A DNA stretch of 64,000 nucleotides from Thermoproteota archaeon (GTDB lineage: Archaea > Thermoproteota > Bathyarchaeia > RBG-16-48-13 > GCA-020355125). The notes beneath the pieces are model-generated. The model was not told where the DNA came from, ran no database searches, and saw only the letters and a program-made list of their open reading frames with translations. The stretch covers positions 1-64,000 of the forward strand of contig JAUPKU010000010.1 in the NCBI GenBank assembly GCA_030837285.1, given 5' to 3'. A program made the position numbers and the translations under genes. Positions 1-64,000 of the stretch are shown here, piece after piece. Position 1 is the stretch's first letter; every line of letters begins with the position of its first letter.

Positions 1-354
1 GTCAGATTTCGTCTTGCGTACAGTACCGTCTTGATGCTCTGGCGGGGAATATATCGTGTATAGTTTGAGTTCTTCCGTTTTTGACGTGTTCATAATATTA
101 TGTTTAGCACCAGCTGGTACTACGACCGCATCTCCATCAGAAACCTTGTATTTAGCACCATCTATGGTAACTACGCCTTCACCTCTCTCGAATCTGAAGA
201 ATTGGTCAACAGTCTTGTGGACTTCCTCGCCAATCTCTTCACCTGGCTTGAGACTCATCAGCACAAGCTGACTGTACTTCCCCGTATAGAGTACATGTCT
301 AAAATTGCCATTGTTTAGAGTGGCTTTCTCGATATTAGACTTAAAACCTTTCAT
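1..354 (-). CDS. Cupin-domain protein, C-terminus truncated by window edge
   Basis: Reverse-strand reading from ATG at 354: MKGFKSNIEKATLNNGNFRHVLYTGKYSQLVLMSLKPGEEIGEEVHKTVDQFFRFERGEGVV.. VPAGAKHN, typical cupin_2 pattern. Not in the ORF track because it runs off the window. Confidence 0.8.
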   Translation of the reverse strand, partial: MKGFKSNIEKATLNNGNFRHVLYTGKYSQLVLMSLKPGEEIGEEVHKTVDQFFRFERGEGVVTIDGAKYKVSDGDAVVVPAGAKHNIMNTSKTEELKLYTIYSPPEHQDGTVRKTKSD

Positions 355-548
355 ATATTCACTCCTCACTTATTATTTTAGACCTTTCTATTTAATAGTC
401 TTCGTAGCTCATTTCTATAATCTTGTTTTTTACAAACAGGAGAATTGTTTGGAGGATACGGTCTAAACTGTTTTGTTTAGTTTGTGTTCTACAACCACAT
501 TAGCGCTGTGAATCGCTAATTTGCACAAGCATGATGTTCAGAGTGATA

Positions 549-2933
549 CTAAGCAGGAACCCAAGTGAGCGCGACTAATCTTACTAGGACATCTTTTCTT
601 GCAGGAGCGATCAAGACCTTCTCTAAGTTCTCAGTCAAAGGATCGGTTCTTTTCATATTGTCATTGATGTCAGCTTGGAATTGTTTCTCTAATTCCGATC
701 GTTGCTTCTGGAGTGAGTCAAGTTGAACTTCAGCGGCTCTAACGTCTTCTGCTTCTTTGAAGCTCTGATTTAAGCTCTTTGTCACACTTCTTCTGCCACC
801 TAGAAAAGATCCGAGTAAGGCGGAACCTATTGATGTAATAGCATCTATCTTCTTTTCTCTGGACTGCGCTGATTGATGCGCCAAAACCAGTTTTGCTCTG
901 CCTATACGTTGATCTAAGCTTGAAAACTTTGAAGCATATTTCTTCTGAAGCTCGTCGGAAAACTTGTCTCGCTTTTCTCTAGATATCAGCTGAAGTCGTA
1001 CTCTAAATTCACGTTCACTCTCTCCGGGTTTGGAGTACTCTCCTGAACTAGGGCTTTGGAGAAGCTCGATTTTCTGGGTGTTCACTAGCCACGCTATGAA
1101 GTCTCGCTGCCACAGATTATAGTTTTTAGCTTTAGAAGCAGAGAGTGACAATTCAGAGTACTTTACTCCTTCAAGAGGAACAGTCTTAAGACTGGAAATG
1201 TTCACGCTTGTTTCTTTTGCCTGATCCCATCTGACTGGTACTGGATCAGTGGTTATAGGGGTAAGGAATGTCAGTTCCTTCGTTAAGTCTATACTCGTCT
1301 TCACATCTGTGAAATGAACTTGCGCGGCTCCCAGGACAGTTGGTTGAAGAACTAAGGGATTCTGCCCAATAGTTTTCTCCTCCGGTGCTTGTATGAAATA
1401 TTGGGGAATGTCAGGGGGTAAAACAGGTCTTTCATCAGCTGCTTTCTGTATAGGAGTTGCAGAGACATCGAAAATCTCTGTTGTTTTTTCAGTAGATGCT
1501 TGGTTGATTGCGGTTTTCTTGATTGGATCCATCAGTGTCTTTATCTGATTCCGGGTTAAGGGACCGCGTAGGTATGACATGGCCCATCTTGTCTCGAATA
1601 CGGTTGGCTGATCCAAGTTCACATTATGCATCAGAAATATTCGATTTTGGAGTGAGGAGAGGATATGATCAACTGTCTCCCTTTCGAATTTCCCTGTTGT
1701 GCTGGCTGCAACGCCTTCTAGAGCCTCTAAAACCCTTGCTTTGTCTCTTTCGGTTTGCAGGCGACCTATGAACCAGGTACCTGTATTTGATAGAGCTTTG
1801 TAATCCAGATCCACGGGATTTTGTGTTGCCAATACCACTCCGACTCCAAAGGCTCTAGCTTGCTTTAGAAGAGTCATTAGTGGCGTTTTTGATGGAGGAT
1901 TGGCGACTGGTGGCAGATAACCGAATACTTCATCCATATAGACGATTGTTCGCAGGCTGGTTGTTCCAGACTGGGTTCTCATCCAGCCCACTATCTGATT
2001 GAGGAGAAGCGACACGAAGAACATTCGTTCAGGATCGCTAAGGTGGGCTATATAAAAGATTGTAGCTTTTGGCTTTCCATTCTGATTGTGTATGAGTCGA
2101 TCGATGTTTAGAGATTCACCTTCTAGCCAGAGCTGGAACCCAGGTGCTGCTAGGAGATTGTTGACTTTTGTGACTACCTCGAAACGTTCTTTGGACGGGA
2201 AGAAGGATTCTATGTCGAGAAGACCGATGCGTTTCATCGGAGGATTTTGGATTCGCTGGACAAGTTTAACCAAATCCAAGTCTTCTCCTTGTTTCCAAGC
2301 ATAATTTAGTATTGTCGAGATTAGAATGTGTTCTTTGGATTGGAGGGGGTCTGCCTCTATCCCCAATAAACCGAGGAGACTTGAAACTGTGGTTGTTACT
2401 TGTTCTTGCAGCAACTCTTCATCATTGACGATTTCAGTTGGGGGGGCTGAGAAGGATCGGAGGATCGATATTGGGATTCCTGCACTGCTTCCAGGAGTAT
2501 ATATTTTAAAGTCCACTGCTCCTCGAAGTCTCTTTATCCGCTCGCCATCTTCACCCCATGTCTTGAGACCGTTACTCCAAAATTCTGCTTGCTGCTTAGC
2601 ATAGTCCTGTGGAGAAAAACCCTTCCTTAGGGCGTCTTCCTCATTTATCCACGGCATGAAGTCTTCCTGTCTGAGTTCGGGGAAAGTCAAAAGCAGATTT
2701 GTCATATCACCTTTAGGGTCTATTATTATCGAAGGGATATTGTCTATGGCTGCCTCTTCGAGGAGGCATATGCATAGGCCTGTTTTCCCGCTTCCAGTCA
2801 TACCTATGCAGACAGCGTGGGTTACAAGATCTTTTGAGTTATAGAGTAGCATACCTTCAACAGGAGCTTTTTTGAATATATCATAGGGTCGACCCAGATA
2901 GAACACGCCTAATTTTTCAAATGCCATCAACAA
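549..2933 (-). CDS. HerA/DUF87-like ATP-binding protein with coiled-coil C-terminal region
   Basis: 794 aa; Walker A GMTGSGKTG, IIIDPKGDMTN, VYMDEVFGYLPP Walker B, LATQNPVDLDYKALSNTGTWFIGRLQT motif of HerA-like ATPases. Confidence 0.85.
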   Translation of the reverse strand: MLMAFEKLGVFYLGRPYDIFKKAPVEGMLLYNSKDLVTHAVCIGMTGSGKTGLCICLLEEAAIDNIPSIIIDPKGDMTNLLLTFPELRQEDFMPWINEEDALRKGFSPQDYAKQQAEFWSNGLKTWGEDGERIKRLRGAVDFKIYTPGSSAGIPISILRSFSAPPTEIVNDEELLQEQVTTTVSSLLGLLGIEADPLQSKEHILISTILNYAWKQGEDLDLVKLVQRIQNPPMKRIGLLDIESFFPSKERFEVVTKVNNLLAAPGFQLWLEGESLNIDRLIHNQNGKPKATIFYIAHLSDPERMFFVSLLLNQIVGWMRTQSGTTSLRTIVYMDEVFGYLPPVANPPSKTPLMTLLKQARAFGVGVVLATQNPVDLDYKALSNTGTWFIGRLQTERDKARVLEALEGVAASTTGKFERETVDHILSSLQNRIFLMHNVNLDQPTVFETRWAMSYLRGPLTRNQIKTLMDPIKKTAINQASTEKTTEIFDVSATPIQKAADERPVLPPDIPQYFIQAPEEKTIGQNPLVLQPTVLGAAQVHFTDVKTSIDLTKELTFLTPITTDPVPVRWDQAKETSVNISSLKTVPLEGVKYSELSLSASKAKNYNLWQRDFIAWLVNTQKIELLQSPSSGEYSKPGESEREFRVRLQLISREKRDKFSDELQKKYASKFSSLDQRIGRAKLVLAHQSAQSREKKIDAITSIGSALLGSFLGGRRSVTKSLNQSFKEAEDVRAAEVQLDSLQKQRSELEKQFQADINDNMKRTDPLTENLEKVLIAPARKDVLVRLVALTWVPA

Positions 2934-3156
2934 CCATCTCAGATGAGCATTGTATAATAGAATAGAGCAATCTCAACTCTTCTATCCAGTGGATTCCTAT
3001 AAATATAGTGATGTTTTTACGTAAAACTTCTTCGAGATAAAAGATTTCTTGTGAAAACCAGCGAGATCATCGGTTGCTATCGACCTTGCGATGGAGTAAG
3101 AGAACTTGTAAGAACCCGATGATTTTTAAGAATTATGATTTAGCACATTCGTATCT

Positions 3157-3190
3157 CATAGAAGGGTCATAATCATAGAAGGGTCATAAT
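3157..3190. repeat. Perfect tandem duplication, 2 x 17 bp (catagaagggtcataat)
   Basis: Read directly: 3157-3173 and 3174-3190 identical. Confidence 0.95.
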
Positions 3191-3285
3191 GAACAGTTAA
3201 TCTTATCGAAAAATGTCTTATTTGTGTTTGTGTGCGAACATTATCAGGAACTATTCTATTAAATAACGAAGGGGAAAATGGTCGT

Positions 3286-3921
3286 TTAATATTCTATTTT
3301 CCTTGAGAGTGTCTTTGCCTGTTCAATCCACTGTTTTACTTCGCTTAGGGTCGGTGGTCTACGGACAAGCTTCTTCGTCTCGTTCACTTCCAGCATTTTG
3401 GCGTGGAGATTCTCTGCAACTCTTTTCGAAAGTTCAACTACAGTGTCAACTCCTGCTACTTCCAAGAACTCAGAGTACTCTTCACCCACACCCTTAATCC
3501 TGAACAGATCAGCCATGTTAACCCACTTGAGAATCAGCTTCTCACTAATCTCCATCTTCTCTGCAAGTGTTTTCCGTCCTTTTGGCGTTGAACCAGCATC
3601 TAGAAGGTCGGCGGTCGTTTTAATTCCTGCTTCGACTAGTTTCCCAACGTAGACTGGACCTATTCCCTCGATGTCCTCAATTTTTGACGTGGCTCTTCTA
3701 GCTTTTTCTACTTTTGCATTTGTCCCAGAAGCTTTCTTTTCAATATAGGTTTTAAGGGTCTTCACATTTTCTTCGTGTTTACTTGATCTTCGCGGGTCGA
3801 TCGATATACCACTCTTCAAAGCTTGGTCGATGCTTAATCCCGCATCTTTCAATTCTGCTTTGCTGAAGCCTTTCCCCGTCCTTGTTATTGTGCTTCTTTT
3901 AACAATCGAGTCTGTGCTCAT
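3286..3921 (-). CDS. DUF4332-like helix-hairpin-helix protein
   Basis: IEDIEGIGPVYVGKLVEAGIKTTADLLDAG...RIKGVGEEYSEFLEVAGVDTVVEL, two HhH repeats. Confidence 0.75.
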   Translation of the reverse strand: MSTDSIVKRSTITRTGKGFSKAELKDAGLSIDQALKSGISIDPRRSSKHEENVKTLKTYIEKKASGTNAKVEKARRATSKIEDIEGIGPVYVGKLVEAGIKTTADLLDAGSTPKGRKTLAEKMEISEKLILKWVNMADLFRIKGVGEEYSEFLEVAGVDTVVELSKRVAENLHAKMLEVNETKKLVRRPPTLSEVKQWIEQAKTLSRKIEY

Positions 3922-4174
3922 CTTTTATCACCATTTAATGTTAAGCTTCCTGACTTAAAGTTTAGTCTCTATATAAACAAACTATGCTTTTTATTTTCAA
4001 TCTAAATTTTAATGTGATGGTGGATCTTGTATAAGAGAGAAAATAAGGAAGAAAAGGAAGAAGTATGTAAGAAAGTAAAAGTAAATTTAGTGCTAAATTA
4101 TTATTAAATGAGACAGAAAGACTCTTATAGAAATCTTTTTGAATCAATTATCATTAATAGGATAGGGAGATACA

Positions 4175-4549
4175 ATGAAAGGTGCAATAGTGTTTTTAGC
4201 AGTCTTCATAATATTTATCGCGGTTACTTTGGGATATCCGACTTTGCCTTTTGGAAGTCAAATATACAATGCAGTAGGAGGAGTCAATATTAATTATCCA
4301 ATACTAGGGATACCTATCACAACTTTGGTGCCTGCGGTATTCAATGGAGTTGTCTACGGTTTCATAGCGTGGCTGATTTATTCAATAGCCTCTGGAGCAA
4401 TGGGAAGAGGAAATAAGACGCCAAATCAAACAATTCAGCAAAATGTGACAGTCAAGGTTGAAGACAAAGAGAAGGATGCTAAAGTAGAAAAAAGCGAGAC
4501 TAAGACCGATAAAGAAAAAACTGATGAGACCAAAGGACAATCAAAATAG
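4175..4549 (+). CDS. Small membrane protein with charged Lys/Glu/Asp-rich C-terminal tail
   Basis: 124 aa; ATG start; two hydrophobic segments, then KDAKVEKSETKTDKEKTDETKGQSK. Confidence 0.6.
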   Translation: MKGAIVFLAVFIIFIAVTLGYPTLPFGSQIYNAVGGVNINYPILGIPITTLVPAVFNGVVYGFIAWLIYSIASGAMGRGNKTPNQTIQQNVTVKVEDKEKDAKVEKSETKTDKEKTDETKGQSK

Positions 4550-5330
4550 ATTTCCTTTTTTATTCTTAATTGGTATGTGTATTATCGTTTTCGCGAGGTT
4601 ACATTCTTCTTTTTCCATTACTAAGATATAGGAAGAGCCTTCAGAATCTATGAACTCCCTCGCCCTCCACCCTGTCCCTTTAATTATCTCCTTCACTTCG
4701 TCCTTTGACGCTAGAAGATAATCTAACCATGGAGTAGCGTATTTCCTGTATCTTATCTTGATTCTTAGTTGGCCACTCATTCTACCTCTTCTCCTGTTAA
4801 GCTCCTGATAGTCTAGATGATCCTGGTCGTCTGTCTTGTATGGATCGCATGTCCCAGCTATTATCAAAGCATCTCTGGAAGTTATTCTTCATAACTCTTG
4901 AGGAGCCCTCTAGCCTTATTGAAGATACCTAATAAGCCAAAGTTGTTACCAAACATTATGATAGTATCGAAGGAATTTGGCTTAAATTTCACTTCTTCTA
5001 TAGACATAACTTTTTCAGTCCTCTAAGCCTGCAAATCTTGATGGAAAGAGGTAAAACGTCGATCCCTAGAATATCGTAGTCTTTCTCCTGTAGTTACAGA
5101 GAGTGTCTTCCTACGCCACAGCCAACATCTAGAACTCTACTTTTAATATATTCTATCGCCTTCTTCTCGTAGGATGGCCATTACTCGTAACTCGAAAAGT
5201 ATAATTTGCCTCCTGTAGACAAGCTGAAATAACCGTCATCTCTCTCGACTATTTCAGGGCTATAGATTCAATTATAATGCGCCCAAATCTCCTGTCCATA
5301 AGCATCTTCGTCAGATGTTAGATTCTTCAA
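4541..5330 (-). pseudogene. Degenerate class I SAM-dependent methyltransferase
   Basis: Reverse strand reads DEDAYGQEIWAHYN* ... YSPEIVERDDGYFSLSTGGKLYFSSYE*WPSYEKKAIEYIKSRVLDVGCGVGRHSL*LQEKDYDILGIDVLPLSIKICRLRGLKK then frameshift MSIEEVKFKPNSFDTIIMFGNNFGLLGIFNKARGLLKSYE then frameshift ITSRDALIIAGTCDPYKTDDQDHLDYQELNRRRGRM. Multiple stops and frameshifts. Confidence 0.85.
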
Positions 5331-5457
5331 TAGATATCACACTGCTAAAAGCATGATTCTAAGATAGAAATTAAGATTATATTATTTCTACAATGCACGT
5401 TATGAGAGAAAGTTATATCGGTTTATAGGATTATTAGGATAGGGGGTTGTGTGGGTT

Positions 5458-6219
5458 ATGAGTTTGAATGTTGTCAAGGAATTGTTGAAGGATGGAAAAG
5501 TAGCTGTTGGAACAAGTTGTGGACCAAGAGATCCAGTGGCACTCTTAGCGGAGGCGGGGTTTGACCATATTTTCTTTGATACACAGCATGCACCTGTAGA
5601 TATTAAAGAGTTAGTGCCTGCAATGCAGGCTATGAAGGGAAAGAGGGCTGTACCTATCATTCGGGTTGGAGAGAATGATCCTGCATTGATCTGTTATGCC
5701 CTTGACATCGGAGCTAAGGGCGTAATAATTCCCATGGTCGACACGAGAGAAGACGCTGAAAGGGCAGTTCGGAGTTGCAAGTATCCACCTGAGGGAAATA
5801 GGAGCGGTGCCATGACCGGAGCGGTGGAGTACTGGGGAACGTTTAAGACTTTTCGCGATTACTCTGCAGCTGCAAATAGTGGGGTGCTGGTGCTTCCTCA
5901 GATTGAGACGGCGGAGTCTGTCAAGAATATTGACGAGATTACTTCTGTGTCCGGCATTGATGTGGCATTAGTGGGACCTCTTGACCTCTCGGTAAGTATG
6001 GGATTGACTGAGGACTATGGAAATCCAAAGTATCAGGAAGCGCTTGATAAGGTTGTCAGAGCCTGCAAGAAAACGGGGGTTACACCTGGCGCATGGTTTA
6101 TTCCAGGAGCGATAGACCCTAACAAGTTCATAGCTAAGGGATTCAGACTATTTACAATGGGCTGGCGTCCGTATCTTATGGATGGAGTGAAAAACCGACT
6201 AGAAAAAATCAGAAGATAA
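5458..6219 (+). CDS. HpcH/HpaI aldolase family protein (2-dehydro-3-deoxyglucarate aldolase-like)
   Basis: LAEAGFDHIFFDTQHAPVD, VPIIRVGENDPALICYALDIGAKGVIIPMVDTREDAERAV, IDVALVGPLDLSVSMGL. Confidence 0.85.
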   Translation: MSLNVVKELLKDGKVAVGTSCGPRDPVALLAEAGFDHIFFDTQHAPVDIKELVPAMQAMKGKRAVPIIRVGENDPALICYALDIGAKGVIIPMVDTREDAERAVRSCKYPPEGNRSGAMTGAVEYWGTFKTFRDYSAAANSGVLVLPQIETAESVKNIDEITSVSGIDVALVGPLDLSVSMGLTEDYGNPKYQEALDKVVRACKKTGVTPGAWFIPGAIDPNKFIAKGFRLFTMGWRPYLMDGVKNRLEKIRR

Positions 6220-6494
6220 AAATACTCTAAACTCCAGTCACATGTATGCATTTTTTGTCTCTTTTTTCTACTGAGTCTGACAACGCCAACAAATTACATA
6301 AGTCTACTCTTGCTTTGTTTTGGCTTTTCAGAAAACTCATTTTACCGTTTGTAGCGATATCGATTCGGATAATTTAAAGGTAGATTGGAGTCAAAATTAT
6401 AAATTTCCTACTGATTAGAAGAAATAGCAAGAAAGATGAATAGTTAAAACATCTTACCGCGTGTATTTGATGCGAAATCCTTTCCGCCTCTTAG

Positions 6495-6836
6495 CTAAGC
6501 ATCCCTCTTCTCTAGGACTTCTCGAATACGTTTTAACTCAGCCAAAATTTGGAGGTCAACATTTTCTGAACCAGGTGATGGTCTTCTCTGATGGCTTTCC
6601 TGAGGATATTCTCTTTGGATGCGGCCTTCTGGTCTTGACGATCTTCTCTTAGTCCAGCACTCTTGGCAGTATACCGGACGATCTCCTGTTGGTCGGAATG
6701 GAACTTCACATTCCCTACCGCAGTCAGAGCAAACACTTTTATACATTTCTTTGGAGTGCCGATCGAAACCTTGTCTACCTCTGGGACCACGGTCGCGGCT
6801 AAAACTTCGCTTACCCCTATAACCCATTTCGTTCAC
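6495..6836 (-). CDS. CxxC-x17-CxxC zinc-ribbon protein
   Basis: VCSDCGRECEVPFRPTGDRPVYCQECW in an Arg-rich small protein. Confidence 0.75.
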   Translation of the reverse strand: MNEMGYRGKRSFSRDRGPRGRQGFDRHSKEMYKSVCSDCGRECEVPFRPTGDRPVYCQECWTKRRSSRPEGRIQREYPQESHQRRPSPGSENVDLQILAELKRIREVLEKRDA

Positions 6837-6987
6837 TTCTCTTTCTTATGTATATCTAGAAGCTGACTGGCTTTAAGACTTTGTTGAAGACGATATGTTG
6901 TTTTTGCTTGTATATACAGCTTGCATATATCATGTAGAATTATTGTTTATTGCCGAAAATATTTTGCCTAAATGGCTAGTTTATTTT

Positions 6988-7575
6988 TTATGTTTCATTT
7001 CCTTCATTGGTACTTGATTTATTTGAGCGGTGGATGTCGCCGTTTAGGATCATGCTTGCAATACGACGTTCTTCCGGGCTACGGGTGCCTTGATGTTTAG
7101 CATAGATGTTAAAATATTTTCTTGTAAGTTCTCTGACCTTTTCTTCATCATGTTCGTATTTCAGGTGTAGTAGCTCATGGATTAGAGCAGCTCTAGCTCT
7201 GCTTTTAACATAGTACTTTGCGTTTTCACGCCCAAGTCTTAGCATTGGTCCTTGACAGAATTCTGGTCCCTTCGGGTATAGAATGATTTTCCCTTTACTG
7301 TTGCAGCTTCCGACAAGTCCATTTCCATTCTCCTTTTTGAATGGAAACATCCTGATTTGAACGTCCTTAACCCTATATTCGTCTATTTCTTCTTTTTTCA
7401 ACATCCAATTAAGAAACCTTTGAAATAAAGGTTTTTTCAGTGTATTTAGGACAAAGAAATTATATTTCATGTAGAAATGGGACTGTTCTCCGAATAATTC
7501 CACATTTTTTTCAGAGCCAAGAGTTATTCTCATATTATCTAACAAGATTGCTATTGATTCTTCCAGCGCGGGCAT
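6988..7575 (-). CDS. Putative HExxH zinc-metallopeptidase-like protein
   Basis: 195 aa; RAALIHELLHLKYEHDEEKVRELTRKYF contains HELLH. Confidence 0.5.
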   Translation of the reverse strand: MPALEESIAILLDNMRITLGSEKNVELFGEQSHFYMKYNFFVLNTLKKPLFQRFLNWMLKKEEIDEYRVKDVQIRMFPFKKENGNGLVGSCNSKGKIILYPKGPEFCQGPMLRLGRENAKYYVKSRARAALIHELLHLKYEHDEEKVRELTRKYFNIYAKHQGTRSPEERRIASMILNGDIHRSNKSSTNEGNET

Positions 7576-8012
7576 CTAGAAAAGAGTCCGTGATGCAAAA
7601 TATAATACTCCTGCTGAGTATATAAATCAAGAGGAATTAGCCCGTACAAGAACAAATCTTGTATGCAACTTTGTTCGCGCTAAAGAGTCTGCTATGTCGC
7701 GTATAGTATCACTATTTAGATACTGTCACATTTAGAACATCGATAATTCTTGAACGCCTTTTTTTATGGCTCTTCCTATTATATCATGAAGCAACAGCAC
7801 CATAACTTACATTCCGCCAGTGCGAGCTGAAATCATAGTTATGAAATATCAAACTAACTTTGACAAAGCGGGGAAAAATGATAAGAGAATCGCTCTCAGA
7901 ACACGGTTTTCCTTCAAGTTAATCGTGCTATATTGACATTTATCTGCATAATAACGACCCAGGAACACTCCTTATTATAAAAACTAAAATATCATCCAGT
8001 CTGCTCATTCTC

Positions 8013-8945
8013 ATGTGGAATGTTTTGTCGCAAAATAAGACAATTGCTGTGACAGGTGCAAATGGATTCTTAGGTCGTAATTGCCTGTCGAAAGCGATGA
8101 AAATGGGCTTCAGGGTGAGAGGGGTAGTTCGCCGCCCGGAAACCGCGAAGATAGTCAAGGAACTCGGGGCAGAATCAATAATCGTGAAAAATTTTGATGA
8201 AGACACTTTAATGAATGCTTTTCAGGGTTGCGACGGAGTCATACACTTGATTGGAATTGTCAATGAGAAGTATGGAACCTTCGAAGAGACCAATGTAAGG
8301 GGAACAAGAATCGTTTTGAAGTGCACTAACAAAAGCCAAGTGCCAAGATTCGTTACACCCTCAGGTTTAGGAGTGGACCAGTATAGCAGGAAGCCTTGGG
8401 CGACAAATGGATATTTCGCCTCAAAAATGGAGATTGAGAGAATGTGCCAGTCTAGCTCTGTACCTTATGTTATTTTTCGACCGACTTACATACTTGGACC
8501 AGGCGACGAGCTGCTACCAAGCCTTGTAGATGCTATACACAGTGGAAAAGCATTCACGGTCAATGGAGGAAAGACGCCCATGCAGCCATTGTTTGTAGGG
8601 GATGCGACGGAAGTGTTCCTGCGAGCAGCGATTGGCTGGGGAAAAGTGAACTCTATTTACGATCTTGTAGGACCTGAAGTGGTATCATTATTAGAGTTAA
8701 TACACAGAGTGGCTGGAATAATGCAACAGGAAGGATTTGATGTTCCACACTATAAGATAGTGGATTTATTGCCTGAGGAGGCGATGAGAGTGATGGACTT
8801 GTCTAAAGAAGAGGTTGACGTGATGATGTGCGATGTATTGGGAAACCCCGAGCAATTTACTCGCGACTTCAACATTAAGTCCACTTCTCTGGATGAAGCC
8901 ATTCGTGTGGCTGTTAGAGCAGAAAGAGACGAGGAGTCTAAGTAA
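8013..8945 (+). CDS. NAD(P)-binding SDR/NDUFA9-like NAD-dependent epimerase
   Basis: IAVTGANGFLGRNCLSKAMKMGFRVRGVVR; GCDGVIHLIGIVNEKYGTFEETNVRGT; YVIFRPTYILGPGDE. Confidence 0.85.
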   Translation: MWNVLSQNKTIAVTGANGFLGRNCLSKAMKMGFRVRGVVRRPETAKIVKELGAESIIVKNFDEDTLMNAFQGCDGVIHLIGIVNEKYGTFEETNVRGTRIVLKCTNKSQVPRFVTPSGLGVDQYSRKPWATNGYFASKMEIERMCQSSSVPYVIFRPTYILGPGDELLPSLVDAIHSGKAFTVNGGKTPMQPLFVGDATEVFLRAAIGWGKVNSIYDLVGPEVVSLLELIHRVAGIMQQEGFDVPHYKIVDLLPEEAMRVMDLSKEEVDVMMCDVLGNPEQFTRDFNIKSTSLDEAIRVAVRAERDEESK

Positions 8946-9635
8946 ATGCCTATTGCTATTGTGTTATTGTCAGGAGGAATCGACTCCACTACCGCCCTGT
9001 ACTGGGCTATGAAACAGGAGTTCACAATTTTGTCCATAACCTGTAAGTATCCCTCCCGACCTGCTAAAGAACTTGAGGCTGTTCGAAATATAAAACAGTG
9101 TGCAGGAGTCAACTGCATTGAGGTTGAACTGCCATTCTTGAGAACCGCTGCAGAGATAATGAAAGAGAACCCTTCTCTATTAGGTAATGCAAAGATTCCT
9201 GAAGGTTTTATTCCTGCTAGGAATACCATTTTCTACTCTGTAGCAACTTACTTTGCTGAGATCTATAATGCAAGTTTCATAGTGGCGGGGCATATAGAAA
9301 CAGATTCAATAGGTTTCCCAGATGCGACGCCAAGGTTCTTCCAACTGATGGAGCAACTCATAAACGAAACCAAGTTAAAGCGAGATAATGATTCTTTGAA
9401 TGGAATTCAACTGGTTATGCCTTTCCTTCACAGAACCAAACAGGATGTCTTGAAGATTGGAAGTACTCTAGGAGTCCCTTATGAGCTAACATGGAGCTGC
9501 TACTATGATGGAAATGAGCCATGCCAGAGATGTGTACAATGTTCTGAGAGAACAGATGCATTCGCCAAAGCTGGGCTTAAAGATCCACAATTATCAAATC
9601 AACCAGTAAAAAGAATGAGCGGAAAAGAATCTTAA
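8946..9635 (+). CDS. queC: 7-cyano-7-deazaguanine synthase
   Basis: VLLSGGIDSTTALYWA PP-loop; FIPARNTIFYSVATYFAE; C-terminal CysX motif WSCYYDGNEPCQRCVQCSERTDAF. ATG abuts the upstream stop codon. Confidence 0.9.
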   Translation: MPIAIVLLSGGIDSTTALYWAMKQEFTILSITCKYPSRPAKELEAVRNIKQCAGVNCIEVELPFLRTAAEIMKENPSLLGNAKIPEGFIPARNTIFYSVATYFAEIYNASFIVAGHIETDSIGFPDATPRFFQLMEQLINETKLKRDNDSLNGIQLVMPFLHRTKQDVLKIGSTLGVPYELTWSCYYDGNEPCQRCVQCSERTDAFAKAGLKDPQLSNQPVKRMSGKES

Positions 9636-9823
9636 TAACACCCATATGATTTTTTGAATCCCCCACAACCCTCCAATTAAGTGCATTTAACAGTAAGAGC
9701 TAGTAGGTAACTGGATTTTCCTGATATGAAGCCAACTTCAGTGTTATCGATGAAAATTGATATATCCTAGAAACTCTGATTTTTAATTGACTCTAGTCGC
9801 CTTTTAGACTTGGAGGGTTATTT

Positions 9824-10378
9824 TTGACGAAGGCATTCGTCCTGATTAAAGTCAAAAGTGGGACAGAAGAAGCTCAATTTGACGCTCTCTTCACGGTTCC
9901 TGAGGTATTGGAGGTTCACGCGATTACGGGAGATTATGATCTTATGGCTGTGATGAGCGCCAAAGAGGAGGATCTTGCACGTTATCCTAATGAGAAAATA
10001 GTCGAAGCATTGTCTCAGAAGATAAGGAAAATGGAGAATGTGTTGGACACGAAGACGATGATACCTATATCCTCTGAAATCAAAAGGAGTAGCGAGTTTG
10101 ACTTCGGCGAGTATGCAAGGGGGTTTGTCCTCTTGAAGGTTAAGCCTGGCAGAGAGAGACATTTTATAACGGAGGTTCTCAAGATAAACGAGGTAATAGA
10201 GACCCACATGATCACAGGTTCATATGATATACTCGCCATCTTGGAGGTTAAGAAGCCACTGTTGTATCCGCATTATCCGGAGGTCATAGCTAGCATTGTT
10301 ACAGATAAGATCAGAAGGATAAGAGATATGAGAGACTCGGAAACCATCATCCCAGACTTGTCAAGAGCTAAAACCTGA
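9824..10378 (+). CDS. Protein with two tandem Lrp/AsnC-type ligand-binding (RAM) domains, no HTH
   Basis: Internal duplication: AFVLIKVKSG..VHAITGDYDLMAVMSAK and GFVLLKVKPG..THMITGSYDILAILEVK. TTG start. Confidence 0.8.
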   Translation: MTKAFVLIKVKSGTEEAQFDALFTVPEVLEVHAITGDYDLMAVMSAKEEDLARYPNEKIVEALSQKIRKMENVLDTKTMIPISSEIKRSSEFDFGEYARGFVLLKVKPGRERHFITEVLKINEVIETHMITGSYDILAILEVKKPLLYPHYPEVIASIVTDKIRRIRDMRDSETIIPDLSRAKT

Positions 10379-10475
10379 TCTAGGCGTACTAATAGTAAGA
10401 AGATTTTTGGTTTTAGTTTGTGAGATCATGTCGATGCTTTCCAAGTGCTTCTTCTAAAAAAGTGGAAGAGGAGAT

Positions 10476-11678
10476 TTATTTTAGATATTCCTTTTTGAGT
10501 ATTTTTTCTTCGTCAAGGTCTATTCCTAAACCTGGCTCTGTAGGTGCTTGTATGTAGCCTTTACTTGGTGTGAGAGGTTTCTTGTAGAAGTACTGGGCTA
10601 GGGCGTTGTGCTTCACGAGGTATTCTCCTATTGGACTTGTGTCCATGTTGTGGCTGAACCAGATTGGACTGCTCATCCTCGCGTTTCCAGAGTGGGGTAT
10701 GATGGGTATGCCTACTGTTGAGCCCAGTGTACAAATCTTGTTGACTTCACTTATTCCGCCTGCCCATGTGATGTCAGGTTGCCAGAAGTCAAGGGCCTTC
10801 TTCTGAAGGTATTCCATGAAACCCCATCTGGTGTACTCATGTTCAGCACCTGAGAGGGGAATATCCACCTTAGATCTGATCTCTGCGTAGCCATCAATCT
10901 GGTCTGGCAGTAAAACTTCTTCCAACCAAGCGAGCTCATACCGCTCTAATTTCTTAGCCATTTTTATTGTGTAGGGGATGTTCCAGCTCATCCAGCAGTC
11001 GAGCATAAGCTCTGAGTCATACCCTACTGAGTCTCTGAAAGTCTTGGCTAACTCCAAATTCATTTTTTCGCCTTCTATACCCCTCGATGGCCCATACCTG
11101 AAGAACCATTTCTGAGCGGTGTAGCCTAAGTCAGCCATCTCCTGTGCTCTCTCAGCCACTAACTTTGGCTCCAGACTGTGTCCTAACATGCTAGCGTAAA
11201 TTCTAATCTTTTCTTTGACTGGCCCGCCTAAAAGTCGGTGAACCGGCTCTTTCCGATACTTCCCAATTAAGTCCCAGAGGCAGCAGTCGACAGCGCTTAT
11301 CGCAATCATAGTCTGACATTTTCGACCATGTACTTGGACTCTATACATTTGATCCCAAATCTTCTCTATGGTTAAGGCGTCTCTACCAATTAGGAGGGGT
11401 TTCAAGGCATTATCTATTACCCACCAATTCTCAAGCGTTAAGGGAGCTAGACCAACAATTCCAACTTCAGTTGTGATTTCCAAGAAATTTCTCGCTAATT
11501 CCATCGTTTTCTCGGATGTCTTCTTAGTCGATTCCGGTCCGATTTCGAAGTGTTCAGGGTAAATGTCTACAGGCCTGACAAGCCTCTCCTCCATATACCG
11601 TTCGCCTTCAAAGGGAAAATCACCGTAAACGGTGAATGCTCTAACATCCGTAATCTTTAACTCGGCCAATTTAACCAC
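10476..11678 (-). CDS. Mandelate racemase/muconate lactonizing enzyme family (enolase superfamily)
   Basis: ELMLDCWMSWNIPYTIKMAKKLERYELAWLEEVLLPDQIDGYAEIRSKVDIPLSGAEHEYTRWGFMEYLQKKALDFWQPDITWAGGISE. Confidence 0.9.
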   Translation of the reverse strand: MVKLAELKITDVRAFTVYGDFPFEGERYMEERLVRPVDIYPEHFEIGPESTKKTSEKTMELARNFLEITTEVGIVGLAPLTLENWWVIDNALKPLLIGRDALTIEKIWDQMYRVQVHGRKCQTMIAISAVDCCLWDLIGKYRKEPVHRLLGGPVKEKIRIYASMLGHSLEPKLVAERAQEMADLGYTAQKWFFRYGPSRGIEGEKMNLELAKTFRDSVGYDSELMLDCWMSWNIPYTIKMAKKLERYELAWLEEVLLPDQIDGYAEIRSKVDIPLSGAEHEYTRWGFMEYLQKKALDFWQPDITWAGGISEVNKICTLGSTVGIPIIPHSGNARMSSPIWFSHNMDTSPIGEYLVKHNALAQYFYKKPLTPSKGYIQAPTEPGLGIDLDEEKILKKEYLK

Positions 11679-11769
11679 CGAATGTATTTTAAACTTAAGG
11701 ATATATCTGATTTATTGTTAACTTTGACATTGTAACAAAAGATGATTGAGGAAAGCAAAGCTCTATCAC

Positions 11770-12085
11770 CTATGATGTGTTTTGCTCAGACTTTGTCTTC
11801 CATTCAGGGTAAGGACCGACGGGTGGGACATACAAGTCAGAATTTTCATCATTTTATCTCCGATGTTCTTAAGGCCATGCTCAGCATCAGAAGGTGGTGG
11901 ATAAAATGTTCCTTCTCTAACTACTATTGTTTTCCTAAGACTGAAAAACCCTCTTCTTAACTAGTACGCGCCGTTTAGACTGTATGGTAGAGACACTACT
12001 CTCATCGGGTCTGTAGTAACTATGAAATAGGCTTTATTGAATCCATAACAGAAAGGAGTTAGGTGTCTGCTGTACTTGAATCTGT
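11770..12085 (-). pseudogene. C-terminal remnant of an unidentified gene, with one stop and one frameshift
   Basis: Reverse strand: VHRFKYSRHLTPFCYGFNKAYFIVTTDPMRVVSLPYSLNGAY*LRRGFFSLRKTIVVREGTFYPPPSDAEHGLKNIGDKMMKIL / (frameshift) DLYVPPVGPYPEWKTKSEQNTS*. Confidence 0.5.
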
Positions 12086-12100
12086 GCACTAGGGTGAATA

Positions 12101-13363
12101 CTATTTAGATCTAATAATGTCAGGGACCGTAGCTAGCAATGGCATTACTATGGCAACTTCCAGTACAATAGGGATGAGCAGTACGTACATTATATACCCT
12201 TGCTGCCATAGAATACCCCCTATGATTGAGGCTGGAATCGCTGCGAGGCCTAATAAACCTTCTATGCCAAAGAATCTGCCTCTCTTCTCCTCTGGAACAG
12301 ACTCCCACCACCAAGTAACAAGTAAGGGCGAGGATACACCACTTATCCCTGCATCTTGTTGCCCGCTAGTTGATGCATAGCCTCCTAAAAGTGCAGAGAA
12401 TATCAGCAATTCAGGGCTCTGGGCAATGATTGCTATGAAGCTTCCTAGATAGGACATAGGACGAAGTGTAAAATATGTTATTCTCCGACCATATTTATCA
12501 GCTAACCTACCAGCTGGAATCTGCAAGATTAAAGTGACTATAAGAGATGTTGAGCCTATGACGCCAAATGTATAGGCATCAGCCCCTTTAGAATCAACTA
12601 ACCATAAGACGGCAAAAGGTGCGACTAAGCTCGTCGCAAATGTCTGAACAATTCTCAACACCACCCATCCCTTGAGATATTTTTCACCTTTCAAGGCACC
12701 CAAATAGTCTCGTACCATACTGGTTTTCTTTGAACCTAGCCTGGCCTTTTTATCAACGCTTCCTAATGTTGGAGGGAGAAACCGAGCCACAAGAAAGAAG
12801 ACGAATATAGACAAAGCCAACTCAATAAAATATAGTGGCCGGATGCCTTCAGCAGTTATTTTTTCTCCACCAAAAAAAGTGATAACTATAGCTGCCACTA
12901 TTGGCGCAAAGATGTTCAAAACATTATAAATCACACGTGCTAAGCTGATGATAGTGCCTCTTTTGTTAGGCTCTGCAGCTGTAACAAAGATTATATCCGC
13001 TAGAGGACTCATTCTGAGCAATCTTGTACTGATGATGTATGCTGGAATGAGCATTAGCCAGTTTCCAGACACAAACATAAGTGCTAGATGTAGAGAAAAC
13101 AATGCTATGTTGAGAAGCATAACTTTTTTTACGCTATAGTTTTCAACAGCCCAACCCATAGGAATTGCTATAACTGCGCTGGCTGCCTGACTAATACTTG
13201 TTAACAATCCAATGTCAATAGGATCTGCACCCAACTTCTCGCTATAAATAGGGTCATACCTTGTCGTCATCCGATTTCCAAAATTAGACAGCCCTGTGGC
13301 AACAATCGCAACTTTAACCCTTCTATCCAGTTTCTTAAAAGATTCTGTGAGACTCTCTAGCAT
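12101..13363 (-). CDS. MFS transporter
   Basis: 420 aa, about 12 hydrophobic segments; QIPAGRLADKYGRRITYF MFS signature. Confidence 0.85.
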   Translation of the reverse strand: MLESLTESFKKLDRRVKVAIVATGLSNFGNRMTTRYDPIYSEKLGADPIDIGLLTSISQAASAVIAIPMGWAVENYSVKKVMLLNIALFSLHLALMFVSGNWLMLIPAYIISTRLLRMSPLADIIFVTAAEPNKRGTIISLARVIYNVLNIFAPIVAAIVITFFGGEKITAEGIRPLYFIELALSIFVFFLVARFLPPTLGSVDKKARLGSKKTSMVRDYLGALKGEKYLKGWVVLRIVQTFATSLVAPFAVLWLVDSKGADAYTFGVIGSTSLIVTLILQIPAGRLADKYGRRITYFTLRPMSYLGSFIAIIAQSPELLIFSALLGGYASTSGQQDAGISGVSSPLLVTWWWESVPEEKRGRFFGIEGLLGLAAIPASIIGGILWQQGYIMYVLLIPIVLEVAIVMPLLATVPDIIRSK

Positions 13364-13726
13364 TTATCGATTCAACTTCCAAAGACATTTTTAAACATAA
13401 TGTTCAGAACGAGCACGCGTGCCATTAACACTTGTTTCAATTAATTTATAGTTAGTGCGTACGAGATTTCTTTCGTTAGCGATCGATAAAACGTGGACTG
13501 GCGTTGTATAGCGAGATAGAATTGAAACTCCCTCGTATTTAGTCGGTTTCTGATTTTTTTGAGTTTAAGGCATTTTCCAGTTTATATTTCAACACGAAAA
13601 TGCTTTCTACTTTTATGAAGCTAAATCTTAATGTACTAGTAAACATTCAACTTTGATTCAATTACAATGCAGGATAATGTCAGACTATAGCATTCTCCGC
13701 TTGTTACTTCTGGAGACAACACCTGA

Positions 13727-13954
13727 TTAGACTTTAATAACAAAAACTAGGTTCTTAAGGAAGATTTTTCTTTCTTCTCGAGATTGGTTTCTATATGATG
13801 GTGTAGATTCTGGGTGTTTAACTACTTTCAACACTTTGCTTAAGTGTTCATGAGAACATCTGACAGCTACAACCTTCTTGTCTTCGCTAAGCCATACTAT
13901 CCTAGCATTATGACCTTCAGGGCATTCAAAGCTGTCTCCGACATTCAACTCCAT
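13727..13954 (-). CDS. Small conserved-looking protein of unknown function
   Basis: 75 aa; MELNVGDSFECPEGHNARIVWLSEDKKVVAVRCSHEHLSKV. Confidence 0.55.
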   Translation of the reverse strand: MELNVGDSFECPEGHNARIVWLSEDKKVVAVRCSHEHLSKVLKVVKHPESTPSYRNQSREERKIFLKNLVFVIKV

Positions 13955-14210
13955 TCTTACCGCTCCTAAGAAAACGTCGCAAGCGCTTTCTTTATGTTTT
14001 CGCAGCTGGTTTCTAATTCTTTATTATTTCACGAATTTGCTTTCAGGCTTTTAGGGCTTGATTTGCTTCGGTCTTGAAAAATTCTTTCTTTTGGTTATCT
14101 AGTTTAAACCAGCATGACTTACAATCCTATTTATAACTTCCTCAGTAAAAGGGTTGCTATCTCATTTTGTGCGAGCACTTTGTAATACATATTTGTGTTA
14201 GCGTGCGCGA

Positions 14211-14504
14211 TCACGAAATGTAAAGTGTAGCAATAATGATGATATTGTTCACAATAGAACTTATGAATATTAACGGAAACGCTAAATGGATAATTAAGAA
14301 TACCCTAGAATCTCTTTTAGATAATCGGGGAATCAGGTATAGTAAGAGCATAAAGGAGAATGGGATAAGGTACTCAAATACGGATCCACCTAAGGCCCTC
14401 GTCTCATACGCTCCCATATTAAGGCCAATATGGGTTGTGAGGACATCGACTGAGCATAAGACAAATAAAAGTATAGGAGGGAGAGTATACTTACTATTCA
14501 ACAT
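14211..14504 (-). CDS. Small membrane protein, DUF5658-like
   Basis: CSVDVLTTHIGLNMGAYETRALGG plus three hydrophobic segments. Confidence 0.5.
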   Translation of the reverse strand: MLNSKYTLPPILLFVLCSVDVLTTHIGLNMGAYETRALGGSVFEYLIPFSFMLLLYLIPRLSKRDSRVFLIIHLAFPLIFISSIVNNIIIIATLYIS

Positions 14505-15161
14505 GGGTTTGGCCTCGATTAGTCATTGCTGAAATGATTATTGGTTTAAGCATCTCGTGTGAATAGAAAAGAGAATACAAAAATAGAGAATATCTCACAC
14601 TAGAATTATAGATAATCCTTCTGTATTTTGTATCCATTATTTTTCTAATCATTTCATTTAATTTATAAAGCTATCATTAGAACGAGGGCAAGCTTGAATT
14701 AGCACGCGCTGGTTAGAATAAATTTTCGTCACAAAACCCAAAGCAAACGACGATCCTACGAGATAACTGTACGTTTAAAAAAGCATGCTTTTTAGCGCGC
14801 GCTACTAGAAAACCTATTAGTTAGAGTAAATTGACTGTTGGTCGTTGGGATTCCATTAAGAAATTGATGGTCGGTTTCGAAATAGATGAGTAAAAACACT
14901 AGACTAAAAATGCCTGAGCTAAAGGAAAAAGAAAAATCCAGTTCGCAGACTAAAAAAAAGGAAATTCGCTCTTAAACCTCAAGGACATCGGCGAAAACAC
15001 ATGGATCGAATAGAAGCTTCCTAGCGCACGCTGCTAAACACAAAATAAAGCATATAATCAAATTCTTATTCCAACAGACTTGTATCAATTTTTGAAATCA
15101 AAGGCGAATGAACAGATTGTTCTATTTCCAAATTCCTTCAATCTCTGCTATCAAGTGAGTG

Positions 15162-15176
15162 TCGATACTGTATCGA
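15162..15176. repeat. 15-nt palindrome TCGATAC-T-GTATCGA followed by an (ATA)n microsatellite up to about 15195
   Basis: Read directly. Confidence 0.85.
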
Positions 15177-15273
15177 TAATAATAATAATAATAAGAATAG
15201 TCAAAAACAAGACTAAAGATACGCTCAATTTAGGTTCTTTCTATCAAACCTTTCTTTAAAAGAAAGCTTTGAA

Positions 15274-15351
15274 TGGTGGGCCGGGAGGGATTCGAACCCA
15301 CGACCACCGCCGCGTCAGGGCGATATCCTAACCAAGCTAGACGACCGGCCC
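15274..15351 (-). tRNA. tRNA-Val (anticodon GAC), CCA encoded, no intron
   Basis: Reverse strand GGGCCGGTCGTCTAGCTTGGTTAGGATATCGCCCTGACGCGGCGGTGGTCGTGGGTTCGAATCCCTCCCGGCCCACCA; 7-bp acceptor stem, anticodon loop CTGACGC, T-loop GGTTCGAATCC. Confidence 0.95.
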
Positions 15352-15574
15352 AGCAAAAGCTATGCAGATAATTCATAAGAGAAGTATTAGACCTTTACTG
15401 TCATAACATTACCAATTTATTTATAATTCTATTTGAACTATCAAACGCGATACTCATAATCTAAAACATTTCTTTTTAAAACCTCTATAATTCTTGCTTC
15501 CATCCAATCCGACTAACATTTTTCTGCCATTCTATTTTGGCAGAAAAAATCGCAAGAGTAGGAATACTCATTGC

Positions 15575-16012
15575 CTAAAGATAGTAATATATGTAGAATG
15601 CTATTCCAAGAATAAGAGAAGTCACCCAGAATATTCTTACTGGAATCATTAGTTTTCTTCTTTTTGCACAAGCTGAAATTGATTTTATGTTGTACTTCCA
15701 TTTCAGAACAATGTAAAATCCTAAGACTTCTGCCAGAGTTCCAAGGATTACGTGGACCCAGGTCACTATTACCCCGAATAACTGCTGAGGTTGTAAGAGC
15801 AGGTTGAAGTAAATGATGAATGATGGTCCCATAACCAATAGGATTAATGCCGTGTGAATGGCTATTGCGGTAGTCATTATTTTTCCGTGTGTTACAAATT
15901 TCTTCTTCTTTGCATACAATGAGCCAACCAAGACCAAAGTTAGAATCAGAATTTGAAGGAGTAGATTCAGATCGAAGCGGAGATCTGCCTTAGTTCCAAG
16001 TATTCCGGGCAT
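15575..16012 (-). CDS. DUF420-like four-TM membrane protein
   Basis: 145 aa; LVLVGSLYAKKKKFVTHGKIMTTAIAIHTALILLVMGPSF; WVHVILGTLAEVLG. Confidence 0.6.
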   Translation of the reverse strand: MPGILGTKADLRFDLNLLLQILILTLVLVGSLYAKKKKFVTHGKIMTTAIAIHTALILLVMGPSFIIYFNLLLQPQQLFGVIVTWVHVILGTLAEVLGFYIVLKWKYNIKSISACAKRRKLMIPVRIFWVTSLILGIAFYIYYYL

Positions 16013-16166
16013 GTTGATAAATTATGAAGATTAATCCTATTAAAAAATAGCGAAGGGCAGCCTTAATGCTACAGTCGATCATTTTAATCTCTTGATTAGG
16101 GGAATCTCTTTGAAATCATAGTTTGTAGGCAATCGCTTTCCGGTATTCTCTATATTCCATATTTAT

Positions 16167-16523
16167 TCAGAAGTCATATGACTTCCATAGAACACCTTCA
16201 GTGTTCTCTATTGTGTCAGTCTTCATCAGATAGTAGCCATTGGATTTTGTAATGCCTTTCACGTATGTGACAAGCGCTCTACCTATTCCTTTTCCCTGTT
16301 TATCCTTAGCAACTATGATGTTATCAATGTAACCATACTCGCATTCCATTTTTAATACTATGAAGCCGAGAATCCCCCGCTCATCCTCGGCTACAAAAAC
16401 CTCGAAACCATCTTTCAACGCGTTCCCCCTATCCCATGCTTGCTGCAGCTTTTCTGTCGAACAATAAATAGATGGTTCAGAAGGAGAAAATCCTCGAATT
16501 TCCTCATCAGTCAACGCCTGCAA
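16167..16523 (-). CDS. GNAT family N-acetyltransferase (start may lie slightly upstream)
   Basis: FVAEDERGILGFIVLKMECEYGYIDNIIVAKDKQGKGIGRALVTYV. Confidence 0.8.
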   Translation of the reverse strand: MQALTDEEIRGFSPSEPSIYCSTEKLQQAWDRGNALKDGFEVFVAEDERGILGFIVLKMECEYGYIDNIIVAKDKQGKGIGRALVTYVKGITKSNGYYLMKTDTIENTEGVLWKSYDF

Positions 16524-16730
16524 CCTAATTCTTACCGAGATGAAACGTCCTTGACCGTTGCTGCTCTAATCACCAACGAAGTCATAGCCGATCACATTTT
16601 CTACAAGGCAATAAACCCTTGTGAAGCTATTAGGTTTAGAGTGTACTCTAAGAAAACCTATGATACTTTAGTTAATGGATTGTTTAAAACAGCATTTACC
16701 CTAGCTTGATATTATCGAGGAGAATCAGGG

Positions 16731-17880
16731 ATGAAGGAGTACGACGTATTCATTGCCGGCGGAGCTGTAGCGGGACCTATTGCAGCAAAGTTCTGTGCTA
16801 TGCAGAATCTCAGAACTCTACTTATTGAAAGAGAAAGAGTACCCCCGTCAAAAACCCTGCTCAGGGATTCAATTCCCATATTTTGAGAAGATAATAGGAG
16901 AGCACATACCACCAAATAGGCTATGCAATAATACACTATCGAAAGTTGAGATGCATTTTCCGAATGGAAGGGTGATTTCAACGAGGTTTCCCATGCTCAA
17001 CTTTATGAGAGACACTTTTGACGAGTGGCTTTGTTGTCTCGCACAAAGCTATGGAGCTGAGTTTAGGGATGGCTGTTCCTTCAAAGACTTTGAGGAGCTA
17101 GACGACGGTGTTATTATTCATCTGGAAATGAATGAAGGCGCTGAAGACATAAGGGCAAAGTACGTCGTAGATGCAACTGGGATGAGACCTGCTATTAGGC
17201 GAAAACTCAGGAAATCAGATGGATTCCAAAATGGCAGCACAGGCGCAGCCCTGAACTATTACTTCATTGCTAATGGAAATCTTGAGTCTGACAAACTCTA
17301 TCAGTTCTGGAATATTGAATACAACAACATGATGTTCGCGTGGATTTATAACAAGATGCTCAGTGATGGGAATGATTACTGGGTTATTGGTACGGGTTAT
17401 GATAGGGATATTTATCAACGGCTGGACAATTTCTTTGACCATATAAAAGAATTCTATCACCTAAGAAATGTTAAGATCGTTAAGAAGGAAGGGTACAGCA
17501 GTAGTATGTCCTTTACTGACGAGGAGAGAATCTGGCTTGGAGAAAGAAATTTTCTCATGGTTGGTGACGCTGCAGGACTCATTGACTTGACTAGAGGAGT
17601 AGGCATGGACGCTGCCGCGTTAAGTGGGAGACTTGCTGCAAAAGCCATCGGACTATTTCAAACAAGCGGAAAGCCAGCCATAGAAGTCTATTCACAACTA
17701 ATGAAGAAACTAGTAGGCCAGACGCGGAAGAACCAGCGGAGAGGCATTCTCTCATTTAAGACGAATGAAGAACTCCAGGCCTTTCTTGACAAAAACATGC
17801 TCAAGATGGGCGTAAATATGTTCGTTCAGAGCCTGTTCAACAGAGTGAGAAGTGGCGAGAGTCAAGTAATGCTGCCATAA
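16731..17880 (+). pseudogene. FAD-dependent oxidoreductase, geranylgeranyl-reductase-like, interrupted by a +1 frameshift in a C5 run
   Basis: ATG 16731 MKEYDVFIAGGAVAGPIAAKFCAMQNLRTLLIERERVP in one frame, continuing as RQKPCSGIQFPYFEKIIGEHIPP...FLMVGDAAGLIDLTRGVGMDAAALSGRLAAKAI in another. Removing one C at 16842-16846 restores the ORF. Confidence 0.85.
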
Positions 17881-17942
17881 AAAATCCTTATGAACTAATT
17901 ACATTTTAAAGACTCTTTGCATCCATAAAAGATAGTGTGACA

Positions 17943-18374
17943 TCATTTTAGGGCTGTGCCACACTTTGTACAATAGTGTGCCTCGGGAGAATTCTCAGTT
18001 CCGCAGCTTGGACAACGGCCTTTCATAGTCTCTTGTTGTCCAATTGCTTCGACGACGACGGCTGTGCCATACACTGAGAAGACTATGGCGGTGCTCTGAA
18101 GAATGTCACTGGTCTCGAAGTCTGAAGCTAATACAGCGTTCGCGCCCATGTTCTTCGCGTTTTCCATAAGCCGCTGCAGAGATTCTCTTCTAGCGTTCTC
18201 AAGCTCTGAAACATAGGAAGTTATCTCACCACCGAATATACTCTGAATCCCAGCGACAAACTTACCACCAACACCCCTAGATCTTATCGTCATCCCATAG
18301 ACAGGGCCGATTATCCGAACAATTCTATAGTTGGGTAGCGTCTGCGTTGTTACAACCAAAATCTCACTTGACAA
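17943..18374 (-). CDS. YbjQ/DUF74-family protein with C-terminal zinc ribbon
   Basis: VRIIGPVYGMTIRSRGVGGKFVAGIQSIFGGEITSYVSELENARRESLQRLMENAKNMGANAVLASDFETSD; CPSCGTENSPEAHYCTKCGTAL. Confidence 0.85.
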   Translation of the reverse strand: MSSEILVVTTQTLPNYRIVRIIGPVYGMTIRSRGVGGKFVAGIQSIFGGEITSYVSELENARRESLQRLMENAKNMGANAVLASDFETSDILQSTAIVFSVYGTAVVVEAIGQQETMKGRCPSCGTENSPEAHYCTKCGTALK

Positions 18375-18570
18375 AGCATATCACAAATCTTATACTAGGG
18401 CTTTCTCACAATAAAACTTTTATTACTTTCTAAAAAAAGCTTGATTAGCGAGCTACAATTGATTTCTCATTTTCATTATAAATAGCATATCTATTGTGTT
18501 CCGTCATGACTACAAGTCAGTAGTACTCTTTTAAAGTTGCAATGGAAAAGTCTTAAATCTAAACTCTTTC

Positions 18571-19379
18571 TTAAATTGCCTGCAGGATTTGGTTGACTAT
18601 TAGAGCAAAAAGGCCGATGACTAGCAAGAAGATGATGCTAAGGGACAGTGTGAGAACTTTATTGTACTTTCCAAACTTTACTACAAAGATGGCGTTGAGC
18701 GTGGGGAAGAGAGCTGAGACAACTACTAGGAGGATAAGTTCCGTCTTGCTCCCATATCTGTTTGGGATACCATTGAGTCCAAAGTGAACTGGTATTATTT
18801 CGGGTAAACCTGAGTAGATTAAGGCGACGTAGAAGACAAGGACTAACCATGCAAAACGTGACAAAGGCGACCTGTGGATAGATTAGTCGCCTATTGCTCT
18901 GAGGCTCAACCATCTTGGTTGTGATTGAAGGTGCAAATGCGAACTTCTCCTTAAGTGCTTCAAGGAAAACTTCTGGCTTCTGCGGAGAGATGAGTATTTT
19001 ATCTCTGTCAGATAGCTCTAGGAGTATAAATTCGCCATTGTACCTGGTCGCATAGACCTGAATGATCCCGAGGTTCCTCGTCGTGAATGTTTCCCGGGAG
19101 GCTTCCTCCAAACAGGCGGAATCGGAGGTTCGTCTCTACCTTTCTCGCGCTTTTAATCCTATTGTAGTTGATATTGAGAGGTGATAAGGGGAAGTTCACC
19201 TTCAAATCAGTCTCTTCAAGAACATAATTCATCCTCCCAGCAGAGTAGGATGAATAGACTATCAGCCCTGAGATCAATAAAGGGATTAACAAGACAAGAA
19301 GCAATACTAGGTCAGGTTCTCCACCTGAGAGCACTACAACAATTAGAAAGGGAATATCAATTAAGAATTCCAGAAGCAT
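18571..19379 (-). pseudogene. PH-domain/DUF1648-like membrane protein split over three frames
   Basis: ORFs 19008-19379 (TMs, start of PH domain), 18659-19111 (TTRNLGIIQVYATRYNGEFILLELSDRDKILISPQKPEVFLEAL) and 18571-18864 (GLPEIIPVHFGLNGIPNRYGSKTELI, DUF1648) read as consecutive parts of one protein. Confidence 0.7.
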
Positions 19380-19974
19380 GGACCATTTGAGGCTATTCCT
19401 CGAGTATTCAGCGGGGAAGATTGAGACATCAAATGAAGCTTACATAGACATGTGTATAGGTGTTACTCCCAACTGAACATCTTCTAATCTCACATCTAAA
19501 ACAAGCGCATCGAGCGAGTCAATGGTACCTTCTACCACTAGTGATACCCGCGGACAGGTACTAGTTTAGGGTTGAGGAAAAAACTATGCAAAAACCTCAG
19601 CCCTATCTAATGCGTTCCGAGGGTGGCTACTCTATTGCATGTACGTTTTTGCGCGCAACTTAACAATAGTGACACCTTCAATATATGAACATGTAACTGT
19701 TATACTACAATCACACCGGTTTTTATTAGCGTACAAACTAAACAAAAATAATTGGCTAAACGTGCGCACTTATGTATCAAGCATGAATAATGTGGATAGT
19801 GACTAGAAATGGAGGCTTATATGGGTTTAACTTGTAAGATAGTGCTTACAATAGAGTCTTGAAATAACTCTTAAACTTGGACATTCCAAAGGGAGACACA
19901 TTTCTACTCTTCGGTCCTGTAGATATACTTATCCAATTAGTTGAATTAAAGAGTCTGAATGAGTTCAAAAAGAA

Positions 19975-20307
19975 ATGGTTCAATCCATAAGGATGGTTGG
20001 TGCAGAGGAGGCTTTGATTACCAAGACGTTGACTTGTATTGTAATAGAGGAAGGACTATTATTTGCTGAAGACCCTTTTGCCTTTCTGTTCTTGCATACT
20101 CAACCTCGAAATTTAGAAAATGTGAGAAAATCTCTTATGACTATTCCTGAAGTAATATCTGCTGATACAGTATTTGGACCTTATGACATTATCTGCCCAG
20201 TCAGAGCCGAAGATAGAACAAATCTTGAACAAGTAGTCTCTAACGTCCATAATATTCCTGGCGTAGTAGGAACAATGATAGCCGTTGTTGTCCTAATGAG
20301 AACATAG
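19975..20307 (+). CDS. Stand-alone Lrp/AsnC ligand-binding (RAM) domain protein
   Basis: AFLFLHTQPRNLENVRKSLMTIPEVISADTVFGPYDIICPVRAED. Confidence 0.75.
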   Translation: MVQSIRMVGAEEALITKTLTCIVIEEGLLFAEDPFAFLFLHTQPRNLENVRKSLMTIPEVISADTVFGPYDIICPVRAEDRTNLEQVVSNVHNIPGVVGTMIAVVVLMRT

Positions 20308-20492
20308 ATGACACTAGTAGCGCGTGCAAGACTTCCTTTTCATTGATCCTCTGCCTTTTTTATTACGCTGTCACGCAGTATTTTCTTTCTTCCTTACTTA
20401 CGTAGGAGAGGAGTATGGATTTGAGTGCGACATAGTGATAAATATAAAAAACCTAGAGATGGAAAAAAGATTAAATTTTAACTTGTACTATG

Positions 20493-20954
20493 TCAGATTT
20501 TTAATTGGGTTGCTATTTTCATCCCGAAATCTATGCATTCAGGAAGTTCTCCTTCTGCGATTGGGCCTTTCATTCCGTTAACTTTTATCGACAACCCAGG
20601 AACGATTTGTTTTATTTTAGGAACTTTTTCGTTTATTCTTATCTCCATCTTCTTTACAGCTTTCTCGAAGTCTTCTTTAAGATAGGTGTCGAAAACAGCT
20701 GTCCATTTCGCCTTCAAGTCAAGTTTGCCAAGTTTATCAATAAATTTTGTAATAGTTCTAGTAGGTGCACCAAAATGAGCTGGCGCCCCTATCAATATTG
20801 CATCATAATCAGCTAACCTTTCGAGGTCTACTTCTTTAACATCGCTTATTGTAGTCTCTAATCCACCAATTTCATTAATCCCTTCCACGATCTTTCCTGC
20901 TACAAGCTTTGTGTTGCCATACTTTGTGTCATAAACAACAAAGATTCTCACCAT
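20493..20954 (-). CDS. Flavodoxin-domain protein
   Basis: RIFVVYDTKYGNTKLVAGKIVEGI; DAILIGAPAHFGAPTRTITKFIDKL. Confidence 0.85.
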   Translation of the reverse strand: MVRIFVVYDTKYGNTKLVAGKIVEGINEIGGLETTISDVKEVDLERLADYDAILIGAPAHFGAPTRTITKFIDKLGKLDLKAKWTAVFDTYLKEDFEKAVKKMEIRINEKVPKIKQIVPGLSIKVNGMKGPIAEGELPECIDFGMKIATQLKI

Positions 20955-21258
20955 GAGTTATTACCTTCAATAATTCTTGATTTTGTAGCGCGATTTAAAG
21001 AACTTGTTTACACTATAAAATTTGCGCGCTTAAATTTACTATCAAGTTAATAAGTAAAGTTTTGAAAATAGAGCGTTCTCAGATGGACGGAGGCATCTAA
21101 GGATTCAGGAGAGTTCTAGACACATGAGTCATTACGGGTTCACTAGCATTTTCAGTCGTTATTTATGAAAAATCCATTTCTTTGCAAAAGTATCGTTCTT
21201 GGATGAAAGTCTTTAATTATCGCATCATATCTTTGAGTGTTTTAACCTAATCCTTTGA

Positions 21259-22470
21259 TTGGAGTGTACTACATTTATGGATTCAAGTACGACTCTTGTG
21301 AAGAAGAGTAGGATAAACTCGGGATTTGCTCTGGTGATTACATCTCACGTTTTAAATCACGTCTACGACACTCTGATGCCTGTTCTCTATCCCTCAATAA
21401 TCTCGGAATTAAATCTATCCTATGGTCTGGTAGGGATGCTATCCATGGGGTATAGGTTATCCAGTGGAGCACTACAAATTATGATGGGCTTCTTGGGAAG
21501 ATATGTGAGAAGAAAAGTCCTACTGGCTTTTGGCATGCTCTGGCAATCTGCCGCAAATTCCTTCGGTTCAATATCCAGTGGATTTGATGGCTTGTTTGTC
21601 AGCCGCACCCTAGCCGGGATAGGGGCTAGTCCTCAGCATCCAACAGGAGCCGCATATATTACAGAAACATTTTCCAAGGAACGGCTTGGTAGAGCGCTGG
21701 GGACAAACATAACCGCTGCACAGCTTGGAAGTTTCATTACACCCTTTGTAGGAAGTCTCCTTCTGTCAGTGTTTGGCTGGAGAACCGCAATGCTGGCATT
21801 CACTATTCCTGGAATTCTAGTTGGGATTGCATTCCTGTTTATTTCAGAATCCAAACGTTCTGGAGATTGGAGAGGTTTATCCAGTATGAGCTTTCTCTTA
21901 GATGGTTTGCGCGAGGTACTGCATAACAGGACTGTATTGGTGGTTATGGTGGTTGAGATGGTGATGGCTTTTAGGATGGGGGCGAGGGACTTCATACCAT
22001 CATATCTCGTGCAAGACGTGGCATTGTCATCTCTTGAAGCAGGCGTGTTGTTCACTATTTTCGTTGGTTCGGGACTGCCTGCACCATATGTCTGGGGATA
22101 TCTATCAGACAGATTTGAGAGAAGGAAGATTCTGATGTTAACGATGGGCGTCGCAAGCGTTTTGTGGTTCCTTGTTCCGTTCAGCAGAAACACAGCTCAA
22201 CTCGTACTAGTCTTTGTACCACTCGGATTTGTCTGTCAGGGTGTTGGAGGAATCATTCAGGCTTTTGTTGGAGCAGCGACGAAAAAGGAGAATCGTGACC
22301 TAATATATGGAATCTATTTCACACTAGCCTATACGATAGGTTCTCTCGGGCCTGTGATTTTAGGCTATCTAGCAGATTCCTTTGGATTCCAAATTGGCTT
22401 CATATATGTTGGTCTAGTCTCCGCTGTCTCGGTACTTGCCGCAAGTTTCTTGAAGAACCCACATAGTTAG
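21259..22470 (+). CDS. MFS transporter
   Basis: 403 aa, polytopic; SRTLAGIGASPQHPTGAAYITE; YLSDRFERRKILM. Confidence 0.85.
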   Translation: MECTTFMDSSTTLVKKSRINSGFALVITSHVLNHVYDTLMPVLYPSIISELNLSYGLVGMLSMGYRLSSGALQIMMGFLGRYVRRKVLLAFGMLWQSAANSFGSISSGFDGLFVSRTLAGIGASPQHPTGAAYITETFSKERLGRALGTNITAAQLGSFITPFVGSLLLSVFGWRTAMLAFTIPGILVGIAFLFISESKRSGDWRGLSSMSFLLDGLREVLHNRTVLVVMVVEMVMAFRMGARDFIPSYLVQDVALSSLEAGVLFTIFVGSGLPAPYVWGYLSDRFERRKILMLTMGVASVLWFLVPFSRNTAQLVLVFVPLGFVCQGVGGIIQAFVGAATKKENRDLIYGIYFTLAYTIGSLGPVILGYLADSFGFQIGFIYVGLVSAVSVLAASFLKNPHS

Positions 22471-22770
22471 CCATCCATCAACTGAGGAGTACACCAATTC
22501 ACACTTACTAAATTTTGAGCTTTACACTTCAAAAATCAGCTTATCTAAAGTATCTATCTTCTATTTGAAATCCTGCAATTCTTTCTCTGCTTAGCCAGGT
22601 CCCAGCTATCTTTGCTCCATCTTCGACATGCTTTCTCAGCACAGCACAATTAATTCCCAATTTCGATAAACCGATAAACTGATCATTAAATCCGTTTTTT
22701 ACATAATTACTATATACACGGATTTTTCTCTTAATTATGGAATATGAAATAAGCTGTCGGTTGTTTTATT

Positions 22771-23394
22771 ATGTCCTTAACAAGAGCAGGAGCCATTTTT
22801 ATCGTTTCCATTTTCCTTTTTAACCTTATCGTCTCTATTTTTACTTATTCCAACGTGGTTTTTGGCTCATTTGACCTAATCTTACGCTTGCTTGCACTTA
22901 ACGGATTTTTCCTTCTTAGTATAACTAGTATAATGTCCGCGTTTATCAAGGAAATTTATAAGGCTCTAGGTAAACCATTTCTGCGGGTTCACCATGTTTT
23001 CGCGGCGATTGGTCTGACTCTTATCACCCTGCATCCCATAGTATACGTCATACAAACTCTCAATCTTAGAGTGTTTCTGCCTAATCTAGGATCTATAACC
23101 GATTTCTTTACCATGGGAGGCAGTGTAGCTCTAATTCTAATCTACGTGTCTTTTACAGTCGCCTTGTTGATGAAGAGAATACCGAAATACTTTAGAAAGA
23201 TACATCAGCTGGTTATTGTAGCATTGTTCTTCGCGGTAATACATGCCAACCTCTTGGGAGTCGACTTCAGTAGCATCCCGCTAAGAATAACATACGACAT
23301 ACTCTTCCTTGCCACAGTGGGAGCATATATTCTAAAACGTTATCGGGTATACAAGGCAAAAAAGCTAAAACAAAAACCATTGCTTCCATTATAA
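22771..23394 (+). CDS. Ferric-reductase-like transmembrane domain protein
   Basis: Paired His motifs in TMs: LRVHHVFAAIGLTLITLHPIVY and RKIHQLVIVALFFAVIHAN. Confidence 0.65.
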   Translation: MSLTRAGAIFIVSIFLFNLIVSIFTYSNVVFGSFDLILRLLALNGFFLLSITSIMSAFIKEIYKALGKPFLRVHHVFAAIGLTLITLHPIVYVIQTLNLRVFLPNLGSITDFFTMGGSVALILIYVSFTVALLMKRIPKYFRKIHQLVIVALFFAVIHANLLGVDFSSIPLRITYDILFLATVGAYILKRYRVYKAKKLKQKPLLPL

Positions 23395-23546
23395 ATAACT
23401 AGAATTTACGGGGCTTTAGAATTTTAGAAGTTTAGGGTTTAAAAATGGTCTCAAAAACTACAGATCTACACATTTATTCTCGTATAACCTCTTACAATTC
23501 CATACTTAATTTCACTCAGTAATAGCGCTGTCGACCTTACTAGAGC

Positions 23547-24059
23547 CTAATCTAGGATTTTTGAGGAGATTTCTTTTAATTCCTCTATTCTTACTACGGC
23601 TTCGCCTCTTGTTGGAAAATGCATAACAAAGACTTTTGAATTGTAAATGTTCTTCTGCCAGCCAAAGTCGAAGGCTTTAGAAGCTAAGAATCTTTCGTAG
23701 GTGAATTTTCCGATGAAACAAACGACTTTTGGTGTACACTCATTTATTATTTTTAGGATTCTTTCTATTCCCTGTTTTTCTTCTCCTTTCTTTAGTTGAA
23801 AAATGTTTTTTGCCGGTCTATCTATTATATTCACGAAACCTAGATTGTATACTTGATTAAATTTTTCATTGTAAATTTTCTTCAATTTCAAGTCAGACTT
23901 CAAATCCTCTAGTTTATCGTTTATGACTCCGCTTCTTCTCAACAGGTACCAGAACATTTTGTTATTTGAGAAAGGAACTCCCTTTTCAAAGGAGCCAAAA
24001 TGCGGGTTTATGCCCACGAACAGTATCCGTATATCCTTTGAAAACTTGTATTCAATCAT
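23547..24059 (-). CDS. Mug/TDG-like (UDG superfamily) mismatch uracil/thymine DNA glycosylase
   Basis: IRILFVGINPHFGSFEKGVPFSNNKMFWYLLRRSGVI; VVCFIGKFTYERF; VFVMHFPTRGEAV. Confidence 0.75.
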   Translation of the reverse strand: MIEYKFSKDIRILFVGINPHFGSFEKGVPFSNNKMFWYLLRRSGVINDKLEDLKSDLKLKKIYNEKFNQVYNLGFVNIIDRPAKNIFQLKKGEEKQGIERILKIINECTPKVVCFIGKFTYERFLASKAFDFGWQKNIYNSKVFVMHFPTRGEAVVRIEELKEISSKILD

Positions 24060-24072
24060 AATTGCATCCTAT

Positions 24073-24606
24073 TCAGCCAGGGTAAGTGACTTTTTCATGT
24101 ACCACTTTTGCAAATCCAGTAATTACGTGTTCCCTCTTGGAAGTCTTGCTAGAAATGTGAAAAACTCTAATTCTTCTACTAATCAAGGCATCTGCAATTA
24201 ATAGTCTATGGCATCGGAACGGGTTTGCTTCAGCGCACATTATGACCACTTTTTCCTTACTACCCAATGCTATAAGCTGCTCCAGAGAAGTCTCAAACCT
24301 TTCCGTCTGCATATAATCGGTAAAGCCTCTAAAACTCGTATTAGTCCAAGCAGAATTAGCAGAGTTCTTGTTTGCCCTTCGAAATCCACCCAAGCCCTCC
24401 AAATGAAGATAGCTGATTCCGTCCTTCTTCAAATCTATTTCAAGACTGTCTCCATTGAACTGAGGATTATGCCTGGATTTAGTAATGCTGCGAACATCGC
24501 AGAGTAAAGTTATAGAGTAAGACTTCAGTATCTTAACAAAATCAGTTAAAGGTCGCGTTGAGTGCCCGATCGTATATATTGTCTCTGATTCTTCAGACAT
24601 AAGCAC
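24073..24606 (-). CDS. DUF488 family protein
   Basis: IYTIGHSTRPLTDFVKIL, LLCDVRSITKSRHNPQFN, VVIMCAEANPFRCHRLLIAD. Confidence 0.85.
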   Translation of the reverse strand: MLMSEESETIYTIGHSTRPLTDFVKILKSYSITLLCDVRSITKSRHNPQFNGDSLEIDLKKDGISYLHLEGLGGFRRANKNSANSAWTNTSFRGFTDYMQTERFETSLEQLIALGSKEKVVIMCAEANPFRCHRLLIADALISRRIRVFHISSKTSKREHVITGFAKVVHEKVTYPG

Positions 24607-24661
24607 AACCTAACTTCTTTGTGTTCAATTTTCTGCGCGTTGAATACTTCTTTAGATAGCA

Positions 24662-26251
24662 TTAGGTGGATTTTTTCCTCACTTGTATGTGGGACATCGG
24701 GTTATCCATCACTCTTGGAATCCAGTCGATAAGATCCGCAGCAAGCATGTGATATCCTTTTTCCTGGACAACAAAGTCGCCAGCAGCCCCATTGATGAAC
24801 ACTCCAGCAGCCGCTGACTCAAATGGGTTAAAGCCCTGCGAGAGAAACGCTCCCACGATGCCAGACAATACGTCTCCAGTCCCTCCCACAGTCATCCCAG
24901 GATTGTGAACCACCTTATTCAACTTCAATCTCACCCCATCGCTGACCACGTCAACCGCACCCTTCAGCAAGATAACAGAATTAAGTTCTTTAGCTGATCT
25001 TCGAACATGCTCAATTTTCTTCTCAAGCTCTCTAGGAGGCTCTTCACCAACCAGAATCTTGTACTCTCCAGCATGAGGTGTAAACACGACTGGAAAGTCA
25101 AGGTGCCTCTTAGATTCTGCAAAAGCCTTCAAACCATCCGCGTCAAGCAACAATGGAATCCTCATTTTTCCTACGAGGTCCACGAGGCTCCTGACAGCTT
25201 CTATTGTATCCTTGTGAAGCCCCAAACCAGGCCCCAATATTACTGCTGAGGACTTCTCCACAAACCCTCGCAGAAAAGCAATGTTACGACTTGAAAGATG
25301 ATCTCCTTTCAACTTTAGCGTAATAAGACTTGGAGAGAAAGATGCGATATCATGGGCGGTTGCAGAAGGAGCAGCCAAAAAAACCAAGTCCACACCCACC
25401 CTCATTGCAGCCATCGCAGCCAAAGTCGGAGCGCCGGCATAAGTCTCACTGCCCCCTACGACAAGTAAACGACCATAATCACCCTTATGCGAATCAGAAA
25501 GCCGGGGCTTACGAGTCAAGAATACGTCTCCAGGCCCAATGTAATATTCAGCCTCCCTTGGAACACCAATACCTGCCACTACCAACTCCCCAATAAAACT
25601 CTTAGCACTAGAACTCGATAGACCGGTCTTCGACCTATGTAGGGCGACGGTTAAATCAGCTTTCACAGCTTCGCCTTGAATCTCACCTGAGTCGGAGTCA
25701 ACTCCAGTTGGAAGGTCAATCGCCACTTTAAAACCCGATGCTTCATTAATTGCTTTGACAGCCTCAAGAATTGGCGGTCTGAGGCGACCTTTAGCCCCTG
25801 TTCCTAAAAGAGCGTCGACGATTACTTCACCTTCCAACTTCGGGATAAGGGCTGAATCAGTAGCGACAACCGTTTTCACAGAGTCGCCAATGAATTGGAG
25901 AGCCATCCAATTCCTTTGAACAATCTCTCTTTTGACATCCTCAGGCCTGCCTATGAGGATCAGCTCAATCCTAAAGCCTAGATATGCGAGATGCCTCGCA
26001 GCAACCATTCCGTCTCCACCATTACCACCTGTCCCAGCAACAATGACAACTCGCGTCCCATCTGACTTGAAGCGAGCTGTAATCTCTTTTGCGACGCTGC
26101 TTCCAGCGTTCTCCATCATCTGAAGTGTTGAGACGCCGAAGTATTCAGCATTAGCTTCTAAAGCAGCCATTATTCTACCCGTTATATCTTCACCTTGAAA
26201 CGACAAATCTTTCACGCACCATTTGCTAATAGATGAAGATGCTTCTGACAT
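24662..26251 (-). CDS. nnr: Bifunctional NAD(P)H-hydrate epimerase / ADP-dependent NAD(P)H-hydrate dehydratase
   Basis: N-terminal YjeF: VVIVAGTGGNGGDGMVAARHLA; C-terminal: HKGDYGRLLVVGGSETYAGAP, DADGLKAFAE, VFTPHAGEY, NPGMTVGGTGDVLSGIVGAFLSQG. Confidence 0.93.
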   Translation of the reverse strand: MSEASSSISKWCVKDLSFQGEDITGRIMAALEANAEYFGVSTLQMMENAGSSVAKEITARFKSDGTRVVIVAGTGGNGGDGMVAARHLAYLGFRIELILIGRPEDVKREIVQRNWMALQFIGDSVKTVVATDSALIPKLEGEVIVDALLGTGAKGRLRPPILEAVKAINEASGFKVAIDLPTGVDSDSGEIQGEAVKADLTVALHRSKTGLSSSSAKSFIGELVVAGIGVPREAEYYIGPGDVFLTRKPRLSDSHKGDYGRLLVVGGSETYAGAPTLAAMAAMRVGVDLVFLAAPSATAHDIASFSPSLITLKLKGDHLSSRNIAFLRGFVEKSSAVILGPGLGLHKDTIEAVRSLVDLVGKMRIPLLLDADGLKAFAESKRHLDFPVVFTPHAGEYKILVGEEPPRELEKKIEHVRRSAKELNSVILLKGAVDVVSDGVRLKLNKVVHNPGMTVGGTGDVLSGIVGAFLSQGFNPFESAAAGVFINGAAGDFVVQEKGYHMLAADLIDWIPRVMDNPMSHIQVRKKST

Positions 26252-26354
26252 TTAAAAAGGCTCGATAAAATTTCAGTTGAACCTGAAAGTGTTATAAAAG
26301 GAATAAAAAGGAGGATACACAATAAATTATATAGAATATTGGAGGAAAAATTAG

Positions 26355-26588
26355 ATGCCCATGGCCTTTGTTTTAATAAACGCGGAAATAGGCTCCGAAA
26401 GCCAAATCCTAGAAGCCTTAAAGAAAGTAGCTAACGTAAAAGAGGCATACACAGTCTATGGCGTCTATGATATCGTAGCTAAAATCGAAGCTGAAACCAT
26501 GGACAAACTAAAAGATATCGTGACATGGAACATCAGGCGGCTAGACAGAGTCCGATCGACCCTCACTATGATAGTCATGGAACCATAA
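26355..26588 (+). CDS. Stand-alone Lrp/AsnC ligand-binding (RAM) domain protein
   Basis: 77 aa MPMAFVLINAEIGSESQILEALKKVANVKEAYTVYGVYDIVAKIEAETMDKLKDIV. Confidence 0.85.
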   Translation: MPMAFVLINAEIGSESQILEALKKVANVKEAYTVYGVYDIVAKIEAETMDKLKDIVTWNIRRLDRVRSTLTMIVMEP

Positions 26589-26940
26589 ACTCGATCCGAG
26601 ATGTAGTAACCTCTTCTCCACACCCCCAGATTTTACCTATCGCCTACAGCGAAAACATCTACACAACTTCCTTACTTTTAAGAAGCTGATAAAGCATCAA
26701 GAGCTGAAATATACTTTATTCTAACAGTTAAGTCGGGAATTTCATTCTTCAGGATATCTCCTTTCTACAACCTCTCTTAGATGTGACTAGTAAGATAGCT
26801 GACCAATTACCAAATACATTAGTGAAATTCTCTTAATTTTGCTTACGAATTATCACAGAGTACTATAACCTAAAACACTACATATCGAGTCCTGAGTACA
26901 AACAATTAAAAAAGAAAGAAAAAGAGAAAGTAAAAGATTT

Positions 26941-27483
26941 TTACCAGTGGTTTTTAGTGGTTATCTCTTCAAGACTATTTCTAGTGCGGGGATCAGGTGC
27001 CTCATCAGGATAGCCTAAAGGAACCAAAGCAACAACTTTGATTTCCTTCAGGATTCCTAGTGCCTCCTTAACAACAGTCTCGTCAAATCCTCCTCCTATC
27101 CAGCAGGTTCCTAACCCCTCATTCGCCGCGGCCAAAATCAAATGTTCAATACTGATTCCCATGTCTAGGAGGTAGTATAACTTCCCTTCTTTATCCCCGG
27201 ACTTGGTTGGATCAGCGCATCCCACAATTATTATCGGCGCCTGAGCAATCCAGTCCCGTGGCCTAATAGGTCGCCCATCAGCAGGAGCAGGCCCAGCTCT
27301 CTCAACAATCTTCTTTCTGAGAGCTTCATCCGACACGATGATGTAGCGCCAGCACTGCCTATTACCCCAAGACGGCGCAAGACGTGCTGCCTCAAGTACT
27401 CTCTTGAGCTTTGCCTCAGGAATAGGATCTGACTTATACTTTCTAATACTCCTCCTTTTTACAACAACATCCATAAACTCCAT
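26941..27483 (-). CDS. Nitroreductase family protein
   Basis: MDVVVKRRSIRKYKSDPIPEAKLKRVLEAARLAPSWGNRQCWRYIIV; ANEGLGTCWIGGG. Confidence 0.9.
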   Translation of the reverse strand: MEFMDVVVKRRSIRKYKSDPIPEAKLKRVLEAARLAPSWGNRQCWRYIIVSDEALRKKIVERAGPAPADGRPIRPRDWIAQAPIIIVGCADPTKSGDKEGKLYYLLDMGISIEHLILAAANEGLGTCWIGGGFDETVVKEALGILKEIKVVALVPLGYPDEAPDPRTRNSLEEITTKNHW

Positions 27484-27644
27484 ACAAATCACCACACAAT
27501 ACCAAATACCCTAGAAATATAAACACCATAACAAAGAATACTCAAAGATCATTAAAGAGAAGAAGAAAAACTGAGAGACTTCCATTCAGTAAACCAATGA
27601 TATTGCATTGGTATGGGGTATGAAATTGGTTACGTGAATTGCTT

Positions 27645-28328
27645 ATGACTGATGAATCGGATGTAAGCCCTGTTACAAGGTCTAAGTCTGAAGCTAAATC
27701 AGCTTATGACAGGCTTAGCAGATGGTATGATCTCCTAGCCAGCAGAGGCGAAGAGAAGGCGAAGAAAACTGGCTTAAGAGAACTAGCAGTAGAGGTTGGG
27801 AAAACTGTCCTCGAAGTCGGATGTGGAACCGGCAGTTCCATGGAGACTCTAGCAGAGTCCGTCGGCGAAGATGGAGAAGTTGTCGGAATTGACCTGTCAA
27901 TTGGTATGCTTAGCATTACGCAGAAGAGGATTAAAAAAGTAAAACTTTCAGATCGAGTGGAGTTAGTGTGCAGTGATGCTGCGAACCTCCCATTCAAAGA
28001 AGACTCTTTCAAAGCAGTCTTTATGAGCTTCACTTTAGAACTATTCGACACACCCGAAATCCCACTCGTCCTATTCGAATGCAAGCGAGTACTCAACAAA
28101 GACGGTCGCCTCTCAGTTGTTGCAATGTCGAAAAACAAGACCGAGAAGGACACGTTTACAATGAGACTCTACGAGTGGATGCACCGTAGACTCCCAAAAT
28201 ACGTTGACTGTCGCCCAATCCCTCTCCAAGAAATCCTAAAGAATGCTGGATTCATAGTAACCAGCCAAGAACAGTTCTCAACATGGCGGCTACCCATCAT
28301 AGTAGCACTAACCAAGAAGACACACTAA
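27645..28328 (+). CDS. Class I SAM-dependent methyltransferase (UbiE-like)
   Basis: AYDRLSRWYDLLAS; VLEVGCGTGSSMETLAESVG; DAANLPFKEDSFKAVFMSFTLELF. Confidence 0.88.
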   Translation: MTDESDVSPVTRSKSEAKSAYDRLSRWYDLLASRGEEKAKKTGLRELAVEVGKTVLEVGCGTGSSMETLAESVGEDGEVVGIDLSIGMLSITQKRIKKVKLSDRVELVCSDAANLPFKEDSFKAVFMSFTLELFDTPEIPLVLFECKRVLNKDGRLSVVAMSKNKTEKDTFTMRLYEWMHRRLPKYVDCRPIPLQEILKNAGFIVTSQEQFSTWRLPIIVALTKKTH

Positions 28329-28537
28329 TTGGTGTGCACGATTAAAAATTAATAATATTATTTTTAGCACTTTTCACAAAAAATTGTCCCAGTAAGTAAG
28401 TAAATAAATCAATTTTTCCTTGATATTAGCTAGAAAACTTCTTTATTGTTATCTTCTATAATGATATCATCTGAACTTGCAATACATATGATACTACTTT
28501 TTTGAAAGTCTCAGTAAAGATGCAAATGAAAAAGATT

Positions 28538-29108
28538 CTATGGCATCTTTTTCATCTCATGATGTATCCACCAGATGATTCCTATAGCTATCGGAATTCC
28601 GAAAATAATGAGACCCCCGACTAGTATTGAAATCGTGGAACCTACAACATAGTTTAAAGTCCAAGTTGCAAAAGCCACATTCCAGTTCCCATCTATGAAA
28701 ATCTTGATGAAGAATGCAATAAAAAAACACCGATACTCCACTTCCTCCGCTTGTCGTGCGTGAGCGTTTGCCAAAGAAATGGTATTCCGCTTTTTCCTCA
28801 TCTAGTAACTTTCTCCACCACCGCCAACCTGCCAGTGCGCCTAAACCTGCTGGAACTCCGATGAAGAGAAGTTCCCAGAAAATCAAATGGAGTATAAACG
28901 TCACCAAATATCCCATTGTCCATAAACCTAAACTCGTTGGCACCATATTTGTTGCTTGAGCATCTGCAACGAACCATAAGTAGACATAAATTGCACCGAC
29001 AAAAGCTACAATGCCTACCACAGCAAATAAAGCAACGATGTTCCAATGTTTTCTTAAGAATTTTTTCCAGTTCTCGGAACCATTTTCTGACCCAGTTTCT
29101 CTCAACAT
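28538..29108 (-). pseudogene. Four-TM-type membrane protein interrupted by a frameshift in an A7 run
   Basis: ORF 28557-29108 supplies MLRETGSENGSENWKKFLRKHWNIVALF...GKRSRTTSGGSGVSVFF and ORF 28538-28801 continues FFIAFFIKIFIDGNWNVAFATWTLNYVVGSTISILVGGLIIFGIPIAIGIIWWIHHEM; switch at A7 28721-28727. Confidence 0.65.
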
Positions 29109-29386
29109 GAATTTTCTCTTCCTCTTAAGTCCATAACATTGAACTGTTTCACCAGAGAAGCTTTTGTCGCGCGCGCGTGGATTTAAAATTAATCTTCACA
29201 CACATTTTCTATTCTATTCCCTTTCCTATTATCCTATTCTTATATTCGCTTTCAATCATGTTCACCGTACACCATCACCACACGGATAGTGTATATCATA
29301 TATATCACACAAAAAAGAGAAATAAAAAAATCTTAAACACTTTAGTATATTAATTATCGGGAATGCAATGTTTTTTCAGTGGTTGT

Positions 29387-29806
29387 TTACTTCCATTCGT
29401 GGACGACTATATCAAATTCCATCCACTGTGGGTCACCTTCCAAGGTGACTATCGCAACAGCTGAGTTCATCCAAGTTAGTTTCTGAGACATCGTCATAAA
29501 GTTCCAAATTCCAACACTCTTGCTCTTGCCACCCTCCACATAGCCATATCCGTAGCCCTTTACGACTGCCATATCACCAGTCATTGTGTTCATTATACCC
29601 TGACCTATGCTATTACCGGAACCAGTTGGCCCCATTAGTATGTTTCCTGTGAACGTTACCTGTCCATCTAAGCCCTTAGCTCGCCCCATTCCCCTGAGTT
29701 GAGCACTCCAAGTCGCTTCCAAAGTAACTCCATCAGCATTGGCGCCCTTCACAACTGTGCTCATACTCTTTCCTTTTCCTTCCCACAACTTATCGCCTAA
29801 AACCAT
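29387..29806 (-). CDS. Hypothetical protein, beta-rich
   Basis: 139 aa, Gly-rich with alternating hydrophobics: VTFTGNILMGPTGSGNSIGQGIMNTMTGDMAVVKGYGYGYVEGGKSKSVGIWNFMTMSQKLTWMNSAVAIVTLEGDPQWMEFDIVVHEWK. Confidence 0.65.
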   Translation of the reverse strand: MVLGDKLWEGKGKSMSTVVKGANADGVTLEATWSAQLRGMGRAKGLDGQVTFTGNILMGPTGSGNSIGQGIMNTMTGDMAVVKGYGYGYVEGGKSKSVGIWNFMTMSQKLTWMNSAVAIVTLEGDPQWMEFDIVVHEWK

Positions 29807-29973
29807 TCTTTTTGCCCTCCATTAAGTACAATAGAAATAACTTGTAACATAAGGGGGTGTGATTGTATAATTACAACAATAGAAAGTAGGGAGTGCACGT
29901 GATATTTAACATAGTCTGGTCGACTTTCGTTCGTATCAGCACGCGCTAAACATGTTGTTTCTTGGAATTTGCC

Positions 29974-32295
29974 TCATTCTTTCTTGTGAGTGGAGCTTTT
30001 ATCTTGCTGTTTAGGTCGATTGGAGTCTTTCCTCATTGTGTTCAAAAGTTTTTCTAAGATTATTATTGCAGCCTTCTTATCTAGAGGGCTATTTTCGTTT
30101 CCGCATTTGGGCGAGTAGATGCAGGATGGGCAGCCTTCGCTGCACTCGCAATTCTCAATCAGACGCAGCGTCGCTGTGAACAATTGTTCAATCGCGTAAT
30201 AGAGCACCTCGGAGATTCCTATACCTCCCTCGAAGCCGTCGTAGATGAATATTGTAGGCTGTCCCGTGTCGGGGTGAATGGGCGTTGAAACGCCTCCGAT
30301 ATCCCATCTGTCGCACATTGCATAGAGTGGTGCCATCGCTATCATGGCATGCTCGACCGCGTGTAGTCCCCCCTCGAAGTCGAGGTTTTGCCCTTCGATT
30401 TCGGATTCTATTTCTTTCGTTATCGTGAACCACATTCCCACTGTTACGAAGCTTAATGGCGACAGATTCAGCGGCTGCCTCCCTATCACCTCATCGTACT
30501 TCTTGATCAGGTATTGATAGTAGGACTCCGTAACCTCCAACTCCCCAAGACCGAAATTAACACTCTCGTTCTTCTCTTCGTACTTCTTTATGACGGATAT
30601 GTCAATTGTCTTCAGTGGTTCCGTGTAGTAGTCCACGTCCTCCTGCTTGACCTTGGCTATCTGTGTAGCAAGATCCAGTTCGGTGACGATGTAAGTGTCT
30701 CCTTGATGAAGTAGGACAGCCCCCTCAAAAGCCTCGTCATATGCCTTAGTCAAATCAAGCGTCTCAAGCACTTTTCCGCTGCAGACAACCTTCACTATCC
30801 TATCCGAAATGTTGTCCAGCTTGACTGTTTCAACCGGTCTGGACAAACCCGAATAGACGTATCCTCTAGTAGTCTCCCTAACCAGATTCTGACTCTTCAA
30901 TGCCGCCAAGCTTGAATCAAGATTTGAAAAATACTTCTCGTCTTTGGATGTCACGGGTAATTCGGCTGAGGCGCACATTACATGCCCCAAGTCGATGTAC
31001 TGGTTGTTTAAGTCAATTATTGCCTGCTCATGGGGCCTGCCAAAGAAGTCTTTGGGATACTTCATGAAGTACTGGTCTAACGGGTTCTGAAACGCTACTA
31101 GAGTCGCAAGGGAGTCCGCTGTCGTTCTGCCAGCTCTGCCTGCTTGCTGCCAAGTCGAGATGAATGTGCCGGGGTACCCTGATATTATAACTGAGTCCAT
31201 AGACCCAATGTCTATTCCAAGCTCCAATGCATTCGTAGAGACAACTCCGATCAGTCCCTTGGTCTTGAATTTACTCTCTATTTCCCTCCTCTCTTCGGGG
31301 AGGTAACCCGCCCTATATGCCGCGACTGCACCCACGAGTTTAGGAGATTTCTGAGTAAGGTCTTCCCTCGTCCATCTGGAAATTAACTCTGCCATCTGCC
31401 TAGATACGGTGAAACAGAGTGTTTGAAATCTTTTGGACACGTTTAGGACAAGCAGTTCTCGTGTTTCCTGATGAGCTGAACGCCTGATCGTTCTGTCTAT
31501 ATCTATGAATGGCGGGTTCCAGAATACAAAGAACTTCCTTCCTCTCGCAGAGCCATCGTCTGAGATCACTTCGAACTCTCTTCCCGTAAGCTTCTCAGAG
31601 TGCTCCTGCGGATTTGCTATCGTCGCTGATGAGAGAATGAATTGTGGGTCAGAGCCGTAGTGCTCACATATCCTCAGCAGTCTCCTCATTAGCAATGCCA
31701 TGTTTGAGCCGAAGACACCTCTGTACACGTGAGCCTCATCGATAACAATAAACTTCAGATTCTCCAGAAAACTGTTCCACTTGTAATGCCACGGAAGATA
31801 CTGATGCAGTCCGTAAGGATTGCTAAGAATTATTCGCGATTTCTCACGGATACTCGAGCGCTGACTCGAAGGAGTGTCTCCATCATAAACATTCGGAACC
31901 GCCCTGATTCCTGTTTCCTTCTCCAAGCTCCTTAAGACTTGTAGCTGATCGTTCGTCAGAGCTTTCGTTGGATAAATGTAGAGGGCTGTTGCAAACTGGT
32001 CCGTGCTCATGACTTCGAAGACGGGTATGTTGAAGGCGAGGGTTTTACCCGAGGCAGTAGGAGTGGCTATGATAACGTTTCTACCCTGCCGTAGTCTATT
32101 GATCGCCGTTGCTTGATGTGAGTACAATTGAATTTTCTTTCGGCTGAGATAGTCTTCTATCGTCTTTGGCAGAGGCTCTTCGAGTTTACCGTAACACGCT
32201 GTGCTGGCTGGAATGACCTCTACGTGCTCTATCTGTCCCTTGTAGGATTCAAACCGCTTTAGGCTTTCAACGAATTCTTCTATCATATGTTCCAC
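29974..32295 (-). CDS. DEAD/DEAH-box helicase of the Hrq1/MrfA (YprA) type with C-terminal DUF1998 zinc-binding Cys cluster
   Basis: LYSHQATAINRLRQGRNVIIATPTASGKTLAFNIP; VIDEAHVYRGVFGSN; VSTNALELGIDIGSMDSVIISGYPGT; QQAGRAGR; C-terminal CECSEGCPSCIYSPKCGN. Confidence 0.9.
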   Translation of the reverse strand: MEHMIEEFVESLKRFESYKGQIEHVEVIPASTACYGKLEEPLPKTIEDYLSRKKIQLYSHQATAINRLRQGRNVIIATPTASGKTLAFNIPVFEVMSTDQFATALYIYPTKALTNDQLQVLRSLEKETGIRAVPNVYDGDTPSSQRSSIREKSRIILSNPYGLHQYLPWHYKWNSFLENLKFIVIDEAHVYRGVFGSNMALLMRRLLRICEHYGSDPQFILSSATIANPQEHSEKLTGREFEVISDDGSARGRKFFVFWNPPFIDIDRTIRRSAHQETRELLVLNVSKRFQTLCFTVSRQMAELISRWTREDLTQKSPKLVGAVAAYRAGYLPEERREIESKFKTKGLIGVVSTNALELGIDIGSMDSVIISGYPGTFISTWQQAGRAGRTTADSLATLVAFQNPLDQYFMKYPKDFFGRPHEQAIIDLNNQYIDLGHVMCASAELPVTSKDEKYFSNLDSSLAALKSQNLVRETTRGYVYSGLSRPVETVKLDNISDRIVKVVCSGKVLETLDLTKAYDEAFEGAVLLHQGDTYIVTELDLATQIAKVKQEDVDYYTEPLKTIDISVIKKYEEKNESVNFGLGELEVTESYYQYLIKKYDEVIGRQPLNLSPLSFVTVGMWFTITKEIESEIEGQNLDFEGGLHAVEHAMIAMAPLYAMCDRWDIGGVSTPIHPDTGQPTIFIYDGFEGGIGISEVLYYAIEQLFTATLRLIENCECSEGCPSCIYSPKCGNENSPLDKKAAIIILEKLLNTMRKDSNRPKQQDKSSTHKKE

Positions 32296-33413
32296 TCATC
32301 ATAGAGTTTTGAGAAGATGTTAGCTAGAGTGATTAGATCCTGCCTGTTATGCTCCACGATGGCTACGAGAGGTCCCACATTTCGGCTTTTAAGATAACTC
32401 TCATAGAACTCTGGGATCAGGGTACTAGGAATGTCAATCTCCCGCTGGACGCCAAAGTACTTCTCCACAGTTTCGAGGCGACAGTTATCCAGTCTGCTTC
32501 TCCATGCGCGTCGTGCAAAGTGCAAAGCGTCAAAATGTGGATTATTCAAGGAAGACCTGATCCCATAGTATGCAAGTCTCTCCTGAATGTACGGTATGTC
32601 GAAAGCCCTGCCATTATACGTTATAAAAGCTGAGTTCCCATCAAGATGAGAAACAAGCTCCCACAGGGCGCCTGCCTCGTCTGAGATATCCCTCAGTAGA
32701 AACTGGCTAATGCCCAGACCACTTGCTCTCGACTTTGCAATACCAAGCAAGATGATGGGTCTTCCGAAAAGCCCCATAGTCTCAATGTCAATTATTGCAA
32801 AATCTTCGCTCCTGCAGAAGCCTGCTAAATAGTGCGCTAGCGGATGCGACTTTGGAAGACGACTGTTAAACCAACTCTGCAAAGAGCTAACGTCCTTCAA
32901 GTCCACTCTGCTTAGGAACTCCTGAGCAGACTCACGCCATATGGGATGCTTCGTCAAATCCCTTATGCTCTGATATCCTTGCTGTTTCAGTTTTCTCTCG
33001 CGAGCAGGGCCTACTCCAGAGAGAAGTTTTAAGTCTGAAAGGATAACTTCTCTACTCTTCCTAAGACTCGTATTCTTTATGTGAGTGTCACATTCAGCTT
33101 CTATACAGTAGCAAGCACCTTGATTATTAGAGATAATTTTCCCTGGAATCACGTCCTCAAGAGCTTTTCCCTTAAACTGTTGAACAAGCTTGCTCTTCAG
33201 CTTCATCGCGTTGGAATACTCTTCTTGGTAAACCCAGGTCTCCTGAATACGACCTCCGTGCATGTGATGAGGCTCATCCTGCTCAGAGATGACGGAGTAT
33301 TCCCTACCATTTCCAATTCTTCGTCCAAGAGACTCCGAAGCTCTTTTAAGGAGCCTCTTTCTTTGCACCGACAAGTCACTAAGCCTCCCAAGAATACTAG
33401 AGTTGTCTTCCAT
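32283..33413 (-). CDS. RNase H-like (RNase_H_2/YprB, MrfB-like) exonuclease-domain protein
   Basis: FAIIDIETMGLFGRPIILLGIAK; NSAFITYNGRAFDIPYIQERLAYYGI; HFDALHFARRAWR; IVEHNRQDLITLANIFSKL. Overlaps the helicase gene by 13 bp. Confidence 0.85.
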   Translation of the reverse strand: MEDNSSILGRLSDLSVQRKRLLKRASESLGRRIGNGREYSVISEQDEPHHMHGGRIQETWVYQEEYSNAMKLKSKLVQQFKGKALEDVIPGKIISNNQGACYCIEAECDTHIKNTSLRKSREVILSDLKLLSGVGPARERKLKQQGYQSIRDLTKHPIWRESAQEFLSRVDLKDVSSLQSWFNSRLPKSHPLAHYLAGFCRSEDFAIIDIETMGLFGRPIILLGIAKSRASGLGISQFLLRDISDEAGALWELVSHLDGNSAFITYNGRAFDIPYIQERLAYYGIRSSLNNPHFDALHFARRAWRSRLDNCRLETVEKYFGVQREIDIPSTLIPEFYESYLKSRNVGPLVAIVEHNRQDLITLANIFSKLYDEWNI

Positions 33414-34014
33414 TCAATCTTATAAGAACACTCTTAATCAAGAAGCAAAGTCAATGCAAAAGTGATAACACTATTTAAAGCAACCTTTATTCATACAGCT
33501 TTGTGACACATATTAATCAGACATTCAATAGAGGAACAGTTGACACTAAGACGCCTTTAGAGCATGATGCAAAACAATCATGAAATCAAAAAGACAACAA
33601 CATGCTATATAAAACATCCCGGAAATAATAGACGAGCAGTGAAAAAATTCATGATGAATAACAGTCCGTTTCCATACACAATCCCATGAATTCGAATACG
33701 TTTTTGCACTTTTTCCCAAACCAATAAACACACAAAAACCCTTTCTCCTAAATAAAGACCCAAAAAAGCCGACCCCACACCCCCCAACAAAAGAGCCTAA
33801 GCTTCAGAGAGAAACAGGTGCTGACAGTAACTGTAACACGCCCAAGACATCAGAACACATCTGACAAGCTAAGAAATAGACTTGAGAGAGAAGCAACATC
33901 CCAAACACGGCAAAAACAAGATGGAATCAAAAAGCAATTGACACTACAGAATAAAGTAACCTTTTATACCTCTTTCTCCGAATACCAAAATCAAAGCAGG
34001 CAGTTGTCACACCA

Positions 34015-34614
34015 TTGAAGGAAAAATTGTTCATAGTCCGCCTGGACAAGATCGAAGGTGAAGGGGACTTCCCATGCCCCAAATGCAGCAACAGAATATC
34101 CCCCGAAGACGAGGAAGAGAAGACCTACACAATAGTAGACATCGTCATGGGAGAAGGCGAAATCCCAGAGAACATGCTCATCAAATGCAAAAGCTGTAGT
34201 AGCATGATACGTCTGGAAGGCTTCGAAGCTCTCGCCGAGACAGAGGAGTCCAGAGCAGATATCTCAACCCCACTGCCTGACTCAAAACCAGGCTTCAGAA
34301 CAAATCATACCATTACCTTCGACGGTAAACAAGTCGGAATAATCGCGATAGACTACGCTACACAAGAAGACGTAACTGCCTTCAAGAAGATGAGAACCCT
34401 CAAAGAAGGAGAGCCCTTCAAAGGCACCATTACAATAGAAAACAAAGAAAATACCTCCCCAGTCAAAACAGAAGACCTTCAAGAGATAGTTAAATTCATC
34501 AAAAGAAAAATCAAAGGCCTAAGAGACAACGACATATACCTTATTGAAATCAAAGACGGCCGTAAGAGCATCATAGGCAGAGCCTCACAGCTGCCAAGTG
34601 AACCCCTAGAATGA
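34015..34614 (+). CDS. Zinc-ribbon protein translationally coupled to tiaS
   Basis: FPCPKCSNRIS...MLIKCKSCSSMIRLEG; ATGA overlap with the next gene at 34611-34614. Confidence 0.7.
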   Translation: MKEKLFIVRLDKIEGEGDFPCPKCSNRISPEDEEEKTYTIVDIVMGEGEIPENMLIKCKSCSSMIRLEGFEALAETEESRADISTPLPDSKPGFRTNHTITFDGKQVGIIAIDYATQEDVTAFKKMRTLKEGEPFKGTITIENKENTSPVKTEDLQEIVKFIKRKIKGLRDNDIYLIEIKDGRKSIIGRASQLPSEPLE

Positions 34615-35999
34615 CCAACCAGACATCAACCACTAATGAACCAAATAGGATTCCACTGCATATAGGCATCGACGACACAGACTCAACCCGCCAAGGATGC
34701 ACAACATACATTGCAGCCCTACTAACCCAGAAACTGATCCAGTTAGGCGCAGACTTCTTCGATTATCCAAACCTCATTCGTCTAAACCCTAACATCCCGT
34801 GGAAGACCCGAGGAAACGCTGCTTTAAGTCTGCGAGTCAATATCAATCAAAACGCTTTACGTAAAGCCATCGAAGAGACATTAAGAATTGTAGAAAGAGA
34901 GTCAGACTTATCCCATCCCCGAACCGACCCGGGAATCGTCTTTTATCAGGGAAAACCAGTCCCCCAAGATATCAAAACCTTCGCCAGAAGAACCATCCAA
35001 GATGTTGTAAAGAAGAGCGAAGCCCTAAAACTAATCAAACACTATAGTGCCGAGGCATATGGATTCAACAGTGGTCGAGGTATAATAGGTGCATTGGCAG
35101 CCATAGGTGAGACTCTAGAAGGTGACCACACCTATGAGTTCATCGCCTACCGAATTCCTGCAAACATAGGAAGCCCTAGAAGAGTCGATGATAAATCAGT
35201 CCTCCAAATGGATGTGAAGATGAAAGGCCAGACATACAACAACACTGACCCTGACAAGAAACGTGTCCTAATAACCCCTAGAGGCAAAGACCCCGTCCTC
35301 CTAGGTATAAGAGGGGAAGACCCACAAGCAGTCAAAATAGCCTACAGCATGATAAAGGTCAACGAGAAAATCGAGAGATGGATTGTTTTCAGAACCAACC
35401 AAGCGACAGACGCTCACCTCAGAAAGATAGAATCAATAAAAGAGATACGTCCCTACCGACCCGTAATAGCGGTTGGCTCCCTAGTTCAAGAGCCACACAT
35501 GATTCCTGGTAGACACGTAATCTTCACCATACAAGACAATACTGCAAAAATTGACTGTGCCGCCTACGAGCCTACAGGCAAATTCAGAAACATAATAAGA
35601 CAACTAAGCATCGGAGATCAAATAGAAGTCTATGGTGGAGTCAGACCTCCCTCCATAAGAAACCTCATTACAATCAACCTAGAAAAAATTAAGATAATAA
35701 GCCTAACCACCAAAACGACTCTCATAAACCCACACTGTAGAGTCTGCGGAGGACGCATGGAGTCTATGGGAAAAGGCCAAGGACTCAGATGCAAAAAATG
35801 CAATAACAGAGAAGACAATGCTAAAAAAACAGCCACTCAAGTCCCGAGGAAAATCAGCGAAGGCCTATATATTCCTCCTCCCAGAGCACACAGACACCTA
35901 ACAAAACCTTTTTGCAGATACGGCATAGAAAAAACTTTGCACACAAGCACTATTCCGAGAGACTTCGAAGGACTAGGCAACCCTCACTTCACAACATAA
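34611..35999 (+). CDS. tiaS: tRNA(Ile2) 2-agmatinylcytidine synthetase
   Basis: LHIGIDDTDSTRQGCTTYIAALL; YGFNSGRGIIGALAAIG; central OB-like region; C-terminal CRVCGGRMESMGKGQGLRCKKC zinc ribbon. Confidence 0.93.
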   Translation: MTNQTSTTNEPNRIPLHIGIDDTDSTRQGCTTYIAALLTQKLIQLGADFFDYPNLIRLNPNIPWKTRGNAALSLRVNINQNALRKAIEETLRIVERESDLSHPRTDPGIVFYQGKPVPQDIKTFARRTIQDVVKKSEALKLIKHYSAEAYGFNSGRGIIGALAAIGETLEGDHTYEFIAYRIPANIGSPRRVDDKSVLQMDVKMKGQTYNNTDPDKKRVLITPRGKDPVLLGIRGEDPQAVKIAYSMIKVNEKIERWIVFRTNQATDAHLRKIESIKEIRPYRPVIAVGSLVQEPHMIPGRHVIFTIQDNTAKIDCAAYEPTGKFRNIIRQLSIGDQIEVYGGVRPPSIRNLITINLEKIKIISLTTKTTLINPHCRVCGGRMESMGKGQGLRCKKCNNREDNAKKTATQVPRKISEGLYIPPPRAHRHLTKPFCRYGIEKTLHTSTIPRDFEGLGNPHFTT

Positions 36000-36283
36000 A
36001 ACTCTATGTAGCCACACTCTAAACAGCGCATCCCCTTAATAGGAAGAACTCGTTTCCCCTTTCTCTTCAACAGCCAACCCTCCTCCGTATCCGTCTCTTC
36101 ACGCCACGAAGGCCCCTCCACATTCACATCTAGACCCTGCAATGTCATCCCCATATCTTGAAGAGGGTTCATTGAGGCTGCTGCAGCTACGCGGGTTACA
36201 GGCTGCTCGAAGGTAGCTGTCACATAAAGTTGCCCCGCTTTCATTTTCCCATTACACTTAGGACACCTATGCTCTTCAGACAT
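35984..36283 (-). CDS. Zinc-ribbon protein
   Basis: MSEEHRCPKCNGKMKAGQLYVTATF...IKGMRCLECGYIEFYV; overlaps tiaS 3' end by 16 bp, convergent. Confidence 0.7.
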   Translation of the reverse strand: MSEEHRCPKCNGKMKAGQLYVTATFEQPVTRVAAAASMNPLQDMGMTLQGLDVNVEGPSWREETDTEEGWLLKRKGKRVLPIKGMRCLECGYIEFYVVK

Positions 36284-36468
36284 TTAATCAACCTCTACTT
36301 CATGAATTACTAATCATTGAATTGAATGACGGTATATGCTCATTTTAGTCTTTTAAGCTTACATTTTTCCAATAGAAGAACTATAAAGTTCTAGGATCCA
36401 ATCAAAGAAAGGAATAAAATCCTCTACTATCTTAATAGTGAGATTGTTTGATAGTGAGGTGATCCTGA

Positions 36469-37011
36469 ATGACTTATTGCCCAAAATGCGGTAATCTAGC
36501 CCGCGAGGAATACAATTTCTGCAAGTTCTGTGGAGCACCACTGAATCGAAATACGGTGGTTCAATCATCCATTCAATCATCCACCCAGCCAGTGACCTTA
36601 ACTTCAGATGATGAAATGAAGAACGTAATCACAAAAAGATTTGAATGCATAAAGAATAAGGATGAAAATGGAATAAGCAGTATACTCGACCAGTCTAGTT
36701 ACTCAAAGTTCGACGACTGGCCTCCGTACGGACTTCAAATCTACGCCGACGCCCTAAAGAACGAATTCGGAGCATATAAAGTTCTAACTAATTACAACTA
36801 TGAGATTAAAAACTTTAAAACTGAAGAACTTGGAACAGTTGCTATTTCCACTTTTTACATTCACTACACAGCAGAGATGCGACGCCAAACCTTCGACGTA
36901 TACTCAAGAGTAACAACTATCCTTCAGAAACAAGATTCAGAGTGGAAGATAGTCCACGAACACTATTCACGCTTCCCAGAAGAACGCAAACGGAACTTTC
37001 TAGGCATCTAA
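36469..37011 (+). CDS. Zinc-ribbon plus SnoaL/NTF2-like domain protein
   Basis: MTYCPKCGNLAREEYNFCKFCGAPL; C-terminal part with TTILQKQDSEWKIVHEHYSRFP resembling DUF4440/SnoaL-like folds. Confidence 0.7.
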   Translation: MTYCPKCGNLAREEYNFCKFCGAPLNRNTVVQSSIQSSTQPVTLTSDDEMKNVITKRFECIKNKDENGISSILDQSSYSKFDDWPPYGLQIYADALKNEFGAYKVLTNYNYEIKNFKTEELGTVAISTFYIHYTAEMRRQTFDVYSRVTTILQKQDSEWKIVHEHYSRFPEERKRNFLGI

Positions 37012-37099
37012 CAAAAAAATAGATATGATATAAAAGGACGTTTACGGTAACGTAACCATCATCGTATTTCTCCAACCAAAGCCAAGAAGTCTTTGAACT

Positions 37100-38173
37100 T
37101 CAGCCTTTCAGATACGAATTAATCTTCTTATAATCGAATTTCTCAGTCTCTAAAACCACATTCAAGAAGTTAAAGATCTTCCGTCTATTCTCAACACTAA
37201 TCTCTGGATAAAAGAGAGGATGAGCAATGACTAAAGAGCGAAAGGCGAAAAAGGGTTGAATAACCTCCATCATTTCCACGTCCCCCGTTAACTCCATATA
37301 TCTACGGAAAAAGAATTCAAAGAGCCTCTCAAAAGAGCCACCTAATCTACCACTATCCATTAGTGACCAGAAAATATAGTTGATCGATAGACAGCTCACG
37401 TCATCCGCAGCCTCTCCCCATTCCCCCCTGCTCCTATCCAAGAGAGAGAAAACCAAATCATCCTGCCAGAGAATGTTAAAAGGATGAATATCCCCATGAA
37501 CCTGACAAAGCCTATGAGACTTATCCTTTATCTTCCACCGCCACTTGATACACTTCTTCTCTATAGTCTCGAATTCCTCAACATTCGTAAAACTATAAGT
37601 TCTTTTATCCTTAGGGTAAGTATCAATTATCCCCATTATACAATCTCCACGCCCAACCAAATCTCTGATACGACGATCATATAAAATCGGGTCATCTCTT
37701 TTTACAGAATGTATCTTCGCCTCATAATCAGCCAAAATTCTTGTTCTCTCAACGTCCAGTGCTTGCAGTTTTCCAGTTTCCTTTATCCTATCCAGATCCT
37801 TAGCGTATTCCTCTCCACACACAAAATCCATAAGAATAAAAAATTCGCTAGCGTCTCTAAGAGAAGTTAGAGATCCATCTGCTAATATGGCTCCTGTATC
37901 ATAAGACTTAACATGATTTTCCATCTTATTGTATACGGTGTGAGCATATAACAACGTGTTAGCTCGATCAGCGGGGAAGTCCTGCCCAAATCCTTTTTGA
38001 CTAAGAGTCTTTAATACGACCTTCTTCCTCTCGCCATTTATTTCGAACTCAATAAGATATGCAATTCCCAGAACACCAGTACCAAGTTCTTTAAAGACTA
38101 AAACAGAGACAGGATTGTGAAATAATTTTGACAAGTATTCAGCTACTACCTTATCATTCAATATCAAATTCAT
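37100..38173 (-). CDS. Aminoglycoside-phosphotransferase-like kinase
   Basis: HRLCQVHGDIHPFNILWQDDLVFSLLDRSRGEWGEAADDVSCLSINYIFW, catalytic loop HGDxxxxN and D-loop. Confidence 0.75.
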   Translation of the reverse strand: MNLILNDKVVAEYLSKLFHNPVSVLVFKELGTGVLGIAYLIEFEINGERKKVVLKTLSQKGFGQDFPADRANTLLYAHTVYNKMENHVKSYDTGAILADGSLTSLRDASEFFILMDFVCGEEYAKDLDRIKETGKLQALDVERTRILADYEAKIHSVKRDDPILYDRRIRDLVGRGDCIMGIIDTYPKDKRTYSFTNVEEFETIEKKCIKWRWKIKDKSHRLCQVHGDIHPFNILWQDDLVFSLLDRSRGEWGEAADDVSCLSINYIFWSLMDSGRLGGSFERLFEFFFRRYMELTGDVEMMEVIQPFFAFRSLVIAHPLFYPEISVENRRKIFNFLNVVLETEKFDYKKINSYLKG

Positions 38174-38205
38174 AAGTCATACTCTTAACTTCTAAAATAA
38201 GTAGA

Positions 38206-39177
38206 TTACCTTGGCATAGCCAAGTCTACCAAGTCAATACCATTATTACATATCCTATTCAGAGCAGCAGCAACAGATGATGCATAAGAGATTGTCCTCG
38301 GTGATTCCCCCGTAAATAACCTATCGAGCTTCCTAATCGTATCTCTCGCAGCTAAATCCGACTCCAATGTTTTTCCAACTAAATCTAGACTCTTAGAAAA
38401 AACAGCTTGTAAAGCGTTTTGATGCATTTCATAAGATATCTCACCCAGTCGATTAAGAAGCTGCATAACCTCTCCCGAAAGAAAAGTATCTTCGAATTCG
38501 ATTACATTCCGAGCAATATCACTTGAATTATCTGCAATGGACTCAATGTGGCTTGCCACGAGACGATAATCTAAACATTCAATTGGGGAGAGACTCATTT
38601 TTTCACTTAATCCAGGGTTTAGAACAGCGGTTCTTAAGAGGCGAACGATAAGGAAGAACAATCTATCAACTTCATCATCTCGCTCAACCACCATCTTCGC
38701 AAGAGAAATATCATGCTCTAAAAGAGAACTAAGAGCGTCTTTATGCATACTAGATGCAAAGAGGTACTCCCTTCTAAGAATTTTCTCTGGTGGAAAGGAA
38801 ATGGGGTCTAAAAGACACTGTAGCGTAATCTGATGAGCATCTTCTTCCACTATTTCCAAACCTATCAAGCTACGTACAGTCTCCCGCACCCGTTCAGACA
38901 CGCCTGTAGACAGCCTAACATTACTCTCTATCCTGATGACATCTGATCCAAGAAGATATTTCCCAGCGATTTCCCTTTCAATATACGGAGAAGGGACTAT
39001 TGTCGTCACTTCAACACTTTTTTCAAGTTTATACTGCGGATCAATAAGAAGACAACCATTCTCCCGCTCAATAACACTCAATATAGAACCCTTAACAAGT
39101 CCTCTCCTCTTAGCCCAATCCCTCGGTAGAGATATTAGAAATGTGCCCCCAGTCTCCTGAACTTTCCGAAACTCCAA
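38206..39177 (-). CDS. PhoU-domain protein with N-terminal AbrB/MazE-like DNA-binding domain
   Basis: N-terminal RKVQETGGTFLISLPRDWAKRRGLVKGSILSVIERENGCLLIDP; helical PhoU-like C-terminal part. Confidence 0.85.
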   Translation of the reverse strand: MEFRKVQETGGTFLISLPRDWAKRRGLVKGSILSVIERENGCLLIDPQYKLEKSVEVTTIVPSPYIEREIAGKYLLGSDVIRIESNVRLSTGVSERVRETVRSLIGLEIVEEDAHQITLQCLLDPISFPPEKILRREYLFASSMHKDALSSLLEHDISLAKMVVERDDEVDRLFFLIVRLLRTAVLNPGLSEKMSLSPIECLDYRLVASHIESIADNSSDIARNVIEFEDTFLSGEVMQLLNRLGEISYEMHQNALQAVFSKSLDLVGKTLESDLAARDTIRKLDRLFTGESPRTISYASSVAAALNRICNNGIDLVDLAMPR

Positions 39178-39417
39178 GATTTTTCAGCCCCTAAATTAAT
39201 CAAACATTCTTTAAAGAAAAAAATTTCTCTTTATGAAAACTAAATAAATCCATCATTTTAATTCTCTGATACCATTTTTTAGAAATTAAATACTCAGCGA
39301 GAAGAAATCATCAAAATAAGTAAAATTTAGGAATTTTCATATAAAATAAAGTTATATTCCAAGCAATTCAACTTTTATGAAGAGGTAGAACTCAAGAATT
39401 TGAGCTGAAACCTAAAC

Positions 39418-40962
39418 ATGGAAGAACAGAAACTCATCAACAATCGCCTTAAAATTGCTCTTTCCCTAACTATAAATGCTGGATACCAGCTTGACGGAAC
39501 TGCTTTCGCTCTTCTTAAGACTATAGCTCAAACCAAGGAAATAAAAGAAATCCTGGAAGCTACTATAGATAAGACTGCGAAACTCAAAGAAAGACCTCTC
39601 TTCATAACAAGAGAAATGATAGAGGAAATCATAAAAGAATCCATTCCAGAGGACGAAGACTTTAAAACCGTCAGTGAAGGAGTGGGTAAAATATTTCAAC
39701 CACCCGCAAAAGACATGGAAGCCGAGATTGAGATTGTTGATGATCCTACAGATAAAATTAGCTCTGCGGGTGAAGTTGGAGACTTTCTTAAATACTTTAG
39801 AGACAGGTTTACCCGACTTGAGAAGATATTAAAGCAAAGACTTGATGTCAAAGACGCTGTACCAATAAAAATAGTCCTTGATGCGGCCTTAAACTCTAAT
39901 GTAAAAACCATCGGTATTGTAACCGAGATTAGAGAAAGAAATAGAATGATTTTTATGAGTCTTGAAGACTTTGAGAGTACTGTAACAGTTCTTGTTCTAC
40001 CAACAGTTGATAAGTCAATATTCGAAAAAGCTCAGAGGATATTTCTAGATCAGGTAGTATGCGTTCAAGGCAAGCGAGGAAATAGAGACCTTATTATCGC
40101 TACCGATTTCATAAGCCCAGACATTCCTGAAAGAAGACCTAGGACTGCGACAACTAATATCTGTGCTGCTCTATTATCCGATTTACATATTGGAAGTAAC
40201 AAATTTCTAGAAGATAACTTCAATCACTTCATTAGATGGCTAAAGGGTCAAGAAGGCAATAACCGACAAAGAGAAATGGCTGGTAATGTAAAATACATAA
40301 TTATTTGCGGTGATATTGTGGACGGAATAGGTATCTACCCCGATCAGGAAAAGGAACTCTCCATAGGAGACGTATACGAGCAATATAGAGTTGCTGCAAG
40401 AATCCTCCAAAAAATCCCTGAATACATTGAAGTTATTATCAGTCCAGGTAATCATGATGCAACACGTCAATCACTACCTCAACCAGCCATACCAATGAAA
40501 TATGCAGAACCAATCTATGAGGCAAGAAGAATCACTATGCTTGGAAATCCGACGAAAATCAATTTGAACAAAGTAAATTTTCTCCTATACCATGGTCGAA
40601 GCTTAGACGATGTGATTGGGGTTGTTCCTGAAATCTCATATAAGAACATTAATGAAACAATAACAGTAGCTATGAGATATCTCCTCAAAGTACGCCATCT
40701 AGCCCCAATATACGGAAAGAAAACGCCCATAGCACCAGAACCAAACGACTTACTTGTGATTGACACACCCCCAGACGTCTTTCACACGGGACATATACAT
40801 GTAAATGGATACGATACATATAGGGGAACACTACTCATCAATTCTGGTACATGGCAAGGACAGACTGAATTTCAAAGGAAAATGGGACTTGAACCTACTC
40901 CCGGAATAGCTCCAATCATAGATTTAAAAACATACCAAGTTACCCCAATTAATTTTGTATAA
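39418..40962 (+). CDS. polB: DNA polymerase II (family D) small subunit DP1
   Basis: OB-fold region VGIVTEIRERNRMIFMSLEDFESTVTVLV; phosphoesterase motifs AALLSDLHIGSNKF, YIIICGDIVDGIG, IISPGNHDATR, LLYHGRSLDDVI, VFHTGHIHVNG. Confidence 0.95.
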   Translation: MEEQKLINNRLKIALSLTINAGYQLDGTAFALLKTIAQTKEIKEILEATIDKTAKLKERPLFITREMIEEIIKESIPEDEDFKTVSEGVGKIFQPPAKDMEAEIEIVDDPTDKISSAGEVGDFLKYFRDRFTRLEKILKQRLDVKDAVPIKIVLDAALNSNVKTIGIVTEIRERNRMIFMSLEDFESTVTVLVLPTVDKSIFEKAQRIFLDQVVCVQGKRGNRDLIIATDFISPDIPERRPRTATTNICAALLSDLHIGSNKFLEDNFNHFIRWLKGQEGNNRQREMAGNVKYIIICGDIVDGIGIYPDQEKELSIGDVYEQYRVAARILQKIPEYIEVIISPGNHDATRQSLPQPAIPMKYAEPIYEARRITMLGNPTKINLNKVNFLLYHGRSLDDVIGVVPEISYKNINETITVAMRYLLKVRHLAPIYGKKTPIAPEPNDLLVIDTPPDVFHTGHIHVNGYDTYRGTLLINSGTWQGQTEFQRKMGLEPTPGIAPIIDLKTYQVTPINFV

Positions 40963-41047
40963 TTATTCATGGAAAAAACATAGTTCATAGACTCTAATAA
41001 CCAAAACTAATAGTATATAATTAATTATTTATTAATGGTTGAGTACT

Positions 41048-41602
41048 ATGAGAATTCTTGCAATAGAAGATGGCGGATTTAAATTAGATGCATTAAAAAA
41101 AAAGGGAAGAGCTCTATTAGTAGGAGTTTTTACCTGTGATTTTTATATTGAGAAGTTAATTATCTCACATGTTCAAATAGATGGATTAGATGCTACATCA
41201 AAATTAATTAAAATAGCCAAAAATCAAAAATTGCATTTAGACTTAATCATTTTAGGAGCTATTTCTTTTGCTGGCTTTAATTTAATAGACATAATGAAAG
41301 TCTATTCGACCTTAAAAGTTCCTATAATAGTCGTTAACTCTAAAAAACCAAAGGAAGGTGCCATCGAAAGAGCGATATGGCGTCACTTCTTCGATTGGCA
41401 AGAACGTTTACTAATAATAGAAAAAACAAAAAAGCCTATGAAATTAATTCTCAGAAAAACTGAAAATATATACTTACAAATTGCTGGTATCTCGTTCATA
41501 AGAGCTGCGAAGATAATTAAAAAATTAACTATTTTCGGAAAACAACCTGAACCAATTAGAATAGCGCGTATCCTTGCATACGAAATAAGCAAGCAAAAAT
41601 AA
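41048..41602 (+). CDS. DUF99 family protein (endonuclease V-like fold)
   Basis: LAIEDGGFK...ALLVGVFTCDFYIEKLIISHVQIDGLDATSKL; DLIILGAISFAGFNLIDI. Confidence 0.88.
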   Translation: MRILAIEDGGFKLDALKKKGRALLVGVFTCDFYIEKLIISHVQIDGLDATSKLIKIAKNQKLHLDLIILGAISFAGFNLIDIMKVYSTLKVPIIVVNSKKPKEGAIERAIWRHFFDWQERLLIIEKTKKPMKLILRKTENIYLQIAGISFIRAAKIIKKLTIFGKQPEPIRIARILAYEISKQK

Positions 41603-41605
41603 AAA

Positions 41606-42850
41606 TTAGTTATTTTTCTCACCAATACATTTTGGAGAATAAGTCATAACTTGATTAAGCCAAACGTCTTCATTAAAAACATCTTTGACAATGCTATACG
41701 AAACACCTAAACGGACTTTCTTAGTCCTACCATATCTGCCTAAATTAACAACCCGTGCATTCAAGAGACCAATAATATCTAACTCATTTATTAGACCACT
41801 TACCCGCCTCTGCGTCAGAGCCTCTAGATTAAGTTGCCCACATAACTCTTTATAGACTTCATAGATATCGCCAGTAATAGATCCTTCAGTTCTTACTTTC
41901 TTCATTAAATACGTACCACAAACCACAAGTTTAGAATGCAATGGAAGAGTTTTCAAGACTGTAACTACTCTATCCTGCTCAATTTCTTCTCCGGCGTGGC
42001 GAATATGACTTTCATTAACCACGAGACTCCCTTCTCTTTCAGCTAATTCACCAGCAATCCGCAAAAGATCTAGAGCCCTTCTAGCATCTCCATGCTCAGC
42101 AGCAGCCAAAGCCGAGCAGAGATTTAATGCACCATCAGATAAAGTATTTTCAACAAATGAGATCTTAGCTCTCTCTAGAAGAATGTCCTTAATCTCTGTG
42201 GCAATATATGGTTTAAAAATAACCTCTTCCTCACTCAAGCTACTTAATACTCGAGGATCCAGAAGCTCTTTAAAGCGTAAATCATTTGAAATACCAATTA
42301 TTGAAAGTCGACCATTTTTAAGATTCTCATTTATCCTGGTTAACTCATAAAGTAAAGCGTCTCCCTGTGCTTTAACGAGGGCATCAATTTCGTCCAAAAC
42401 AACAATTATAAGAGTGTGTTTTACATTCAATTCACTCTTGAATCTTTCGAAGACCTCGTTAGTAGCTAATCCAGTAAATGGAATTTTTATTCCTAAGCTC
42501 TCTCCAAGTCTAGCCAAAATCCGATAATCCGTACCAATGAGACGACAGTTTAAATAACATCCTTCAACTGAGGCGCCTATCTCGTGTCCCTTATGAATGA
42601 GGCGATCTAACACGTGTTTAACTACAGCAGTTTTACCAGTACCTGTATTCCCATATATAAACAAATTCGACCCACGAAAACCACGTAAAACTGGAACAAG
42701 TATTTCTCCAATCTGTTGAAGTTGCTCATTTCTATGTGGAAGATGTTCTGGAACATAATCTGGCCGTAGAACTTCTCTATCTTTAAAGATTTTTGGCCCT
42801 CTTAAAAAACCATCAAAGATATTATCAAGTAGGTCATGTTCTTCAGACAA
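41606..42850 (-). CDS. cdc6: ORC1-type DNA replication protein (Orc1/Cdc6)
   Basis: VLRPDYVPEHLPHRNEQLQQIGEIL; LFIYGNTGTGKTAVVKHVL; LIIVVLDEIDALV; ISNDLRFKELLDPRVLSSLSEEEVIFKPY; C-terminal winged helix. Confidence 0.95.
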   Translation of the reverse strand: MSEEHDLLDNIFDGFLRGPKIFKDREVLRPDYVPEHLPHRNEQLQQIGEILVPVLRGFRGSNLFIYGNTGTGKTAVVKHVLDRLIHKGHEIGASVEGCYLNCRLIGTDYRILARLGESLGIKIPFTGLATNEVFERFKSELNVKHTLIIVVLDEIDALVKAQGDALLYELTRINENLKNGRLSIIGISNDLRFKELLDPRVLSSLSEEEVIFKPYIATEIKDILLERAKISFVENTLSDGALNLCSALAAAEHGDARRALDLLRIAGELAEREGSLVVNESHIRHAGEEIEQDRVVTVLKTLPLHSKLVVCGTYLMKKVRTEGSITGDIYEVYKELCGQLNLEALTQRRVSGLINELDIIGLLNARVVNLGRYGRTKKVRLGVSYSIVKDVFNEDVWLNQVMTYSPKCIGEKNN

Positions 42851-43500
42851 ATCTATAGTGCGCCTCTAACATTTCGACGAACAGCTGTCCCATTTCCACT
42901 CCAGAAATAAAAAACAGTTTGTCTAAAAAATCAAATAATTATAATAAAATTTTTTACTCAATAATACCCCCACACCCCACAATTTCCAATCCAAAAAATA
43001 TTAAATAGAATGTTAATTATTTTATTTTAAAAAAAATTATCTAATTGGTATATTTAATTAATAATATTTATAATAATTGTAAAATTCATTAAACAAATTT
43101 ATCTAATTGATAAATGTAATCTAAAATTATCAATTGTTGAACTTCATATGAATTCCAGTGGATAATTGGGGGACGGTTATAAATCCCTGATCTTATTAGT
43201 GAAATCCTTGTGTGAAATAGTGTGAATAGATGAAAAAAAAGAAGTCATTTTTTTCTTTATTTTGATAATTGACCTCTTTTCCATGAGAAAAATCTAGACC
43301 CCTTCTTTTCCATTGGAAACAGAGATTTTATCCAATTTCTAGGAATTTTTAACTAATATCCTCTGTGAATCAGTGAAATAACAAAAAAGATAATTTATTT
43401 TTCTCATTTCAGTAATAAATCTATTTTAGACCTTATTTCAAAGTTCACAAATAATTACTTTCACAAGATATCTTTTTATCTTGTGAATATGTTATCTTTT
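42851..43500. other. Candidate chromosomal replication origin (intergenic, AT-rich, ORB-like elements)
   Basis: Immediately upstream of cdc6. ORB-like TTCCAGTGGATAATTGGGGG (+) 43153-43172; revcomp TTCCAATGGAAAAGAAGGGG (-) 43299-43318; revcomp TTGGATTGGAAATTGTGGGG (-) 42975-42994. Extremely AT-rich stretch 42995-43152 between two of them. Confidence 0.75.
43460..43487. promoter_or_regulatory. Perfect 11-bp inverted repeat TTCACAAGATA-N6-TATCTTGTGAA
   Basis: Read directly; upstream of the wHTH ORF. Confidence 0.85.
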
Positions 43501-43613
43501 GAAATCAAGGAGGAGTATGCCGCCTGCCTACGAATAAGGTAAAGGTAAATATCAATGATGATGAGGGAAATAAAATAATCATCTCATTTGAAGGAAAAAT
43601 AACAAGAAATAAA

Positions 43614-43937
43614 GTGCTTCAAGTGCTTGATTTCGTAGAACTACTAGGCGGAGGTTCGACTTCAAATGAAGAAAGAAATATATCTGATTTTTCGAAATTT
43701 GAAAAAATCAGAAACGTTATAGAGCGGAAACTCCCTATTGGCTCGTTTACATCACAAGAGGTAATGATGGTCTATGAGGATTTGCTCAACGAGCCAATAG
43801 GACTAAGCACTGTATCAACCTACCTTTCCCGATTAGTTGATAAGGGCTTTCTAACGAGATCCGGATCTGCAGCTAGTCGTAAGTACAAACTTAAAAGACA
43901 CCGAACTCTACCCGAAGAACAACATATTCAACCATAA
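43614..43937 (+). CDS. Winged-helix (wHTH) DNA-binding protein; true start probably upstream (about 43517)
   Basis: LPIGSFTSQEVMMVYEDLLNEPIGLSTVSTYLSRLVDKGFLTRSGSAASRKYKL; frame is open upstream (PTNKVKVNINDDEGNKIIISFEGKITRNK). Confidence 0.7.
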   Translation: MLQVLDFVELLGGGSTSNEERNISDFSKFEKIRNVIERKLPIGSFTSQEVMMVYEDLLNEPIGLSTVSTYLSRLVDKGFLTRSGSAASRKYKLKRHRTLPEEQHIQP

Positions 43938-43988
43938 ATAATATAGGATTAAAGAGCACGAATTATAATATTATATAATGTAGTTATT

Positions 43989-44711
43989 CTAGCCTTTGGC
44001 TTCCAATTTTTCCTTTAGTTTTTCGTTAGCTCTATATACAAAAGGGATCTTGTGTGTATCTCTTTCTATGAAACCCTCTTGCCAGAGTTTTTTCATTAGT
44101 CTAGCTGTGTGCTCTCGAGTTTTTCCAATCATTTCTTCTATTTGTGGCGCTGTTTTAGGTCCTTGTGTTAGTAAAGATTGAATTATTTGTTCTTCCGTTT
44201 CTGTTAGTTTTACTTCTAAAGGTGTTTCATCTTTAACAGTAATATTTGTTGTTACTGGGATTTGGTGATATTTTTCATCTAAATCAATGAATTGTTTCTG
44301 TATTCCTTGTTGAGTTTTTGACAGATCGTTAATCTCATCTTGCATAGTAGTAATATGTTCAATAAGATTCTTGTTTACTGTGAAAGCAGCTTTCAAACTT
44401 TTGATTAAATTACTTATCTTTCCTTCAACTAGTCGATTCTGTCCTGTTAGTTTCTCAATACTTGAATTTATGTTTTCCATATCAGAGTTTATATTTACAA
44501 TCCTTTTGTCCTGATCGTCTTGATGTCGCTTAAATGAAAGAACTATACTTCCTATAACATTCTTCGCTTCAACGTATTCTTTTTTCAACTTTAAGATTTT
44601 TCTAAAATAAAAAATAATAAGAATAAAAGCTGATAAGAAAACGCTAATAGCTGAAAAAAGCAGAATTTCTTCAAAGTTTCTAACTATAATAAATGATTGT
44701 AAAAGTATCAA
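43989..44711 (-). CDS. Membrane-anchored coiled-coil protein with C-terminal winged HTH
   Basis: N-terminal TM ILLFSAISVFLSAFILIIFYF; coiled coil; TEEQIIQSLLTQGPKTAPQIEEMIGKTREHTARLMKKLWQEGFIERD. Confidence 0.75.
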   Translation of the reverse strand: MILLQSFIIVRNFEEILLFSAISVFLSAFILIIFYFRKILKLKKEYVEAKNVIGSIVLSFKRHQDDQDKRIVNINSDMENINSSIEKLTGQNRLVEGKISNLIKSLKAAFTVNKNLIEHITTMQDEINDLSKTQQGIQKQFIDLDEKYHQIPVTTNITVKDETPLEVKLTETEEQIIQSLLTQGPKTAPQIEEMIGKTREHTARLMKKLWQEGFIERDTHKIPFVYRANEKLKEKLEAKG

Positions 44712-44725
44712 CGTTTATCCCGACC

Positions 44726-45304
44726 CTAAGTTTCAAAATGTATAATTGATGATAACACATCAATTTTAGTTATTATTCCTATGATTTTTTCGTGTTCAAG
44801 TACTAGTATTGCAGGCTCACCAAGCGAAAGCAGAATCAAAATATCAGAAATATTCGTTATGGGATCAACAGTTTTAAAGCGCTCACCCATAACCTCATAT
44901 ATTGATGTATTGAAGAATCTGTCTGGGTTACTACTTCTTACAATTCTATCGACTAGGCTAGATTCTTGGATGCTACCAATGTTCTTACTGTCCTTAATAA
45001 CAGGAATCTGAGAGATATCGTGCTTCTTCATAAGTTCAATAGCTCTTCGAACATTGTCTGAAACATTGATAGTTATAACGGGACTATTCATCACATCTTT
45101 TGCTGTTCTCTCACCTTGTGCAATCACTATAGCTTGAACTATTTTTTTTACTGTAGAAAGGCGAGGATCCACACTATTATTCTCTATACGAGCTATTAAT
45201 GATTGACTTACTCCAGCTTTCTTCGATAATTCCTTCTGTGTTAAGCCTGCTATCTTTCTAAGGCGTCGAATATCCTCTACTGTAATCAGCTTCACCGACA
45301 TCAC
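44726..45304 (-). CDS. XRE-type HTH plus tandem CBS domain transcriptional regulator
   Basis: EDIRRLRKIAGLTQKELSKKAGVSQSLIARIENNSVDPRLSTVKKI; AKDVMNSPVITINVSDNVRRAIELMKKHDISQIPVI. Confidence 0.92.
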   Translation of the reverse strand: MMSVKLITVEDIRRLRKIAGLTQKELSKKAGVSQSLIARIENNSVDPRLSTVKKIVQAIVIAQGERTAKDVMNSPVITINVSDNVRRAIELMKKHDISQIPVIKDSKNIGSIQESSLVDRIVRSSNPDRFFNTSIYEVMGERFKTVDPITNISDILILLSLGEPAILVLEHEKIIGIITKIDVLSSIIHFET

Positions 45305-45362
45305 GAAATATCGCCTATATAAGTTATGTTGTGATTTTCAAGGTAATAAATGTTACATCACA

Positions 45363-45370
45363 TGATATCA
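45363..45370. promoter_or_regulatory. TGATATCA palindromic box within TCACATGATATCACAAC
   Basis: Read directly; just upstream of the XRE-CBS gene. Confidence 0.6.
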
Positions 45371-45518
45371 CAACATTAAACTTTGTGTGATATAGAATTC
45401 AATAATATTAAATCACTTGTGATTTAGCTATCATCTATATATGAATCTTTTTTTCTTATATTTCACGGTTCAATCATAGATATAGTACAGTTTTTTTCTT
45501 ACTAAGAAAAACTAAATA

Positions 45519-45532
45519 ATGTGATATCACAT
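45519..45532. promoter_or_regulatory. 14-bp perfect palindrome ATGTGATATCACAT
   Basis: Read directly. Confidence 0.8.
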
Positions 45533-45590
45533 AAAGTCACGGATCAATTAAGTCTTGAACTAAAAATATAATATTTAAAAATATATTTTT

Positions 45591-45620
45591 ATTTTAAATA
45601 TAATTAATTATATTTAAAAT
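45591..45620. repeat. 30-bp perfect AT-only palindrome ATTTTAAATATAATTAATTATATTTAAAAT
   Basis: Read directly; equals its own reverse complement. Confidence 0.95.
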
Positions 45621-45669
45621 GGAATTGTTAAAATTATTGAATTTCTTTAATTCATAACCGTGATAACTC

Positions 45670-45679
45670 GTGATATCAC
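45670..45679. promoter_or_regulatory. Palindromic box GTGATATCAC
   Basis: Read directly; immediately beyond the 3' end of ORF 45685-46179. Confidence 0.75.
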
Positions 45680-45684
45680 ATTAT

Positions 45685-46179
45685 TTATTCTTTATTTTTA
45701 TTAAAATTGAGATAAAATAGTGAATCTTCAAGCTCCTTTTTTAATAAAAGGATTGTATTAAGCTTATTTTTATCTAAATTGCTTGATTTTGTTTTATTCC
45801 ACATCTTTTCATATGCTTCCATATATTCTTGAAGTTTATTTGCTATCTCAGTAAAAGGGGTTAATTTTGGCGTATCTAAAATACCTACGTACCCTAGAAG
45901 GAGAATTGTATTTATTGTACGGGTGACGTTTCTTCTTGCTTGTCTTAATGTATGATTAAAGGAACCTCGTGTTATTGGGGTTTTTGATGGTCGTAGTTTT
46001 GATTTTTGTTCGTAAGCCATTTTAAAATCTACTATATTATTAGCTAAAATATCAATTAGGAATGTTTGAAGTTGTATTTCTGTTAAATGACTATTTTTCA
46101 TTAATATTTTAGCTAAAGGATCGCTAATTATCCTTTCTACTTTTTCTTGAATTTCTTGAGCATCATCTCGGTTCTCCAA
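45685..46179 (-). CDS. Hypothetical protein, helical and Lys-rich, no recognised family
   Basis: 164 aa; MENRDDAQEIQEKVERIISDPLAKILMKNSHLTEIQLQTFLIDILANNIVDFKMAYEQKSKLRPSKTPITRGSFNHTLRQARRNVTRTINTILLLGYVGI. Confidence 0.75.
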   Translation of the reverse strand: MENRDDAQEIQEKVERIISDPLAKILMKNSHLTEIQLQTFLIDILANNIVDFKMAYEQKSKLRPSKTPITRGSFNHTLRQARRNVTRTINTILLLGYVGILDTPKLTPFTEIANKLQEYMEAYEKMWNKTKSSNLDKNKLNTILLLKKELEDSLFYLNFNKNKE

Positions 46180-46445
46180 GGTAAAGACTCAACCATCGGA
46201 TACAATTTTGTATACGACGATATAAGACTTTTCCCTTTTTGTATTATTTTTTTTGTATATATTATTAATAAATTAATCTTTTCAAGAAATTTATTCTGTA
46301 TACTATTACATGATCATGTTTTTTTGGAGGGTTTATATACTTTCAGACTTATTTACGGTACATAATTATCTGTCAGAGATATTAAGTGTATTAAGAAAAA
46401 TAGTATTTTAGCTAGATTTCCGAAAATATCTAAGGAACATTTCTA

Positions 46446-46469
46446 TTGTGATAGTCTGTAATATCACAA
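46446..46469. promoter_or_regulatory. Inverted repeat TTGTGATA-N8-TATCACAA
   Basis: Read directly. Confidence 0.75.
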
Positions 46470-46709
46470 ATAACATTAGCAAGGCGTTGAGAACTTAGCC
46501 AAACCCTGATGTCACATTGTTTGAAGCCTATTAACGTTTATTCTGAAAATAATCTCTTCTATGATTAACCTTAAACTAGAATTGGTTAAAATATCACATG
46601 TGACATAGGATAATTAATATAAATTTTTTGAAAATCAATGATAATGAAAAACTAAATAAGACTGCCTCTCTCCTCAATAGGACTGTACCATTTGATGAGG
46701 TCTTAGAGT

Positions 46710-46949
46710 TTGGGCCGAAGAAGAAGGAAAGTAGTGAGACTTCCTAAAAGAAGTCTACCTAAAGTATTTCTATGTCCAAAATGCGGAGAGGATGCAGTGA
46801 GGGTGGCTATGGGTGGAAAGGAATTACTCGCCATAGCTACTTGTGGAAAGTGTGGACTAAGAGCAGAGATTCAAACTTCTCCAAAAGATCAGCAGGTGGA
46901 TATTTACTGCAAATTTACAGACAAATTCTATGCAAAAGAACTGGTGTGA
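46710..46949 (+). CDS. Elf1-like transcription elongation factor (zinc ribbon)
   Basis: MGRRRRKVVRLPKRSLPKVFLCPKCGEDAVRVAM..LAIATCGKCGLRAEI. Confidence 0.8.
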   Translation: MGRRRRKVVRLPKRSLPKVFLCPKCGEDAVRVAMGGKELLAIATCGKCGLRAEIQTSPKDQQVDIYCKFTDKFYAKELV

Positions 46950-46953
46950 CTTC

Positions 46954-47730
46954 ATGAGGAACGTAGAACAATACCTCTTGGATAAGATTCGACAGAATGG
47001 GAGCATTCATTTCACTCTAATCGATCCTGAAGAAATGATCTCTTCGAAAATAGTTGATATTGTGGAATATCTAGAAATGGCAGGAACTACGGCTATAATG
47101 GTTGGAGGCTCGACGGTTGCTTCTATCTCACAACTAGATGACATTGTTAAATTAATAAAAGGTAACATAAAGATCCCGGTAATTCTATTTCCTAATAATC
47201 TGACTGGAATTAGTAAATTTGCAGATGCTATATTGTTCATGTCACTTCTTAACTCTAATAATCCTTATTTTATTACTGGTGTTCAAGCATTAGGAGCACC
47301 ATTGATTAAGCAGTATGGTATGGAGTCCCTTTCTCTTGGCTATATTATTATCGGAGAGGGAAGTACAGCAGCCTATATTGGACAAGCGCATTCAATACCA
47401 CATGATAAATCTGAGGTGGCTGCTAGCTATGCTCTTGCAGCTCAGTACCTCGGTATGCATTTCGTTTATCTCGAAGCTGGTTCAGGATCTAAGAAACCAG
47501 TAAATGCTGAGATGGTTGCAATGGTTAAGCAGAACTTGGAAATTCCATTGATTGTAGGTGGTGGCATTAGAACAGAAGCTGAGGCAAGAGCTGTTGTAGA
47601 AGCGGGGGCTGATATAGTGGTTACGGGAAATCTTCTTGAAGAAGATACTGTTGCAGATAGAAGGATAGACAGGATACTGGCAGTTATAAGGGAAGCAGGG
47701 AAAAAAAGGATAAAGGAGAATTGTCACTAA
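46954..47730 (+). CDS. Geranylgeranylglyceryl phosphate synthase family
   Basis: IHFTLIDPEEM; AIMVGGSTVASISQLDDIVKLIKGNIKIPVILFPNN; YLEAGSGSKKPVNAEMVAMVK; IPLIVGGGIRTEAEARAVVEAGADIVVTGN. Confidence 0.93.
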   Translation: MRNVEQYLLDKIRQNGSIHFTLIDPEEMISSKIVDIVEYLEMAGTTAIMVGGSTVASISQLDDIVKLIKGNIKIPVILFPNNLTGISKFADAILFMSLLNSNNPYFITGVQALGAPLIKQYGMESLSLGYIIIGEGSTAAYIGQAHSIPHDKSEVAASYALAAQYLGMHFVYLEAGSGSKKPVNAEMVAMVKQNLEIPLIVGGGIRTEAEARAVVEAGADIVVTGNLLEEDTVADRRIDRILAVIREAGKKRIKENCH

Positions 47731-47951
47731 ATCAATTATTCACTGATCTTTCTTTCTTCTGCATTTTTACTCTAGGACAACTTTATGAGGGTTTTTTGTT
47801 TTCTCAGCAAACTCAAGACTTAGATAATAATTTCCTTCAATATTGTTCCTAGAATAGTATTGAATCATCCGGATATAATCCTGAAAAATATCAAAGGTAT
47901 TAAACTAGAATTTTCAAGGAACAGGTTTTATTAAGAACAAGTTTAGAAAGA

Positions 47952-49601
47952 TTATGGAAATACCGCTCCTTTATCAGCCGAGGCTGCCAGTCTTGAATAT
48001 CTAGATAAATATCTTGGAACGTTTCTCTTGGGGGGTTGCCATCTCTCTAACCTCTTCTTAAATTCATCTTCTTGTATTTCTAAATGAATTATTCTCGACA
48101 TTATATCGTAACTTATAATATCTCCATCTTTTACAACGGCTAGAAGACCGCCTTCAATTGCCTCAGGTGATACATGACCTATTACAGGACCTCGGCTTGA
48201 TCCTGAGAATCTTCCATCACTCACTAAAGCGACATGTGAGTCCAACTCCATGCCAACCATAATTGAGGTTATCATATGCATTTCTCTCATTCCGGGACCA
48301 CCTTTAGGTCCCTCATAGCGTACGACAATTATATCCCCATGATTTATTCTGTGATTCCAAAGCGCGTCTATGGCATCTTCCATACAATCAAATACTTTCG
48401 CTGGACCCGTATGTTTCAACATCTTTGGATTAACGGCCACACTCTTAACAACAGCACCCTTGGGAGCTAGATTCCCTTTTAAGACAGTAATACTACCTTC
48501 TGTGTGAAAAGGATTTTCAAGAGGATGGATCACATCTCTTTCTAGGATCTTTACATTTTCAATTATTTCCCTTATGGTCTTACCGTTTACGGTCATGCAG
48601 TCAAGTCTTAAAAGAGGCTTCACTTCTTTCATCACCGCTGGAATTCCTCCGGCTCTGTCCAAATCCTTCAAGGTGAATGGTCCCGCGGGTTTTATTGGAC
48701 AGAGGTGTGGAGTCTTCTTACTAATAGCGTCGAAGGTATCAAGATCGATATTTATTCCTAACTCATAAGCAATGGCGGGCAAGTGGAGGCACGTGTTTAA
48801 GGAACCTCCAAGAGCCATATCTACAGTTATGGCATTCAGAAAGGCATCTCGAGTCATTATGTCTGATGGTCTAACATTATCTCCAAGTAAACTTATAATT
48901 CTATCACCACTATTTTGGGCTAAACGGATTTTCTCAGAATCTACAGCATGGAGTGTCGCACATTTTGGTAACGACATACCTAAAGCCTCAGTGACAGCGG
49001 CCATGCTATTTGCTGTTCCCATCATAGAGCATGAGCCAGAGCCGGGGCAAGCATAGCCTTCTATGATTTTCAATTCTTCTTCTGTGATCTTGCCAACATT
49101 AACGGCACCAATAAGTTCTCGCATATCTACTAAAGTTAGTTCTTGTCCCTTGTATACTCCAGGTACCATAGGGCCTCCTGTAACTACTATTGAAGGTATA
49201 TTTAAGCGGGTTGCAGCCATCAGGTGCCCTGGCACGCTTTTATCACAAGAGGGAATGAGAACCATCGCGTCGAATTGGTGGGCTTCAACCATGATCTCTA
49301 TTGAGTCTGTGATGAGTTCTCTACTTGGAAGAGAGTAGCGCATCCCAATGGTTCCTTGAATCATACCGTCGCAAACAGCTATTGTATCAAATTCAAAGGG
49401 TGTTCCACCAGCAATATAAATGCCCTTCTTCACAGCTTCGGATATCTTCCGTAGATGTACATGTCCTGGAACTATCTCATTCCAAGAGTTTACAACCGCA
49501 ATCCATGGTCTAGCTATTTCATTATCGTTAAGTCCAAGGGACTTTAAGAGAGCTCTAGAAGCGGCTCTCTGTACGCCTTTCTTTACAAGATCACTTCTCA
49601 T
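47952..49601 (-). CDS. ilvD: Dihydroxy-acid dehydratase (IlvD/Edd family)
   Basis: RPWIAVVNSWNEIVPGHVHL; LIPSCDKSVPGHLMAA; GYACPGSGSCSMMGTANSMAAVTEALG; GPKGGPGMREM; LVSDGRFSGSSRGPVIGHVSPEA. Confidence 0.92.
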   Translation of the reverse strand: MRSDLVKKGVQRAASRALLKSLGLNDNEIARPWIAVVNSWNEIVPGHVHLRKISEAVKKGIYIAGGTPFEFDTIAVCDGMIQGTIGMRYSLPSRELITDSIEIMVEAHQFDAMVLIPSCDKSVPGHLMAATRLNIPSIVVTGGPMVPGVYKGQELTLVDMRELIGAVNVGKITEEELKIIEGYACPGSGSCSMMGTANSMAAVTEALGMSLPKCATLHAVDSEKIRLAQNSGDRIISLLGDNVRPSDIMTRDAFLNAITVDMALGGSLNTCLHLPAIAYELGINIDLDTFDAISKKTPHLCPIKPAGPFTLKDLDRAGGIPAVMKEVKPLLRLDCMTVNGKTIREIIENVKILERDVIHPLENPFHTEGSITVLKGNLAPKGAVVKSVAVNPKMLKHTGPAKVFDCMEDAIDALWNHRINHGDIIVVRYEGPKGGPGMREMHMITSIMVGMELDSHVALVSDGRFSGSSRGPVIGHVSPEAIEGGLLAVVKDGDIISYDIMSRIIHLEIQEDEFKKRLERWQPPKRNVPRYLSRYSRLAASADKGAVFP

Positions 49602-49683
49602 ATTCCTATTTCTTTGCCTCTGATAATATGCTGATAGCTGACGAATGTTTTCCTTTTTATTTAGGTTTAAAAGATGATGGACT

Positions 49684-51174
49684 TCATTTTTGAGACGTTG
49701 TTAATATCTCCTTAAGATCTTCCTCCAATCTTTTATAGAGACCATACGTTTTGTAATACTTGGCATTATTTTCCTTGATTGGCTTCACAACATCAGTTAG
49801 GGGATTATCTATTTTTTTTATAGCTGAATCAAAGCTTTCGGACAATCCTGCACTTACAGAGATTAAACATGCTACCGCAAGAGTTCCAGTTTCAAGTTCT
49901 GTAGGTATCCAAACTGAAAGACCAAAGGCATCAGCTATCATCTGCCTCCAAACGCGAGCACTGGCTCCTCCACCTGAAGTTACAATCCTATCAGCTACTA
50001 TTCCTGGATTCAGCGATTGTATTCTTTCCCAGCAGAGGAAAAGCTGGTAAACAGTCCCCTCCATAATAGCTCTGAAGATGTGTTTTCGGCTATGACCTAG
50101 ACAGAGACCAAAGATTACTCCTCGCGCATATGGATTGAAGTTACCTGTTTCATTTCTAGTTTTGCCTTCGAATGCTCTTTCACCCATCATATGAGGTAGA
50201 AATACTAATCCTCCGGCTCCTTGTCCAACATCTTCAGCTTCAGAATCGAGAAAATCCCAAGTGCTTTTACCCATTCTTTCAGCTTGGATTCTATCTTCTT
50301 CACAGAAATTGTTTTTAAACCATTGAGGTACTGTCCCTTCGACACCTAAGATGCTTCTAAAGGTTCCTTTCGGTCTTGCACCGCTTTCCGAGATGTATTC
50401 GATCATAGATCCTGTACCTATGTACACTAAAAGATCTCTAGCTTTGGAAGCGTTTCTGTCAAGAGATCTACCTAGATTATCCGCTGATCCTGTTATGACG
50501 GGAATTCCCTCTACTAAACCAGTTTCTTCAGCTGCTTCTTTAGTGACTTCTCCAATGACTTCTTCGGGCTTTCGAGGTTCAGGAAGTATATCTTTACTTA
50601 CACCAATGTAGTTCACAACTTTGTCATTCCACGAGCCTGCCTTTTCATCGAACATTCCAGAGCCATTAGCATCATTTGTATCAGTACAGAATGTTCCACT
50701 AATCTTCATCCTAACAAAATCTTTTGGGAATAGAATCTTGTATGTTTTTTTAATCAAATCTGGATTATTTCTCTTTATCCACAAAATTTTGGGTGCTGTA
50801 GCTGTGTAGTATGGTTGAGGTACATCTATTACATTATTTATCTCATTGGTTATTTCTACAGTTCGAAGGTCTGGCCAGCTTAGACAGGGAAATAATGGAG
50901 TGCCCTTATTGTTCACAAGGATTGGTGCATGCATTTGCGCGCAAGCACCTACTCCCACGATTTCTTTAGGATTAGTTTTAGTTACAACTTCCTTAATTTC
51001 TTTTTTAACGTTAGTCCACCATTGGTTAGGATTTTGCTCAAAAAAATTGGGTTGAGGATGATACACGCTAATCTCATCATGCGCTTCGGCGATTCTCTTA
51101 AATTGGCTATCATATAGTATAACTTTAGAAACTGATGTACCGATATCTATTGTTAAGAAATATTTATTGCTCAT
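49684..51174 (-). CDS. FGGY family carbohydrate kinase (xylulokinase-like)
   Basis: FLTIDIGTSVSKVILYD; GVGACAQMHAPILVNNKGTPLFPCLSWPDLR; VITGSADNLGRSL; VTSGGGASARVWRQMIADAFGLSV. Confidence 0.88.
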   Translation of the reverse strand: MSNKYFLTIDIGTSVSKVILYDSQFKRIAEAHDEISVYHPQPNFFEQNPNQWWTNVKKEIKEVVTKTNPKEIVGVGACAQMHAPILVNNKGTPLFPCLSWPDLRTVEITNEINNVIDVPQPYYTATAPKILWIKRNNPDLIKKTYKILFPKDFVRMKISGTFCTDTNDANGSGMFDEKAGSWNDKVVNYIGVSKDILPEPRKPEEVIGEVTKEAAEETGLVEGIPVITGSADNLGRSLDRNASKARDLLVYIGTGSMIEYISESGARPKGTFRSILGVEGTVPQWFKNNFCEEDRIQAERMGKSTWDFLDSEAEDVGQGAGGLVFLPHMMGERAFEGKTRNETGNFNPYARGVIFGLCLGHSRKHIFRAIMEGTVYQLFLCWERIQSLNPGIVADRIVTSGGGASARVWRQMIADAFGLSVWIPTELETGTLAVACLISVSAGLSESFDSAIKKIDNPLTDVVKPIKENNAKYYKTYGLYKRLEEDLKEILTTSQK

Positions 51175-51414
51175 AGCTGCCACCAATTTAAATCGATTTT
51201 TTTTATATTTCAAACACTATGTACCTCTACTTCCTTGTCAGATTATAAATATTTAATTGCCTTGTTCTTCCGTATAGTTGAACGTAAAACATTAAAAATA
51301 ATTCCAACATTCTTTTCTTGAGTTAATATAGAATTTTTACTAATTGCAAGAACAAATTCAAAACCTTTATAATGAGTGGCCAATCTAGAATTGCACCATC
51401 GGAGATATTTCAAC

Positions 51415-51969
51415 ATGTACGAAATCAGATGGCATGGTAGGGCTGGACAAGGAATAATAACTGTTAGTCGTCTCCTTGGATATGCGGCTCTTCTAGAGGG
51501 GAAGTATGCTCAAGCTTTTCCCCAATTCGGCCCAGAACGAATCGGTGCTCCAATCCTTGGCTTTACGCGAATATCGGATGAGCCCATCGAGGTTCACAGT
51601 GCTGTATACAATCCAGACGTTGTCATAGTCTTGGATGATACGGTGCCGAAAATTGTTAATGTTACGGAAGGGCTCAAACAAGGTGGGAAAATGCTCTTAA
51701 ATTCAGCAAAGAAACCCGAGGATTTGAAGGAAGAGTTGAAGATTAAAGATGTTAGATGTTCTTCTGTTGATGCAACGCGAATATCCTTAGATATACTAGG
51801 AAGTGGTAGAGCTTTCAACACAGCTATGTTAGGAGCTCTTATAAAAACTGAACCTCTGGTTTCGGTAGAAACTTTATGTAAAGCCTTGAATGAACGTTTT
51901 AGGAAAGATATTGCTGCTAAGAATATTGAAGTTTTGCTTAAAGCATACAAGGAAGTGGTGGAAGCATGA
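51415..51969 (+). CDS. porG: Pyruvate/2-oxoacid:ferredoxin oxidoreductase gamma subunit
   Basis: MYEIRWHGRAGQGIITVSRLLGYAALLEGKYAQAFPQFGPERIGAPILGFTRIS. Confidence 0.92.
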   Translation: MYEIRWHGRAGQGIITVSRLLGYAALLEGKYAQAFPQFGPERIGAPILGFTRISDEPIEVHSAVYNPDVVIVLDDTVPKIVNVTEGLKQGGKMLLNSAKKPEDLKEELKIKDVRCSSVDATRISLDILGSGRAFNTAMLGALIKTEPLVSVETLCKALNERFRKDIAAKNIEVLLKAYKEVVEA

Positions 51970-52271
51970 CCGAAGATGAGAAACCTCTAGGGGAAAGAAT
52001 GAAGTTACCTTGGCGGCAGATGCCAATAGGCGGAACGGCGTTTCAGCCAGGGTCATCAACTGAATATAAGACTGGCGACTGGCGAATTATTAAAAAACCT
52101 GTTATCGATCACAAAAGGTGCATTATGTGCTTGCTCTGCTGGATATTTTGCCCAGATGTCTCTATAACTAGAAGTCCAGATCAAGTAGAAATCGACTATT
52201 ATCATTGCAAAGGATGTGGAATTTGTTCTGCAGAATGTCCTGTCCGCTGCATAAGTATGGTGGAGGAATAA
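51966..52271 (+). CDS. porD: Pyruvate/2-oxoacid:ferredoxin oxidoreductase delta subunit (2x[4Fe-4S])
   Basis: CIMCLLCWIFCPD and CKGCGICSAECPV; ATGA overlap with porG. Confidence 0.92.
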   Translation: MTEDEKPLGERMKLPWRQMPIGGTAFQPGSSTEYKTGDWRIIKKPVIDHKRCIMCLLCWIFCPDVSITRSPDQVEIDYYHCKGCGICSAECPVRCISMVEE

Positions 52272-52274
52272 GAA

Positions 52275-53552
52275 ATGGTCTTACACACTGTTAAGAAAGT
52301 ATATTACCCCAGTAAGGTGCCTCCTTTTGCACCTCAGGTAGTTCCCTACCAAGGAGAAGGGGTAACGGTAAGGCGCCAAGAGGTCGTCGGTTATAATGGG
52401 GATGAAGCGGTAGCATTAGCTGTTAAACAGAGTAAAGTAGATGTTGTCGCTGCCTATCCTATTACTCCTCAAACTATAATTGTTGAGCGGTTCAGTGAGT
52501 ATGTGGCAGATGGCGAAGTTGATACTGAGTTTGTGTGTCTTGAATCGGAACATTCAGCAGCATCGGCTTCTATCGGTGCAAGCTTGACTGGTGCTAGAGT
52601 CTTCACTGCAACCGCTAGTCAGGGGTTAGCTTTAATGCATGAGGTTCTTTATACTGCCTCAGGTTTAAGATGTCCAATAGTAATGGCAGTTGCTAATAGA
52701 GCCCTCTCAGCGCCGTTAAATATACATAATGACCGTTCAGATATGATGGGTTCTAGAGACTGCGGTTGGATTCAAATCTATGCGGAGAACTCTCAGGAGG
52801 CATATGATTGGACTATTCAGGCTTTTAAAATAGCTGAAAATACTACTGTACAACTGCCAGTAACTGTCAATTTCGATGGTTTCGTGATATCACATGCTAT
52901 GGAGACTATTAATACACTTGCTGATGAAGATGTTACTGGATTCCTTCCATCTAGAAAGCCTATTTTCACAATAGATCCGGAACATCCTGTAACTGTGGGA
53001 AGTCTATTCCTTCAAGAATACTACTTTGAGATCAAGCGGCAGCAGGAAGAAGCTCTTCAAAAGTCAGCCGAGGTAGTGGATCAAGTTGCTAAAGAATATT
53101 GTGCATTGAGTGGTAGAGAATACGGTATTTTAGAAACTTGTGGCATGGAAGATGCTGAGGCAGCTATACTCTGCATGGGAAGTACTGCGGGAACGGCTCG
53201 TTCCGTAATGAGGAAGATGCGCGCTGAGGGGAAGAAGGTTGGTTTGATTAAACTTTGGCTTTATAGACCCTTTCCAGTGGAAGAAATTATATCTGCTTTA
53301 GGAAATGTAAAGGCGTTGGCTATTATGGATATGGCTCTGAGCTTTGGAGCTCCAGTAGGAGCTTTGTGTAGTGATATAGCGACTATATTACAGCTGAGAG
53401 GAAACAATCTTAAAATCTTCGACGTGATTTATGGACTTGGCGGGAGAGATATTAGACCAGCTGAAATTGAGGGAATATTTAATGAGGCGTTATCAGTCGC
53501 CCAAACTGGAATTGTTAAAGAATCTGTCAAATATGTAGGGGTGAGGGAATAA
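52275..53552 (+). CDS. porA: Pyruvate/2-oxoacid:ferredoxin oxidoreductase alpha subunit
   Basis: GDEAVALAVKQSKVDVVAAYPITPQTIIVERFSEYVADGEVDTEFVCLESEHSAASASIGASLTGARVFTATASQGLALMHE. Confidence 0.92.
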   Translation: MVLHTVKKVYYPSKVPPFAPQVVPYQGEGVTVRRQEVVGYNGDEAVALAVKQSKVDVVAAYPITPQTIIVERFSEYVADGEVDTEFVCLESEHSAASASIGASLTGARVFTATASQGLALMHEVLYTASGLRCPIVMAVANRALSAPLNIHNDRSDMMGSRDCGWIQIYAENSQEAYDWTIQAFKIAENTTVQLPVTVNFDGFVISHAMETINTLADEDVTGFLPSRKPIFTIDPEHPVTVGSLFLQEYYFEIKRQQEEALQKSAEVVDQVAKEYCALSGREYGILETCGMEDAEAAILCMGSTAGTARSVMRKMRAEGKKVGLIKLWLYRPFPVEEIISALGNVKALAIMDMALSFGAPVGALCSDIATILQLRGNNLKIFDVIYGLGGRDIRPAEIEGIFNEALSVAQTGIVKESVKYVGVRE

Positions 53553-54478
53553 TGGTACTCTCTTTAAAAGAACTTTCATCAGAAGAACTCTACGCACCGG
53601 GACATCGTCTATGTGCAGGCTGTGGTCCATCTATATCTGCTAGAATGGCTTTAAAAGGTTCAAGAGGACCCTTAGTTGTCTCAAATGCTACAGGATGCAT
53701 TGAAGTTTCTACTACAGTATTTCCTTACACTGCTTGGCGTGTTCCGTGGGTTCACAGTCTCTTTGAGAATGCTGCAGCTACAGCAACCGGAATGGAGGCA
53801 GGATTTAAAGCTCTAACTAAAAAAGGGCTTCCGAACAAGCATATCGACGTGATTGCCCTTGGAGGAGATGGTGGAACGTTTGACATAGGCCTCCAAGCCT
53901 TGTCTGGAGCCTTGGAGAGAGGCCAGGACTTCGTTTACATCTGCTATGACAATGAGGCATACATGAATACTGGGATTCAAAGATCTGGAGGTACACCCCT
54001 TGGAGCTGCAACAACAACTAGTCCGGCAGGAAAAAAGATACCTGGGAAACAAGAGTATAAGAAAGACCTCTTAGGCATCTGCATAGCGCATAATATTAAA
54101 TATGCGGCTACAGCGTCAATAGGATTTCCAAACGATTATATCACTAAGGTCCGCAAAGGCATAGAAGTTGAAGGCCCAGCTATGATTCATGTTTTAGCGC
54201 CTTGTCCTCTAGGATGGCGTTCAGAGCCTTCTAACACTATTAAACTTGCCAAGCTTGCAGTGCAGACAACAATCTTCCCGCTTTATGAGGTTGAGAATGG
54301 GAAATACAAACTGACTATGAAAATTAAGAATCCCATTCCTGTAGAAGAGTATTTGAAGTTGCAGGGAAGATTCAGCCACCTATTTAGACCAGAGTTCAAG
54401 AATGTACTAGAAGCAATAAGGCAAGGCGCTAAAGAGAGATGGGAAAGAATTCTGGGGCTGTGTGGAGAATCGTCCTAA
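53552..54478 (+). CDS. porB: Pyruvate/2-oxoacid:ferredoxin oxidoreductase beta subunit
   Basis: GHRLCAGCGPSISARMAL; VSNATGCIEVSTTVFPYTAW; VIALGGDGGTFDIGLQALSGALERGQDFVYICYDNEAYMNTGIQRSG TPP motif. Confidence 0.93.
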   Translation: MVLSLKELSSEELYAPGHRLCAGCGPSISARMALKGSRGPLVVSNATGCIEVSTTVFPYTAWRVPWVHSLFENAAATATGMEAGFKALTKKGLPNKHIDVIALGGDGGTFDIGLQALSGALERGQDFVYICYDNEAYMNTGIQRSGGTPLGAATTTSPAGKKIPGKQEYKKDLLGICIAHNIKYAATASIGFPNDYITKVRKGIEVEGPAMIHVLAPCPLGWRSEPSNTIKLAKLAVQTTIFPLYEVENGKYKLTMKIKNPIPVEEYLKLQGRFSHLFRPEFKNVLEAIRQGAKERWERILGLCGESS

Positions 54479-54574
54479 TCTTCTTTCTCTTTTTATTCTT
54501 TAGATTTTTATATATATTTTCGTCAGTTCTTATAAGGTTCCTCTGGGTGTACTATTCTTTTGGTGATGTTATCG

Positions 54575-54904
54575 ATGGATATTGTTTCTTATGAGGATTT
54601 TAAGAAGTTGGATATTCGCTTGGTTAGCGCTGTAAAGGCTGAGCCTATTGCTGAGAAGACGCGAATTTTGAAGCTAACTGTTGATATAGGTGCAGGTGAA
54701 ACGAGGGTTATGATTGCTGGAGGTGCAGAATTCTACAAGCCTGAGGATTTTGTTGGGAAGAAATTCGTAGCTTTAGTAAATCTTGCTCCTAGAAGGATTA
54801 GTGGGGTGGACTCTCAAGGAATGTTGCTAGCTGCTGACGCCCAGGGTAAACCTCTCTGGTTAACTATTGTAGAAGATGGTGAAGCTGGTTTGAAGATAAC
54901 CTAA
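54575..54904 (+). CDS. tRNA-binding OB-domain protein (methionyl-tRNA synthetase beta-subunit-like)
   Basis: MDIVSYEDFKKLDIRLVSAVKAEPI..TRILKLTVDIG..RVMIAGGAEFYKPEDFVGKKFVALVNLAPRRISGVDSQGMLLAA. Confidence 0.88.
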   Translation: MDIVSYEDFKKLDIRLVSAVKAEPIAEKTRILKLTVDIGAGETRVMIAGGAEFYKPEDFVGKKFVALVNLAPRRISGVDSQGMLLAADAQGKPLWLTIVEDGEAGLKIT

Positions 54905-54987
54905 ATCGCTTTTTCCATTATTATCTTTTTGGAGAAGCACAACATTAATCTTAATCCTTATTCACTCTATTGAGAAAGGTGATATTT

Positions 54988-55173
54988 GTGAGTAGAACGA
55001 AAAAGAGACAGCGGCAAGCACCTATGCCCGCAGCTTCAGCTGGTCTTCTTAGATTCTATGAGGAGAAGACAAGTTCCATAATAAAGATAAGGCCGGAGTT
55101 CATAATTGTGACAACTGCCGTCTTAATAGTATCTATTTTATTGGCTCATGTCTTTCTAACTGGTATCATCTGA
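54988..55173 (+). CDS. Preprotein translocase Sec61-beta/SecG subunit
   Basis: SRTKKRQRQAPMPAASAGLLRFYEEKTSSIIKIRPEFIIVTTAVLIVSILLAHVFL. Confidence 0.85.
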   Translation: MSRTKKRQRQAPMPAASAGLLRFYEEKTSSIIKIRPEFIIVTTAVLIVSILLAHVFLTGII

Positions 55174-55221
55174 TACTATTCTATCTTTAATTATTTCTTG
55201 TTCTCTTGGGGTTTTCTTTTT

Positions 55222-56226
55222 TTAGATGTATCTGCCTAAATTTACTTGGCTAAGATGAGTTATTGGTTTGGCGTTTATGCCAAGATTTTTCTTGAGATAT
55301 TTTCCGAAATCATCTCTGAAACCATGGACAGTGTATACTCTCTTCGGTTTAGCTTGCTCTACATAGTTTAAAAGTTGGTTGAAGTCGGCGTGGTTACTTA
55401 GTGGAAATGCTGTATAGGATACGCTTGATTTGTATCGCATAGCCCAACCCGTAGCGATAGCTTTGGAGTAGTCTTCGTCGATTAGCGCATCTTCGCTGCT
55501 TGGTGTAATATAGACACATTGTTTTTCTCTGAGGATTTTCTTTCCCTCTTCGCTATTAGAGTCTATGTATTTTAGCGCTACACCATTTTTATTGTATGCC
55601 TCGCTTATCTTTGATATAGTATGATGGGCTACTACTGGAATTGTTGTGAATTTGTTGACAAGTCTCATTATCTCTTGGGCTTTGCCTGTGGAGTATACTT
55701 TGAATGTGGGAATTTTTTCCTCGTGAATTTTGCTTAGAATCCAGTCGATGATTTCAGTGTATACTTCTTCTTGACGTGGGAAGATGTAGGAAGGGTTGCC
55801 ATAAGTAGTTTCCAAAATCAGTGTATCGCATGATACAGCTTTTGCCGCAGATGTTGTAAGCATGTCTCTGCAGTTTATGTCTCCTGTGTATACTATGGTT
55901 AAGTCAGGAGTCTCTATCTTGAATTGTGCTGATCCCAGTATGTGACCAGCGTTAAAAGGAGTTATCTTGAGCTTGTCAATTTCGACTGGTCTATCATACT
56001 TTAGGGCGTTACAGTTCAGATTTTTTCTTCCGCCAGAGTCTAGTATATCTCTTGTTTCTGCTGTAAGGAAAATCTCATTTCCGTTTGACAGCCCCATTGT
56101 ATGGTCTCCGTGGGCATGTGAAATAAAGTTAAATGATTTTACTCCTTTCTTAGAAGGATCAAAGCGGATGGCGCATTCTTTGGTCGAAATGGTTACGCCG
56201 TCAGACCAGCCGATGTCTAGCTCCAT
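55222..56226 (-). CDS. MBL-fold metallo-hydrolase (mRNA 3'-processing/exonuclease-like)
   Basis: NFISHAHGDHTMGL; ITPFNAGHILGSAQFKIETPDLTIVYTGDINCRDMLTTSAAKAVSCDTLILETTYGNPSYIFP; LSNHADFNQLLNYVEQAKPKRVYTVHG. Confidence 0.88.
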   Translation of the reverse strand: MELDIGWSDGVTISTKECAIRFDPSKKGVKSFNFISHAHGDHTMGLSNGNEIFLTAETRDILDSGGRKNLNCNALKYDRPVEIDKLKITPFNAGHILGSAQFKIETPDLTIVYTGDINCRDMLTTSAAKAVSCDTLILETTYGNPSYIFPRQEEVYTEIIDWILSKIHEEKIPTFKVYSTGKAQEIMRLVNKFTTIPVVAHHTISKISEAYNKNGVALKYIDSNSEEGKKILREKQCVYITPSSEDALIDEDYSKAIATGWAMRYKSSVSYTAFPLSNHADFNQLLNYVEQAKPKRVYTVHGFRDDFGKYLKKNLGINAKPITHLSQVNLGRYI

Positions 56227-56338
56227 TCTGTATTCGTCTCCAATCCCATATCACGGAGATTGTTCATCCGTTTCATAGCATGATTATTGGAATAAAAAGT
56301 TTAATCTCGGAAGATGAATGCTGATTGGAGTTGTGTGC

Positions 56339-56608
56339 TTAGTGGACGATTTCAAGTCGTTGGACATGGTTTAGGTTAACGAATAGTTCGCTTCTGTCCT
56401 CTCGACTGGCGATTTGTGGCAGTGGGTTAGCTAGAGTGGTACGTAAGACTATTGCGTCTGCGTTGGAAAGCCATATTCCGGGTGGATCTTGAGATATAGT
56501 TGCTATTGTCCCTTCGAATCCGAAGTTACGTTCTAGGATGACGCGAATCTTCTTGCCAATGTTTCTCTCTAGAATCTGAAGAACGCTCGGGCTAACTTCT
56601 GCCGACAT
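56339..56608 (-). CDS. Sm-like (LSm) protein, divergent
   Basis: LERNIGKKIRVILERNFGFEGTIATISQDPPGIWLSNADAIVLRTT...ELFVNLNHVQRLEIV resembles Sm1/Sm2 strands. Confidence 0.55.
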   Translation of the reverse strand: MSAEVSPSVLQILERNIGKKIRVILERNFGFEGTIATISQDPPGIWLSNADAIVLRTTLANPLPQIASREDRSELFVNLNHVQRLEIVH

Positions 56609-56858
56609 AACAAGACCGTATATGATACTAGAATTCTTCTTAGATAAAAACTTCTTTCTCTAAAATTGTTGTTAAAATAGTCTATAATTTTCAAGTTTAT
56701 TGGTAATTATTGTAGGGTTTCTCTGGTGTTTCGAGGTTACTTGGGAAGGGGATTGTGTACTCTTAATAGGGATTTGGTTTGTATTGAATAGGGATTTAAA
56801 GAAGTGTGGGTTAAATCTTGTGCGTTAGGTTTTCCAAGGGAAGGGTGAAGAGTGGAAG

Positions 56859-58682
56859 ATGGGTGAGCAGAAAAAGGTTTCCATGACGAGGGCTATTCGT
56901 CGTTATAAGTCTCTCTTCACTTTTCCAGATTATTGGGTTTTAGCTCTTCTTACAGCTGTGGTTGATGTTCTTGGAGGCATGTTGGCTTTTTTCCTTATTT
57001 ATCCTTCAGTTGCAGGTGCCTTTCGCGGTTTTTTGTTTGGCTTTCAGGTTCTTACGGTTCCGACTGTTCTGGTGGATGTTGTATCTGCAAGGCTGGTGAC
57101 TAGGGGAGACGCTATTTTTAATTTGAAGCGGAGTGCATCATTATCTATTGTCATTTGCGGCGCGTGGATTATTGCTTTGAACACTGGCGCTGTCCTTCAG
57201 AAGGTGACTGGCATCCCTCTTTTGATTTACGCGTCTATCTTTGGGGCTTGTGTGGCTTTTTCTCTTCGATTTCTCGTCTTCTCAAGCGTCTCTCAGATGA
57301 GGGTGTGGAAGATGGTTGTAGTGGTTATGCTTCAGCCTGCCGTCTGCCTCTTATCAGCCTTGTTTTTCTGGGGCTCTTTTGATCTTTTACTTCTGTCCGC
57401 TATTTTTGCCTCAACTGCTATCTTGGCTATTGCGGCGTATGTCTTCGTCAGTCTGGTTGACAGGAGAGGCGTGTTGGCAATTGGAATAGGGGCTATACAG
57501 CTATTCAAGGGATTCCTTGCGAACTGGATTGGGGGATTGACGTATCCGCTTGAAAGCTACTTCGAGAGACTGGGTTCAGTGGCTGACGTGTCAGTAAGTA
57601 TACTGGCTTTTGGAGGTGAGAAGTCTCTCAAGGCTGTTATGGTCATTCCCAGTATTCATCCGGGTCCCTTCAGAAACCTGGGTAGCAGTGGTCTCCCCTT
57701 TGCGCTTCAGAAAGCCTTGGGAGAGAAGTTCAACGCTGTGACCATGGTTCCGCATGGGACGTCAGGTCATGAGTTGGACTTAACTTCACAGCCTCAGTGT
57801 GAGAGGGTTCTTAGGGAGACTCTCGGTTTAGCGGACTTCTCTAAATTCTCCTCTTTGGCTACGACGTTCGTGAGGGAGGAGGTGGGTTTGGGTAAAGCTA
57901 CCTGCCAACTCTTTGGAGGGGTTGCTTTGGTCACTATCACATGTGCTCCTGAGAGTATGGAAGATGTTCCCCGAGAGGTGGGGTTGGAGATTGCTAAAGA
58001 TGGGAAAGCTTTGGGGGTTGAGGAGGTTGTGGTGATTGACGCGCATAATAGCATTGGCGATGAGGGGGAGGTGCCATCTCTCTCCGAGGAGGAGCTACAG
58101 TTTCTGAAGCTGGCTGCTCATAAGGCGATTGAGGAGGCTCTACGTGAGTCTGGGATGCCTTTTGAGGTGGGTGTCGCTCAGGTGTTTCCTGAGGAGTTCG
58201 GTTTAGCTGAGGGGATAGGGCCCGGTGGAATAGTTGCCCTCGTGGTCGTAGTTGGCCGTCAGAAGGTTGCCTACGTGACTATTGATGGGAATAATATGGT
58301 GAGTGGTCTCCGTGAAGAGATTCTGGCTTCTCTTGGAGATTTGGTGGATGACTCTGAGGTTTTGACGACTGATACACACACAGTGAATGCCGTTTCTTCT
58401 ATTCGTAGAGGCTATCATCCCGTTGGTGAAGTTGTCAATAATGAGAGTCTCATTGGCTATGTTAGGGAAGCTGTGGGTAAGGCGCTGGCTGGTGTTGGGA
58501 GGGTTAACTTCTCCAGTAGGACTGGAGAAGTTAAGGACGTTAAGGTGATTGGTGAGGAGAAGCTGGTTGGATTGAGTACGCTTGTTGACTCAACATTCAA
58601 GTTCACGGCATGGTTGTCACCTCTCATATTCATTCCTGCTGTTGCAGCTTCCCTCCTACCATTCTTCTTCCTGATTGGCTAA
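56859..58682 (+). CDS. DUF2070 family membrane protein
   Basis: 607 aa; N-terminal TMs MTRAIRRYKSLFTFPDYWVLALLTAVVDVLGGML; soluble region IPSIHPGPFRNLGSSGLPFALQKAL, VVIDAHNSIGDEGE. Confidence 0.88.
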   Translation: MGEQKKVSMTRAIRRYKSLFTFPDYWVLALLTAVVDVLGGMLAFFLIYPSVAGAFRGFLFGFQVLTVPTVLVDVVSARLVTRGDAIFNLKRSASLSIVICGAWIIALNTGAVLQKVTGIPLLIYASIFGACVAFSLRFLVFSSVSQMRVWKMVVVVMLQPAVCLLSALFFWGSFDLLLLSAIFASTAILAIAAYVFVSLVDRRGVLAIGIGAIQLFKGFLANWIGGLTYPLESYFERLGSVADVSVSILAFGGEKSLKAVMVIPSIHPGPFRNLGSSGLPFALQKALGEKFNAVTMVPHGTSGHELDLTSQPQCERVLRETLGLADFSKFSSLATTFVREEVGLGKATCQLFGGVALVTITCAPESMEDVPREVGLEIAKDGKALGVEEVVVIDAHNSIGDEGEVPSLSEEELQFLKLAAHKAIEEALRESGMPFEVGVAQVFPEEFGLAEGIGPGGIVALVVVVGRQKVAYVTIDGNNMVSGLREEILASLGDLVDDSEVLTTDTHTVNAVSSIRRGYHPVGEVVNNESLIGYVREAVGKALAGVGRVNFSSRTGEVKDVKVIGEEKLVGLSTLVDSTFKFTAWLSPLIFIPAVAASLLPFFFLIG

Positions 58683-58832
58683 TCTGCAATGCGGCTATCT
58701 TATCGACTTCTTGAACAGTTGATTAGTTGGTTAAGGTTGGTTGGTTTGTAGGTAGGTATTTGGGAAACAGATAATAGTGGTGTTTACTTAATAGGTGGGG
58801 TAGTTAGTAGTAGTCTTTGAGGGTTTGAGGGG

Positions 58833-59120
58833 TTGTCTGCGACATCTCGAGAGGGGGTTGTGATTGTTGGGAGTAAGCCGCCTCTAAACTATGTGACGGC
58901 TTGTCTTAGTCTCTTTAATTCTGGGGCTGCTGAGGTGAAGATTAGGGCGAGGGGGCAGGCTATCTGCCGTGCGGTTGATGTCGTCGGCCTTTTGAGGAAG
59001 GGGTTTGTGAAGGACTTGAAGGTCAGAGATATCAGTATTGGGACGCAGGAGTTCAATTTGGCTGGGCGGAGCAGCAGGGTCTCTACGATGGATATTGTCT
59101 TGTTGAAGCCGGATAAGTAG
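58833..59120 (+). CDS. albA: DNA/RNA-binding protein Alba
   Basis: VVIVGSKPPLNYVTACLSLFNSGAAEVKIRARGQAICRAVDVVGLLRKGFVKDLKVRDISIGTQEF. Confidence 0.9.
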   Translation: MSATSREGVVIVGSKPPLNYVTACLSLFNSGAAEVKIRARGQAICRAVDVVGLLRKGFVKDLKVRDISIGTQEFNLAGRSSRVSTMDIVLLKPDK

Positions 59121-59249
59121 TAGTCTGGTTCTTTTTTTATTCTTGTTCGCAGGGTTTCTTGAGGGATTTGCCCGTTTATTTTAGACATGTGAACATGTCC
59201 TGAGCCTGAATAAACGCGTTGTTGGCTTATTGGTTTTCGGTCTTAAGAC

Positions 59250-59978
59250 TCAGTGTTCTTCTCTTCCGTACCTGCAGGCTTTCTGACATCGAGTGCACAT
59301 TTGGTGAGCGTTCTTGGAGAGTTTAGGCTCGACTTGCAGCCACTGGTCGTTTTTCTCAAAGGATTGAGAGTCTGTAAGGTGGATTCCTACAAGACATCTT
59401 CGGTTGTCAACTCTATACGGAGTTAGAGCCTGGACGGGGCAGGCTTTGATGCAATCTGTACACTCGCTACAAAGATCAACTGTAAAGGGATTATCAGGAA
59501 TCAGATCGGCACTTGTTAGGACGGTGGCTAGGCGTATCCACGGACCATATTTAGGGTTTATTATGAGGCTGTTTTTGCCGTAGCATCCGAGTCCGCCGAG
59601 CTGTGCGAGTTGCTTCTGAGGTAGGGGTGGATTTGCGATGGCTTTGTATCCTCTCCGCTCAAGATAGTTTCCCACAGTCTCCTCTAAGACTGCTAAGGGA
59701 AAATAACTGGGATAAACCCAGTGTCCACCATGTCTAACTGCGAGTTCAAGAATATCATCACACACATGATAACCCATCACGACGATGGACTTCGCGTCAG
59801 ACATGACTTCCGTCGCCCGCATAGAGTACTCTTGGACATTCCATCCTACAAAGACTTTTGGAGAGACATCGGTTACTGATATGGGTACTATTCCAACTAG
59901 TCTTGCGCCTGCCCATGTGGCAACAGCTTTTACCTCAGAAGTAAGCCTATCCTTATCCTTCTCAATCTTCATTCCCAA
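59250..59978 (-). CDS. 4Fe-4S double-cluster protein, epoxyqueuosine-reductase (QueG)-like
   Basis: VVMGYHVCDDILEL; LGGLGCYGKNSLIINPKYGPWIRLATVLTSADL; CSECTDCIKACPVQAL; MCTRCQKACRYGREE. Confidence 0.8.
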   Translation of the reverse strand: MGMKIEKDKDRLTSEVKAVATWAGARLVGIVPISVTDVSPKVFVGWNVQEYSMRATEVMSDAKSIVVMGYHVCDDILELAVRHGGHWVYPSYFPLAVLEETVGNYLERRGYKAIANPPLPQKQLAQLGGLGCYGKNSLIINPKYGPWIRLATVLTSADLIPDNPFTVDLCSECTDCIKACPVQALTPYRVDNRRCLVGIHLTDSQSFEKNDQWLQVEPKLSKNAHQMCTRCQKACRYGREEH

Positions 59979-60106
59979 TAAAAATCACCTTTATCCACAA
60001 ACCTGACCTCCTGAGCATACCCATTTTTTTAACTTGCTAGCCCAGTTTCTCGGTTGCACGGATTGCTGTCTTAGGTAGGGCCCTGTCTGATGTTTTGTCA
60101 CTATTT

Positions 60107-60658
60107 TTATTGCTCTTCGAAGCGGGCTATGATGGTGTCCCTAATCTTTTGAGCAGATTCAGCGGGGGCTATCTTGTCTGTTTCTACGATGACTTCAGCA
60201 TCAAGTGGCTCTTCGTAGGGTACGTTTATTCCTGGGACGGTTGCGCTCTTTCCCTCGATTCCCTTCCTGTAGATTCCTCTTGGAGCTCCTTGGGAGTCTA
60301 GGCGTTCTGACTCTCTCTCCATGCTGGTTTCTATGGGGCACTTGGCGTATGCGATGATGAGATTCTTTATTTCCTCTCTTGCTTTCTGTCTGTATTCTTT
60401 GAGGTTTCCAGTTGCGTCGATTATGACATTTATACCGTTTTGGTTTAGGAGTGCGGCGATGAAGACGATGGTCGCATAGACGCTTCTCCTCTCTTCCTCA
60501 GAGTAGGTAGGCTGTGGGGTCATAGCTTGACGGAGCATGTCCATTGCTAGAATTTGGCTGGGAATCCCGTTTCGCTCAAGTCTCTGGTGAAGACTTCGGG
60601 TTATCGTCGACTTGCCACTACCGGGTAACCCTGTTATCCAGACAGTCCAGACTTTCAT
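60107..60658 (-). CDS. cysC: Adenylylsulfate kinase-like P-loop kinase
   Basis: VWITGLPGSGKSTITRSLHQRLERNGIPSQILAMDMLRQ; NVIIDATGNLKEYRQKAREEIKNLIIAYAKCPIETSMERE; PRGIYRKGIEGKSATVPGINVPYEEPLDAEVIVETD. Confidence 0.88.
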   Translation of the reverse strand: MKVWTVWITGLPGSGKSTITRSLHQRLERNGIPSQILAMDMLRQAMTPQPTYSEEERRSVYATIVFIAALLNQNGINVIIDATGNLKEYRQKAREEIKNLIIAYAKCPIETSMERESERLDSQGAPRGIYRKGIEGKSATVPGINVPYEEPLDAEVIVETDKIAPAESAQKIRDTIIARFEEQ

Positions 60659-60794
60659 GGTTGATCGAGTATGCTATTCTCCGCGTTAGGATTTAAACCC
60701 TAATTAACCACTCTGGAGAGATTAAACGCGAAACAGAGAACATTCAGAGGATAAGAGATTCTGGAATTAGTGGCATAAAGGTGGTGAGTGGCTT

Positions 60795-62768
60795 ATGAGT
60801 AAAAGCGGCTTGAGGGAGAAGGAACTTCGAGGGGTCTTTCCATACGCGAATTTTAGGCCATACCAGAAGGATCTGATATCCTTTGCTTATAGCATATTTA
60901 AAGGGAAGTCAATCGGTCTTGTGAATTCTCCTTGCGGTACGGGGAAATCCATCAGCACCTTAACCTCCTACTTCATGGCTCGAAAGGAAGATGAGTCAAT
61001 TGGACATCTCCTAATTCTGACGAGGACGCAAAGTCAACTGGAAATTTACAGTCGGGAGCTTCGAGAGATTAAAAAACATTCGGGGCTCTCTTTTGTCACC
61101 GCTATGTTCAGGAATAAAAGAGATATGTGTCCCATCGCGGTGGAGGATGAGCGGTTCAGGAGGATATCTTACAGAGACTTCCTTAGTTACTGTCAGGACT
61201 TGAGGGCGGGAGCATTCGGCTCCTCGTGCGAGTACTATGATCGGACGTGCAGCAAGAGGAAACCCAGCATGCTTACCATCAGAGTAATAGAGGAGATTAA
61301 GGCTTTGGGGCCAATGATACCCGAGGAGGTTTATTCACTCTGTCGAGATGAGAAGCTATGTCCGTACGAGGTCACACGGATACTTGCCAGAACCGCGGAT
61401 GTGATCGTGGGCAACTATAATTACGTTCTTGTGGATGAAATCCGTAACTCGCTACTAACCCGCTCTGAGGTAGACATTGAGGAAGTGAACTGTATCTTCG
61501 ATGAGGCTCACGGCCTCCCCGACTATGCTGCTGCGATTCTCTCAGATGAGCTTTCCACCTTCTCTATCAGCCGAGCCATCGAGGAAGTGAAGGAATACAA
61601 AGTTGAGGACAGAGGTCTCTTTGGCTTGATGCGCCGGCTCATGGCTAGGCTTGGGTCAGAAGCATATAGGAGAAGCGGCCTTGAGTATGAGTATGTGATT
61701 AGGCGTAGAGCCTTCGTTAGGGCGCTTGGGAAGCGGTTGGGCTTCTCAAAGGCAAGCGAACTCCTCGAACTAGCCTCGAACATCATGGAGGCTGGAGAGA
61801 AGATCCGCTGGACACGCGGAGAGGAAGGGAAGAACCCTGTCTCCTACACTGTCCGCTGCACAGAGTTCCTAACCAGCTGGATCGAAGGGGATGACGTGAA
61901 GCGAGCCTACTACTGTAAAGTCTCTGTTGACTCAAGGGGAAAGCGGTACGCTAGGCTGGGGGTGCGGTGCCTAGACCCGGCTTTGGCAGCTGCTTCTTTG
62001 AATAAGCTTCGCTCTGTTATCCTCATGTCTGGGACGCTCTGGGACATGGACTACTACGTCGACGTCCTCGGCCTCTATAAGGAGCGAGTGAAGACTCTCT
62101 CGCTTCAAAGCCCATTTCCGCCAGAGAACAGGCTACTTTTAGTCGACCGAGGAGTGACAACCAAGTATGAGATGAGGAGTGCAGAGGAGTGGAACAAAAT
62201 TGCTCATCATCTTGAGCAGCTTCAAGAGGAAGTCGGTAGGAGAATTGCTGTTTACTTTCCATCTTACAGCGTTATGAAGGCTGTGCTGAAAGAGATGAAT
62301 TTGGGCTTCCCATATCTTGTGGAGGAGAAGGCTACGAAGTTCAGCGATGTCTACGGCTTCCTTAAGGAGAATCAGAAGGGTATAGTCTTCGGAGTAGCTA
62401 GGGGGAAGATAAGCGAGGGAGTGGACATGACTTTCGAAGGGTCATCCATGCTCTCCGTAGTAGTGATAGTTGGTCTCCCCTATCCTCGTAAGACTCCTCT
62501 TCAAGATGCACTGTTAAACTACTTCAAGAAAAAGTTCGGAGGAAGAGCCATGGAATATGGCAATGACATTCCCTGCGTGAACGCTCTAGCCCAGGCTGCT
62601 GGAAGACTCTTAAGGAGTGAACGAGACAGAGGAGTCATCATGATAATGGACAGCCGAGCTATAGGTAGGTTCCAGTACAGGCTTCCTGAGGAATGGCAGA
62701 GAGAAATGAGGGGTGATGCAGATTTCAACCTGTTAATCGATAATGTGGTGACCTTCTTTAGAGACTAA
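60795..62768 (+). CDS. XPD/Rad3-like Fe-S DNA helicase
   Basis: FPYANFRPYQKDLISFAYSIF; NSPCGTGKSISTL; Fe-S cysteines near RDMCPIAV, SSCEYYDRTC, KLCPYE; CIFDEAHGLPDYAA; GVARGKISEGVDMTF; ALAQAAGRLLRSERDRGVIMIMD. Confidence 0.93.
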   Translation: MSKSGLREKELRGVFPYANFRPYQKDLISFAYSIFKGKSIGLVNSPCGTGKSISTLTSYFMARKEDESIGHLLILTRTQSQLEIYSRELREIKKHSGLSFVTAMFRNKRDMCPIAVEDERFRRISYRDFLSYCQDLRAGAFGSSCEYYDRTCSKRKPSMLTIRVIEEIKALGPMIPEEVYSLCRDEKLCPYEVTRILARTADVIVGNYNYVLVDEIRNSLLTRSEVDIEEVNCIFDEAHGLPDYAAAILSDELSTFSISRAIEEVKEYKVEDRGLFGLMRRLMARLGSEAYRRSGLEYEYVIRRRAFVRALGKRLGFSKASELLELASNIMEAGEKIRWTRGEEGKNPVSYTVRCTEFLTSWIEGDDVKRAYYCKVSVDSRGKRYARLGVRCLDPALAAASLNKLRSVILMSGTLWDMDYYVDVLGLYKERVKTLSLQSPFPPENRLLLVDRGVTTKYEMRSAEEWNKIAHHLEQLQEEVGRRIAVYFPSYSVMKAVLKEMNLGFPYLVEEKATKFSDVYGFLKENQKGIVFGVARGKISEGVDMTFEGSSMLSVVVIVGLPYPRKTPLQDALLNYFKKKFGGRAMEYGNDIPCVNALAQAAGRLLRSERDRGVIMIMDSRAIGRFQYRLPEEWQREMRGDADFNLLIDNVVTFFRD

Positions 62769-62814
62769 AAACTTGATAAAAAAATGACTTCTTGTTATCA
62801 GTTTCGGGTATGTT

Positions 62815-63252
62815 CTAAATGCCGAATGGTATAGCCCACCTCAGAAGCTCTTTAGTCGACTGGTTGACGTAGTCTATGAAGCGGAATGTTATATCCACGG
62901 CAGTGAGTACGCCGTAGATGATTCCATCCTTGACAACGGGAAGGCGGTGGACGTTGTTCTTCTGCATTATCTCTGATGCTTTTGTGAGGTCATCATCCGG
63001 GTCAATGGTAACAAGAGGCGAAGTCATGACCTCGCTGACGTAGACTTTCTTCGGGTCTAAATCTTTAGCCAACACCTTCTTAACGAAGTCTCGGTCTGTC
63101 ACAATTCCTACGGGGATTAATTCTTTGAGAACTATTAGAAACTCGCCGTCTGTCTTATCCATAACTTTTGACGCTTCGCTCACAGTGGCGTTACTCTCTA
63201 TGGTCGGAATTTCCGTCCTCATATAATGCTTGACTTTGTAGGCTGACATCAC
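62815..63252 (-). CDS. Tandem CBS domain protein
   Basis: VKHYMRTEIPTIESNATVSEASKVMDKTDGEFLIVL; VSEVMTSPLVTIDPDDDLTKASEIMQKNNVHRLPVVKDGIIYGVLTAVDI. Confidence 0.92.
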   Translation of the reverse strand: MMSAYKVKHYMRTEIPTIESNATVSEASKVMDKTDGEFLIVLKELIPVGIVTDRDFVKKVLAKDLDPKKVYVSEVMTSPLVTIDPDDDLTKASEIMQKNNVHRLPVVKDGIIYGVLTAVDITFRFIDYVNQSTKELLRWAIPFGI

Positions 63253-63413
63253 AATTTTAGCTGAGGTGCATCAAGTATTTAAGAGCTTTGCGCCCAGAAT
63301 TTAGCTGGCTATCTGTAATGGATAATGATCAATACTAGCGGGCTGGTTCTTATATTCCCTGAATCAATTGACTATTATTTATTAGAATGTTTTTATTTTA
63401 GTGGGGGTTAGCC

Positions 63414-64000
63414 ATGGACTTTGTAACTATAATGTTGTCCCTCCTCATTGGTGGTTTAACGGGCTTCTTCTCTGGGTTTCTGGGTGTTGGAGGTGGCTTC
63501 ATTTTGGTTCCATTATTAATCTTCATCAATGTTCCAGCTCACTATGCCATAGGTGGCAGCCTCGCGTACATAGTCTTCGTAGGAATCTTCGGTGCAATCC
63601 AACATCACCACAGACACAAAGACTGCGATTTCAAGATAGTATTACCTATGATTCTAGGAGGGATAGTAACCGCTCAGTTTGGCTCAATCGCAACCTTATT
63701 CTTTAAAGCAGAAGATCTTGGAATTATGCTTGCCGTTATCCTTATGTGCGCTTCAATTATTATGGTGGTCAGTAAAAATAGAACGGAATTGGATGGCGAA
63801 GGCGTGGTTGGCTCGGTTGGATACTCTAGAAACATTCCTATGGCTGTATTCATAGGCTTAGTTGTTGGGCTTATCTCTGGGTTTTTTGGTGTTGGAGGTG
63901 GCTTCATACTGATTCCCATGATGACTACGCTTCTGAAGATGCCCATTCGGACGGCAGTTGGAACAAGCCTGTTGGCAGTCGCGGGATTTGCTGTGTCAGG
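63414..64000 (+). CDS. TauE/SafE family membrane permease, truncated by window end
   Basis: MDFVTIMLSLLIGGLTGFFSGFLGVGGGFILVPLLIFINVPAHYAIGGSLAYIVFVGIFGAIQHHHRH...GLISGFFGVGGGFILIPMMTTLLKMPIRTAVGTSLLAVAGFAVS. Confidence 0.9.
   Translation, partial: MDFVTIMLSLLIGGLTGFFSGFLGVGGGFILVPLLIFINVPAHYAIGGSLAYIVFVGIFGAIQHHHRHKDCDFKIVLPMILGGIVTAQFGSIATLFFKAEDLGIMLAVILMCASIIMVVSKNRTELDGEGVVGSVGYSRNIPMAVFIGLVVGLISGFFGVGGGFILIPMMTTLLKMPIRTAVGTSLLAVAGFAVS

Follow-up and report, generated by a model that had tools for sequence, protein, structure and literature searches.

Only a few archaeal lineages have had their replication origins dissected, and accessory proteins that bind them are barely known; one of these, UBP, was reported in 2025. 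WhiP of Sulfolobus oriC3 is a winged-helix initiator that is encoded beside its origin. Sulfolobus oriC1 follows an ORB3-DUE-ORB2 plan and carries a motif, termed ucm, that is bound by UBP (PMC12141716). The single origin of Nitrosopumilus maritimus was mapped in vivo (Pelve 2013, cited in PMC4010727). Among open-licence papers, none was found that maps an origin in Bathyarchaeia.

We analyzed a stretch of 64,000 nucleotides, referred to as the window, for which a sequence-only reading had claimed an origin linked to orc1/cdc6. The locus is almost certainly a chromosome replication origin, a claim supported by the identity of its Orc1 protein, by an architecture conserved in 75 of 81 relatives, and by ORBs that are nearly confined to the locus. 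It is a further member of an established archaeal origin type. What appears to be new is a layer that consists of a winged-helix (wHTH) protein and TTCACA repeats. Positions 42,950-43,500 likely constitute an Orc1-1-type origin of a Bathyarchaeia-like archaeon to which this second layer has been added. The features of the locus are as follows.

39418-40962, strand not given: gene for the small subunit (DP1) of DNA polymerase D, by family profile match
41039-41602, strand not given: endonuclease dU gene, by Pfam Endo_dU
41606-42850, minus strand: orc1-1/cdc6 initiator gene, 414 aa with the TTG start as listed, by Pfam, NCBIfam and PDB profile
42975-42994, minus strand: ORB_c, the orc1-proximal ORB, TTGGATTGGAAATTGTGGGG then TGTGGGGG; 23.6 bits, at a conserved position
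42995-43152, no strand: duplex unwinding element (DUE), 158 bp, 88.6% A+T, by composition and the A+T pattern of relatives
43031-43048, minus strand: DUE element CCAATTAGATAATTTTTT, which matches the class motif CCttTcAGAGTATATTTc in degenerate form; 11.2 bits, 34 bp from ORB_c
43099-43115, plus strand: second copy of a direct repeat, TTATCTAATTGATAAAT, at chance level and within a longer repeat
43153-43172, plus strand: ORB_b, TTCCAGTGGATAATTGGGGG; 18.7 bits
43211-43226, minus strand: tandem TTCACA of the P4 cluster, 10 bp apart (43211 and 43221; TGTGAAATAGTGTGAA on the plus strand), at a conserved position
43299-43318, minus strand: ORB_a, the distal ORB, TTCCAATGGAAAAGAAGGGG; 32.7 bits
43364-43369, minus strand: TTCACA site of the P2 cluster, distal to ORB_a, by positional cluster in relatives
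43444-43449, plus strand: TTCACA site of the P1 cluster, by positional cluster in relatives
43460-43487, no strand: operator-like palindrome of P1, TTCACAAGATATCTTTTTATCTTGTGAA, with perfect 11-bp arms, before the wHTH gene
43524-43937, plus strand: origin-linked winged-helix protein, about 137 aa, by homologs and an AF2 model

Three of these features had escaped the sequence-only reading: the DUE motif conserved in relatives, the wHTH gene, and the repeats of TTCACA.

Anatomy and conservation of the origin core

The Orc1 protein scores above cut-off with Pfam Cdc6_C and Cdc6_lid, and with the NCBIfam equivalog NF001625 (ORC1-type DNA replication protein; 511 bits, cut-off 501). Its closest solved structures are Sulfolobus Cdc6-1 (2qby_A, E=1.6e-115) and Aeropyrum ORC1 (2v1u), and its winged-helix segment aligns well to solved relatives. 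Most of its named relatives, which share 49-56% identity with it, are MAGs of Candidatus Bathyarchaeota, and a similarity search against plasmid records gave no match. Two further Orc1/Cdc6 paralogs with 30-32% identity to Orc1-1 are encoded at G000:C154:8395-9459 and G000:C90:584-1654 (L136, L137). No ORB with two or fewer mismatches is found near either gene, and the products are perhaps regulators, other initiators, or contamination.

When checked against the window sequence, the three ORB-like 20-mers proposed earlier have exactly the coordinates and strands claimed for them. The ORB consensus, TTCCANTGGAAANNNNGGGG, was scanned over the 2.74-Mb genome (281 contigs) with the reversed pattern as a control. 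ORB_a, at 43299, is the sole perfect match in the genome, and ORB_b, at 43153, is the sole match with one mismatch. ORB_c, at 42975, has two mismatches and is among eight such sites, whereas the reversed control matches four times in total at two or fewer mismatches. By sequence alone, ORB_c is therefore no better than seven other sites, and it is its position that makes it credible. In an ORB profile built on relatives, from which the bit scores listed above are taken, the window ORBs keep the conserved order and spacing. The restriction of strong ORBs extends to 61 relatives, in which most of the 88 matches with at most one mismatch fall at the orc1/wHTH locus and the reversed control gives few. 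The sequence-only reading had called for a genome-wide scan of the motif and had held that its presence at many non-origin sites would speak against an origin. The near confinement of strong ORBs to the 43-kb locus, in this genome and in the 61 relatives, answers that concern.

At up to three mismatches, the consensus occurs four times in the window and 2.0 times by expectation, as might be anticipated if the elements were chance matches in A+T-rich intergenic DNA. Against this, their order and spacing are fixed in 75 of 81 relatives and the strong sites are genome-unique, such that the probability of a chance origin is practically negligible.

The core was compared in 81 non-redundant relatives by reading outward from the wHTH gene through its upstream DNA, in MAG assemblies in which contigs can be misplaced; ORB_a, ORB_b and ORB_c are named in order from the wHTH gene towards orc1. 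The ORB profile finds the order +,-,+ in 75 relatives (70 exactly, and five with one extra + element); of the remaining six, three have -,+ and three have + only or ++. ORB_b and ORB_c are inverted and in nearly all relatives are spaced by 167-223 bp, with a median of about 183.

The stretch between the inverted ORBs had been described as almost pure A/T. It is indeed 158 bp long and A+T-rich, although at 88.6% the wording is a slight overstatement. Among all 158-bp frames of the window, the one richest in A+T begins at 42981 and so overlaps this core. In 67 of 75 relatives, the ORB_b-ORB_c interval exceeds the ORB_a-ORB_b interval in A+T content. A second A+T tract (45561-45718, 88.0%) is devoid of ORBs and lies between a CBS/HTH gene (44726-45304) and an ORF at 45685-46179.

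Motif discovery in 67 DUE cores produced CCttTcAGAGTATATTTc, with a log-likelihood of 566 compared with 82-95 for shuffled cores. The motif exceeds 8 bits in 56 of the 67 cores and is located 35-46 bp from ORB_c in nearly all; in the same search, the origins of family f8 are without it. The T-A-rich end of the motif may also be a promoter element. In the window, the element at 43031-43048 overlaps, on the opposite strand, the first copy of the direct repeat noted earlier (43037). That 15/17 repeat, with its second copy at 43099, is present as described but is at chance level for this composition. It was rejected as a specific element, in that 14 of 60 Markov shuffles reach at least 15/17. The copy at 43099 belongs to a 39-bp repeat of 79% identity paired with 43027-43065.

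Sulfolobus oriC1 likewise has three ORBs beside orc1-1, an inverted pair around an A+T-rich DUE, and a short DUE motif (PMC12141716, PMC3718332). The two origins differ in that the ORB pair of the window is ~180 bp apart, whereas the Sulfolobus region is 130 bp; in that the DUE motif here is ~40 bp from ORB_c and not midway; and in that TTCACA repeats and a divergent wHTH gene are additional here. The class motif is alike in kind to the ucm of Sulfolobales, as each is a short, conserved sequence with a fixed position within the DUE, but we do not assign it to ucm. ORB_c and ORB_b are inverted, with their G-strings pointing away from the DUE between them. By homology with Sulfolobus oriC1, Orc1-1 expressed from the adjacent gene would bind this pair and load MCM at the DUE.

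In Pyrococcus and other euryarchaea, too, oriC adjoins orc1/cdc6, and the small subunit of DNA polymerase D is encoded nearby (PMC2643942). In the window, genes for the PolD small subunit, endonuclease dU, and Orc1 adjoin (39418-42850), an arrangement that resembles the euryarchaeal DP1-cdc6 linkage but differs from it in that the endonuclease dU gene sits between DP1 and orc1. To our knowledge, no wHTH/TTCACA layer has been described for euryarchaeal oriC.

The conserved region might instead serve orc1 autoregulation or be a dormant origin. Autoregulation by Orc1 through ORBs in its promoter is plausible, and nucleotide skew gave no signal where it was sampled: the genome of the window is in 281 contigs, and GC and AT skew, sampled instead in three one-contig relatives (G129, G199, and G163), are flat or noisy with no inflection at the locus. 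An autoregulatory region, however, is poorly reconciled with the several families in which orc1 has moved away and the ORBs remain with the wHTH gene. Family f48 has a complete +,-,+ set with the wHTH gene at 50-90 kb from orc1, and loci L033-L038 have a full ORB set away from orc1 with the architecture kept. Moreover, inverted ORBs around a DUE with a motif at a fixed position are the anatomy of an origin (PMC12141716), and the in vivo mapping of the single N. maritimus origin (cited in PMC4010727) also argues against inactivity. We consider an inactive or purely autoregulatory region very improbable.

Several genomes depart from this pattern. G002, which belongs to the family of the window and consists of one 2.0-Mb contig, contains neither a close Orc1-1, nor wHTH, nor any ORB match. 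Families f9 and f12 of the class are also without wHTH and mostly without Orc1-1. These organisms may use another type of origin. A contig labelled Candidatus Njordarchaeum (L035, JAUQYT010000284.1) carries a Bathyarchaeia-type wHTH/ORB origin and an Orc1-1 of 55% identity, and may for this reason be misbinned.

The winged-helix gene and the TTCACA repeats

At its conserved start (43500-43530 of the window), the wHTH frame lacks ATG, GTG, and TTG; an ATG is present at 43517 but in another frame. The start is likely the CTG at 43524, which is preceded by GGAGG. Of 201 genomes in the class, 141 have a homolog, nearly always in single copy, 152 have Orc1-1, and 139 have both. Only wHTH is found in two genomes, whose assemblies are incomplete or fragmented; only Orc1 is found in 13, and many of these cases lie at contig ends. 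The family spans the phylum, and the gene is usually divergent from orc1 across the origin.

An AlphaFold2 model of the protein has a beta-beta-helix N-terminal part and a confidently predicted winged helix (pLDDT >90). Known families provide little guidance. No Pfam model exceeds its cut-off, the best being Penicillinase_R (20.5 bits, cut-off 22.6), with MarR, ArsR, and Cdc6_C also falling short, and NCBIfam gives no match. A Foldseek search of the PDB returns generic winged-helix proteins, none at E<=0.001, and matches from a PDB profile search are weak and mixed.

No hexamer is more over-represented in the wHTH-origin stretch than TTCACA, which occurs 321 times on one strand compared with 25.1 +- 4.9 in Markov shuffles, and 95 times on the other strand compared with 19 expected. 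In relatives, the sites fall into four positional clusters. P1 covers the wHTH promoter and is conserved beside a TTATAA sequence; P2 is 50-60 bp to the wHTH side of ORB_a; P3 is just past the G-string of ORB_a; and P4, ~100 bp past ORB_a, is a tandem with 10-11-bp spacing that is often followed by TGTGAA. Scans for sigma-70-type promoters and terminators are not meaningful for an archaeon, and the one terminator-like match is the P1 palindrome. We also considered TTCACA pairs as a genome-wide regulon and rejected the idea: outside origins the background is roughly one pair in each genome, a level close to that of the control. In family f21 (L124/G044, L123/G036, L140/G060, and L141/G040), a module composed of wHTH, TTCACA, and ORB_a lies ~4-5 kb downstream of orc1, and in G044 the ORB_b-ORB_c pair is still upstream of orc1.

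The coverage of the wHTH gene's own promoter by TTCACA sites suggests autorepression, and the placement of sites at fixed offsets around ORB_a suggests that the protein helps or hinders Orc1 assembly on the distal half of the origin. According to this model, the wHTH protein would contact TTCACA directly through its recognition helix, would repress its own promoter from P1, and from P2-P4 would modulate Orc1 binding at ORB_a, in either direction, to tune initiation. Control of initiation by the protein is, on balance, a slightly favored proposal.

A simpler explanation is that the origin is ordinary and TTCACA is an operator of wHTH, and perhaps of orc1, with a role in transcriptional control only. 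The P1 cluster, which lies over the wHTH promoter beside a TATA-like sequence, is what such an operator would look like, and the joint displacement of wHTH, TTCACA, and ORB_a in f21, by ~4-5 kb relative to orc1 and to the pair of ORB_b and ORB_c, fits it as well. An operator alone does not readily account for sites that reach as far as ~310 bp from the start of wHTH, keep fixed offsets from ORB_a, and are distant from the orc1 start. In addition, where the wHTH gene has moved away from the origin (families f35, f39, and f50), the origin keeps its ORBs and TTCACA (29 sites compared with 2.3 expected), whereas TTCACA upstream of the relocated gene is at chance (one compared with 0.9 expected). 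A purely transcriptional role is thus rather unlikely, though it deserves more weight than the other alternatives considered here.

Co-variation of recognition helix and repeat

The wHTH protein and the repeats occur together. Three origins that lack wHTH (G014, G024, and G041) keep ORB_b-DUE-ORB_c, and both ORB_a and the nearby TTCACA are absent. The sequence of the protein also follows that of the repeat. Origins with TTCACA have a recognition helix of the form LS-T-x-(S/A)-TY. In ammonia oxidizers, assigned by the presence of amoA, the helix is LS-(I/V/L)-x-STY, and TTAACA takes the place of TTCACA (99 occurrences compared with 6.5 expected, in 11 origins). Within one bathyarchaeal family, a genus with an LS-A-x-STY helix carries mostly TTAACA, at the usual positions, and a smaller number of TTCACA, and its sister genus has an LS-T helix and mainly TTCACA. 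Helix and repeat have therefore switched at least twice separately, once in ammonia oxidizers and once in a single genus of this family. In a two-by-two count, origins whose helix has Thr carry TTCACA in 77 cases and TTAACA in none, whereas those with another residue carry TTCACA in one case and TTAACA in 21 (two ties; Fisher p = 1e-20, a value that ignores shared ancestry). The exceptions are one LSA protein (L018) with TTCACA instead of TTAACA and one LST origin that is a tie.

This co-variation, together with the co-occurrence, makes it very likely that the putative DNA-binding protein recognizes the TTCACA repeats. Another protein, for example a nucleoid protein, could in principle bind TTCACA and TTAACA, with the changes in wHTH being a coincidence of lineage. 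Relatedness is uncontrolled in the two-by-two table, and the Sulfolobus UBP provides a precedent for other proteins binding origins (PMC12141716). Coincidence, however, would have to explain why the varying residue is within the recognition helix, why at least two switches occurred, and why origins with LSA have TTAACA where others have TTCACA. It would also have to explain why the repeats are absent where wHTH is absent and in the sole genome with an LGVVSTY helix. We regard a different binder as improbable, and favor wHTH as the protein that reads the repeats. Some lineages that have wHTH, such as f58, show no enrichment of TTNACA beside the wHTH gene.

The ammonia-oxidizer origin resembles that of the window in having orc1, ORBs, and a wHTH gene of the same family; in most amoA-positive genomes, this gene is divergent from orc1 across ~490 bp. 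It differs in having two tandem ORBs on the wHTH side and in the replacement of TTCACA by TTAACA. We found no description of wHTH, its repeats, or GTTAACA at AOA origins in open-licence papers. Compared with known origin-binding proteins, wHTH is distinct from UBP, which binds DNA by beta-hairpins (PMC12141716), in that it is a predicted winged-helix protein. It differs from WhiP in being a small companion at an origin that has an Orc1-1 gene and ORBs, rather than a sole initiator.

From sequence comparison, we infer that wHTH is a second sequence-specific origin-binding factor of Thermoproteota, without a match in family libraries and apparently undescribed in open-licence papers. A more general proposal, which we hold with moderate confidence, is that Thermoproteota origins are two-protein systems, in which Orc1-1 acts on ORBs and wHTH acts on TTCACA (TTAACA in ammonia oxidizers) around the distal ORB. 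In such systems, wHTH would regulate initiation, and one helix residue (Thr versus Ile/Val/Leu or Ala) would set the specificity for the repeat.

The wHTH/repeat layer is potentially of wide importance. The comparison yields a concrete and testable anatomy of the origin both in a large class of uncultured archaea and in ammonia oxidizers, some of which are cultured, and it nominates a specific protein, with a predicted DNA code, as a second origin-binding factor. If the proposal is true, the regulation of archaeal initiation would be opened to direct tests.

The genome with the LGVVSTY helix (G013; L021, L064) has neither repeat in number at its origin and has no ORB_a. A TACCGGGAA repeat is present there instead, in four copies, three of which read CGCTACCGGGAA; it is possibly a re-specified site.
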